From Desulfovibrio sp. (GTDB taxonomy: Bacteria > Desulfobacterota > Desulfovibrionia > Desulfovibrionales > Desulfovibrionaceae), in contig JAITRF010000051.1 of assembly GCA_031288535.1 (NCBI GenBank), positions 1 to 37,910 of the forward strand: a stretch of 37,910 bases of DNA, in the 5' to 3' direction. The notes below the pieces were generated by a model. That model had not been told where the DNA came from and did not search any database. It worked only from the letters and a program-made list of their open reading frames with translations. The translations under genes and the position numbers were made by a program. Below, one piece after another: positions 1 to 37,910 of this stretch. Every line of letters starts with the position of its first letter. Position 1 is the first letter of the stretch.

Positions 1-140
1 TTTCAATGAGTTACTATCGAGGGGGTCCGGGGGAAATCATTATCGCTGCTGTCGTCATCCGTACGGCTCGAAACCTCGCCTACGGCTGACGCTCCCCCGG
101 CGGGGTTTGGGGCGGAGCCCCAATTAATCAGCCCTTCCTT
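1..140 (-). repeat. R1 long inverted repeat, left copy
   Basis: Read on the minus strand, this stretch matches 4296-4435 almost base for base over about 135 bp; only a few mismatches are visible. It holds a GC-rich palindromic core (CCCCGCCGGGGGAG type) and an AT-richer end. The copy reaches the window edge, so it may extend further left. Together with the right copy it brackets five genes. Confidence 0.9.
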
Positions 141-178
141 AAATACTCTAAAATGGAACGTTCTATTTGAAATCCGAA

Positions 179-1018
179 TCAGACCATTTGCAGGTAGCCG
201 ATGAAATTGTCGCCGAAACCGTTGCGTCGGCAGTCTATGTAGCGCGAGACGTACTGCTCGAAAGTCATGAGGCGTCCGAAGACGTTGAACCGGCTGCCGG
301 GAGCCGCGAAATTCAGGCCGTGAAAAGCGGCCACCCCCGGATGTATGGGCAGATCGAAATCCGCATAGGAGGGAAAGACGCCATCGGCCTGCGCGCGGGC
401 GATCTCCGCCCCGGAGAGGGGAGGGAGCGCGAAGCGGCGCAGGACGCTTTGGGCGGCGCGGATGAGCAGTTCCCCGCCCGGATGGTTGACGGTGTGGAAG
501 AGGCGGCGCTTTTTCCAGTTTTCCCGGATAAAGGAGGAAATCCCGAAGACGTTTTCCGGGTCCTTGTCCGCCTCGGCCTTCAGGGTCTGCTCCAGTCCGG
601 CCCGCAGATCGGCGAAGGCGTTGAGGTCGGCGCGCAGATAAACGCGCAGGATCGCTTCTTTGGGCGCGCCTTCGTCTATGAGCCTGTTCAGGAGGCTGTC
701 CCCGAAATCTATGGGGCCGTCCGGAGTCCAGAAGGGCCAGTAGGCCTTGAAGAACATGTTGGGAACAGGCAGGGCGCGGCAGGCGCCGGAAAGTCCGCCG
801 AGCAGGGCCTGCGAGGACAGTTCCCCCCATCTCGCGTCGAGGCGCTGGTACAGAAAGAGCGAGCAGGAAGAGAGGTCTTCGCGGCTTACCGGTTCGCGCG
901 TATAGTTCGTGCGCCTCACGATCCTGTAGATCGAGGAGAAGGCCGCGGAGGCGCCGAGGAGTGTTTCCAGTTCCTCTCCCTGGCAGTTGGCGTGCATGAG
1001 GCAGATTTTTTTGTCCAT
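179..1018 (-). CDS. WcbI-like polysaccharide biosynthesis protein
   Basis: This 279-residue protein starts MDKKICLMHANCQGEELETL. The N-terminal 'NCQGE' motif followed by a leucine-rich helix is the hallmark of the WcbI family (named from the Burkholderia capsule cluster), whose members have a role in capsule or surface polysaccharide biosynthesis. No signal peptide or membrane segment is visible, so it is probably cytoplasmic. A GGGGA ribosome-binding site lies just before the start. It is divergent from the amidohydrolase at 1052 with only 33 bp between them, so each promoter must overlap the other gene or be very compact. No glycosyltransferase or capsule export gene adjoins it, so its substrate cannot be guessed. 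The family call is moderately firm; the exact reaction is unknown. Confidence 0.65.
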   Translation of the reverse strand: MDKKICLMHANCQGEELETLLGASAAFSSIYRIVRRTNYTREPVSREDLSSCSLFLYQRLDARWGELSSQALLGGLSGACRALPVPNMFFKAYWPFWTPDGPIDFGDSLLNRLIDEGAPKEAILRVYLRADLNAFADLRAGLEQTLKAEADKDPENVFGISSFIRENWKKRRLFHTVNHPGGELLIRAAQSVLRRFALPPLSGAEIARAQADGVFPSYADFDLPIHPGVAAFHGLNFAAPGSRFNVFGRLMTFEQYVSRYIDCRRNGFGDNFIGYLQMV

Positions 1019-1051
1019 GTCCCCGCGGCTGATCTTCGGTGTGAGGGCTGA

Positions 1052-2290
1052 ATGCAGGCGGCTTTCCGCGCCCGGCGCATAATCACCCTGGCCGGGGAAG
1101 GGGCGGCAGTATCCCCCGGCGAGTTGGACGCTTCGCTGCGCGCCGTGGACGACGCCGTGCTTTTGGAAAAGGACGGGGTCATCCTGGGCGTGGAGGGCTA
1201 CGCCGTCTTTCGGCGGCGGTTGTCCGGCTCTTTTCCCTTACACGATCTCGGGCCGGTTTGTCTTGCCCCGGCTTTGATCAACGCCCATTGCCATCTGGAG
1301 CTTTCGCATCTTGCCGGGAAAACGCGGCTCGGGGAAGGCTTCGTCCCCTGGCTCGCCAGTCTGGTGTCCCTGGCCCGGACCGTGCCGGACAACGCGGAGG
1401 AGTGCATCGGCGCGGCCTTGCGTTGCCTGAAGGAGTCCGGGGTCGGGCATTGCGCGGACGTGGAAAGCCGCCTGCCCGGACTGATCGGCGAACTGGCGTT
1501 GCGGGAATGGCGGGAAACCGCGGGCTACCCGCTTACGCATTTTCTGGAACTGATCGGTTTTTCGCCCCCGTCGGCGGCTGAGGGGGAAGGGGTGGAACAG
1601 GCGCTCAGGGCCGGGGACTGGTTTTCTCCCGCTTCCGCTTCACTGCCCGTAGATGTTTCGGAGCGCTGCGCCCTCGCCGGCCACGCCCTCTACAGCACCG
1701 CCCCGGAGGCCCTGCAGGCCGCCCATGCCTGGTGCCGGAGGCGAGGCCGGGTTTTCAGCCTGCATCTGGCGGAATCTCCGGAAGAAGACGAGTGCCTGCG
1801 CTCCGGGAGCGGCGCTTTGCGCGAATTGCTCAAGGGTTTCCAACCCTCTTCCTTTCCGGAACGGAAAGGCGGCCCGGTGGAGATCGCCGCGCGCCTCGGC
1901 CTGCTGGACGCGTTCACCCTGGCCGTGCACTGCGTGCATCTCACGTCGCGCGACAGGCAAACTCTGGCCGAACGCAAGAGCGCCGTATGTCTTTGTCCGC
2001 GCAGCAATGCGGCCATAGGCGCAGGCCGGGCGCGGGCGAGAGAAGCCGCCGCAAGCGGCGTCCTGCTGTGCTTGGGCACGGACGGCTTGTGCTCGAATTC
2101 GGATCTGGACATGCAAAGCGAGATGGCGGCGGCGCGCGACGCCTACTCTTTGTCCGCGCGGGCGGTTTTGCGCATGGCCAGCGTAAATGGCGCGGCGGCC
2201 TTGCGCCTTGCGTCTCTGGGGAGCCTGGAGAAGGGCAGGGCGGCGGTGTTTTCCCTGCTGCGGGAAGAGTTCGCCATGGAACTGGTTTAG
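1052..2290 (+). CDS. Amidohydrolase, aminofutalosine deaminase/chlorohydrolase-like
   Basis: This 412-residue metal-dependent hydrolase belongs to the ATZ/TRZ/SsnA branch of the amidohydrolase superfamily. Visible metal ligands come in the right order: NAHCHLE (the HxH pair, near residue 75), SLHLAES (His, about 235), AVHCVHLTSRD (His, about 290) and LGTDGLCSNSDLD (the catalytic Asp, about 345). An N-terminal composite beta-domain precedes the barrel, as is usual. In sulfate reducers that make menaquinone by the futalosine pathway, proteins of this shape are often aminodeoxyfutalosine deaminases. That assignment is an inference here, because no mqn gene is next to it; other deaminases or chlorohydrolases of the same family cannot be excluded. 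The start is the first ATG of the frame, after a weak GAGGG. Confidence 0.8.
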   Translation: MQAAFRARRIITLAGEGAAVSPGELDASLRAVDDAVLLEKDGVILGVEGYAVFRRRLSGSFPLHDLGPVCLAPALINAHCHLELSHLAGKTRLGEGFVPWLASLVSLARTVPDNAEECIGAALRCLKESGVGHCADVESRLPGLIGELALREWRETAGYPLTHFLELIGFSPPSAAEGEGVEQALRAGDWFSPASASLPVDVSERCALAGHALYSTAPEALQAAHAWCRRRGRVFSLHLAESPEEDECLRSGSGALRELLKGFQPSSFPERKGGPVEIAARLGLLDAFTLAVHCVHLTSRDRQTLAERKSAVCLCPRSNAAIGAGRARAREAAASGVLLCLGTDGLCSNSDLDMQSEMAAARDAYSLSARAVLRMASVNGAAALRLASLGSLEKGRAAVFSLLREEFAMELV

Positions 2291-2312
2291 AGCGTTTCAT
2301 CATTATAGCGTG

Positions 2313-2409
2313 TTGCGCTTGAGATTGCCGCTTGACGGCGGGCGTCCGCTCGCGCGGCCGTCAGAGCAATTTCAAAGTGAAGTTGCTCTAATCGACAATC
2401 TCAAGCGCA
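2313..2409 (-). repeat. R2 palindromic element, most complete copy
   Basis: A 96-bp element with 14-bp perfect inverted ends: TGCGCTTGAGATTG at 2314-2327 and CAATCTCAAGCGCA at 2396-2409. Inside are a second imperfect palindrome (GCGGGCGTCCGCTCGCGC region) and an AT-rich hairpin with AGAGCAA/TTGCTCT arms. Partial copies in the opposite orientation lie at 4491-4566 and 24027-24096, and a diverged relative at 17243-17297. The structure is MITE- or REP-like. It sits right after the amidohydrolase stop codon. Confidence 0.8.
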
Positions 2410-2435
2410 GGACGATTCAGGAAAACGGTGTGGGG

Positions 2436-2466
2436 CGCCGCTCCAAACCCCGTCGGGGGGAGCGGT
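2436..2466 (+). repeat. R1 fragment (palindromic core)
   Basis: A short stretch around CCAAACCCCGTCGGGGGGAG matches the GC-rich core of R1 in the same orientation as 4314-4345, with scattered mismatches. It appears to be a decayed fragment in the 310-bp spacer between the amidohydrolase and feoA. Confidence 0.5.
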
Positions 2467-2494
2467 GCGGGCCGTTGCGGTTTTCAGGAGGCGC

Positions 2495-2522
2495 TTGACA
2501 ACAGGGCGGCGGAAACTTTAAT
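2495..2522 (+). promoter_or_regulatory. Candidate sigma70 promoter for feoA
   Basis: A consensus -35 box TTGACA (2495-2500) is separated by 16 bp from TTTAAT (2517-2522). The -10 end lies about 78 bp upstream of the feoA start. The leader that follows is AT-rich (CAAAAATTTTTTGATC near 2543), which could hold an iron-regulator site, but no clear Fur palindrome was found. Confidence 0.55.
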
Positions 2523-2600
2523 GATGGAGAAAGTCAATTTCAGCAAAAATTTTTTGATCAAGAGTCCGGCAAATTGCGTTTCGGCCGGGCGGAGAGTTGG

Positions 2601-2834
2601 ATGGACGAGACAATATCCCTGCGCCGCCTGGGAAAGGGGCAGAATGCGGTTATAGCGGGCATCAGGGCCGATGGTGAAATGGGCCGTCGCATCCGGGACA
2701 TGGGTCTGATTCCGGGTGTGGAGGTCCAGTGCGTGGGCCGTGCTCCGCTTTACGACCCCGTGGCCTTGCGCCTTCTGGGTTTCACCCTGACCTTGCGCAA
2801 CAGCGAAGCGGATTTCATCGAGGTGCGGGTCTGA
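2601..2834 (+). CDS. feoA: FeoA-domain ferrous iron transport protein
   Basis: This 77-residue protein has the compact FeoA SH3-like fold pattern: LRRLGKGQNAVIAGI, then MGRRIRDMGLIPGVEVQCVG, then APLYDPVALRLLGFTLTLR. FeoA partners the membrane GTPase FeoB in ferrous iron uptake. The start chosen is ATG 2601, preceded by GGAGAG; the frame stays open about nine codons upstream, but that start lacks a ribosome site and adds non-family residues. There is no feoB in the window. The next gene encodes a small His/Cys-rich protein, so this may be a stand-alone iron-responsive unit or a paralogue of a feoAB set elsewhere. Family assignment is firm. Confidence 0.9.
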   Translation: MDETISLRRLGKGQNAVIAGIRADGEMGRRIRDMGLIPGVEVQCVGRAPLYDPVALRLLGFTLTLRNSEADFIEVRV

Positions 2835-2995
2835 ATCTTCTTTCTTCGGGGCTCCGTATGAATGGTGAAAATCCGCCGTGATAACGGCATTCTTTCGCCC
2901 TGTGACCCCGCCTCCCCGCCTCATCCCGACAAGAACCGTTTTGCCGGACTCGATCCGGCACGTTTCCCGACGGTTTTTTTTCTGCAAAAAAAAGA

Positions 2996-3005
2996 AAGGT
3001 ACCTT
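2996..3005. promoter_or_regulatory. Palindromic operator candidate, upstream copy
   Basis: The perfect 10-bp palindrome AAGGTACCTT sits inside the longer match AAAGGTACCTTCA, which recurs 57 bp downstream. It lies just upstream of the -35 box of the promoter for the small protein at 3088. Two identical palindromes flanking a promoter is typical of a repressor-binding pair. Confidence 0.5.
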
Positions 3006-3015
3006 CATTTTTTTC

Positions 3016-3045
3016 TTGACTCGCCCGGCACGCTCCCTGTACGAG
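3016..3045 (+). promoter_or_regulatory. Candidate promoter between two palindromes
   Basis: TTGACT (3016-3021) is followed 18 bp later by TACGAG (3040-3045), a weak -10 match preceded by TG-type bases. The promoter lies between the two AAGGTACCTT palindromes, so a bound repressor could block or loop it out. Confidence 0.4.
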
Positions 3046-3052
3046 TATTAAA

Positions 3053-3062
3053 AAGGTACCTT
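3053..3062. promoter_or_regulatory. Palindromic operator candidate, downstream copy
   Basis: Second exact copy of AAGGTACCTT, again followed by CA. It falls between the candidate -10 and the ribosome-binding site of the 3088 gene, near the expected transcription start. Confidence 0.5.
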
Positions 3063-3087
3063 CACATTTAACTGTAAGGAGCGGATT

Positions 3088-3327
3088 ATGTTTGGATTCA
3101 TGGGTCATTTTACGCATGAACACGGTCGGGGAGGTCACGGCGGACATCGGATGCGGCATGGGCGGCGCGAGCATGGGGCTTTCGCGCGGCCAAACGCCGG
3201 GTGGCGGCCCGATGAGGCCGAGCGGCGTTGCCCGTTATGCGACAAGTCCTGCGCTTTGAGCTCCCCGGGCTGCCCTAAGGGAGCGGACTTCGCCGCGCGA
3301 AGCCGGGACGGCGGGGCCGCCGGATAG
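3088..3327 (+). CDS. Small His/Cys-rich putative metal-binding protein
   Basis: This 79-residue ORF starts MFGFMGHFTHEHGRGGHGGH and has a good ribosome-binding site (TAAGGAG, 3075-3081). Residues 7-31 are dominated by His, Gly and Arg. The middle holds a cysteine cluster, CPLCDKSCALSSPGCPKG, in a CxxCxxxC...C arrangement. Both features suggest binding of a soft or transition metal. No signal peptide or membrane span is visible. It follows feoA on the same strand but has its own promoter flanked by twin palindromes, suggesting metal- or stress-controlled expression. I do not recognise a named family; a metal chaperone, buffer or sensor accessory is an inference. The strong ribosome site and regulated promoter argue that it is real. 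Confidence 0.6.
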   Translation: MFGFMGHFTHEHGRGGHGGHRMRHGRREHGAFARPNAGWRPDEAERRCPLCDKSCALSSPGCPKGADFAARSRDGGAAG

Positions 3328-3693
3328 GCAAGGCCTTGCGCGTATCGTCCATAAAAGCGGGCAGGCGTTCTTTGGAGAGCGTCCATGCGGCGTCCTCATA
3401 CAGAACCGTCCGGCATATTTTGCCGCGCAAAAATTTGCCGAATTTTTTCCCGTCTTTCAAATGGAAAGTTTCCTTGACCGGCGGAGAATCTCCGCCGGTA
3501 CCGGAGGAAAAGGGCTGGTTTCGGCAAAAGACCGTTTTCCCCTCCCGCTTGCCAAAGATGCGAATCTCGTTATGCGGCAAGGGGATTCCCCCGGATTGCG
3601 GAAACTGGCAAAGGCGGGGCAATTCTGCTATACAGGACCGAATGTTTTGTAAACCCGTCGATCAGCCGCAAGGCGGAATATAAGGAGAAGACC
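3328..3693. other. Gene-free spacer with a perfect palindrome
   Basis: No convincing gene was found in this 366-bp spacer. It contains a perfect 11-bp-arm palindrome, ACCGGCGGAGA / TCTCCGCCGGT (3477-3499), with one central base. Several short ORFs here have no ribosome site or family features. No FMN-riboswitch-like conserved blocks were recognised ahead of the flavin reductase. Confidence 0.5.
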
Positions 3694-4296
3694 ATGACCG
3701 TGCAGCACAGCAAGCGTTCCCTCGGCCCCGGCACCCTGTTGTATCCGGAGCCCGCACTTCTGGTTTGCGTCTGGGACGCCGACGGCAAAGCCAATACCAT
3801 GACCGCGGCCTGGGGCGGCATCTGCTGCTCCGAGCCTCCGTCTCTCGCCGTGTCCATACGTCCGGAGCGCTGGACCTACGCGGCGCTGCTCTCCCGCAAG
3901 GCTTTCACCGTGTGCATCCCCTCCGAGGCCATGCTTGCGGGCGCGGATTTTGTGGGCATGGCCTCCGGCAGACGCGTGGACAAGTTCGCCAGAGCGGGAT
4001 TCAGCGCGGAAAAGGCGGAGTTCGTGGACGCCCCCTATGTGGCCGAGTGCCCGGTAGTGCTGGAGTGCTCTCTTTCCGACAGCCTGGAGCTCGGCTCGCA
4101 TACTCTGATGATCGGCGTCATCCATGACGTGAAGGCCGATGCGGATTGTCTGGACGCAAGCGGCGAGTTTCCGGATATCGCCAAGGTCGCCCCGCTGATC
4201 TACGACGCCGGTTCCCGCGCCTATTACGGGGTGGGGCGCAAGCTGGGCGAGGCCTTTTCCATCGGCAAAAAGCTTTTGCGCCCGGAACAGGATTAG
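3694..4296 (+). CDS. Flavin reductase-like FMN-binding protein (flavoredoxin type)
   Basis: This 200-residue protein has the flavin reductase-like split-barrel FMN-binding pattern: PALLVCVWDADGKANTMTAAW near the N-terminus, GICCSEPPSLAVSIRPERWTY, then the KAFTVCIPSE strand and a late LIYDAGSRAYYGVG segment. This is close to flavoredoxins of sulfate reducers, which carry FMN and move electrons between reduced carriers and redox partners. It starts at ATG 3694 after a strong AAGGAG ribosome site (3682-3687). It stands alone: the right R1 repeat begins at its stop codon. Family call is firm; the electron partner is not shown by context. Confidence 0.85.
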   Translation: MTVQHSKRSLGPGTLLYPEPALLVCVWDADGKANTMTAAWGGICCSEPPSLAVSIRPERWTYAALLSRKAFTVCIPSEAMLAGADFVGMASGRRVDKFARAGFSAEKAEFVDAPYVAECPVVLECSLSDSLELGSHTLMIGVIHDVKADADCLDASGEFPDIAKVAPLIYDAGSRAYYGVGRKLGEAFSIGKKLLRPEQD

Positions 4297-4435
4297 GGAA
4301 GGACTGATTAATTGGGACTCCGCCCCAAACCCCGCCGGGGGAGCGTCAGCCGTAGGCGAGGTTTCGAGCCGTACGGATGACGACAGCAGCGATAATGATT
4401 TACCCCGGACCCCCTCGATAGTAACTCATTGAAAT
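4296..4435 (+). repeat. R1 long inverted repeat, right copy
   Basis: Near-identical reverse complement of 1-140, running from the flavin reductase stop codon to CTCATTGAAA. Differences are single bases (for example TTACCCC here versus TTCCCCC). The pair encloses the WcbI-like gene through the flavin reductase and could recombine to invert that block. Read as protein, R1 simply adds low-value tails to neighbouring frames and encodes nothing recognisable. Confidence 0.9.
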
Positions 4436-4490
4436 ATATCTTGGGAGTACAGAGGGCAAAGCCATCTCAAAAATAAATCAGTGCTTCCTT

Positions 4491-4566
4491 GGAGCAATTT
4501 CACTTTTAAATTGCTCTGGCGGCCGCGCGAGCGGACGCCCGCCGTCAAGCGACAATCTCAAGCGCA
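4491..4566 (+). repeat. R2 element, partial copy
   Basis: Carries the AT hairpin GAGCAATTT...AAATTGCTC, the GCGGCCGCGCGAGCGGACGC core and the CAATCTCAAGCGCA end of R2. The other inverted end is missing or decayed. It is opposite in orientation to the copy at 2313-2409. Confidence 0.75.
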
Positions 4567-4611
4567 AAATGCTATAAACGGTGCCGCCTTGAAACTATAA
4601 AAATTGCCTCC

Positions 4612-4751
4612 GCCCGGATTATACCGCGCGGAGCAATCGAGTGAATAGCCGTAACCTGCTGAAATTATTTACTGCGGGAGACCGGGAGGAGAAGGCTTTC
4701 TTCTGTAATTTCAATATGTTATAAGGCTCATTCGATTGCCCGGATTATACC
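4612..4751. repeat. R4 MITE-like element (copy 1) with flanking direct repeats
   Basis: The element proper is 4634-4738 (105 bp). Its ends CAATCGAGTGA and TCATTCGATTG are imperfect inverted repeats, and an inner stem TGAAATTA (4660-4667) / TAATTTCA (4706-4713) is perfectly paired. The 14-bp sequence GCCCGGATTATACC occurs immediately on both sides (4612-4625 and 4738-4751), and the match continues as GCGGAG after two differing bases. That looks like a target duplication. The second copy is at 13672-13778 in the same orientation. Confidence 0.65.
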
Positions 4752-4868
4752 CTGCGGAGGGCTGGTCAGGGCGGCGGGCTATGTGATAGGTTCGGGTCAC
4801 TAAGGCGGACGCCGTATTGTGGTGCGTTCGGCGCATGAGTGCCGGTTACGGTGCAGGAGGTGGACAAA

Positions 4869-7280
4869 ATGACGACCAAGGTTAAGATCATCGCGGGATT
4901 TTGCATAATGATCATTCTACTGGGGGGTATGGCCGTTTTTGCCTATACAAAAATAAGCGCGAGTTCCGAGGCTTTTGTCTCCTACCGCCTCCACGCGCGT
5001 CAGAACACGCTGACCAGCGATCTGAGCACGCACGTTTCGGACACGCTGAGGGCAACCAGAAGATTTTTGATGAGCTTTGATGCCAAGGACATGGACGAAG
5101 CCATCGGCTCTGTGGGCAAGTTCCTCAAACAGAGCGCCGCGGGCAAGGAAATGGCCCATGCCGAGTGGCGCATAAAGGCCTTTGAGACAATGGGCCAGGA
5201 CATGACGCCGATCTCTCCGCTCCTCGCGGAGACGCGCGACGAGGCGCTCGGCCTGCGCAAAGCTTACAACGATGAAGCGCGGGTCGCGTACAACGCCATG
5301 TTCCAGAGCTTCAACGAACTGACCAAGATAGCCTACGATGTCAACAACCTGGATATTGTCTTTCAGATCAACAAACTGTGGTCGGAAGCGGCTCCGATGG
5401 TGACCGCCCTGGGGAGATTTTCCGTCTCCCTCGACGACGACGAGGCCGCGGCCGCCAAGAAGCGTCTGGACGCTCTGCAGGACACCATCCAGGGCCTGGG
5501 CGCGCGGCTGACCTCGGAACAGGGCAGACAGGCGTTCGCCCGCCTCACGGACAACTACAAAAAGCTGTCTGAAACCTTGGCGCGCATGACCAGCATGGCG
5601 GGCAAGACGGACTCTCTGGTGAACAAGGTGGTGGGACTCACCACTGACATGAACACGCGCATTGAGGAACTCAGCGCACGCTTCGCCAAGGAAGCGCAGG
5701 TGGAGGCCGAGGAGGTGCTGGCTTCGAACGACAACGCCATAAAGACCATGGTGGTTATGGGCGTCGTGGGTCTGCTGCTGGGCGCGGCGCTTGCCCTGTT
5801 CATCGTCATAGGCATCGTGAAAGTGCTGAAGGAACTCTCCGGCTTCGCCGGAGCCATTGCCGTGGGAGATTTTGACTATCAGATCAAAACGCACGAAAAG
5901 GGCGAAATAGGCAGCATGGTCACCGCCATGCGGCAGATACCGGAAGTGCTGAAAGCCATAGTGGAGGGGTATCTGGCTCTGGAGGCGAAGATCGGCGCCG
6001 GTCTTATCGACACCATGGGAGATCCGAACAAGTTCAGCGGCGGCTTTTCCACACTGATCAGGGGCACCAACAGCATCATGGGCAGTTATCTGAAGATCAT
6101 CGACAACATTCCCTCCCCGGTGCTCATGATGTCCAAGGATACCAAGGCCGAATATCTGAACAACAAGGCCAGGGAAGTGGCCGGTTCCGATTACAAGGGC
6201 AAGTTCTGCAAGCAGCTTTTCAACCGCGACGACGACGGCACCTCCGTGGACGCCCTGAGGAAGGCGATAGAAACCAGGCTCCCGGCCAGCGGAGAAACGC
6301 AGGCCCATCCGCAGGGCAAGGTCATGGACATCTCCTACACCGCCATCCCCATGTTGGACCGTGACGGCGCGGTCTCCTCGATCCTGCAGCTCGTCACCGA
6401 TCTGACGTCCATCAAGGAAACCCAGCGCACCATCCAGCATGTGGCAAACCAGGCCGCGACCATAGCCAACCGGGTGGCGGCCGCTTCCGAAGAACTTTCG
6501 GCCCAGGTGGAGGAGGTCTCCAGAGGGGCCGAGATGCAGCGCGAACGGGTGGAATCCACCGCCAGCGCCATGAACGAAATGAATTCCACCGTTCTTGAGG
6601 TGGCCCGCAACGCCGGGCAGGCATCGGAGCAGAGCGAGAACACGCGCCATAAGGCCGAAGGCGGGGCGGAACTCGTCAACAAGGTGGTGCGTTCCATCAA
6701 CAACGTCAACGCCGTGGCCACGGCCCTGCAGGAGAACATGCAGGAACTCGGCTCCAAGGCCGAGAGCATAGGCGGCGTGATGAACGTCATCTCCGACATC
6801 GCGGACCAGACCAACCTTCTGGCCCTCAACGCCGCCATTGAGGCCGCCCGGGCCGGCGAGGCCGGACGCGGGTTCGCGGTAGTCGCCGACGAGGTGCGCA
6901 AACTGGCGGAAAAAACCATGTCGGCCACCCAGGAAGTGGGGGGCAGCATCACCGCCATCCAGCAGGCGGCCAGGAAAAACATCGAAGAGGTGGGCACTGC
7001 GGCGAAGAGCGTCAGCGAAGCCACGGACCTGGCCAATTCCTCCGGCGCGGCCCTGAAGGAGATTGTCGACCTTGCCGCCTCCAACTCGGCGGTGGTGACC
7101 TCCATCGCCACGGCGGCGGAAGAGCAGAGCGCGACCTCGGAAGAGATCAACAGGGCCATCGAAGAGATCAACCGCGTGGTGGGCGATACCACCCAGGGCA
7201 TGGTGCAGTCTTCCGCGGCCGTGCAGGAACTTTCCCAAATGGCCCAGGAACTGCGCGCCGTTATGGACAAACTGAAATAA
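4869..7280 (+). CDS. Methyl-accepting chemotaxis protein with PAS domain
   Basis: This 803-residue chemoreceptor begins [20 protein letters not shown], an N-terminal membrane anchor (about residues 6-25). A helical periplasmic sensor follows to about 290, then a second membrane span (about 295-318), a HAMP region (about 319-370), a PAS-like domain (about 407-520; [15 protein letters not shown]) and the cytoplasmic signalling hairpin. The conserved tip (about 639-680) reads [31 protein letters not shown], broken here only by listing. It should relay ligand or redox signals through CheA/CheW. The start ATG 4869 follows AGGAGG; an upstream ATG at 4839 has no such site. No CheR-docking pentapeptide is seen at the C-terminus. 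No che genes are adjacent, so it is an orphan receptor. Confidence 0.93.
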
Positions 7281-7318
7281 ACAGGGCAACTCCGGATAAA
7301 AATTGCTTCAATTAAGGA

Positions 7319-7374
7319 GCAGGCGGGCTTTGCCCGCCTGCGGCTCTCCAAATAAAATGTCCCATTTTATTTGG
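7319..7374 (+). terminator. Tandem strong hairpins after the chemoreceptor
   Basis: Two perfect hairpins follow the chemoreceptor stop codon. The first is GCAGGCGGGC-TTT-GCCCGCCTGC (7319-7341). The second is CCAAATAAAATG-TCC-CATTTTATTTGG (7348-7374, 12-bp arms). Neither is followed by a clean T-run, although the second ends in ATTTTATTTGG. They probably end or stabilise the upstream transcript. Confidence 0.5.
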
Positions 7375-7710
7375 AATCCGGATATAATGATGAAGCAGGC
7401 GGCCATTCCCCTGCCGGCGACGCGAGGCGGCCCGCACGGGCGGCCTCGCGTCCGTTTGCCTAAAGGCGGCACGGCGTACTCGTTTCTTGACTGCTCCGCA
7501 TATTCGGCATAGAGCAGGACTACGTCGCAATGCACGGCGGAATGGAGTCAAGCTTTGAACCCATCGGATAGATCTGCGCCCCCCTTGCGGGACTTGGACC
7601 GTGAAGGAACGGCGGATCGGAACGAACCGGACGCGCCGGTTTCCCGCGCCTCCGGCCCTTCGCGTCCGGGCGTTCGTCTGGCCTGCAATTCGCCGCACAG
7701 GGGCTATTTC
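7375..7710. other. Spacer ahead of lysS with a GC-rich hairpin
   Basis: A third hairpin with 10-bp arms, GACGCGAGGC (7419-7428) / GCCTCGCGTC (7443-7452), lies in this spacer. The reading frame of lysS stays open back to an ATG at 7555, but the added ~52 residues are proline/arginine-rich, carry no lysyl-tRNA synthetase features and lack a ribosome site. The stretch is read as leader, not coding. Confidence 0.45.
7487..7515 (+). promoter_or_regulatory. Weak candidate promoter upstream of lysS
   Basis: TTGACT (7487-7492), a 17-bp spacer, then TAGAGC (7510-7515). The -35 is good and the -10 poor. It is the best-spaced pair seen between the hairpins and lysS. Confidence 0.3.
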
Positions 7711-9222
7711 ATGCCCATGCTGGAACACCTTGCCCAGCGCGACGAACTGAACGAGGTGATTAAAAACCGGGTGGTCAAGGCCTGCGAGATTCTGGACTCC
7801 GGGGCCGCGCTTTACTTCAACGGCTTCAGAAAAGAGGACGATGCGGCCGACATATTGAGCGCCAACGAAAATCTGGACGAGGAAGCCCTGGAGGCTTCCG
7901 GCCGGACCTACAGTCTGGCCGGCCGTATCGTTTCCCTGCGCTCTTTCGGCAAGGCGGCCTTTTTCCATCTCATGGACGCCTCCGGCCGCATCCAGTGCTA
8001 TGCGGCCAAAGAAATACTGGGCGAAAAGGATTATTCCCTTTTCCGGAAATTCGATACCGGGGACATCGTCGGGGTGCGCGGCGTCCTTTTCCGCACCAAG
8101 ACCGCGGAGCTCACCCTGCGTTGCGATTTCATAGCCCTGCTTTCCAAGTCCATCCGCTCCCTTCCGGAAAAATACCACGGGCTCAAAGATGTCGAGACCC
8201 GCTATCGGCAGCGTTATGTGGACCTTATCGTCACAGAGCGCACCCGGGAAATTTTCGGCGCGCGCGTGAAAATCGTGCGCGAATTCCGCCGCTTCATGGA
8301 AAACGAGGGCTTTCTCGAAGTTGAAACACCCATGCTCCAGCCCATACCGGGCGGGGCGGCGGCCAGGCCCTTTGTCACCTACCACAAGGCCCTGGACATG
8401 CAGCTCTACATGCGCATAGCCCCGGAGCTGTATCTGAAGCGGCTGCTGGTGGGCGGGCTGGAAAAGGTTTTCGAGATCAACAGGAATTTCCGCAACGAGG
8501 GCATATCCGTCCGCCACAACCCTGAATTTACCATGTGTGAGTTCTACTGGGCCTATGCCACCTTCGAGGACCTGATGGACCTGTGCGAGCGCCTGCTCGG
8601 GGCGCTGGCCCAAAGCGTGTGCGGCGGCCACGAGATCAGCTATCAGGGGCAGGACATAAACCTGCGGCCCGGTTCCTTCAGGCGGCTGAGTTTTTTTTCG
8701 TCCCTGGAAGAGATTGGCGGGCATTCTCCGAAATTATACCGGAATTACGAGGCCTTGGCCTCACATATCCGGCAGCGCGGCGAAAAAATCGTGCAGGGGG
8801 AGAAGCTCGGCAAACTGCAGGCCAAGCTCTTCGACCTGGACGTGGAACCCAAGCTCATCCAGCCGCATTTCATTTTTCACTATCCGACGGAAATTTCCCC
8901 CCTCTCCCGGCGCAACGACGCGGATCCGGCCATTACCGACCGCTTTGAGCTTTTCGTCGCCGGGCGCGAACTGGCAAACGCCTTTTCCGAACTCAACGAC
9001 CCGGCGGACCAGCGCGCCCGTTTCGAGGAGCAGGTCGCGGAGAAAAACGCCGGCGACGACGAAGCGCATTCCATGGACGAGGACTATCTGCGCGCCCTTG
9101 AATACGGCATGCCCCCGGCGGCGGGCGCGGGCATCGGCATAGACCGTCTGGTCATGCTGCTTACGGATTCACCCTCCATTCGCGAAGTCATCCTCTTTCC
9201 GCTCCTTAAGCCGGAAAACTGA
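7711..9222 (+). CDS. lysS: Lysyl-tRNA synthetase, class II
   Basis: This 503-residue enzyme charges tRNA-Lys with lysine in the cytoplasm. An N-terminal OB-fold anticodon-binding domain (about 65-175, including LRSFGKAAFFHLMDASG) precedes the class II core. Motif 2 is visible as FRNEGISVRHNPEFTMCEFY (about residue 260), and motif 3 as GAGIGIDRLVMLLTDSPSIR (about 472). The start at ATG 7711 gives the usual ~500-residue length and the family-typical N-terminus MPMLEHLAQRDELNEVI. The gene is followed after 90 bp by lepA on the same strand and may share its transcript. Assignment is very firm. Confidence 0.97.
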   Translation: MPMLEHLAQRDELNEVIKNRVVKACEILDSGAALYFNGFRKEDDAADILSANENLDEEALEASGRTYSLAGRIVSLRSFGKAAFFHLMDASGRIQCYAAKEILGEKDYSLFRKFDTGDIVGVRGVLFRTKTAELTLRCDFIALLSKSIRSLPEKYHGLKDVETRYRQRYVDLIVTERTREIFGARVKIVREFRRFMENEGFLEVETPMLQPIPGGAAARPFVTYHKALDMQLYMRIAPELYLKRLLVGGLEKVFEINRNFRNEGISVRHNPEFTMCEFYWAYATFEDLMDLCERLLGALAQSVCGGHEISYQGQDINLRPGSFRRLSFFSSLEEIGGHSPKLYRNYEALASHIRQRGEKIVQGEKLGKLQAKLFDLDVEPKLIQPHFIFHYPTEISPLSRRNDADPAITDRFELFVAGRELANAFSELNDPADQRARFEEQVAEKNAGDDEAHSMDEDYLRALEYGMPPAAGAGIGIDRLVMLLTDSPSIREVILFPLLKPEN

Positions 9223-9312
9223 CGTAAATCCGGGTAGCGCGCTGTACCACCCAAAGATGCACGCGGGACAGCGTACCAGCCATATTGCATTGCAAACGGG
9301 AAACGGTAATAC

Positions 9313-11118
9313 ATGCCCAGGCGGGAACATATCAGAAATTTCAGCATAATAGCCCACATCGATCACGGCAAGTCCACCCTTGCGGACCGGATTCTGGAAA
9401 TGACCGGCCTGGTGTCGGAACGCGACAAACGGGAACAGTACCTGGACCGCATGGACCTTGAGCGCGAGCGCGGCATTACCATCAAGGCCCAGACCGTGCG
9501 CATTCCTTACCGGGACCGGGACGGCCGGGAATATGCCCTGAACCTCATAGACACCCCCGGCCATGTGGACTTCAATTACGAGGTGTCCCGTTCCCTGGCC
9601 GCCTGCGAAGGGGCGCTGCTGGTGGTGGACGCCTCGCAGGGCGTGGAGGCCCAGACCCTGGCCAATGTCTATCTGGCTCTGGACAACAATCTGGAAGTCG
9701 TCCCCATCCTGAACAAGATAGATTTGAGCGGCGCCGACCCGGAGCGGGTCCGGCGCGAGATAGAGGAGGTGATCGGCCTGGATTGTTCCGGGGCGATCGC
9801 CATAAGCGCCAAGACGGGTATGGGAGTGGAGGCAGTGCTTGATGCGGTGGTGCGGCGTCTGCCCGCCCCGGAGGGGGACCCCGATCTGCCCCTGAAAGCC
9901 CTGATTTTTGATTCCTGGTACGATTCCTACCAGGGAGTCGTCGTCTTGGTGCGGGTCATGGACGGGAGCCTGAAAAGAGGCGATCGCATCCGTCTTTTTT
10001 CCACCGGGGTAGAATACGAGGTGCTGCGCCTCGGCGCTTTTTCCCCGGAAGCGGTGGATTTGCCTGCGCTTTCGGCGGGCGAGGTGGGGTTTTTGTGCGC
10101 GGGCATCAAGACCCTGGGCGATGCGCGCGTGGGCGACACGGTCACCTTGGCCGCCCGGCCGGCCGCGACCCCCGTGCCCGGCTTCAAGGAAGTCAAGCCC
10201 ATGGTTTTCTGCGGGCTCTATCCCACGGACAACGCGGATTACGAAATTCTCAAGCAGGCTTTGGAAAAGCTGCATCTGAACGATGCCGCCTTCTCCTTTG
10301 AGGCCGAAACCTCGCAGGCCCTCGGGTTCGGCTTTCGCTGCGGCTTTCTCGGCCTTCTGCACATGGAGATAATCCAGGAGCGCCTGGAGCGCGAATTCCA
10401 GGTCGAGCTTGTCGCCACCGCCCCTTCCGTGGTCTACGAGCTGCTGCTCACGGACGGGCGCGTCCTGCGCATAGACAATCCGGCCAGGCTTCCCGACCCG
10501 GTCCGCATAGCCTCCTTCCGCGAACCCTTCGTGCGCATGGAAATACACGCCCCCAGCGAATACGTGGGCAATATCCTCAAACTCTGCGAGGAAAAGCGCG
10601 GCACGCAGAAGGATATGCGCTACCTGACCGCCTCGCGGGTGGTCATAAGCTATGAACTGCCCTTCGCGGAAATAGTCTATGATTTCTTCGACCGCCTGAA
10701 ATCGGCCACCAGGGGTTACGCGTCGATGGACTATGCCATCAGCGAATACCGCGAGGCCGACCTGGTGAAGCTGGACATGCTGATCAACGGCGAGGTGGTG
10801 GACGCGCTCGCGGTGATCACGCACCGCTCCAACGCGGAGCGGCGCGGCCGCGCCGTGGCGCTGAAGCTCAAGCGCAGCATACCGCGCCAGCTTTTCGAGG
10901 TCGTCATCCAGGCCGCGATCGGCAGCCGCATAATCGCGCGCGAACGCAACTCCCCCCTGGGGAAAAACGTCACCGCCAAATGTTATGGAGGAGATGTGAC
11001 ACGTAAACGCAAGCTTCTGGAAAAACAAAAAGAAGGAAAAAAACGCATGAAGCGCATGGGCAATGTCGAACTGCCCCAGGAGGCCTTCCTGGCCGCTTTG
11101 AAGGCGGGAGACGAATAA
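9313..11118 (+). CDS. lepA: Elongation factor 4 (LepA), ribosomal back-translocase
   Basis: This 601-residue translational GTPase starts [20 protein letters not shown], the classic EF4 N-terminus including the P-loop (HIDHGKST). Further GTPase motifs are DTPGHVDF (about residue 80) and NKIDL (about 134). The C-terminus holds the LepA-specific domain, with [20 protein letters not shown] and the terminal basic stretch ([20 protein letters not shown]). It acts on stalled or mistranslocated ribosomes. Length matches the family. Its stop codon shares one base with the start of lepB (TAATG), so the two are co-transcribed and probably translationally coupled, a pairing common in many bacteria. Confidence 0.98.
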
Positions 11119-11729
11119 TGCCGGAAACTCTCTACCAAACCCCCCTGCACACCTTTATCGAATTTGTGAAAATTCTGGTCGCGGCTCTGATTATAGCCGT
11201 CATCCTGCGATCCTTCGTCATCCAGCCCTTTATCATTCCCTCGGAATCCATGCTTGATACCTTGCAGGTGGGAGACCGCCTCTTCGTCAGCAAATTCAGC
11301 TACGGCATACATCTGCCCTTTGTGGAAAAGGAGATCTTCTCCACCGGCGAACCCGAGGTGGGCGACATCGTGGTTTTCCCCTTTCCCCAGAACAGGAAGG
11401 AAGACTTCATAAAAAGGGTGGTGGGCGTGCCCGGCGACAGGCTGGAAATGCGCAACAAGCGGCTTTTCCGCAACGGTCTGGCCGTGGACGAGCCCTATGC
11501 CATACACACCGCGAGCGACGTGGACGTTTTCCGGGACAACTTCCCGCAAAGGACCGTGCCCGACGGAAAGGTCTTCGTGCTGGGAGACAACCGCGACAAC
11601 TCCAAGGATTCGCGTTACTGGGGCTATGTGGACAAGGATGAGATACACGGCCGGGCCTTTATCATCTACTGGTCCAGCGTCAACCTGGTGAACGTGAAAT
11701 GGGAGCGCATAGGCCGGTTGCTGCAATAG
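11118..11729 (+). CDS. lepB: Signal peptidase I
   Basis: This 203-residue inner-membrane protease removes signal peptides from Sec-exported proteins. One membrane anchor (about residues 13-33, FVKILVAALIIAVILRSFVI) is followed by the catalytic serine in PSESMLDTLQVGD and the catalytic lysine in FIKRVVGVPGD. The C-terminal signature GDNRDNSKDSRYWG is complete. The gene overlaps lepA by one base. The R3 repeat fragment starts only about five bases after its stop codon, and waaA follows. Assignment is firm. Confidence 0.97.
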   Translation: MPETLYQTPLHTFIEFVKILVAALIIAVILRSFVIQPFIIPSESMLDTLQVGDRLFVSKFSYGIHLPFVEKEIFSTGEPEVGDIVVFPFPQNRKEDFIKRVVGVPGDRLEMRNKRLFRNGLAVDEPYAIHTASDVDVFRDNFPQRTVPDGKVFVLGDNRDNSKDSRYWGYVDKDEIHGRAFIIYWSSVNLVNVKWERIGRLLQ

Positions 11730-11734
11730 GGCCA

Positions 11735-11770
11735 GGGCTGGCGCATCTAAATTCTATATTGTTAATTCAG
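11735..11770 (+). repeat. R3 repeat, truncated copy before waaA
   Basis: The sequence around GCGCATCTAAATTCTATATT (11741-11760) followed by GTTAATTCAG matches the head of R3 at 26167-26201 and, reversed, 13499-13532. The hairpin-bearing tail of R3 is missing. The fragment ends a few bases before the waaA start codons and leaves that gene without an obvious ribosome-binding site. Confidence 0.7.
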
Positions 11771-11776
11771 TATGTG

Positions 11777-13309
11777 ATGAATGCCTGCATGGAATTGTTT
11801 TTCCGCGTCTATGCGGTTCTGTGGAGGGGCGCGGCCCTGTTTTTGTGCGGGCATGAACGCCTGAAAGACAGTTTCGGGCGGCGCGCCGTTTTGGAAAACG
11901 GACCCTTCGCCGCTTTTGGGGCGGACCCTCGCCCGCGGACAGGTCCGGATGCGGGGCCGGACGCGGCGGACAAGGACCGGCAACGCGCCTTGACCGGGGC
12001 GGCCCCGGTGCGCCTGTGGATTCAGGCCGCCTCGGCGGGTGAGGCGAAACTGTGCCGGGCCTTTGTCCCGGCGCTGCATGCGGCCTTTGCCGCGCATCCC
12101 GGCTTCGCCGCCCGACCGCTGCGCCTGCTTTGCACCAGCCTCACCCCACAGGGCCTCGAAACCCTGGAAGAAGCGAAAAAAACCTTTCCCCCGGACCTGC
12201 GCTGCCTGTGCGGCTATCTCCCCCTGGACCGACCGGATCTGATGCGCGCCGCCGTGCGCCTCGCCCGGCCCCAGGCGCTGATCCTGCTGGAGACGGAGCT
12301 TTGGCCCGGCCTGATGCGGGCGGCAAAGCTCGAGGGCGTGCCGTTGATAGTGGCGAACGGGCGCATGTCGGAAAAAAGCTTTCGCTTCTATGGCCCGTCC
12401 CGGTTTTTCTGGAAAAATCTGGCCCCGGATCGCGTAGCCGCCGTGTCGGAAAAGGACGCCGCGCGCTACGCCGCGCTTTTCGGCTCTCCGGAGAAGGTTG
12501 AGACCATGTCCAACGTCAAGTTCGACCTCTTGCGCCAGGACGCGCCGGGCCGTCCGGGGACGGAAGCGGTCCTGCGTCTGCGCGCGGAGCTTGGCGCGGA
12601 CGAAGCCGACCTGCTTGTCCTTCTGGCCTCGGTGCGGGAAGAGGAGGAAGACCTGCTTCTGCCGGGGCTTTGCGCTTTTTGCGGAAAAAAAATCCGCGGG
12701 AGGGGTCTGGTCGTGGCCGTGGCCCCAAGGCACATGCACCGCATCGCGGCCTGGGAGGAGAAACTGCGGGCTTGCGGGGCGGCTTTTTTCCTGCGCCGGA
12801 CGCCAGGGGAAGGCGGGGCGGTTGGAGCGCGGGCGTCTGTTACGGGCGCGCGGGCGGACGGGAGCCGGATCTGCCTGTGCGCGAAATTCGGCGAACTGCC
12901 GGAGCTTTATGCGGCCGCCGACGCCGTTTTTGTCGGGGGCAGCCTTGCCCCGCTCGGCGGGCAGAATTTTTTGGAGGCCGCGGCTTGCGGCGCGGTACCC
13001 TTGGTCGGCCCGCATCTGGACAATTTTCTTTGGGCCGGGGCGGATGTTTTCGCTGCGGGACTGGCGCGTAAAATTTCCGGAGCGGCCGGGCTTTTCGAGG
13101 CCCTGGCGCGGGATTTGGAAGAACGCGCCGCCCTGCTTGATCTGGCAGGGGCCGGGGCGGAGACTGACGCCCGCGCCGGGGCGTCGGGGGAAATACAGGC
13201 GCATTTTCAGGCCCTGCTGGCCCCGAAACTGGGCGGAAGCTCCAGGGCCGCGCGGATTGTTCTGGAGGCCGTGACCGCCGGCGCCACGCCGTCCGCCGGA
13301 ACGTCATGA
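11777..13309 (+). CDS. waaA: 3-deoxy-D-manno-octulosonic acid (Kdo) transferase
   Basis: This roughly 510-residue membrane-associated glycosyltransferase adds Kdo from CMP-Kdo to lipid A precursors. Family signs are the N-terminal hydrophobic anchor (MELFFRVYAVLWRGAALFLC), the catalytic-Glu motif WIQAASAGEAKL, LLETELWPGLMRAA, NGRMSEKSF, SNVKFDL, and the sugar-nucleotide motif GGSLAPLGGQNFLEAAACG. It is longer than the usual ~425 residues because of low-complexity inserts near residues 40-75 and 350-365. Start choice is uncertain: ATG 11777, GTG 11774 and ATG 11789 are in frame and none has a clear ribosome site. The frame remains open upstream into lepB. The 11789 start fits the family N-terminus best; 11777 is used here. 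Confidence 0.9.
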   Translation: MNACMELFFRVYAVLWRGAALFLCGHERLKDSFGRRAVLENGPFAAFGADPRPRTGPDAGPDAADKDRQRALTGAAPVRLWIQAASAGEAKLCRAFVPALHAAFAAHPGFAARPLRLLCTSLTPQGLETLEEAKKTFPPDLRCLCGYLPLDRPDLMRAAVRLARPQALILLETELWPGLMRAAKLEGVPLIVANGRMSEKSFRFYGPSRFFWKNLAPDRVAAVSEKDAARYAALFGSPEKVETMSNVKFDLLRQDAPGRPGTEAVLRLRAELGADEADLLVLLASVREEEEDLLLPGLCAFCGKKIRGRGLVVAVAPRHMHRIAAWEEKLRACGAAFFLRRTPGEGGAVGARASVTGARADGSRICLCAKFGELPELYAAADAVFVGGSLAPLGGQNFLEAAACGAVPLVGPHLDNFLWAGADVFAAGLARKISGAAGLFEALARDLEERAALLDLAGAGAETDARAGASGEIQAHFQALLAPKLGGSSRAARIVLEAVTAGATPSAGTS

Positions 13310-13370
13310 CGCCGGGAGCCCGGCGAAGCCGGGTCCGCCGCCGCCTCTCCCTACGGACGTCGGTTGCCCG

Positions 13371-13420
13371 GGACTGACGCATCTTATTGCGTCAGTCCTG
13401 CGACGATGCGCAAGCATCGT
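13371..13420 (+). terminator. Two adjacent hairpins downstream of waaA
   Basis: Hairpin one has 11-bp arms: GGACTGACGCA (13371-13381) and TGCGTCAGTCC (13388-13398) around a six-base loop. Hairpin two is ACGATGC-GCAA-GCATCGT (13403-13420), a seven-base stem with a GNRA-type GCAA loop. They directly precede the R3 copy, which adds two more. No T-run follows, so a factor-independent terminator is not certain; an RNA-stability or protein-binding role is possible. Confidence 0.5.
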
Positions 13421-13421
13421 C

Positions 13422-13532
13422 CGAAGCCGCAGGCTTCGTAAGGAGCAAGGCGGCTTTGCCGCCGCCGCGAATCTCAAAGACATATATAATAATATTGTGA
13501 ATTAACAACATAAAATTTAGATGCGTCAGCCC
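13422..13532 (-). repeat. R3 hairpin-bearing repeat, reversed copy
   Basis: This is the reverse complement of 26167-26278, with small differences. It holds CGAAGCC-GCA-GGCTTCG (13422-13438) and GGCGGC-TTT-GCCGCC (13449-13463), then an AT-rich block ending ATGCGTCAGCCC. With the two hairpins just upstream, four stable stems lie within about 93 bp. The 547-bp stretch from 13310 to 13856 has no credible gene. Confidence 0.8.
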
Positions 13533-13659
13533 TGCCGGTTACCTTTTGCCGGTTGCCTTTCATCTGAAGTTCCTTTATGGTTCAAACCCGCTCCCTTCAG
13601 GGAGATTTCCGCTTGACGCCCGGTTTTGCCGACATGCCGTCCCGACCCGTTCCTCAGGA

Positions 13660-13795
13660 GAGGAGGCAGGGCAATCGTATGAATGAATATAACCTACTGA
13701 AATTATTCACTGCGAGTGACCAACCCGTGAAAATTTTCTCCTGTAATTTCAAGGCATTGTAACACTCTCATTCGATTACTCTGGGGGAGGAGGCA
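13660..13795. repeat. R4 MITE-like element (copy 2) with flanking direct repeats
   Basis: The element is 13672-13778 (107 bp). It matches 4634-4738 in the same orientation: inverted ends CAATCG and TCATTCGATTA, inner stem TGAAATTA (13698-13705) / TAATTTCA (13744-13751), and a variable apical part, here with the palindrome GAAAATTTTC. The 9-bp sequence GAGGAGGCA occurs on both sides (13660-13668 and 13787-13795), a spacing of 127 bp versus 126 bp for the repeats around copy 1. The element ends about 78 bp before tolC. Confidence 0.6.
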
Positions 13796-13856
13796 ATCCG
13801 CCTCCTGTCCTCCGGTATGGAACGGTCGGCGGATGGAGCCGGCTGTGGGTTTAAAC

Positions 13857-15167
13857 ATGAACAGGCCGAATCCGCTGTTGTTTCTATGTCTTCTGCTCGC
13901 GTTTCCGGCCGGGGTTTCGGCAGCGGAGGTCTATACTCTGGAGCGGGCGGTGACCACGGCGTTGGAGCGCAACTTCAGCGTCAAGGCCGCCGAGGAAGGC
14001 CGCGAGGCCGCGCGGGCGGGAACAAGCGCCGCGCGCAGCGCCTTCGGGCCGGTCGTCGGAGGCAGCTATGCCTATGATCGCCGCCAGCATAACCAGGAAA
14101 GCACCGGACGCGGCGTGGACAGGGAACTCTATACCTGGCGCGCCTATCTGAATCAGAATCTTTTCGCCGGCTTTGCCACCCTTGCGGATTACCAGAAGGC
14201 CGCGCTGGGCGAAGAGAGCGCCAGGGCCGGAATCAGCCGGGCGCGGCTTGAGTTGATCCGTCTGGTGCAGGTGCATTTTTTCACCTATCTGAAGGCCATG
14301 GAGGACGTGCGCAGCGCCAGGGACGCTCTGGACCGGCTGCGATCCCAGTTGGAGTCCAGCAAGGCCTTCTACAACGTAGGGGTTTCTCCCCGCATCGACG
14401 TGCTGCAGGCCGAGGTGGACGTTTCCGCGGCGGAAAGCGCCCTGCTGGTCGCGGAAAACTCCGTGGAAACGCAAAAGGCCAGATTGCACACCCTCCTGCT
14501 TCTCCCCCTGGATTCCGCGCACGACTATGCGGGCAAGCTGGATTACATCCCCTTTGCCAAGAAGCTTGACGAATGTCTGCAACTCGCCTATCGCAAGCGT
14601 CCGGACCTGATTATGGCCGAAAAGGCGGCGCAGATGGCCGACAAGGACGTGGTCAGGGCGCAGAGCGGCTATTATCCGCAGGTCAACGCTTACGGGGCCT
14701 GGGGAAGCAGGGGCAACTCGGCCGACGTCTCCGGCAGCCCCAACGTCAGCAACCGCTTCAGCGAGTGGACGGTAGGGGTTAACGCGGAATGGCGTCTTTT
14801 CGAATGGGGGAAGACCGCCTTCGAGAGCCGTCAGGCCAGGCACGAGAGCGCGAGGATCAGGGCTGAGTCGGAGAATCTGAGGCAGGAAGTGGGATTTCTG
14901 ATCAAGGAGCGCATCCTGTCCATGACCGAAGCCGCCAAGCGCATCAAGGTCGCCCAGGTGGCGGTGGAACAGGCCAGGGAGGCGTACCGTATGGCCGCCG
15001 CCCGTTACCGCCAGCAGGTGGGGACGATGACCGACGTCCTGGATTCCCAGGCCAAGCTGTCCTCGGCCGAAGCCTCGCTGGCCGGGGCGCGGGCCGATTA
15101 CTCCATAGCCCTGGCCAACCTTTACAGCGATATGGGGGAAGAAAACCCCTCGCTGAGAAACCGTTGA
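13857..15167 (+). CDS. TolC family outer membrane efflux protein
   Basis: This 436-residue protein starts [20 protein letters not shown] and has a clear signal peptide cut after VSA (about residue 22). The mature part has two TolC-type repeats of long amphipathic helices and outer-membrane strands: [20 protein letters not shown] opens the first, and [20 protein letters not shown] opens the second. [20 protein letters not shown] and [20 protein letters not shown] are the characteristic helix motifs. TolC trimers form the outer-membrane channel for drug efflux or type I secretion. No membrane-fusion protein or transporter is adjacent. The start ATG 13857 is chosen for the signal peptide; an in-frame ATG at 13833 would add eight residues. 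glmM begins 23 bp downstream. Confidence 0.92.
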
Positions 15168-15190
15168 AACGGGATTGCCGGGAACAGGGG

Positions 15191-16540
15191 ATGGACAGAC
15201 TTTTCGGAACGGACGGCATACGCGGGCGGGTCAACGTATTTCCCATGCTTCCCGGCATAGCCCTGCGTCTGGGGCTGGCCGCCGGGGCCTATTTCCGCAG
15301 CGGCAAACGGCGGCACCGCGTGGTCATAGGCAAGGACACCCGCCTCTCCGGCTATATCTATGAGAACGCCCTGGCCTCCGGACTGTGCGCCTCGGGCATG
15401 GACGTCTTTCTGGTCGGGCCGCTGCCCACGCCGGCCATCGCCTTTCTTACCCGCAACATGCGCGCCGATTTCGGCATAGTCATTTCCGCCTCCCACAACC
15501 CTTTTCAGGACAACGGCATAAAATTTTTCGATTCCAGGGGCTTCAAACTTCAGGATCATGTGGAGGACGCCATTGCCGGGATGGCCATGGACCCGGACTG
15601 GGAATGCGCCTACCCGCACCCGGCGGAGGTGGGACGGGCCTTTAAAGTGGACGACGCGCCCGGCCGCTATATAGTGTCCATCAAGAACAGCTTTCCCCCC
15701 CAACTGACCCTGGACGGGCTGCGGGTGGTTCTGGACTGCGCCAACGGCGCCAATTACAGAGTCGCGCCCATGGCCCTGAAGGAACTGGGCGCGGAGGTGG
15801 TGAGCCTGGGGATCGAGCCGGACGGCCTGAACATAAACCAGCGCTGCGGCTCGCTCCACCCGGACGTGACCGCGGCCAAGGTGCGGGAAACCAGGGCGGA
15901 CATCGGGCTTGCCCTGGACGGAGACGCCGACCGCCTGATCGTGGCGGACGAGAACGGAGATATCCTGGACGGGGATCAGATACTGGCCGTCTGCGCCCTG
16001 GACCTTATGGAAAAAGGCAGGCTGCCCGGAAAAACGCTGGTGGCCACGGTCATGAGCAACATGGCTCTGGAGATTTTCATGCGCGATCACGGCGGGAGTC
16101 TGCTGCGCACCCCGGTGGGAGACAGATACGTGGTCGAAGCCATGCTGGAGAACGGCGCGTCTCTGGGCGGCGAACAGAGCGGACACCTGGTTTTCATGGA
16201 TTACGGCACCACCGGGGACGGTCTTCTGGCCGGGCTGCAACTCTTGCGCATCATGTGCGAGAAGAAAAAACGCATTTCGGAACTGGCCGGGCTTTTGCGG
16301 CCTTTCCCCCAAGTGCTGCTGAACGTTCCGGTGCGCGCGAAGACCCCCTTTGCCGATCTGCCGGAGATAACAGCCGAGCGGGAAGCCGCGGAAACGGCCC
16401 TCAAGGGCCGGGGCAGGGTGCTTTTGCGCTATTCCGGAACCGAATCCCTCGCCCGGGTCATGGTCGAGGGTGAGGAGCGCCAGCAGGTGGAAGAACTGGC
16501 GGGGCGCATAGCGGAAACCGTGCGGCGCGTTTTGGGGTGA
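15191..16540 (+). CDS. glmM: Phosphoglucosamine mutase
   Basis: This 449-residue enzyme interconverts glucosamine-6-phosphate and glucosamine-1-phosphate on the route to UDP-GlcNAc, supplying peptidoglycan, LPS and possibly the nonulosonic acid pathway encoded later in the window. The sequence starts [18 protein letters not shown]. It shows the phosphoserine loop [16 protein letters not shown] (about residue 100), the metal-binding LDGDADR (about 240), the sugar-recognition GGEQSGH (about 325) and the phosphate-binding RYSGTES (about 415). The start at ATG 15191 is preceded by CAGGGG. Upstream codons in the same frame overlap the tolC end and are not part of the family N-terminus. Confidence 0.97.
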
Positions 16541-16609
16541 AAAGCGTCTTTACAGGAAGACATTTTAAAGTTAAGCCCTCAAGGCATTTTTTTGAAAAGG
16601 AGCAGCCGG

Positions 16610-16720
16610 ATGGCCCATAAGAAAATAGAACGCCGTAAAGAACTGCAACGCAAGCGCCGCCGTCGCCAGGATCGCCTGCGCCTGCGCGTCAAAGACGCCA
16701 GGGCGGCGGTCAAGGCCTGA
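16610..16720 (+). CDS. 36-residue highly basic small protein
   Basis: This tiny ORF begins MAHKKIERRKELQRKRRRRQ and ends with a short Ala/Lys tail, 36 residues in all. It has an excellent ribosome-binding site (AAAAGGAGC, 16595-16603) seven bases before the ATG. Sixteen of the 36 residues are Arg or Lys, so RNA, ribosome or DNA binding is plausible. I recall very similar short basic ORFs in Desulfovibrio relatives, but I cannot verify that here. It lies between glmM and fmdB on the same strand. Its function is unknown. The ribosome site and the coding-like third positions support it being real. Confidence 0.7.
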   Translation: MAHKKIERRKELQRKRRRRQDRLRLRVKDARAAVKA

Positions 16721-16893
16721 TCGGGCTTGACAGAACCGAAGCGGCGCTTATCTCTATTGCCGGTCCCGGGTAAAACCCGTTTCCCGGTTTGCTTCGATTC
16801 CGGCTCGCGCCGGGATGCCGCATCGGAATATTGGCCGGCGGCTTTCGCGCGGCGGAGGAAGCTGTTTTTTCTTTTCGCTTTTCGGGAGGAAAC

Positions 16894-17229
16894 ATGCCTG
16901 TTTATGAATATCGTTGCGATGACTGCCAGCACCTCTTTGAGGAATGGACCCGGCGGGTTAAGGCTGAGGATGAGGCGCAAACCTGTCCTGTGTGCCGGGG
17001 CCGGGCGACACGCGTAATTTCCCACACCAGCTTCGCGCTCAAGGGCGGGGGCTGGTATATGACGGATTACGGGACATTGAAGAACCGGGACAAGCGGGAC
17101 AACTGCAAAGACGCCTCGGCGGCCTGTCCGGCGAACGGAGATTGCTCCGCTTCCGGGTGTTGCGCGACAGAGGCCGCGCCGGCCGCCGGCCCGACCGCTT
17201 CCGAGGCTTCGGCCGGAACCCCCGCCTAG
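16894..17229 (+). CDS. FmdB family zinc-ribbon protein
   Basis: This 111-residue protein starts MPVYEYRCDDCQHLFEEWTR, the signature N-terminus of the FmdB/CxxC_CXXC_SSSS regulatory-protein family. The first zinc knuckle is CDDC (about residues 8-11) and the second CPVC (about 31-34). A Cys-rich tail (NCKDASAACPANGDCSASGC) and an Ala/Pro-rich end follow. Family members are small putative regulatory or zinc-ribbon proteins of unclear biochemical role. The start ATG 16894 follows a strong CGGGAGGA site; the frame is open further upstream but without family features. purB follows after 100 bp containing a diverged R2 element. Confidence 0.85.
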   Translation: MPVYEYRCDDCQHLFEEWTRRVKAEDEAQTCPVCRGRATRVISHTSFALKGGGWYMTDYGTLKNRDKRDNCKDASAACPANGDCSASGCCATEAAPAAGPTASEASAGTPA

Positions 17230-17242
17230 CAAATCCTCGCCG

Positions 17243-17297
17243 CGGGATTGGCGCAGGCGGGTTGCGTCCGCCGCCAGGCGACAATCCCGGGCGCAAA
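17243..17297 (+). repeat. Diverged R2-like palindromic element before purB
   Basis: CGGGATTG (17243-17250) and CAATCCCG (17282-17289) form inverted ends around a GC-rich palindromic core. The right flank, GCGACAATCCCGGGCGCAAA, continues into ATCCATAGACGG and lines up with the R2 right end near 4550-4582. It fills the short fmdB-purB spacer and ends about 33 bp from the purB start. Confidence 0.55.
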
Positions 17298-17329
17298 ATC
17301 CATAGACGGCAGGATTGCCGGGGAAGCCC

Positions 17330-18637
17330 GTGATCGACCGCTATTCACGCCCGGAAATGAGTTCTCTCTGGACCCAGGAGCAAAAATTCGCGACCTGGCT
17401 TGAGGTGGAGCTTGCTGTCTGCGAGGCCTGGACCCGGCTGGGGGCGATTGACGCGCGGAGCATGGCGGAGATTCGGGACAGGGCCAGCGTGGACGTAGCG
17501 AGGGTCCTGGAGATTGAAGAGGAAACCCGGCATGACGTCATCGCCTTTCTGACGGCCCTGGAGGAAAAGGTGGGGGGGGCCGCCCGCTTCATCCACCTGG
17601 GCTGCACGTCTTCGGACATTGTGGATACGGCCAACGCCCTGCTCCTGACGCGGGCCGGTCGGATTATCCTCAAAGATTTCGATAACATACTTGAAACATT
17701 GAAAAACCTGGCCTTTGCCCACAAAGGCCGGTTGTGCATGGGCCGCACGCACGGCATCCACGCCGAGCCCACCAGTTTCGGACTGAAGATGGCCGGGTTC
17801 CACGCAGAGTTCATGCGGCACCGGAGGCGCTTTGCCGCCGCGGTGGAAGACGTGCGCGTCGGAAAGATTTCCGGAGCCGTGGGCACTTACAGCGCTCTCA
17901 CCCCGGAGGTGGAGGGCATCGCCCTCGGCCTGCTCGGTCTGAAGACGGACCCGGTGTCCACCCAGGTCGTCCAGCGGGACCGCTACGCGCATTATTTCAC
18001 TTCCCTGGCGCTTACGGCGGGGGGGGTGGAGCGGGTCTGCGTGGAACTTCGCCATCTGCAGCGCACGGAAGTCATGGAGGTGGAGGAAGGCTTCGCGAAA
18101 GGACAGAAAGGGTCGTCCGCCATGCCCCACAAAAAAAACCCCATATCCGCCGAGAACATGAGCGGTCTGGCGCGCCTGCTGCGCGGCAACGCGCTCGCGG
18201 CCATGGAAAACACCGCTCTCTGGCATGAGCGCGACATCAGCCATTCCTCGGTGGAACGCGTGATCATGCCGGATTCGACCATCCTCGCGGACTACATCCT
18301 GCAGCGCCTGGACGGGCTGCTGCGCGGCCTGCGCGTTCTGCCGGAGAACATGGCGAAAAATCTCATGGCCTCGCAGGGGCTTTTCTTTTCCCAGTCAGTG
18401 CTTCTCGCCCTTGTGGAAGAAGCGGCTCTTCCCCGGCAGGAGGCCTATGCCCTGGTGCAGGAGCTGGCCATGCGCAGTTGGGAGGAAAAAACCCCTTTCC
18501 CGGATCTGGTGCGCTCGGATTCCCGTTTGCGCGCGCTTTTCACTCCCGGGCGTCTGGAAGCGCTTTTTGACCCTTCCCGATACCTGCGCCATGAGGATGA
18601 AATATTCGCCAGGGCGTTCGGGGGCGGAGATGCTTGA
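17330..18637 (+). CDS. purB: Adenylosuccinate lyase
   Basis: This 435-residue enzyme cleaves adenylosuccinate and SAICAR in purine synthesis. The family signature GSSAMPHKKNPISAENMSGL is intact, as are TSSDIVDTANALLL and the GRTHGIHAEPTSFGLKMAG segment containing the catalytic His. A GTG start at 17330 is chosen because it gives the typical N-terminus (M)IDRYSRPEMSSLWTQEQKF; a TTG at 17315 adds five residues and is less likely. GGGGAAG just upstream can serve as ribosome site. The end overlaps pyrE by 8 bp, so purine and pyrimidine genes are coupled here. Confidence 0.96.
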   Translation: MIDRYSRPEMSSLWTQEQKFATWLEVELAVCEAWTRLGAIDARSMAEIRDRASVDVARVLEIEEETRHDVIAFLTALEEKVGGAARFIHLGCTSSDIVDTANALLLTRAGRIILKDFDNILETLKNLAFAHKGRLCMGRTHGIHAEPTSFGLKMAGFHAEFMRHRRRFAAAVEDVRVGKISGAVGTYSALTPEVEGIALGLLGLKTDPVSTQVVQRDRYAHYFTSLALTAGGVERVCVELRHLQRTEVMEVEEGFAKGQKGSSAMPHKKNPISAENMSGLARLLRGNALAAMENTALWHERDISHSSVERVIMPDSTILADYILQRLDGLLRGLRVLPENMAKNLMASQGLFFSQSVLLALVEEAALPRQEAYALVQELAMRSWEEKTPFPDLVRSDSRLRALFTPGRLEALFDPSRYLRHEDEIFARAFGGGDA

Positions 18638-19223
18638 GAACGGGGCCGTGCAGCGGCAAAGGGCGGACCTTGCGGCGATTCTGTATGAAAAGTCCTATCT
18701 GGAAGGCGAATTCACCCTGAGTTCCGGACGCAAAAGCGATTATTACTTTGATTGCCGGCAAACTTCCCTGTATCCTCCGGGCGCGCGCCTCATCGGGTCG
18801 CTTTTCCTGCACATGCTGGAGGGGTTGGAGGTGCAGGCCCTGGCCGGCATGACGCTCGGCGCCGACCCTCTGCTTACGGCCGTTTCTTTGGCGGCCCTGG
18901 ACGCCGGACGCATCCTTCCCGCGCTTATCGTGCGCAAGCAGGCCAAAAGCCACGGGGCCGCCCTTTTGGTGGAAGGACTGAAAAACGTCCGCCCGGGAGA
19001 CAGGGTGGTCATGCTGGAGGATGTTGTCAGCACCGGCGCTTCCGTGTTACAAGCGGCAGAGAGGATCGAGCAGGCCGGTCTGGAAGTGGCCGCTGTCTTA
19101 TGCATACTGAACCGGGAAGAGCCTGGTTGCGCCGAAGCCTTTGCCGCCGCGCGCCGGGAGCTTAAATCCCTTTTTACCAGAGGTGAGTTGACCAGATTGG
19201 CGCGGCCGGCCAAGGCATTTTAA
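18630..19223 (+). CDS. pyrE: Orotate phosphoribosyltransferase
   Basis: This 197-residue enzyme joins orotate and PRPP to give OMP in pyrimidine synthesis. It shows the PRPP-binding motif VVMLEDVVSTGASVLQAAER (about residues 127-146), the substrate segment FTLSSGRKSDYYFDCR (about 30-45) and the IVRKQAKSHG lysine loop (about 97-106). The start is ATG 18630, inside the last codons of purB (8-bp overlap), after GGGGGCGGAG. The frame stays open further upstream but only through the purB shadow. Assignment is very firm. Confidence 0.96.
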   Translation: MLENGAVQRQRADLAAILYEKSYLEGEFTLSSGRKSDYYFDCRQTSLYPPGARLIGSLFLHMLEGLEVQALAGMTLGADPLLTAVSLAALDAGRILPALIVRKQAKSHGAALLVEGLKNVRPGDRVVMLEDVVSTGASVLQAAERIEQAGLEVAAVLCILNREEPGCAEAFAAARRELKSLFTRGELTRLARPAKAF

Positions 19224-19232
19224 CATTCGAGC

Positions 19233-21293
19233 ATGCCCATGCCCGATTTTCGCATCCAGCGCAAAGACACGACCCCGTCTTCCGGAGGAGGGGAAACCTC
19301 GCGCCTTTGCGCCCTTTTGCGCCGTATTTTCGCCGCCTGCCCGCTTTGCGCCGTCTGTCTTTTTCTCCCCTCGCCTGCCTCTGCCGCCTGGGACGCGGTC
19401 ATCGCCGACCATCACGCCAATCCTGCCTATCTGATCGCCGTGGACAAATCCCGGCAGAAGCTGGCCTTTTTTGAAAAACGCAGCCCTTTCCGCCTGTCCC
19501 GCGTTTTTATCTGCACCACCGGCCAGAAGAAAGGCGACAAGGAAGTGGAAGGAGACATGAAGACGCCGGAAGGCGTCTATTTCGTCGTGCGCCGTATAGG
19601 GGGCGGGCTTGACTTCACCAAATACGGGCAGGAGGCGTTTACCCTCAATTACCCGAACCCGGTGGACCGCCTGCGCGGGAAGACCGGTTCGGGGATCTGG
19701 ATACACGGCCGGGGAGAACCTTTGGTGCCCTTGCAGACCGAAGGTTGCGTGGCGATGAACAACATGGATCTTTCTACCCTGCGCAAGCTTCTTCCGCCGG
19801 GAACTCCGGTCGCTCTCACCCAAAGCCTGTCCGTGCGCCCGGAAGGCGTGCCGGAGCAGAACCTTGCCGTCAGGCAGCTTGAGCAGAAGGTCAGGGGCTG
19901 GGCTGAGGCATGGTCGGGCAGAAGCCGCAGCTATTTTGATTTCTATGACGAACAGGCTTACGGTCAGGCTCAAGGCGAATCTTTTTCCGCCTTCAGATCC
20001 AACAAGGAGCGTCTTTTCAAGGTGTTGCCCTGGATTCGCACGACGGTGAGCGATATTCAGATTTTAAAGGGACCAGACTACTGGGTGACCTGGTTTTTGC
20101 AGGATTACAAAGCGCCCAACTTGTCCACGCGTGGAGTGCGGCGTCTGTACTGGGGGAAAAACGCCTCGGGGGAATTCAAAATTCTCGGCATGGAATGGGA
20201 ACCGGGTCTTGGACCCGGTCTGGTCGCCTCGGCCGAACAGCTTCTGCCGTCCGCCCCCGGCGGCGTAGGTGACGCCGCCGCCCAGCTTGACGCCGAATGG
20301 AAGGCGCCGCCGCTCGTTATTCCCGGAAGACCGGGGAAGGTGGCGGAAGCTGCCGCGTTCCCGGCGCCGGATCGCGCGGGACAGGACGCCGACGGCACGC
20401 CCATGGCTCTGGCGCCGGCCCTCGATGCCGCTGTGGAAAAGGTCCGGCCGAAGGAGGAACAGACGCCTCCTCCGGCAGTTTCGGCCGATCCGGGGCGGCC
20501 CGCGGCCGTACAGGTCGCAGCGGGTCCCGGACGGGGCAAAAGCAGTCCGGATCACATAGAAGACCCTGCTTACGGGCCAATGGCCAGACCCGCTCCCGAA
20601 GCCTTTCGTCTGGCCGAACAGCTCGGATTTGCCGACGCTTTCGCCGCCGACATGGTCGGGAAGCGGCCGCCCGAGGCCGCGGGCGCGGAAAATTCCGGCG
20701 CTTCTCCGGTTGTGCCGGATCGGCGTCCTGAGGCTGCGCGGCCGGTTGTTCAGCCCGCAAAGGGCCTTGACCCCGTTTCGGCAGGCGCGCCGGAGGGAAA
20801 AAAAGGCGGGGACGGGGCCAAACCCGCCCGGCCGGAGAAGCCGGCCGAGGGAGTAAAGACCGCCGGGGCGGAGAAGCCGGGGCGGACAGGCGGGGAAGCC
20901 GGGGCGGGGGAGAAAAATGTCTCCGGAGTTTCCGCTCTGGTCGAAGTCGTGTCCGGGCAGGTGGAAAAGTGGCGCAAGGCGTGGGAATCCGGCGACATTG
21001 AAGCCTATGCGGCCTGTTACGCCAGGGATGCGCGCCAAGGCGCGCATGTCGGGAGGAACGACATCCGCCGGCACAAGGAGAAGCTTTGGGCGAAGGCCGC
21101 GCCGGCTGCCGTGCTGATCTCGGACATCCGCTTGCGCGTGAACGGCGAGAACGTCGTGGCGGATATGAACCAGGCGTACTCCAGCAAGAGCGGCCGTAGC
21201 GACAAGGGGATAAAGACTCTGACCTTTGCCTATATAAACGGAACCTGGCTGATCACCAGGGAAGAATGGAGCGCCCTTGAATCCGGTAATTAA
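19233..21293 (+). CDS. L,D-transpeptidase (YkuD) with two Cds6-like domains
   Basis: This 686-residue exported protein has a signal-like segment (about 28-50, ending PASA). A YkuD L,D-transpeptidase domain (about 65-195) follows, with the active-site pattern IWIHGRG...TEGCVAMNN containing the catalytic Cys. Next is a Cds6-like (NTF2-fold) domain (about 215-325), a roughly 230-residue linker rich in Pro, Ala, Gly, Glu and Lys, and a second Cds6-like domain at the C-terminus (about 570-686: VEKWRKAWESGDIEAYAACY). L,D-transpeptidases make 3-3 peptidoglycan cross-links or attach proteins to the wall. It starts nine bases after pyrE and overlaps the next gene. Two domain copies separated by a long flexible linker is unusual for its length. 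Confidence 0.88.
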   Translation: MPMPDFRIQRKDTTPSSGGGETSRLCALLRRIFAACPLCAVCLFLPSPASAAWDAVIADHHANPAYLIAVDKSRQKLAFFEKRSPFRLSRVFICTTGQKKGDKEVEGDMKTPEGVYFVVRRIGGGLDFTKYGQEAFTLNYPNPVDRLRGKTGSGIWIHGRGEPLVPLQTEGCVAMNNMDLSTLRKLLPPGTPVALTQSLSVRPEGVPEQNLAVRQLEQKVRGWAEAWSGRSRSYFDFYDEQAYGQAQGESFSAFRSNKERLFKVLPWIRTTVSDIQILKGPDYWVTWFLQDYKAPNLSTRGVRRLYWGKNASGEFKILGMEWEPGLGPGLVASAEQLLPSAPGGVGDAAAQLDAEWKAPPLVIPGRPGKVAEAAAFPAPDRAGQDADGTPMALAPALDAAVEKVRPKEEQTPPPAVSADPGRPAAVQVAAGPGRGKSSPDHIEDPAYGPMARPAPEAFRLAEQLGFADAFAADMVGKRPPEAAGAENSGASPVVPDRRPEAARPVVQPAKGLDPVSAGAPEGKKGGDGAKPARPEKPAEGVKTAGAEKPGRTGGEAGAGEKNVSGVSALVEVVSGQVEKWRKAWESGDIEAYAACYARDARQGAHVGRNDIRRHKEKLWAKAAPAAVLISDIRLRVNGENVVADMNQAYSSKSGRSDKGIKTLTFAYINGTWLITREEWSALESGN

Positions 21294-22215
21294 AAAACAG
21301 ACCCACTATAATGTCCTGCTCATGCGCGACGACAAGGAAGCGCGAACTTTTCGCGTACACAGCACGCTCCTGCATTTTTGCCTGTATTTTTTCCTGTTCA
21401 TCGTGCTTGGCGGAGGGGTGAGCATTTTTCTGGGAGTGAGGTTCTTCGACAAATACCGGAACACGGTCGATTCCAGAGCGGCGATGGAGCGTGAGATTTC
21501 GGAACTGCGCCTTCAGTTGGAGCGTCTCTCCAACTTGGAAACGGTGCTCTCCGCCAGCAACGGATCAGCGCCGAAGACCAGCTACACCGAGGTGGGAGGG
21601 GGCGCTTTGCCCGCCCGGAGCCAGAATTCCAGCCTTGTCGCCGCCAGGCCGTCCGCGCAGCCTTCGCAACCGGCGCAACCGGCGTCGCCGCCCGCGCAGC
21701 CTTCGCAACCGGCGGCGCAAAGCGCCACAGCCGCGTCAGAACAAGGCAATTCCACGGAACCCGCCGTTTCGTCCGCGAGCGAGGCGCAAACGGGCGGAAG
21801 CGGCGCTACAGCGGGAGCGGGGGAAGAAACCCCGCCGCCGGTGGAGAAGGTCGTGGACTATCCTCCCCTGAGCGCGCCGGACAGCCCTTTGCGCATCGGG
21901 GAGTTCAGCGCGCGCGGCATAGGGCAGCAGCGCCTGCGCATCAGTTATGAGCTGTCTACCACCCCGGCCGTTGAGGGTCAGCGCACCATAGCCGGTTCGG
22001 TGCGCTATGTGGGCGTTTTTGCGGACGGCGCGCGCCAGGATCTGATTTTGACGGATACGGACGGCACGCGGTTTTCCATCGCGCGCATGAAGCCGATGCA
22101 GAGCACGGCGCGTCTTGCCCAGGAAACCAGGGTGGAGGACCTGCTGAAAATTGAGGTTTTCATTGAAATAGCGGAAGGAAAAATTTATCGGGAAACCTAT
22201 GCCGTGCGCCGTTGA
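21277..22215 (+). CDS. Membrane-anchored protein with coiled coil and low-complexity linker
   Basis: This 312-residue protein is of unrecognised family. A short basic cytoplasmic N-terminus is followed by one membrane span (about residues 31-55, LLHFCLYFFLFIVLGGGVSI), a short coiled coil (about 67-90, AAMEREISELRLQLERLSNL), and a Pro/Ala/Gln/Ser-rich linker (about 120-190). A C-terminal globular domain (about 200-312) contains ISYELSTTPAVEGQRTIAGS. The C-terminal domain is most likely periplasmic. The start is a TTG at 21277 with GGAG six bases before it, overlapping the L,D-transpeptidase by 17 bp. That coupling and the shared envelope location suggest the two proteins work together on the cell wall, which is inference. 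A later ATG start near 21322 would cut into the pre-membrane segment. Confidence 0.75.
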   Translation: MNPVIKKQTHYNVLLMRDDKEARTFRVHSTLLHFCLYFFLFIVLGGGVSIFLGVRFFDKYRNTVDSRAAMEREISELRLQLERLSNLETVLSASNGSAPKTSYTEVGGGALPARSQNSSLVAARPSAQPSQPAQPASPPAQPSQPAAQSATAASEQGNSTEPAVSSASEAQTGGSGATAGAGEETPPPVEKVVDYPPLSAPDSPLRIGEFSARGIGQQRLRISYELSTTPAVEGQRTIAGSVRYVGVFADGARQDLILTDTDGTRFSIARMKPMQSTARLAQETRVEDLLKIEVFIEIAEGKIYRETYAVRR

Positions 22216-22276
22216 ACACGGTTTTTGCCGTCGTCCGCGCGGGATGGCGCGGGACTTTGCATAAAAGGATTGTGAC

Positions 22277-23992
22277 ATGGGAAAAGACGCGCCGGGCCTG
22301 TCTGCCGGAGGCAATGTGAATGAGGGGGGCGGCCGGGGCCGGGATTTCATCCGGGCGATGATTGAGGAAGACCTGGCGCTGGGGCGCAAAAAAACGGTGC
22401 ATACCCGCTTTCCCCCGGAACCTAACGGCTATCTGCATCTGGGCCACGCGAAGTCCATCTGTCTCAACTTCGGCGTGGCCGAAGAATACGGCGGTCTTTG
22501 CAATCTGCGGTTTGACGATACCAATCCCCTCAAGGAAAACCAGGAGTATGTGGACGCCATCCGGGAGGACGTGCGCTGGCTGGGCGGGGACTGGGGGGTT
22601 CGGGAATATTACGCCTCGGATTATTTCGAGCGTCTCTACGGGTTTGCCGAAGACCTCATCCGCATGGGCAAGGCCTATGTGGACAGTTTGTCCGCGGAAG
22701 AAATCCGGGAACATCGCGGCACCCTGACCGAACCGGGCAAAAACGGCCCTTATCGGGATCGGGGCGTGGAGGAGAACCTGGACCTCTTCAGGCGCATGCG
22801 CGCGGGTGAATTCCCGGACGGCGCACATGTCCTGCGGGCCAGAATAGATATGGCTTCGCCGAACATCGTCATGCGCGACCCGGTACTCTACCGCATCCGC
22901 CACGCCGAACACCACCGCACCGGGAACAAGTGGAATATCTATCCTCTGTACGACTATACCCATTGCATAAGCGATTCCCTGGAGGGGATCACCTATTCCC
23001 TGTGCACTCTGGAATTTGTCAACAATCGCGAGCTCTACGACTGGGTGCTGGATACCCTGGACATTTTCCGCTCGGAGCAGACGGAATTCGCGCGGTTGAG
23101 CGTCACGCGCACCGTGCTTTCCAAACGCAAGCTGATCCAGCTTGTGGAAGAAGGCCATGTGCGGGGATGGGACGATCCGCGCATGCCGACGCTTTCCGGC
23201 TTGCGCAGGCGCGGTGTTCCCGCCGCCGCCCTGCGCGAGTTCGTGGCCCGTATCGGACTGGCCAGGGCGGATAACGTGGTGGACTACTCGATGCTGGAAT
23301 TTTGCATCCGGGAATGTCTGAACGCCACGGCGCCGCGCGCTATGGCCGTGCTCAACCCGCTCAAGGTGATTATCGAAAACTACCCGGAAGGGCAGGTGGA
23401 GTGGCTGGATCTGCCCCTGAATCCGGAACGTCCGGAACAGGGCGCGCGCCGCGTTCCCTTTTCCCGCGAACTGTATATTGAGCGCGACGATTTTCGGGAG
23501 GACCCGCCCAAAAAGTTTTTCCGTCTTTCTCCGGGAAGCGAGGTGCGCTTGCGTTGCGCCTATTACATCACCTGCCGCGAGGTGCGAAAAGACGCCCAGG
23601 GCAAGATCAGCGCCCTGGTCTGCTCCTATGATCCGCAAAGCCGGGGCGGGGGCAGCGCGGACGGGCGCAAGGTCCGGGGCACCCTGCACTGGGTTTCGGC
23701 GCCGCATGCCGTAGAGGCCGAGATGCGCCTCTATGATCACCTCTTTCTCAAAGACGATCCTTCCGACGTGGACCCCGGCAAGAGCTTTCCCGACTGCGTC
23801 AATCCGGATTCCCTGGTCCTCGCGTCCGGCTTCGTGGACCCCAGCCTGCGCGATTTGAAGCCCGGTGAGAACGTCCAGTTCGAGCGTATGGGCTATTTCT
23901 GCGCGGATCCCGACTCCACCCCGGAGCGTCCGGTCTTCAACCGCACCGTCACCCTGAAGGATACCTGGGCAAAGCTGGAGAAACGGGGATAA
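22277..23992 (+). CDS. glnS: Glutaminyl-tRNA synthetase
   Basis: This 571-residue class I synthetase charges tRNA-Gln directly. The HIGH motif appears in [20 protein letters not shown] (about residues 42-61) and the KMSKS equivalent as [10 protein letters not shown] (about 278). The GlnRS-specific segments [10 protein letters not shown] and [11 protein letters not shown] are also present, followed by the two anticodon-binding beta-barrels. The start ATG 22277 has AAAAGGA upstream. The ~25-residue Gly-rich extension before the catalytic domain ([19 protein letters not shown]) is slightly long. Firm. Confidence 0.97.
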
Positions 23993-24026
23993 GCGCGTTT
24001 CCTGGCGCAAATTTCCACAATGCGCC

Positions 24027-24096
24027 GGAGCAATTTCACTTTGAAATTGCTCCGGCGGCCGCGCGAGCGGACGCCCGCCGCGAAGGCTCAAGCGCA
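24027..24096 (+). repeat. R2 element, partial copy with a perfect 12-bp hairpin
   Basis: The element starts with two perfect 12-bp arms, GGAGCAATTTCA / TGAAATTGCTCC, around CTT (24027-24053). The GCGGCCGCGCGAGCGGACGC core and the CTCAAGCGCA end of R2 follow. It fills the gap between the convergent glnS and heptosyltransferase genes, where a two-way transcription stop would be useful. No T-run is present on either side. Confidence 0.75.
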
Positions 24097-24110
24097 ATTT
24101 ATTTGCGCGG

Positions 24111-25196
24111 TTAAGCGCCGGAGCGGGCGCGGCCTGAAGATAAACCGTAGGTCCGCAAATGCTTGAGGGCGATCGGGAAAACCAGGTCCGGGGCGAGTTT
24201 TTCCAGGCAGACGAGTCCGGCCTCGCAGGTATTGCGGCCGCAGGACCAGCACGGCATGGGCATGAACTGGCCCGCGTGGACATGGATGTGCTCCGGAGCC
24301 GGGAAGGTCCAGCCGAACCCGCTCGCGCCCAGAATCGTCAGGCTGGGCACATCGAGGGCCACGGCCATGTGCCTGGGCGCCGAACAGTTGCCGATCTGCA
24401 TGCGTCCGCGCTCCATGCAGGCCGCGATCAGACGCAGGTCCAGCGGACCTTCGTGCGTGACCACGCGCCGGGAATGGACGCAGCGGCTTTGCAAATCCCT
24501 GACGTAGTCTTCCTCTCCCGGTCCGTGGGTGAGAAAAAAGAAGAGGTCCGGTTCCGCTTCGGCCAGCATGTCCACAAGGGCGGCATAGTGGCGGGCGGGC
24601 CAGCGCCTGGGGGCATGGCGGTGGCTCGCCGCCACGTTTATGAACCTTTTCCCCTCAAGACCCAGGGCGCTGAGCAAAAGACCGGCCTCGGCGCGCTCCT
24701 CGGCGCGCGGATAAAGGCGCGGACGTTCGCCGTTCCAGACAATCCCCAGGGGCTCCAGTATCCCTGCCTTGTACGCGGCCGCATAGGCGGGGGCGGGCTG
24801 GTGCCAGTGCGTATAAAGCGGGCGCAGATACCAGGGCGGAGGAAAGGAGATGCGCGTCGCGGCGCCGGAAAGCGCCGCCACCGCCCGGCAGCGGGGGAGC
24901 TGTTGAAAGTCCACGAGCAGGTCGTATTTACCGGTTACGGCCCTGTGGTAGAACAGGTACTCGTGCAGAACCGTGGGCAGAACCTCTTTGTCCAGAGGCA
25001 GAAAAGCGCTGATGAAAGGATTGTTCTCCAGCGCCGGCAGACATTTTTTCTCGGTGAATACGTGAATTTCCGCCTGCGGATAATGCCGCGCCAGAAGTTC
25101 GACTGCCGGGGTGGAGAGCAGAACGTCGCCTATCTGCCTGAGCTGGCAGACAAGAATGCGGCGCGGGGATTGCGGCGCCGGAAGACCCGGTTTCAC
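24111..25196 (-). CDS. Heptosyltransferase-like glycosyltransferase (GT9)
   Basis: This 361-residue protein has the GT9 (ADP-heptose:LPS heptosyltransferase) pattern. The N-terminal Rossmann motif is RILVCQLRQIGDVLLSTPAV, later segments are FINVAASHRHAPRRWPARHY and IGNCSAPRHMAVALDVPSLT, and the C-terminal cysteine cluster is CWSCGRNTCEAGLVC. Such enzymes add heptose to the LPS inner core at the cytoplasmic membrane face. The start is GTG 25196, giving MKPGLPAPQSPRRILVC. It overlaps the metF stop as GTGA, so the two are translationally coupled. The open frame upstream of the GTG is the shadow of metF. Heptose specificity is inferred, since other GT9 sugars are possible. Confidence 0.88.
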   Translation of the reverse strand: MKPGLPAPQSPRRILVCQLRQIGDVLLSTPAVELLARHYPQAEIHVFTEKKCLPALENNPFISAFLPLDKEVLPTVLHEYLFYHRAVTGKYDLLVDFQQLPRCRAVAALSGAATRISFPPPWYLRPLYTHWHQPAPAYAAAYKAGILEPLGIVWNGERPRLYPRAEERAEAGLLLSALGLEGKRFINVAASHRHAPRRWPARHYAALVDMLAEAEPDLFFFLTHGPGEEDYVRDLQSRCVHSRRVVTHEGPLDLRLIAACMERGRMQIGNCSAPRHMAVALDVPSLTILGASGFGWTFPAPEHIHVHAGQFMPMPCWSCGRNTCEAGLVCLEKLAPDLVFPIALKHLRTYGLSSGRARSGA

Positions 25197-26062
25197 AGCG
25201 GCCCGACCTGCTCCGCTATGCGCAGACAAATCTCCGCCTTGTTCAGAGTATACAGGTGCACCCCCGGCGCGCCGCCCGCCATGAGCTGACGGATCTGCTC
25301 CACGGCGTGGGCCGCCCCCGCCTCCCGCACGGCCTTCGCCCCGCCCTTGCGGTCCGCCTCTTCCAGGGAAAGGTAAAACTTGGCCGGGATGCTGCACCCG
25401 CTAAGCTTGAGCACGTGGCGCAGCAAGTCCATGCTCGGCACGGGCAGCACCCCGGGCAGGATGGGTTTCGTCACCCCAAGACGGCGCAACTGGTCCACGT
25501 ACTCAAAATATTCGCGGCTGTCGAAAAAGAGCTGAGTAACGGCAAAATCGCTCCCCGCCTTGATTTTCATGGCCGTATGCAGACGGTCCTCGGCAAAGGA
25601 GGGGGATTCCGGATGCGGGGTCAGGTAGGCGGCCACCCCGATCCCGAACGAGGGAAATTCCCGGCGTACGAAAGACACAAGGTCGGCGGCATAGGTGAAA
25701 GGGCAGTCTTCCCAGCGCACGCTTCCCCCCGCCGGGGGATCGCCGCGCAAGGCCAGAATGTTTTCCACCCCGGCCCGGGCGAGTTTTTCGAGATAGGAAC
25801 GGATGGAGTCCGGGGTGGCCCCGACGCAGGTCAGGTGATTCATGACGGTAAAGCCCAGCCCGGTGAGACGGGAGGCAATCTCCAGGGTTCCGGCGGCCGC
25901 GCCCCCGCCCGCCCCGTACGTCACGGAGCAGAACAAGGGGTTGGCTGCGCGCAATCTCTCGACTACGGCAAAAAATTCCGGCCAGGCGGCCCGATCCCTG
26001 GGCGGAAAAAATTCCAGGGAATAGAAAGGGGCGCTCTGCGCAACGGCGTCTATTATCTTCAT
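25193..26062 (-). CDS. metF: Methylenetetrahydrofolate reductase
   Basis: This 289-residue flavoenzyme reduces 5,10-methylene-THF to 5-methyl-THF for methionine synthesis, and in acetogenic or sulfate-reducing bacteria for one-carbon metabolism. The family start FYSLEFFPPRD (residues 12-22) holds the catalytic Glu. NHLTCVGATPDSIRSYLEKL and NILALRGDPP are the folate- and FAD-contact segments, and the C-terminal MELLRHVLKLSG-like region (MDLLRHVLKLSGCSIP) is present. The start ATG is at 26062 after AAGGATTGCGGG; the frame is open nine codons further. It is the first gene of a two-gene minus-strand unit. No SAM-type riboswitch was recognised in its leader. Confidence 0.95.
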   Translation of the reverse strand: MKIIDAVAQSAPFYSLEFFPPRDRAAWPEFFAVVERLRAANPLFCSVTYGAGGGAAAGTLEIASRLTGLGFTVMNHLTCVGATPDSIRSYLEKLARAGVENILALRGDPPAGGSVRWEDCPFTYAADLVSFVRREFPSFGIGVAAYLTPHPESPSFAEDRLHTAMKIKAGSDFAVTQLFFDSREYFEYVDQLRRLGVTKPILPGVLPVPSMDLLRHVLKLSGCSIPAKFYLSLEEADRKGGAKAVREAGAAHAVEQIRQLMAGGAPGVHLYTLNKAEICLRIAEQVGPL

Positions 26063-26166
26063 CCCGCAATCCTTCTCCGCGCGGCTCAAAACCGCAATTT
26101 CGCCTTTTTATCCCGCCAATGTATCCATATGCCCGAATATGTCAATACGCCTGCGGCGATGCGACT

Positions 26167-26278
26167 GGGCTGACGCATCTAAATTTTATATTGTTAATTC
26201 AGGATATTATGATATATATCTTTGAGATTCTCGGCGGCGGCAAAGCCGCCTTGCTCCTTACGAAGCCGCAGGCTTCGA
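26167..26278 (+). repeat. R3 hairpin-bearing repeat, forward copy
   Basis: It begins GGGCTGACGCATCTAAAT, runs through an AT-rich block to ATCTTTGAGATTC, and ends with two hairpins, GGCGGC-AAA-GCCGCC and CGAAGCC-GCA-GGCTTCG. It is the reverse complement of 13422-13532. It lies in the 427-bp gene-free interval 26063-26489 between the divergent metF and the glycosidase gene; the rest of that interval has no recognised feature. Confidence 0.8.
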
Positions 26279-26489
26279 GCAGGCGGGCGGCGCCGGGACG
26301 CGGGCGAAAATGCGTCTTTCGTCCGTACCCGCGATATATATCTTGAACTTATTGAATCCCAAAGATAAAATAAACACAGGCAGCGCCCGGCGAACGGCGG
26401 CGCAAGAGGACGGCGAAACTTCAAGGCCGGCGCGGGCAACCGGGCGACGGAAAATTTTGTTCACGCGGACTTTGCGAAAGGACGAGGGA

Positions 26490-27416
26490 TTGGGAACGAC
26501 GCGAGTGTTTGCGGCTTTTTTGTTTGGGGCGGCCCTGCTGTTTCCTTTCTCCCCGGCCGCGGCCGGGGAGAAAGGCGCGCAGCCTGCGCCGGAGCGGCTG
26601 CGCTTTGGCCTCGTCGAGCCGGGTCTGGAGCTTGCCCAGACCACCGCCGCTCCCACGGGGCGGGGGACGCCCGGGCTTCTTTTCACCATCCTGCGCATTG
26701 ACCCGAAGCTGCATGAATTCGTCCTGTGCATGGCTTCGGAAGAAGGCCGCCCCCTTTCCCTGCCGGACTGGAGTCTGGCGCGAAACCTGCGGGCAGGCAT
26801 CAACGCCTCCATGTATCTTCCGGACGGCACCACCAGCACCGGCTGCATGCGCAACGGCGCATCGATAAACAACGGCCGCTGCGGAGAACGGCTGGGGGCT
26901 TTTTTCGTCGCCGGCCCGACAAAACCCGGACTGCCCAACGCGCGCATTCTGGAGCGCAACAGCCCGGGCATGCCCGCCCTGCTCGGCGATTACGCAGTTG
27001 TAGTGCAAAATTTCCGTTTCATGGACAGCAGGGGGAATCTGCTCTGGCGCTCCGATACCCCTGTCTACAGTATGGCGGCGGTGGCCGAGGACGAGGCCGG
27101 GCGCATCCTCTTCATCCACTGTCGGGAGCCCGTGCCGGGCGAGACGTTCGCGGCGGCGCTGAGAGAATTTTCCCTGTCTTTGCGCACGGTCATGTACGTG
27201 GAGGGCGGAGCCCAGGCCGGTCTCTTCCTGCGCCTCGACGGTCCGGACGAACCCGCGCGGGGGGAGGCGGCGCAAGCGCAGGACTCCGCCTGTTTCCCGC
27301 TCCCTGACGGCGGAGAAATACACATCTGGAAGGGCATGCAGAGCATCATCAATACGCTCGGCAACCCGCAGGCGCCGCTGCCGAACGTCATCGGGATCCG
27401 GCGCCGGGCCGGATAA
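26490..27416 (+). CDS. Secreted phosphodiester glycosidase family protein
   Basis: This 308-residue protein has a signal peptide (GTTRVFAAFLFGAALLFPFS, cut after PAAA near residue 24). The rest fits the phosphodiester glycosidase (NAGPA/DUF2233) family: AGINASMYLPDGTTSTGCMR, SINNGRCGERLGAFFVAG, and the C-terminal region with YVEGGAQAGLFLRL (catalytic-type Gly/Asp strand). These enzymes remove sugars linked by a phosphodiester bond; bacterial members often act on exopolysaccharide or wall polymers. The start chosen is TTG 26490 with GAAAGGA eight bases before it; an ATG at 26310 would extend into repeat-adjacent DNA and destroy the signal peptide. It converges with the unknown ORF that ends at 27436. 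Confidence 0.82.
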   Translation: MGTTRVFAAFLFGAALLFPFSPAAAGEKGAQPAPERLRFGLVEPGLELAQTTAAPTGRGTPGLLFTILRIDPKLHEFVLCMASEEGRPLSLPDWSLARNLRAGINASMYLPDGTTSTGCMRNGASINNGRCGERLGAFFVAGPTKPGLPNARILERNSPGMPALLGDYAVVVQNFRFMDSRGNLLWRSDTPVYSMAAVAEDEAGRILFIHCREPVPGETFAAALREFSLSLRTVMYVEGGAQAGLFLRLDGPDEPARGEAAQAQDSACFPLPDGGEIHIWKGMQSIINTLGNPQAPLPNVIGIRRRAG

Positions 27417-27435
27417 CGCCCTATTCTGCCGTATT

Positions 27436-27756
27436 TCAGAGGTTGGTGGTCAGTATCCGCCCGCCCAGCATTTCCGGAACCATAATCGGCTCACGGGCGG
27501 CGAAGCGGCCGATTTCCCCGTTGGAGCGGTTCGCCTGTCCGGCGTGCAGATACAGGGGACGCAAGGCGATGCGGCGCAGTTCGCTGCGGTATTCGAGCAT
27601 GGCCCGGCTCTTCTCCAGATCGTCGAAGAGCGAGGAATAAGGCGGGGGAAGATAGGGAGGGTCCAGCACCGAAGCGGTAAAGCGCGTTCCGGGGATCGGA
27701 ACGGCAAGCTTCACGCTCCCGATCAGGGCGCTCAGTTCACTTATCGCGGCAGGCAT
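27436..27756 (-). CDS. Hypothetical protein, 106 residues
   Basis: The ORF begins MPAAISELSALIGSVKLAVP and ends MVPEMLGGRILTTNL. A GGAGA ribosome site lies about seven bases before ATG 27756; an upstream in-frame ATG at 27789 lacks one. The protein has an amphipathic N-terminus, a proline-rich middle (LDPPYLPPPYSSLFDD), and a helical part (SRAMLEYRSELRRIALRPLY). No signal peptide, membrane span or known motif is recognised. It is divergent from the leg operon and convergent with the glycosidase gene. Confidence 0.5.
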   Translation of the reverse strand: MPAAISELSALIGSVKLAVPIPGTRFTASVLDPPYLPPPYSSLFDDLEKSRAMLEYRSELRRIALRPLYLHAGQANRSNGEIGRFAAREPIMVPEMLGGRILTTNL

Positions 27757-28033
27757 AATGTCGTCTCCGGCCTTTTGCAACGCGCGCAAGGGCCGGCCTC
27801 ATTCCCCGCGCACCGTCAACCCGGCCCGATTTTTCGATTTTCGGCGTAACCGTTATCCGGACTGTTTTTTGTCGCTATCGGAAAATTAAAATTTTTTTCC
27901 GGCGGACTCCCACAGTACTGTTTTATCTGGTTACTCTCATCGATTCATAAGGTCAAGGGGGAATTAGCGGTGTGCCGCAGCCGCCAAATAAAAATTGCAG
28001 GACGCAATTTTTATTTGTAGAGGACGGGGACCT
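27757..28033 (+). promoter_or_regulatory. leg operon leader with a 14-bp hairpin
   Basis: This divergent spacer includes an AT-rich block near 27880-27900 that could hold promoters, but no clearly spaced -35/-10 pair was found. A perfect hairpin, CAAATAAAAATTGC (27985-27998) / GCAATTTTTATTTG (28004-28017) around AGGAC, ends three bases before AGGACGGGGA, the likely ribosome region of legB. It could affect translation start or transcript stability. Confidence 0.45.
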
Positions 28034-29032
28034 ATGAAAAAAATACTCATCACCGGCGCGGACGGATTTATCGGCTCACACCTCGCGGAACACATGGTAC
28101 GCCAAGGTTACTGCGTTCGCGCCTTTACCCTGTATAATTCCCTCAATTCCCGGGGGTGGCTGGACCAGAGCCCGCCGGAAATCCGGCGCGAGCTTGACGT
28201 ATTCGCCGGGGACGTCCGCGACCCGAACGGCGTGCGCAAGGCCATGCTGGGCCGTGAGGCGGTATTACACCTGGCGGCGTTGATAGCCATACCGTATTCG
28301 TACCACTCGCCGGACACCTATGTGGACACCAATATCAAGGGTACGTTGAACGTTTTGCAGGCCGCGCGGGACTTGGGAGCGGAAAAAATCGTGCATACCT
28401 CGACAAGCGAAGTTTACGGCACGGCGCAATTCGTGCCGATTACCGAAGAGCACCCCTTGCAGGCGCAATCTCCCTATGCGGCTTCCAAAATCGGCGCGGA
28501 TCAGATCGCCTTGTCTTTTTACCGTTCCTTCGGGACCCCGGTGGCCGTGTTGCGCCCTTTCAACACGTATGGGCCGAGGCAGTCGGCGCGGGCGGTCATA
28601 CCGGCCGTTATCACCCAGATCGCTTCCGGAATGAAGGAAATCCGTTTGGGGAGTCTGCATCCCACGCGGGATTTCAGTTATGTAACGGATACCGTGCGCA
28701 CCTTTGAAGCCGTTCTGAACGCGGCTTCCGCCGTCGGCGCCGTCCTGAACGCCGGTTCGGGATTTGAAGCAGGCATCGGGGATACGGCAAAGACGATTGC
28801 GGAAATTATGGGCGCTGAAGTGGATATCCTTTGCGACCCGCAACGCCTGCGCCCGGAAAAAAGCGAGGTGGAACGCCTTTGGGCGGACAATGCGAAACTG
28901 CGGGCAATGACGGGCTGGTCGCCGGAATACGGCGGTATGGAGGGATTCCGGCGCGGCCTCGGGAAAACCGTCGCCTGGTTTTGCGACAAAGACAACCTTG
29001 CCCGCTACAAGGCCGACGAGTACGTCATATGA
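28034..29032 (+). CDS. legB: NAD-dependent sugar-nucleotide 4,6-dehydratase (LegB-like)
   Basis: This 332-residue short-chain dehydrogenase/reductase starts MKKILITGADGFIGSHLAEH, with the Rossmann GxxGxxG motif. The catalytic triad region is TSTSEVYG (about residues 125-132) and YAASK (Tyr/Lys, about 153-157). RPFNTYGPRQSARAVIPAVI is the substrate loop typical of sugar-nucleotide dehydratases and epimerases. In this context it most likely does the first step of legionaminic-type acid synthesis, 4,6-dehydration of GDP- or UDP-GlcNAc. It overlaps legC by 4 bp (ATGA). The legionaminic rather than bacillosamine or pseudaminic assignment rests on the neighbours. The start is ATG 28034; a small upstream frame extension is unlikely. 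Confidence 0.82.
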   Translation: MKKILITGADGFIGSHLAEHMVRQGYCVRAFTLYNSLNSRGWLDQSPPEIRRELDVFAGDVRDPNGVRKAMLGREAVLHLAALIAIPYSYHSPDTYVDTNIKGTLNVLQAARDLGAEKIVHTSTSEVYGTAQFVPITEEHPLQAQSPYAASKIGADQIALSFYRSFGTPVAVLRPFNTYGPRQSARAVIPAVITQIASGMKEIRLGSLHPTRDFSYVTDTVRTFEAVLNAASAVGAVLNAGSGFEAGIGDTAKTIAEIMGAEVDILCDPQRLRPEKSEVERLWADNAKLRAMTGWSPEYGGMEGFRRGLGKTVAWFCDKDNLARYKADEYVI

Positions 29033-30177
29033 ATGATTTTTCCGAACTGCTGCGCCGCATCCGCCTTCTGCACGAACGTCCGGAAGGGGCGCTGCCCCTG
29101 CACGCGCCGGTGTTTCAGGGCCGGGAGCGGGAGTATGTGCTGGACGCCGTCGATTCCTCCTTTGTTTCTTCTGTGGGCGCGTACGTCAACCGCCTGGAGG
29201 ACATGCTGCAAGACATTTGCGGCGTCCGCCGTGCCGTGGTCTGCGTCAACGGCACGGCAGCCCTGCATGCGGCTCTGTTTCTCGCCGGAGTGAGGCCCGG
29301 CGATCTGGTCGTGACCCAGGCGTTTTCTTTCGTGGCGACGGCCAACGCCATCCGCCACGCCGGGGCCGATCCGGTTTTTCTGGACGTGGATGCGGAGACG
29401 CTGGGGCTTTCGCCGCAGGCCGTCCGGGATTTTCTCGTCCGGGAATGCGGGCGCGTCGAAGGCGCCTGTCTCCATAAGGCTTCCGGACGGCGGGTGGCCG
29501 CCTGCGTGCCCATGCACACTTTCGGCTTCCCCTGCCGCGTGCAGGAGTTGTGCGAACTGTGCGCCGCATGGGGAATCCCCGTGGTGGAAGACGCGGCCGA
29601 GGCTTTGGGCAGCAGGATTGCGGGCAGGCATTGCGGGTCTTTCGGTCTGCTGGGGATTTTGAGCTTCAACGGCAACAAAATCGTCACCACGGGCGGCGGC
29701 GGAGCCATTCTGACCGACAGCGAAGCTTTGGGCGAACTGGCCAAGCATCTGACTACCACGGCCAAGCGGCCGCATCCTTGGGAATACCGGCATGACGCCG
29801 TGGCCTGGAACTACCGCATGCCCAATCTGAACGCGGCGCTTGGCTGCGCCCAACTGGAAAGACTGGATGAGTTCGTCGCCCGCAAACGCGCCCTGGCCGA
29901 CAGGTACGCCGCCTTGTTCGCGGACACGCCCTGGGAATTCCTCCGGGAACCCGAAGGCAGCGCAGGCAACTATTGGCTGTGTTCCGTTCTGCTCCGCGGT
30001 ACGGAAGAACGCGACGCTTTCCTGGAAGCCGGCAACGCCGCCGGGGTGATGCTGCGTCCGGCATGGGAGCTTCTGGCCGACCTGCCCATGTATGAAAACT
30101 GCCCGCGCGACGGCTTGGGCGTTTCGCGCGGCATTGCCGCAAGGCTGGTCAACCTGCCCAGCGGGGTACGGGCGTGA
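29029..30177 (+). CDS. legC: PLP-dependent sugar aminotransferase (LegC-like)
   Basis: This 382-residue enzyme of the DegT/DnrJ/EryC1 family transfers an amino group to the 4-keto sugar made by LegB. Family motifs are CVNGTAALHAALFLAGVRPG (PLP phosphate-binding, about residue 70), VVEDAAEALGSRIAGRHCGS (Asp contacting the PLP ring, about 185) and LSFNGNKIVTTGGGG, where the Lys forms the Schiff base (about 213). YRMPNLNAALGCAQLERLDE is the dimer and substrate segment. The start is ATG 29029, overlapping legB by 4 bp; the legH ATG follows its stop with a 1-bp overlap. The fold is firm; the exact sugar is inferred from context. Confidence 0.87.
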   Translation: MNDFSELLRRIRLLHERPEGALPLHAPVFQGREREYVLDAVDSSFVSSVGAYVNRLEDMLQDICGVRRAVVCVNGTAALHAALFLAGVRPGDLVVTQAFSFVATANAIRHAGADPVFLDVDAETLGLSPQAVRDFLVRECGRVEGACLHKASGRRVAACVPMHTFGFPCRVQELCELCAAWGIPVVEDAAEALGSRIAGRHCGSFGLLGILSFNGNKIVTTGGGGAILTDSEALGELAKHLTTTAKRPHPWEYRHDAVAWNYRMPNLNAALGCAQLERLDEFVARKRALADRYAALFADTPWEFLREPEGSAGNYWLCSVLLRGTEERDAFLEAGNAAGVMLRPAWELLADLPMYENCPRDGLGVSRGIAARLVNLPSGVRA

Positions 30178-30809
30178 TGAGTTCCGGGGGTTCCGTTTCC
30201 GCAAGGGGCGCGCTGCTCCTGGTAGGCGGCGGCGGGCACTGCCGGGCCGTTATTGACGTGCTGGAACGAATTCCCGTGGCGGTGGCCGGGATTGTCGACG
30301 AGGCCCGCGCCTCCGGGACCGTGCTTCTTTACCCCGTTCTAGGATGCGACGAAGATTTGCCGGATTTGCGCTCCGTCTATTCTCTGGCGCTGGTGACGGT
30401 GGGACAGATCAAGACGCCGCTGGTCCGGCAAAAACTTTTCGCCCGGCTGGAAGAGCTGTGTTTTGATATCCCCACGCCGGTTTCTCCTCTGGCCCGGGTT
30501 TCGCCCCATGCCCTGCTCGGCAAAGGAAGCGTGGTCATGCATCAGGCCCTGGTCAACGCGGGGACCGTTATCGGGAAAAACTGCATTATCAATTCCCAGG
30601 CCCTGGTTGAACATGACTGCCGTATCGGCGACCACTGCCATATCGCTACCGGGGCGAAACTGTGCGGCGGGGTGGAAACGGGGGAAGGGGTTTTTGTGGG
30701 TGCCGGAAGCGTCGTGCGCGAAGGAACGCGGCTCGGGAAAAATTGCGTTGTCGGCATGGGGGTTTGTGTGCGCCACGATGTGCCGGACGGGGGACGCTAT
30801 GTCGGTTGA
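30177..30809 (+). CDS. legH: NeuD/PglD-type sugar acetyltransferase (LegH-like)
   Basis: This 210-residue protein has an N-terminal Rossmann-like domain (ALLLVGGGGHCRAVIDVLER, about 11-30) and a C-terminal left-handed beta-helix with hexapeptide repeats (VVMHQALVNAGTVIGKNCII; GDHCHIATGAKLCGGVETGE). Both are typical of the NeuD/PglD/LegH group, which N-acetylates the 4-amino sugar using acetyl-CoA. The beta-helix His-type catalytic region EHDCRIGDHCH is present. The start is ATG 30177; a GTG three bases earlier is also in frame. It overlaps legC by 1 bp and the next gene by 11 bp. Confidence 0.85.
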   Translation: MSSGGSVSARGALLLVGGGGHCRAVIDVLERIPVAVAGIVDEARASGTVLLYPVLGCDEDLPDLRSVYSLALVTVGQIKTPLVRQKLFARLEELCFDIPTPVSPLARVSPHALLGKGSVVMHQALVNAGTVIGKNCIINSQALVEHDCRIGDHCHIATGAKLCGGVETGEGVFVGAGSVVREGTRLGKNCVVGMGVCVRHDVPDGGRYVG

Positions 30810-33168
30810 AGGAGGCGGGACGCTGATCGTTGCCGAAGCCGGGGTGAACCACAACGGTGACGAAGCGCTGGCCCTGCGTCTGGTGGACGAGGCGGCGCGG
30901 GCCGGCGCGAACGCCGTCAAGTTTCAGACCTTCAGGGCCGGAGACTTGGCCGCATCCGGCGCGGCCAAGGCGGATTACCAGAAGCGCGCGTGCGGGGCGG
31001 AGGAAAACCAGCAGACCATGCTGCGCCGCCTGGAACTGAGTTTTGCGTTGCACGAAAAACTGATGCGCCGCTGCTCTGCGCGCGGGGTCGCTTTTTTATC
31101 CTCCCCCTTCGACTTGCCTTCCATTGATTTACTTGTATCTCTCGGCCTGAAACTTTTTAAAATTCCCTCCGGCGAAATCACCAATCTGCCTTATCTGCGC
31201 AAAATCGGCGAGCTCAACAGGGAAATCATCCTCTCCACCGGCATGAGCACGCTGGACGAAGTCAAAACGGCCCTGCGCATACTGGAAGAGGCCGGAACAC
31301 CGCGCGGCAGCGTCACGCTGCTGCACTGCACGACCGAGTATCCCGCTCCCCTGGCCGAGGTGAACCTGCGCGCCATGCTGACCATGCGCGAAGTTTTCCC
31401 CGGCGTCAGGGGAGTCGGCTATTCCGATCACACTTCGGGCACGGCCGTGCCTGTGGCCGCCGTCGCCCTTGGCGCGACGGTCGTTGAAAAGCATTTTACG
31501 CTGGACAAGAACCTGGAAGGGCCGGACCACAGGGCCAGTCTTGAGCCGCACGAGTTCGCCTTCATGGTGAGGGCCGTCCGGGATGTGGAGGCGGCTCTGG
31601 GCGATGGCGGCAAGACGCCTTCCCCCTCCGAGCGGAAAAACATGGCCGTTGTCCGTAAAAGTATTGTGGCTGCGCGGGATATACGCAAAGCCGAAATATT
31701 TTCCGAAGAAAATCTGACGACAAAGCGTCCCGGCGGCGGGTTGTCGCCCATGCTCTGGGATGCGGTGCTTGGCGGGCGAGCCGGCCGCGATTATGCCCGG
31801 GACGAGGCGATAGAGGCGATAGAGGCAATAGAGGCGATAGAGCAATTTACGGGTGAACCGGGTGGATTGCCCTGCGGAGATTTGCCGTGCAAATCCTCTC
31901 CTCTGGATTCTCGCAAGGCGGATATGCTTCGCCGCCAGGAGACAGCCGCAAGCGCCGAACGCTCCGGACCGACGCCGGGACGCGCGCGGACCATAGCCGT
32001 ATTTACCGGTACGCGGGCGGAATACGGCCTGCTGAAAAACGTCATGCGCGCCGTTATGGCGCGGCGGGACTGCCGCCTGCGCGTCATGGCGAGCGCGGCG
32101 CACTTAAGCCGCGCTCACGGCATGAGCCTTGACGAGATCGTTCGCGACGGGATTCCCGTCCATGACGCAATCCCCATTTTGGACGGAGCGGATTCCCCCC
32201 TCGCCGTATGCGCGGCCATGGGGGACGGTCTGAAACGCTACGGAGAGGCCTTGAACGGCGCTCGTCCCGACGTTCTCGTCCTGCTGGGCGACCGGTATGA
32301 AACCTTCGCCATGGCCGCGGCCGCGACGGCGTGCGGCGTTCCCCTCGCCCATATTCATGGCGGGGAGACGACGGAAGGCGCCTTTGACGAAGCGTTCAGG
32401 CATTCCATCACCAAGATGAGCCATTTGCACTTCACGTCCTGCGAAAAGCACCGAGAGCGGGTGATTCAACTGGGCGAGGACCCGGCCAGGGTCTGGAATG
32501 CCGGTTCTCTGGGCGTGGAAAACGCCCTCTCCCGGAAACAGCCTCCCGAAGAGGAAGTGCGCGCCCTTTTGCGCCTTGGGCCTGAACAGCTCTATATTGT
32601 GTGCACCTTTCACCCGGCGACGCTGGAAGACGCGGACCCGGAGCGGCAGTGCCGGGTTCTGCTGGAGGCCCTGGAGGTCTTTTCGGACTACGCGCTGGTG
32701 TTTACCGGCGCCAACGCCGATCCGGGCGGAGCGGCCATCAACGCAACGCTTGCGGAGTATGCGGACAAAAATTCGAAACGATGCCGTTTCTTCATGTCTC
32801 TCGGGTCGCGCGACTATCTGGCCGCCGTCCGATACGCCGCCTGCGTGTGCGGCAATTCTTCCAGCGGCATCATTGAGGCGCCGAGCCTGGGCGTTCCGGT
32901 CGTGGACGTCGGAAGCCGCCAGAAGGGGAGAGAACGCGCCGATTCCACTCTGCACTGCGATGTTGAACCGGAGGCCATCCGTTCGGCCGTCGCCAGAGCC
33001 CTGACGGAAGAACAAAAAAGACTGGCGGAAACGACAGCCAATCCGTATTCCACGGCGGGAACGGCCGGTTTCATCGCGGAGACGCTCGCAAGGCATCCGC
33101 TGGAACACATCCTGAAAAAACACTTTTACGACCTGGACCTTATTTCGGCCTTCCGCCGTTCCGGGTAG
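30799..33168 (+). CDS. legI-legG: Fused LegI (nonulosonate synthase) - LegG (hydrolysing 2-epimerase)
   Basis: One uninterrupted 789-residue frame encodes two enzymes that are normally separate. Residues 1-285 are a NeuB/LegI TIM barrel (IVAEAGVNHNGDEALALRLV; LSTGMSTLDEVKTAL; GYSDHTSG; EKHFTLDK), and residues 290-336 are the SAF antifreeze-like domain (SIVAARDIRKAEIFSEENLT; RPGGGLSP). A linker of about 60 residues (337-395) begins with the 9-bp-repeat peptide EAIEAIEAIE. Residues 396-789 are NeuC/LegG (AVFTGTRAEYGLLKNVMRAV; LVLLGDRYETFAMAAAATAC; HIHGGETTEGAFDEAFRHSI; CGNSSSGIIEAPSLG). Together they hydrolyse and epimerise the acetylated sugar nucleotide, then condense it with PEP. No stop codon or start-like restart was seen at the join, so a true fusion seems likely. 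Confidence 0.88.
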   Translation: MSVEGGGTLIVAEAGVNHNGDEALALRLVDEAARAGANAVKFQTFRAGDLAASGAAKADYQKRACGAEENQQTMLRRLELSFALHEKLMRRCSARGVAFLSSPFDLPSIDLLVSLGLKLFKIPSGEITNLPYLRKIGELNREIILSTGMSTLDEVKTALRILEEAGTPRGSVTLLHCTTEYPAPLAEVNLRAMLTMREVFPGVRGVGYSDHTSGTAVPVAAVALGATVVEKHFTLDKNLEGPDHRASLEPHEFAFMVRAVRDVEAALGDGGKTPSPSERKNMAVVRKSIVAARDIRKAEIFSEENLTTKRPGGGLSPMLWDAVLGGRAGRDYARDEAIEAIEAIEAIEQFTGEPGGLPCGDLPCKSSPLDSRKADMLRRQETAASAERSGPTPGRARTIAVFTGTRAEYGLLKNVMRAVMARRDCRLRVMASAAHLSRAHGMSLDEIVRDGIPVHDAIPILDGADSPLAVCAAMGDGLKRYGEALNGARPDVLVLLGDRYETFAMAAAATACGVPLAHIHGGETTEGAFDEAFRHSITKMSHLHFTSCEKHRERVIQLGEDPARVWNAGSLGVENALSRKQPPEEEVRALLRLGPEQLYIVCTFHPATLEDADPERQCRVLLEALEVFSDYALVFTGANADPGGAAINATLAEYADKNSKRCRFFMSLGSRDYLAAVRYAACVCGNSSSGIIEAPSLGVPVVDVGSRQKGRERADSTLHCDVEPEAIRSAVARALTEEQKRLAETTANPYSTAGTAGFIAETLARHPLEHILKKHFYDLDLISAFRRSG
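31807..31842 (+). repeat. 9-bp tandem repeat in the LegI-LegG linker
   Basis: Four copies of GCGATAGAG (the third reads GCAATAGAG) encode Ala-Ile-Glu units. Because the unit is three codons, gain or loss of copies changes linker length without a frameshift. The repeat lies just after the SAF domain. Confidence 0.9.
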
Positions 33169-33330
33169 ACTCAAAATCGAAAAAACGCTGTTTTTCGACG
33201 ACTTACGCCGCCTTGGCAGAAGACCTCCGGTCTGGGGGTTGCTTGGAGGGCGAATAATGGCGGTTCCTCCCGCCAATGCCGCTGGCAAGTACTCAACATA
33301 CTGAATTTTAATGGGAAAATTGTTAAATCG

Positions 33331-33344
33331 GGTAGTGTCCAGAA
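33331..33344 (+). mobile_element. Insertion-sequence-like end motif
   Basis: GGTAGTGTCCAGAA here is repeated exactly at 37725-37738, where it abruptly ends a kinase gene. It lies in the 240-bp spacer after the leg operon, which has no gene. The flanks on either side of the two copies differ after about 14-18 bases, so they are related but not identical ends. No transposase was found next to this copy. Confidence 0.4.
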
Positions 33345-33408
33345 TTTTATCCCTTGAAATATGGGGCAATCCACCTTACTCTTTTTTCATCAGAGGAGAA
33401 ACGTCGGC

Positions 33409-34365
33409 ATGGAGAAAAAACCCTTGTCGCCGAAGAACGATTACGTCTTCAAGAAAATTTTCGGCGAAAATCTGACTGTCCTGACCGATTTTCTGAAAGC
33501 CGTACTGGATTTGCCGGATGATGAATATAAGGGGCTGGAAGTTCTTGATCCTACCCTGCGGGCGGACAATATCGGCGACAAATACTGTATTCTTGACATA
33601 CGGTTGCATACAAAAAGCAAGGATGTCATAGATATAGAAATTCAAATCAAGTATCAGGAGTTCATCTGGAAGCGGATTCAGTTCTATACCTCGAAAATGA
33701 TTGTGGAACAGGCAAAAAGCGGTGACAGTTACGAAACACTTCCTCATGTGATAAGTATTCTGATAACCGATTTTGTTCTGATAAGGGAAAATGTGTTCTT
33801 TCACAATCGGTTTCGCCTCTATGACGAAAAAACACAAACCCGTTTTCCGGATTCCATGGAAATTAACGTGCTGGAAATACCCAAGGTCCGCGAAGACGAC
33901 GGGTCACAGTTGAGCAACTGGCTGCGTTTTTTTGCGGCGAAAACAGAGGAGGACTTTATGGCACTTTCGCAAACAAGTCCGGCCATAGCTGAAGCGTGGG
34001 GCGTCATCAAGCATTTGAGCGCGGATGAATCCGCCCGGATGATAGCCGAATCCAGGGAAAAAGCCCGGATGGACATGGAAGCGTATAGAGAAACCGGGCG
34101 CAGAGAAGGCTTGCGGGAAGGCAGACTGGAAGGCGAACAGAAAGGCAGGTTGGAAGGCGAGCGGAAAGGCAGGCTGGAAGGTGAACAGAAAGGATTGCGG
34201 GAAGGCTTGCTGGAAGGCGAACGGAAAGGCTTGCGGGAAGGCAAACTCGAAGTCGCGCGGAACGCGTTACATGAAAAGCTGCCCCTGGAAACTGTTGTTG
34301 CGTTGACCGGCCTATCCCTTGAGGAAGTCGAACAGTTGGCCTCCAGCCTTAGGGACCAGCACTAA
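33409..34365 (+). CDS. Rpn family recombination-promoting nuclease (PD-(D/E)XK)
   Basis: This 318-residue protein has the typical Rpn/PDDEXK_2 N-terminus (MEKKPLSPKNDYVFKKIFGE), the nuclease core ILDIRLHTKSKDVIDIEIQI (Asp...Glu-x-Gln type, about 65-85), and later WLRFFAAKTEEDF. The C-terminal third is a degenerate tandem repeat of a ~24-nt unit (EGERKGLREG type, about 235-285), a known feature of these proteins. They promote RecA-independent gene transfer. The start is ATG 33409 after AGAGGAGAA. The coding sequence is visibly more AT-rich than its neighbours, a sign of transfer. The ORF begins about 65 bp after the insertion-sequence-like end motif. Confidence 0.85.
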   Translation: MEKKPLSPKNDYVFKKIFGENLTVLTDFLKAVLDLPDDEYKGLEVLDPTLRADNIGDKYCILDIRLHTKSKDVIDIEIQIKYQEFIWKRIQFYTSKMIVEQAKSGDSYETLPHVISILITDFVLIRENVFFHNRFRLYDEKTQTRFPDSMEINVLEIPKVREDDGSQLSNWLRFFAAKTEEDFMALSQTSPAIAEAWGVIKHLSADESARMIAESREKARMDMEAYRETGRREGLREGRLEGEQKGRLEGERKGRLEGEQKGLREGLLEGERKGLREGKLEVARNALHEKLPLETVVALTGLSLEEVEQLASSLRDQH

Positions 34366-34366
34366 G

Positions 34367-34618
34367 ATGAGCTTTTATGTTTTGGACGCTTGTGCTCCGG
34401 TCGCCCTGTTGCATGACGAATCAGGCGCCGACAAGGTAGCCGCCGCCATCTTGCAGCCGTTGCTCCGCCATTTTTTTCCGGACAGACAGTGCCTCGCACA
34501 GACGTGGATTGACGGGGCATTGTCTATTCATCACGCGCCGGTTCCTCGGCGTACGGTTGATGCCGGCGCTATAAATGGAGACATTTTGCCCCCTGAGCGA
34601 ATATCCCTGAAACCGTAG
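34367..34618 (+). pseudogene. PIN-domain toxin remnant
   Basis: MSFYVLDACAPVALLHDESG followed by ADKVAAAIL is the start of a PIN-domain (VapC-like) protein, where the Asp of LDACA is an active-site metal ligand. After about residue 30 the frame runs into unrelated sequence and stops at about 84 residues, well short of a ~130-residue PIN domain, without the later acidic residues. No ribosome site is clear and no antitoxin gene is adjacent. It is read as a decayed toxin gene. Confidence 0.55.
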
Positions 34619-34643
34619 CGGATTGTGGAAAATGTCGCCGCCC

Positions 34644-34672
34644 TCTTGCGGACGAAACGCGCAGCATATACT
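34644..34672 (+). promoter_or_regulatory. Candidate mreB promoter
   Basis: A near-consensus -10 TATACT (34667-34672) has TCTTGC (34644-34649) 17 bp upstream. It lies about 38 bp before the mreB start. The -10 is embedded in GCGCAGCATATACTATGCGC, a partial palindrome that could bind a regulator. Confidence 0.4.
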
Positions 34673-34710
34673 ATGCGCATAAAGTCGGACGGGGAAAAGC
34701 GGAGACAGGC

Positions 34711-35733
34711 ATGTTCAGCAGATTGTTCAGCATGTTCCGGAAAGATTTGGCGATGGATCTGGGGACCGCCAACACCCTGCTCTATACTCGCAAAAACGGC
34801 ATAGTGCTGAACGAACCCTCTGTGGTCGCCCTGGACACGGAACGCGGCAACGTTCTGGCCGTAGGCCGGGAGGCCAAGGAATTTCTCGGGCGCACCCCCA
34901 AGCGCATCAAGGCCATCCGGCCGATGCGCGACGGGGTGATTGCGGATTTCGAGGTCACGCGCCAGATGATCGCCTTTTTTATTAAAAAGGTAATCGCCGG
35001 CTTCAGTCTGGTCCGCCCGAGCATAGTGATCTGCGTGCCTACCGGCATTACCCAGGTGGAAAAAAGAGCCGTGGTCGAATCCGCGCAACAGGCGGGAGCG
35101 GCCGACGTGCGCCTGGTGGAGGAACCCATGGCCGCGGCCATCGGCGCGGGATTGCCTTTCCATTTGCCGCTCGGCAACATGGTGGTGGACATAGGCGGAG
35201 GCACCACGGAAGTCGCGATTATTTCCCTTTCTGCCATAGCTTATGCGGAATCCGTGCGGGTGGCGGGCGACGCCATGAACTTGGCCGTCCAGCGCTATTT
35301 CCAGAGCGAATTCCAGCTTTTTCTGGGCGAAAATATGTCCGAGCGCATCAAGATGGCAGTGGGCTCGGCCTTCCCGCTCCCGGAACAACTGGTGGTGGAG
35401 GTGGCCGGAAAAGACATGGTTTCCGGCGCTCCGCGTTCGGTGCGCGTGACCGACGGGCACCTGCGCGAAGCCCTGACGGATCCGGTGCGGGCCATCCTCC
35501 TGGCCGTGCATAAAGCCCTGGAAAAAACCCCCCCGGAACTGGCCGCCGACCTGATGGACAACGGCATCCTGCTGACCGGGGGCGGATCGCTGCTTAAAGG
35601 CCTGGATGCGCTTTTGCACAAAAGCACCGGACTGAACATCATGATCGACTCCGATCCCCTGACGACCGTGGTGCGCGGGACGGGCAAGACCCTGGAAGAC
35701 CAGCGCCTCTACGGCGGGGTCTACATCAACTGA
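34711..35733 (+). CDS. mreB: Rod shape-determining actin homologue MreB
   Basis: This 340-residue actin-fold ATPase polymerises under the inner membrane and directs elongation of the cell wall. Nucleotide-binding motifs are visible: DLGTANTLLYTRKNGIVLNE (phosphate-1, about residue 16), VVDIGGGTTEVAIISL (phosphate-2, about 160-175) and LLTGGGSLLKGLDALL (adenosine motif, about 290-305). EEPMAAAIGAGLPF is the connecting motif. MFSRLFSMFRKD is the amphipathic membrane-binding N-terminus. The start is ATG 34711 after GGAGA. mreC/mreD do not follow, so this gene is a lone mreB. Confidence 0.96.
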   Translation: MFSRLFSMFRKDLAMDLGTANTLLYTRKNGIVLNEPSVVALDTERGNVLAVGREAKEFLGRTPKRIKAIRPMRDGVIADFEVTRQMIAFFIKKVIAGFSLVRPSIVICVPTGITQVEKRAVVESAQQAGAADVRLVEEPMAAAIGAGLPFHLPLGNMVVDIGGGTTEVAIISLSAIAYAESVRVAGDAMNLAVQRYFQSEFQLFLGENMSERIKMAVGSAFPLPEQLVVEVAGKDMVSGAPRSVRVTDGHLREALTDPVRAILLAVHKALEKTPPELAADLMDNGILLTGGGSLLKGLDALLHKSTGLNIMIDSDPLTTVVRGTGKTLEDQRLYGGVYIN

Positions 35734-35762
35734 TTTTTTCAGAGCGTTTTCGCCTGCGGCCG

Positions 35763-35793
35763 TCTCTCCCCCGGCGGGGTTCGGGGCGGAGCC
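35763..35793 (-). repeat. R1 fragment after mreB
   Basis: CTCCCCCGGCGGGGTTCGGG and the GCGGAGCCC that follows match the core of R1 in the left-copy orientation. Only about 30 bp are conserved. It lies 30 bp after the mreB stop codon. Confidence 0.55.
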
Positions 35794-35862
35794 CGGTTAA
35801 CCGGCGTTTCCTCATACCGGATCGCATTGCCGCCCTTGAGGTCGGAGCGGTTTTGCGCAAAA

Positions 35863-35901
35863 TTCGTGCAAATCAGAAATTCAACTTGCGTTTTGCACGA
35901 A
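35863..35901. promoter_or_regulatory. Inverted-repeat operator candidate before the DUF4143 ATPase
   Basis: TTCGTGCAAA (35863-35872) and TTTGCACGAA (35892-35901) are perfect 10-bp inverted repeats separated by 19 bp, ending 20 bp before ATG 35922. The two half-sites lie about 2.8 helical turns apart. Confidence 0.4.
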
Positions 35902-35921
35902 CACCGCTTACTGCCATAGCC

Positions 35922-37103
35922 ATGATCACTCGAAATATCAGCGAGGAACTGCTGCGTTGCGCGGCGGAATATCCTGTGGTGACCATTCTCGGGCCGCGCC
36001 AGTCGGGAAAAACCACTTTGGCCCGTATGACGTTTCCGGACAAGCCGTATTTTTCTCTGGAAGACCCGGATATCCGCATGGCGGCCGAGGCCGACCCGCG
36101 GAGTTTTCTCGCGCGGATGGGGGAAGGCGGCATTCTGGACGAGATACAACGGCTCCCGTTGTTGCTTTCCTATATTCAGGGCATGGTTGACGGCATCGGA
36201 AAGCGCGGGCGGTTCATCCTGACCGGCAGCCATCAGCCGCGGCTGCATGAGGCGATCAGCCAGTCACTGGCGGGTCGGACGGCCATGCTGACCCTGTGGC
36301 CCTTTTCGCTGCATGAACTTCGGACGTACGCCGCGGCTCATGACCCCTTTGACCTGATTTGCCGCGGTTTTTTCCCCAGACTGCATGAAGAGGGACTGGA
36401 ACCCCGCCGGTTTTTCAACGGGTACCTGCAAACGTATGTTGAGCGGGATGTCCGCTCGTTAGTCCAGTTGCGCGACCTCTCTCTGTTCCAAAAATTCCTG
36501 ACGCTGCTGGCCGGACGGGTGGGACAAGTCGTCAATTTCGCTTCGCTGGGCAATGACGCGGGCGCTTCCGCCACAACGATCAGAAACTGGATTTCCGTCC
36601 TGAAGGCGTCCTATGTGATCTTTGAACTGCCTCCGTTTTTCGGGAACGTGCGAAAGCGGCTGGTCAAGTCTCCCAAGATATATTTCACCGATGTCGGCCT
36701 TGCCGCCTTTCTGCTCGGCATCCATACGCCGGCACAGGCTTCCCGCGACCCTCTGCGGGGAAACCTCTATGAAAATCTGGTCATCGCCGACATTGTGAAA
36801 AGCGCCCTGAATCTGGGCATCAGGCCGGAAATCCATTTTTTTCGGGATTCCCGCGGCAACGAAGTCGATCTGCTTGTCAGGGAGCGGGGAGTGCTTGTAC
36901 CGGTCGAGATCAAGTCAGCCGCGACTTTTTCCACGGATTTCGCCAAACGGCTCGAATGGTTCCAAACACTGGGCATCACGCCCGTCCTGCCCGGCGCGGT
37001 GCTGTATAACGGCGACCGGACCTTTGCCGTCCGCGGCGTCCGTGTCCTCAATCCGTTTCACGTGGAACATATTTGGCGGACTCTTACCGCTCCCGGAGCG
37101 TGA
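35922..37103 (+). CDS. ATP-binding protein of the AAA_14/DUF4143 family
   Basis: This 393-residue protein has a P-loop, TILGPRQSGKTTLARM (about residues 20-35), a Walker B-like GGILDEIQRLP (about 68-78) and sensor FILTGSHQP (about 98-106). The DUF4143 part (about 180-380) includes YVERDVRSL, the winged-helix-like NDAGASATTIRNWISVLKAS, and the nuclease-like FRDSRGNEVDLLV...VEIKSA motif. The family is common and often linked to mobile or defence genes; its exact role is unknown. The start ATG 35922 is chosen because it opens the family N-terminus MITRNISEELLRCAAEYP. Upstream residues overlap the inverted repeat. Confidence 0.88.
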   Translation: MITRNISEELLRCAAEYPVVTILGPRQSGKTTLARMTFPDKPYFSLEDPDIRMAAEADPRSFLARMGEGGILDEIQRLPLLLSYIQGMVDGIGKRGRFILTGSHQPRLHEAISQSLAGRTAMLTLWPFSLHELRTYAAAHDPFDLICRGFFPRLHEEGLEPRRFFNGYLQTYVERDVRSLVQLRDLSLFQKFLTLLAGRVGQVVNFASLGNDAGASATTIRNWISVLKASYVIFELPPFFGNVRKRLVKSPKIYFTDVGLAAFLLGIHTPAQASRDPLRGNLYENLVIADIVKSALNLGIRPEIHFFRDSRGNEVDLLVRERGVLVPVEIKSAATFSTDFAKRLEWFQTLGITPVLPGAVLYNGDRTFAVRGVRVLNPFHVEHIWRTLTAPGA

Positions 37104-37166
37104 AAAAAATTTCCGTTCTCCGACGCGGGCGTCTTCAAAGACAACGCGCCGCGCCGCTTCTTACGG

Positions 37167-37724
37167 TCAAGTGGCCGACAGGCACTCGTTCACAGACGCG
37201 ATGAGCCGTTCAATGTTAATCGGTTTGCTGCAATATGTATCCATTCCGACTTCCAGGCACTTTTCCTCATCGCGCTTCGTTGCGTTTGCTGTCAGCGCGA
37301 TTATCGGAATACGCCGTCTTCCCGGCGCGAAATTGTCTTTTTCAATTTCCCGGATTTTCTTCGTGGCGTCAAAGCCATCCATGTTCGGCATCTGGCAGTC
37401 CATCAGGATCAGCGAATACCGCTTCTTTTCAAACGCTTCGACCGCCTCCAGGCCGTCGGAAACAATTTCATACGCAAACCCCGACTGTTGCAGAATTTCG
37501 CCGATGACCATCTGGTTGATGGTGTTGTCCTCCGCAACCAGCAGCGGAAAATCGGCGCTACGGCGTACGGGCCGCACCGTTTCCACGGCGGGACTGTCGC
37601 CGTCCTGCCCTTCTTTTTTCTCATCGGCGCATTCGGTAAAAGGGAGAACAAACCAGAAAGTGGAACCCGCATGTTCGACGCTGTCAACGCCGATTTCTCC
37701 GCCCATCAATTCCACAAGCCGTTT
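37167..37724 (-). pseudogene. C-terminal fragment of a hybrid histidine kinase, cut by an insertion
   Basis: On the minus strand the frame reads KRLVELMGGEIGVDSVEHAG then STFWFVLPF, the end of a HATPase_c kinase domain. A linker follows, then a full receiver domain: LLVAEDNTINQMVIGEILQQ (acidic pair), LILMDCQMPNMDGF (phosphoacceptor Asp), ALTANA, CSKPI (Lys). The gene normally continues upstream with ATP-lid and histidine boxes, but at 37724/37725 kinase sequence stops and becomes GGACACTACC, the insertion-like end. An in-frame ATG in the element could in principle start a 193-residue product. The remainder of the kinase would lie beyond the insertion, outside the window. Confidence 0.75.
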
Positions 37725-37910
37725 GGTAGTGTCCAGAAATTTTCGCACTTTTTGTAGCCGCCATATGACGTCGGTTTTGGCGCTGCCTTGTGGAGCCGGC
37801 GCGGACCTTGCGAGCGATCCCCCCCGAGATATCGCGGCTGCAAGGTCCGTGACGGCTCCGATTCTACACTGATACCTCTTGTTTCATCCTCATATACCTT
37901 TGCGTTCCCC
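37725..37910 (-). mobile_element. Insertion-sequence end running off the window
   Basis: It begins GGTAGTGTCCAGAA, the same 14 bases as 33331-33344. It contains nested inverted stems, GGAGCCG...CGGCTCC (37792-37798 / 37853-37859) around GGACCTTGC...GCAAGGTCC (37803-37811 / 37840-37848), which would make a strong terminator. Upstream of that on the minus strand, the last codons of a frame open to the window edge end in a stop at 37864-37866 (RYMRMKQEVSV). This is consistent with a transposase gene reading toward the kinase fragment. The family is not identified. Confidence 0.45.

Follow-up and report, generated by a model that had tools for sequence, protein, structure and literature searches.

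A palindrome lying between direct repeats in a 37,910-nt stretch of Desulfovibrio sp. DNA (hereafter the window) raises the question of whether it was inserted there and, if so, by what. Here we describe it as, judging from sequence comparison, an ISAs1-family MITE that is gene-free and constitutes a new family within a well-known kind of element. It is very probably a non-autonomous MITE of ~115 bp that has been mobilized in trans by an ISAs1-family transposase, with a 10-bp target duplication.

The first-pass annotation had placed a 105-bp element, with paired ends and an inner stem, between two copies of GCCCGGATTATACC. This direct repeat indeed occurs at 4612–4625 and again at 4738–4751; tandem and low-complexity coding repeats aside, no other exact 14-mer in the window recurs within 150 bp. 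The paired ends and the inner stem are present and the core is real, but the 105-bp limits are too narrow, the ends lying a few bases further out. A nucleotide search of the source genome (G000; 2.83 Mb, 153 contigs) with the flagged copy (copy 1) returned a second copy in the window (copy 2) and eight more on other contigs, giving ten MITE copies of 112–117 bp at unrelated sites. When the ten were aligned with 60 bp of flank, similarity stopped at ends reading CAGGGCAATCGARTGA..., slightly outside the 105-bp core. Multi-copy comparison gives the family ends as CAGGGCAATCGARTGAA, and the terminal inverted repeats, 16–17 bp long, read CAGGGCAATCGAATGAA at both ends. Copies 1 and 2 share ~71% identity over 102 bp, and copy 2 spans 13667–13783 rather than the 13672–13778 given originally. 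The features are as follows.

4618–4628, no strand: copy 1 left target duplication, ATTATACCGCG; 9/11 identical with 4744–4754
4629–4743, + strand: ISAs1-type MITE copy 1, 115 bp, ends CGGAGCAATCGAGTGA / TCATTCGATTGCCCGG; from alignment with nine other source-genome copies and copies of other genomes
4652–4665, + strand: copy 1 inner inverted motif, left arm, TAACCTGCTGAAAT; TAA and TGAAA invariant in 20/20 aligned copies
4708–4721, − strand: copy 1 inner inverted motif, right arm, ATTTCAATATGTTA (+ strand letters); ATTTCA invariant in 20/20
4744–4754, no strand: copy 1 right target duplication, ATTATACCCTG; 9/11 identical with 4618–4628
13657–13666, no strand: copy 2 left target duplication, GGAGAGGAGG; 9/10 identical with 13784–13793
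13667–13783, + strand: ISAs1-type MITE copy 2, 117 bp, ends CAGGGCAATCGTATGA / TCATTCGATTACTCTG
13784–13793, no strand: copy 2 right target duplication, GGGGAGGAGG; pairs with 13657–13666

Both window copies are intergenic; a methyl-accepting chemotaxis gene and a tolC-like gene lie downstream of them. The terminal-repeat pattern, with two or fewer mismatches, matched the source genome 23 times versus 0 for a reversed control pattern, and an exact search with the internal motif returned solely the two window copies; the family numbers at least ten copies in this genome. The element is short, has no transposase gene, is dispersed in many copies (ten here) and carries terminal repeats and duplications, and the label MITE that it had been given at first sight is borne out. 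Separately, promoter and terminator scans returned one promoter-like match spanning the left end of copy 1, a consensus match only, with TTCACT inside the element end and TATAAT inside the target duplication.

The flanks carry the signature of insertion. Flank matching peaks sharply at 10 bp, the normal length of the target duplication. At least 7 of 10 flank bases are identical in 17 of 28 copies from the source and related genomes, a level reached by 3 of 756 mismatched pairings (left flank against the right flank of other copies) and by a maximum of 6 of 28 copies in 20,000 flank shuffles. The duplication thus has a constant length, 10 bp, as bacterial MITEs do. For copy 1, 11 bp is a better fit than 10. 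Here the 14-bp repeat had been taken as the duplication; ATTATACC plus a few bases does belong to it, whereas the first six bases of the right-hand repeat (GCCCGG) are element end, and the left-hand GCGGAG, read as an extension of the repeat, is mostly element end too. The repeat appears longer because GCCCGG left of the target and CGGAG right of it equal the opposite element ends, in slightly mutated form, a likeness that may be due to chance or to one repeat having been copied locally onto the other. At copy 2, the 9-mer direct repeat reported earlier marks a real duplication (9/10), but two of its bases are part of the element. Most of the ten source-genome copies have 10-bp flanking repeats, the one on contig C60 showing CGGCAACTAT at both flanks. 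Duplications in the related genome G126 and the matching Kf353_bin37 records read AGCATTTCAG, GCCAAAATCG, CTGAAACAGC, ATCTTTTGCC and TTGTGCGGTG, and in G118 a related element of 203 bp, identical in its ends, is flanked by a perfect duplication of 10 bp, CTACCTGAAA. In the flank comparison, some copies (for example, L007, L009, L063 and L083) have no recognizable 10-bp duplication.

Presence and absence between relatives point the same way. In genome G131 an amidohydrolase-like gene is preceded by a copy with a 9/10 duplication; the G125 sequence aligns to either side of that insertion point but lacks the element, an empty site that provides the orthologous absence characteristic of bacterial MITEs. 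This filled and empty pair is of the kind first sought in related strains; for the source-genome copies no base-exact empty site was found, as divergence of the intergenic flanks reaches the insertion point, although the element is missing from the loci examined in G124, the nearest relative. The MITE was not found at the two window loci in any congener with the interval assembled, and the flanks there are diverged: 453 bp of unrelated sequence replaces window 4296–4830 in G124, and in G123, G125, G126 and G128 the genes on either side of copy 2 are separated by just a short spacer. Ten copies at unrelated sites, the excess of 10-bp duplications, the filled and empty pair and the orthologous absence together support the original proposal of insertion with target duplication.

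The likely mover became apparent in the congeners G124 and G127, in which several contigs end ~118 bp inside a multi-copy element with exactly the ends of the MITE, as expected because identical multi-copy elements break short-read assembly. An ISAs1-type transposase begins at one end of this element (MAERLSIAIIEHFEDMPDPRQQAKVLYPL...), and one terminates at the opposite end (...KSMRVRRKRAGWDDEFLASALAAEVS). A congener fragment with a near-identical N terminus matches Pfam PF13808 (DDE_Tnp_1_assoc; 65 bits), and the nearest annotated plasmid relatives belong to the ISAs1 family, ISAzs15 first (Azospirillum, annotated ISAs1-like; 53% identity over the N-terminal 66 aa). ISAzs15 has ends CAGGGCAATCGCTTGAA, or CAGGGCAATCGCTTGAAGC from base-by-base comparison of two copies, each of which has a perfect 10-bp duplication (ACGTTCCTGA; GCCGGTCACG); in Tistrella, two copies of an ISAs1 relative show the same pattern of ends and likewise perfect duplications of 10 bp (TATGCAGGGG; CGGGCATGGG). 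The MITE ends are therefore identical to those in G124 and G127 and have CAGGGCAATCG in common with ISAzs15, and its duplication length is that of four ISAs1 copies from two species, all perfect at 10 bp, so that both properties match ISAs1 elements of another bacterial class. Because the congener elements and ISAzs15 have such ends, the palindrome is best assigned to the ISAs1-family MITEs and not to ERIC; the earlier description as ERIC-like fails as a statement of membership, the window having no Rfam match and the ends being those of an ISAs1-family insertion sequence (IS).

IS4-family members make duplications of similar length (~9–11 bp), and a mover from that or some other such transposase family would account for the length observed. 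We consider this scarcely credible, given that ISAs1-type proteins are encoded by the congener multi-copy elements that share the 16-bp ends and that ISAs1 relatives of another class have the same first 11 bases, CAGGGCAATCG. Copies, ends in common with ISAs1 ISs, 10-bp duplications and differences in presence between relatives were all observed; movement in trans by an ISAs1 transposase is what we infer. Such a transposase, binding in trans, would recognize the CAGGGCAATCGAATGAA terminal repeats (17-bp ends) and insert the MITE at a staggered target site, which would yield the 10-bp duplication.

Its present source would be an IS that is lost, unassembled or horizontally acquired. No transposase with exactly the ends of the MITE was found in the source draft genome, no full-length cognate IS lay within one contig in the congeners examined, and none of the ISAs1 genes found by PF13808 in the source genome, G120 and G121 had cognate ends. 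Traces of the cognate in the source genome are fragments ending in the C-terminal end of an ISAs1 transposase, and the sole intact ISAs1 element there differs in its inner end bases (CAGGGCAGACGCATCTAAA). A candidate autonomous partner, L075, was rejected as an IS5-type fragment beside terminal-repeat sequence. The window copies are old: most source-genome copies have 70–78% identity to copy 1, and the duplications show decay. Their mobility has probably been lost, and they are possibly relics, as no cognate gene, just the C-terminal-end fragments, was found in their genome. As a separate observation, L038 and L043 (source contigs C105 and C150) and L065, L074 and L080 (relatives) are one-ended ~150-bp fragments with the ISAs1 C-terminal end that lose similarity at nearly one common point, just past ATTTCAGTAAGTTATG.

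An alternative is that the palindrome arose from the lineage's ISAs1 IS by decay and internal deletion, with no MITE family amplified in its own right. In its favour, G282 contains a 452-bp deletion derivative of the IS, with both ends intact and both gene termini kept, and the transposase-derived fragments L038 and L043 have TAAC-N4-TGAAAT in their 3′ part as well. The interior of the palindrome, however, has no obvious IS similarity beyond the ends and this short motif, and the uniform length of 112–117 bp, with inner motifs common to many copies and genomes, indicates amplification as a unit. We regard simple decay as improbable; it is in any case a question of origin and no competitor to the MITE reading.

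Other repeats occur alongside the MITE. A second family with ISAs1-like ends CAGGGCTGACGCATCTAAA, ~166 bp long, lies at 13369–13534, and also at 26165–26280 and 11733–11780, and the source genome has about 28 more copies at 87–94% identity; one copy of this family shares an intergenic region with MITE copy 2 and lies next to it. Its likely mobilizer is the intact ISAs1 element of the source genome (L113 570–1721, contig C90; 1,152 bp, a 368-aa open frame and perfect 19-bp ends), because the ends of the two are nearly identical. Window 1–142 and 4293–4434 are inverted copies, 142 bp long and 97% complementary, of a GC-rich intergenic repeat that occurs more than 20 times in the source genome, several times at contig ends. 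REP-like palindromes, GGAGCAATTTCACTTTGAAATTGCTC then GGCGGCCGCGCGAGCGGACGCCCGCCG, lie at 2303–2391, 4489–4577 and 24023–24097 and are abundant in congeners too.

We then return to the hairpin itself, using an alignment of twenty distinct copies from several genomes and more than one genus (117 columns). Hardly any change occurs in the inner inverted motif, TAAC-N4-TTGAAAT ... ATTTCAA, and the loop of ~40 bp shows little conservation across subfamilies. One rival reading takes the palindrome for a structured RNA, or for a regulatory repeat between genes of the ERIC or REP type, that is retained because of its hairpin, the flanking repeats being incidental. It would fit the inner stem that is invariant in 20 copies, the intergenic positions and the fold of the copy 1 + strand, which is 3.6 SD below dinucleotide-shuffled sequence (z −3.6). 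Copy 2, however, folds no better than shuffles (z −0.5), cmscan of the window found no Rfam match, and the 10-bp duplications and the ends shared with ISAs1 would be left unexplained. RNAalifold on the twenty copies found the nested stems, but with a covariation term of merely −0.38 kcal/mol; 3 of 24 pairs are changed on both sides, two of them inside the terminal repeats. Given this term and so little two-sided change, we rejected covariation as evidence for RNA, and the compensatory stem changes that the first-pass annotation proposed to look for are almost absent, so that what is conserved in the stems is their sequence and not an RNA fold. An RNA or regulatory repeat is thus very unlikely. 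Under the MITE reading, the terminal stems are accounted for by transposase recognition, and we read the inner motif as a sequence-conserved site. A tentative further idea, more doubtful than not, is that TAAC-N4-TTGAAAT / ATTTCAA-N4-(G/A)TT(G/A) is a second functional site pair selected in the MITE, which might serve as a subterminal site for the transposase or a host factor, or as a hairpin that aids mobilization. If true, this would explain why the 115-bp layout recurs across more than one genus while the loop drifts.

The family extends beyond the source genome. At least one end-like match is present in 38 of 288 genomes, and 12 of 44 genera, of the bacterial family, a count that includes some single matches representing chance or decayed ends, and the control pattern gave almost none. 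Among 84,980 species searched, a gapped exact two-end pattern matched six contigs from two metagenome-assembled Desulfovibrio genomes, one of which, Kf353_bin37, belongs to a sample with a sibling bin described as originating in the termite Kalotermes flavicollis (PMC11707648). Separately, contig C1 of G042 has eight end-like matches over 3.7 Mb, all on the same strand, with the second end absent at that stringency. For the intergenic palindromes that recur across Desulfovibrionaceae genomes, of which one or more have a termite-gut origin, a family and a putative mechanism can now be given, and the end sequences and duplication length can be used to annotate them. ISAs1-family elements, rarely discussed as drivers of MITEs, would thus have spawned short families in Desulfovibrionaceae.

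The open-access literature searched contained no account of a MITE linked to the ends of ISAs1-family elements. The closest known elements, ISAzs15 and its relatives (Azospirillum sp. B510 and Tistrella mobilis), resemble the MITE in the first 11 bases, CAGGGCAATCG, an inner TGAA and the 10-bp duplication; ISAzs15 differs in being 1,263 bp long with a gene, against 115 bp without one, and in having CT at two inner end bases where the MITE has AA. The ERIC elements of enterobacteria (reviewed in PMC10969869) are alike in approximate size, imperfect palindrome and intergenic position, but have different ends and belong to another bacterial lineage, whereas the MITE has a clear 10-bp duplication and a known type of IS partner; ERIC was set apart through Rfam and the ends. 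In kind, the element resembles IS-mobilized bacterial MITEs such as MITEPye1, which is paired with IS1182 (PMC11578231): both are short, intergenic and hairpin-prone, with no transposase gene, IS-like terminal repeats and direct repeats, and they differ in the IS family involved, IS1182 there and ISAs1 here.
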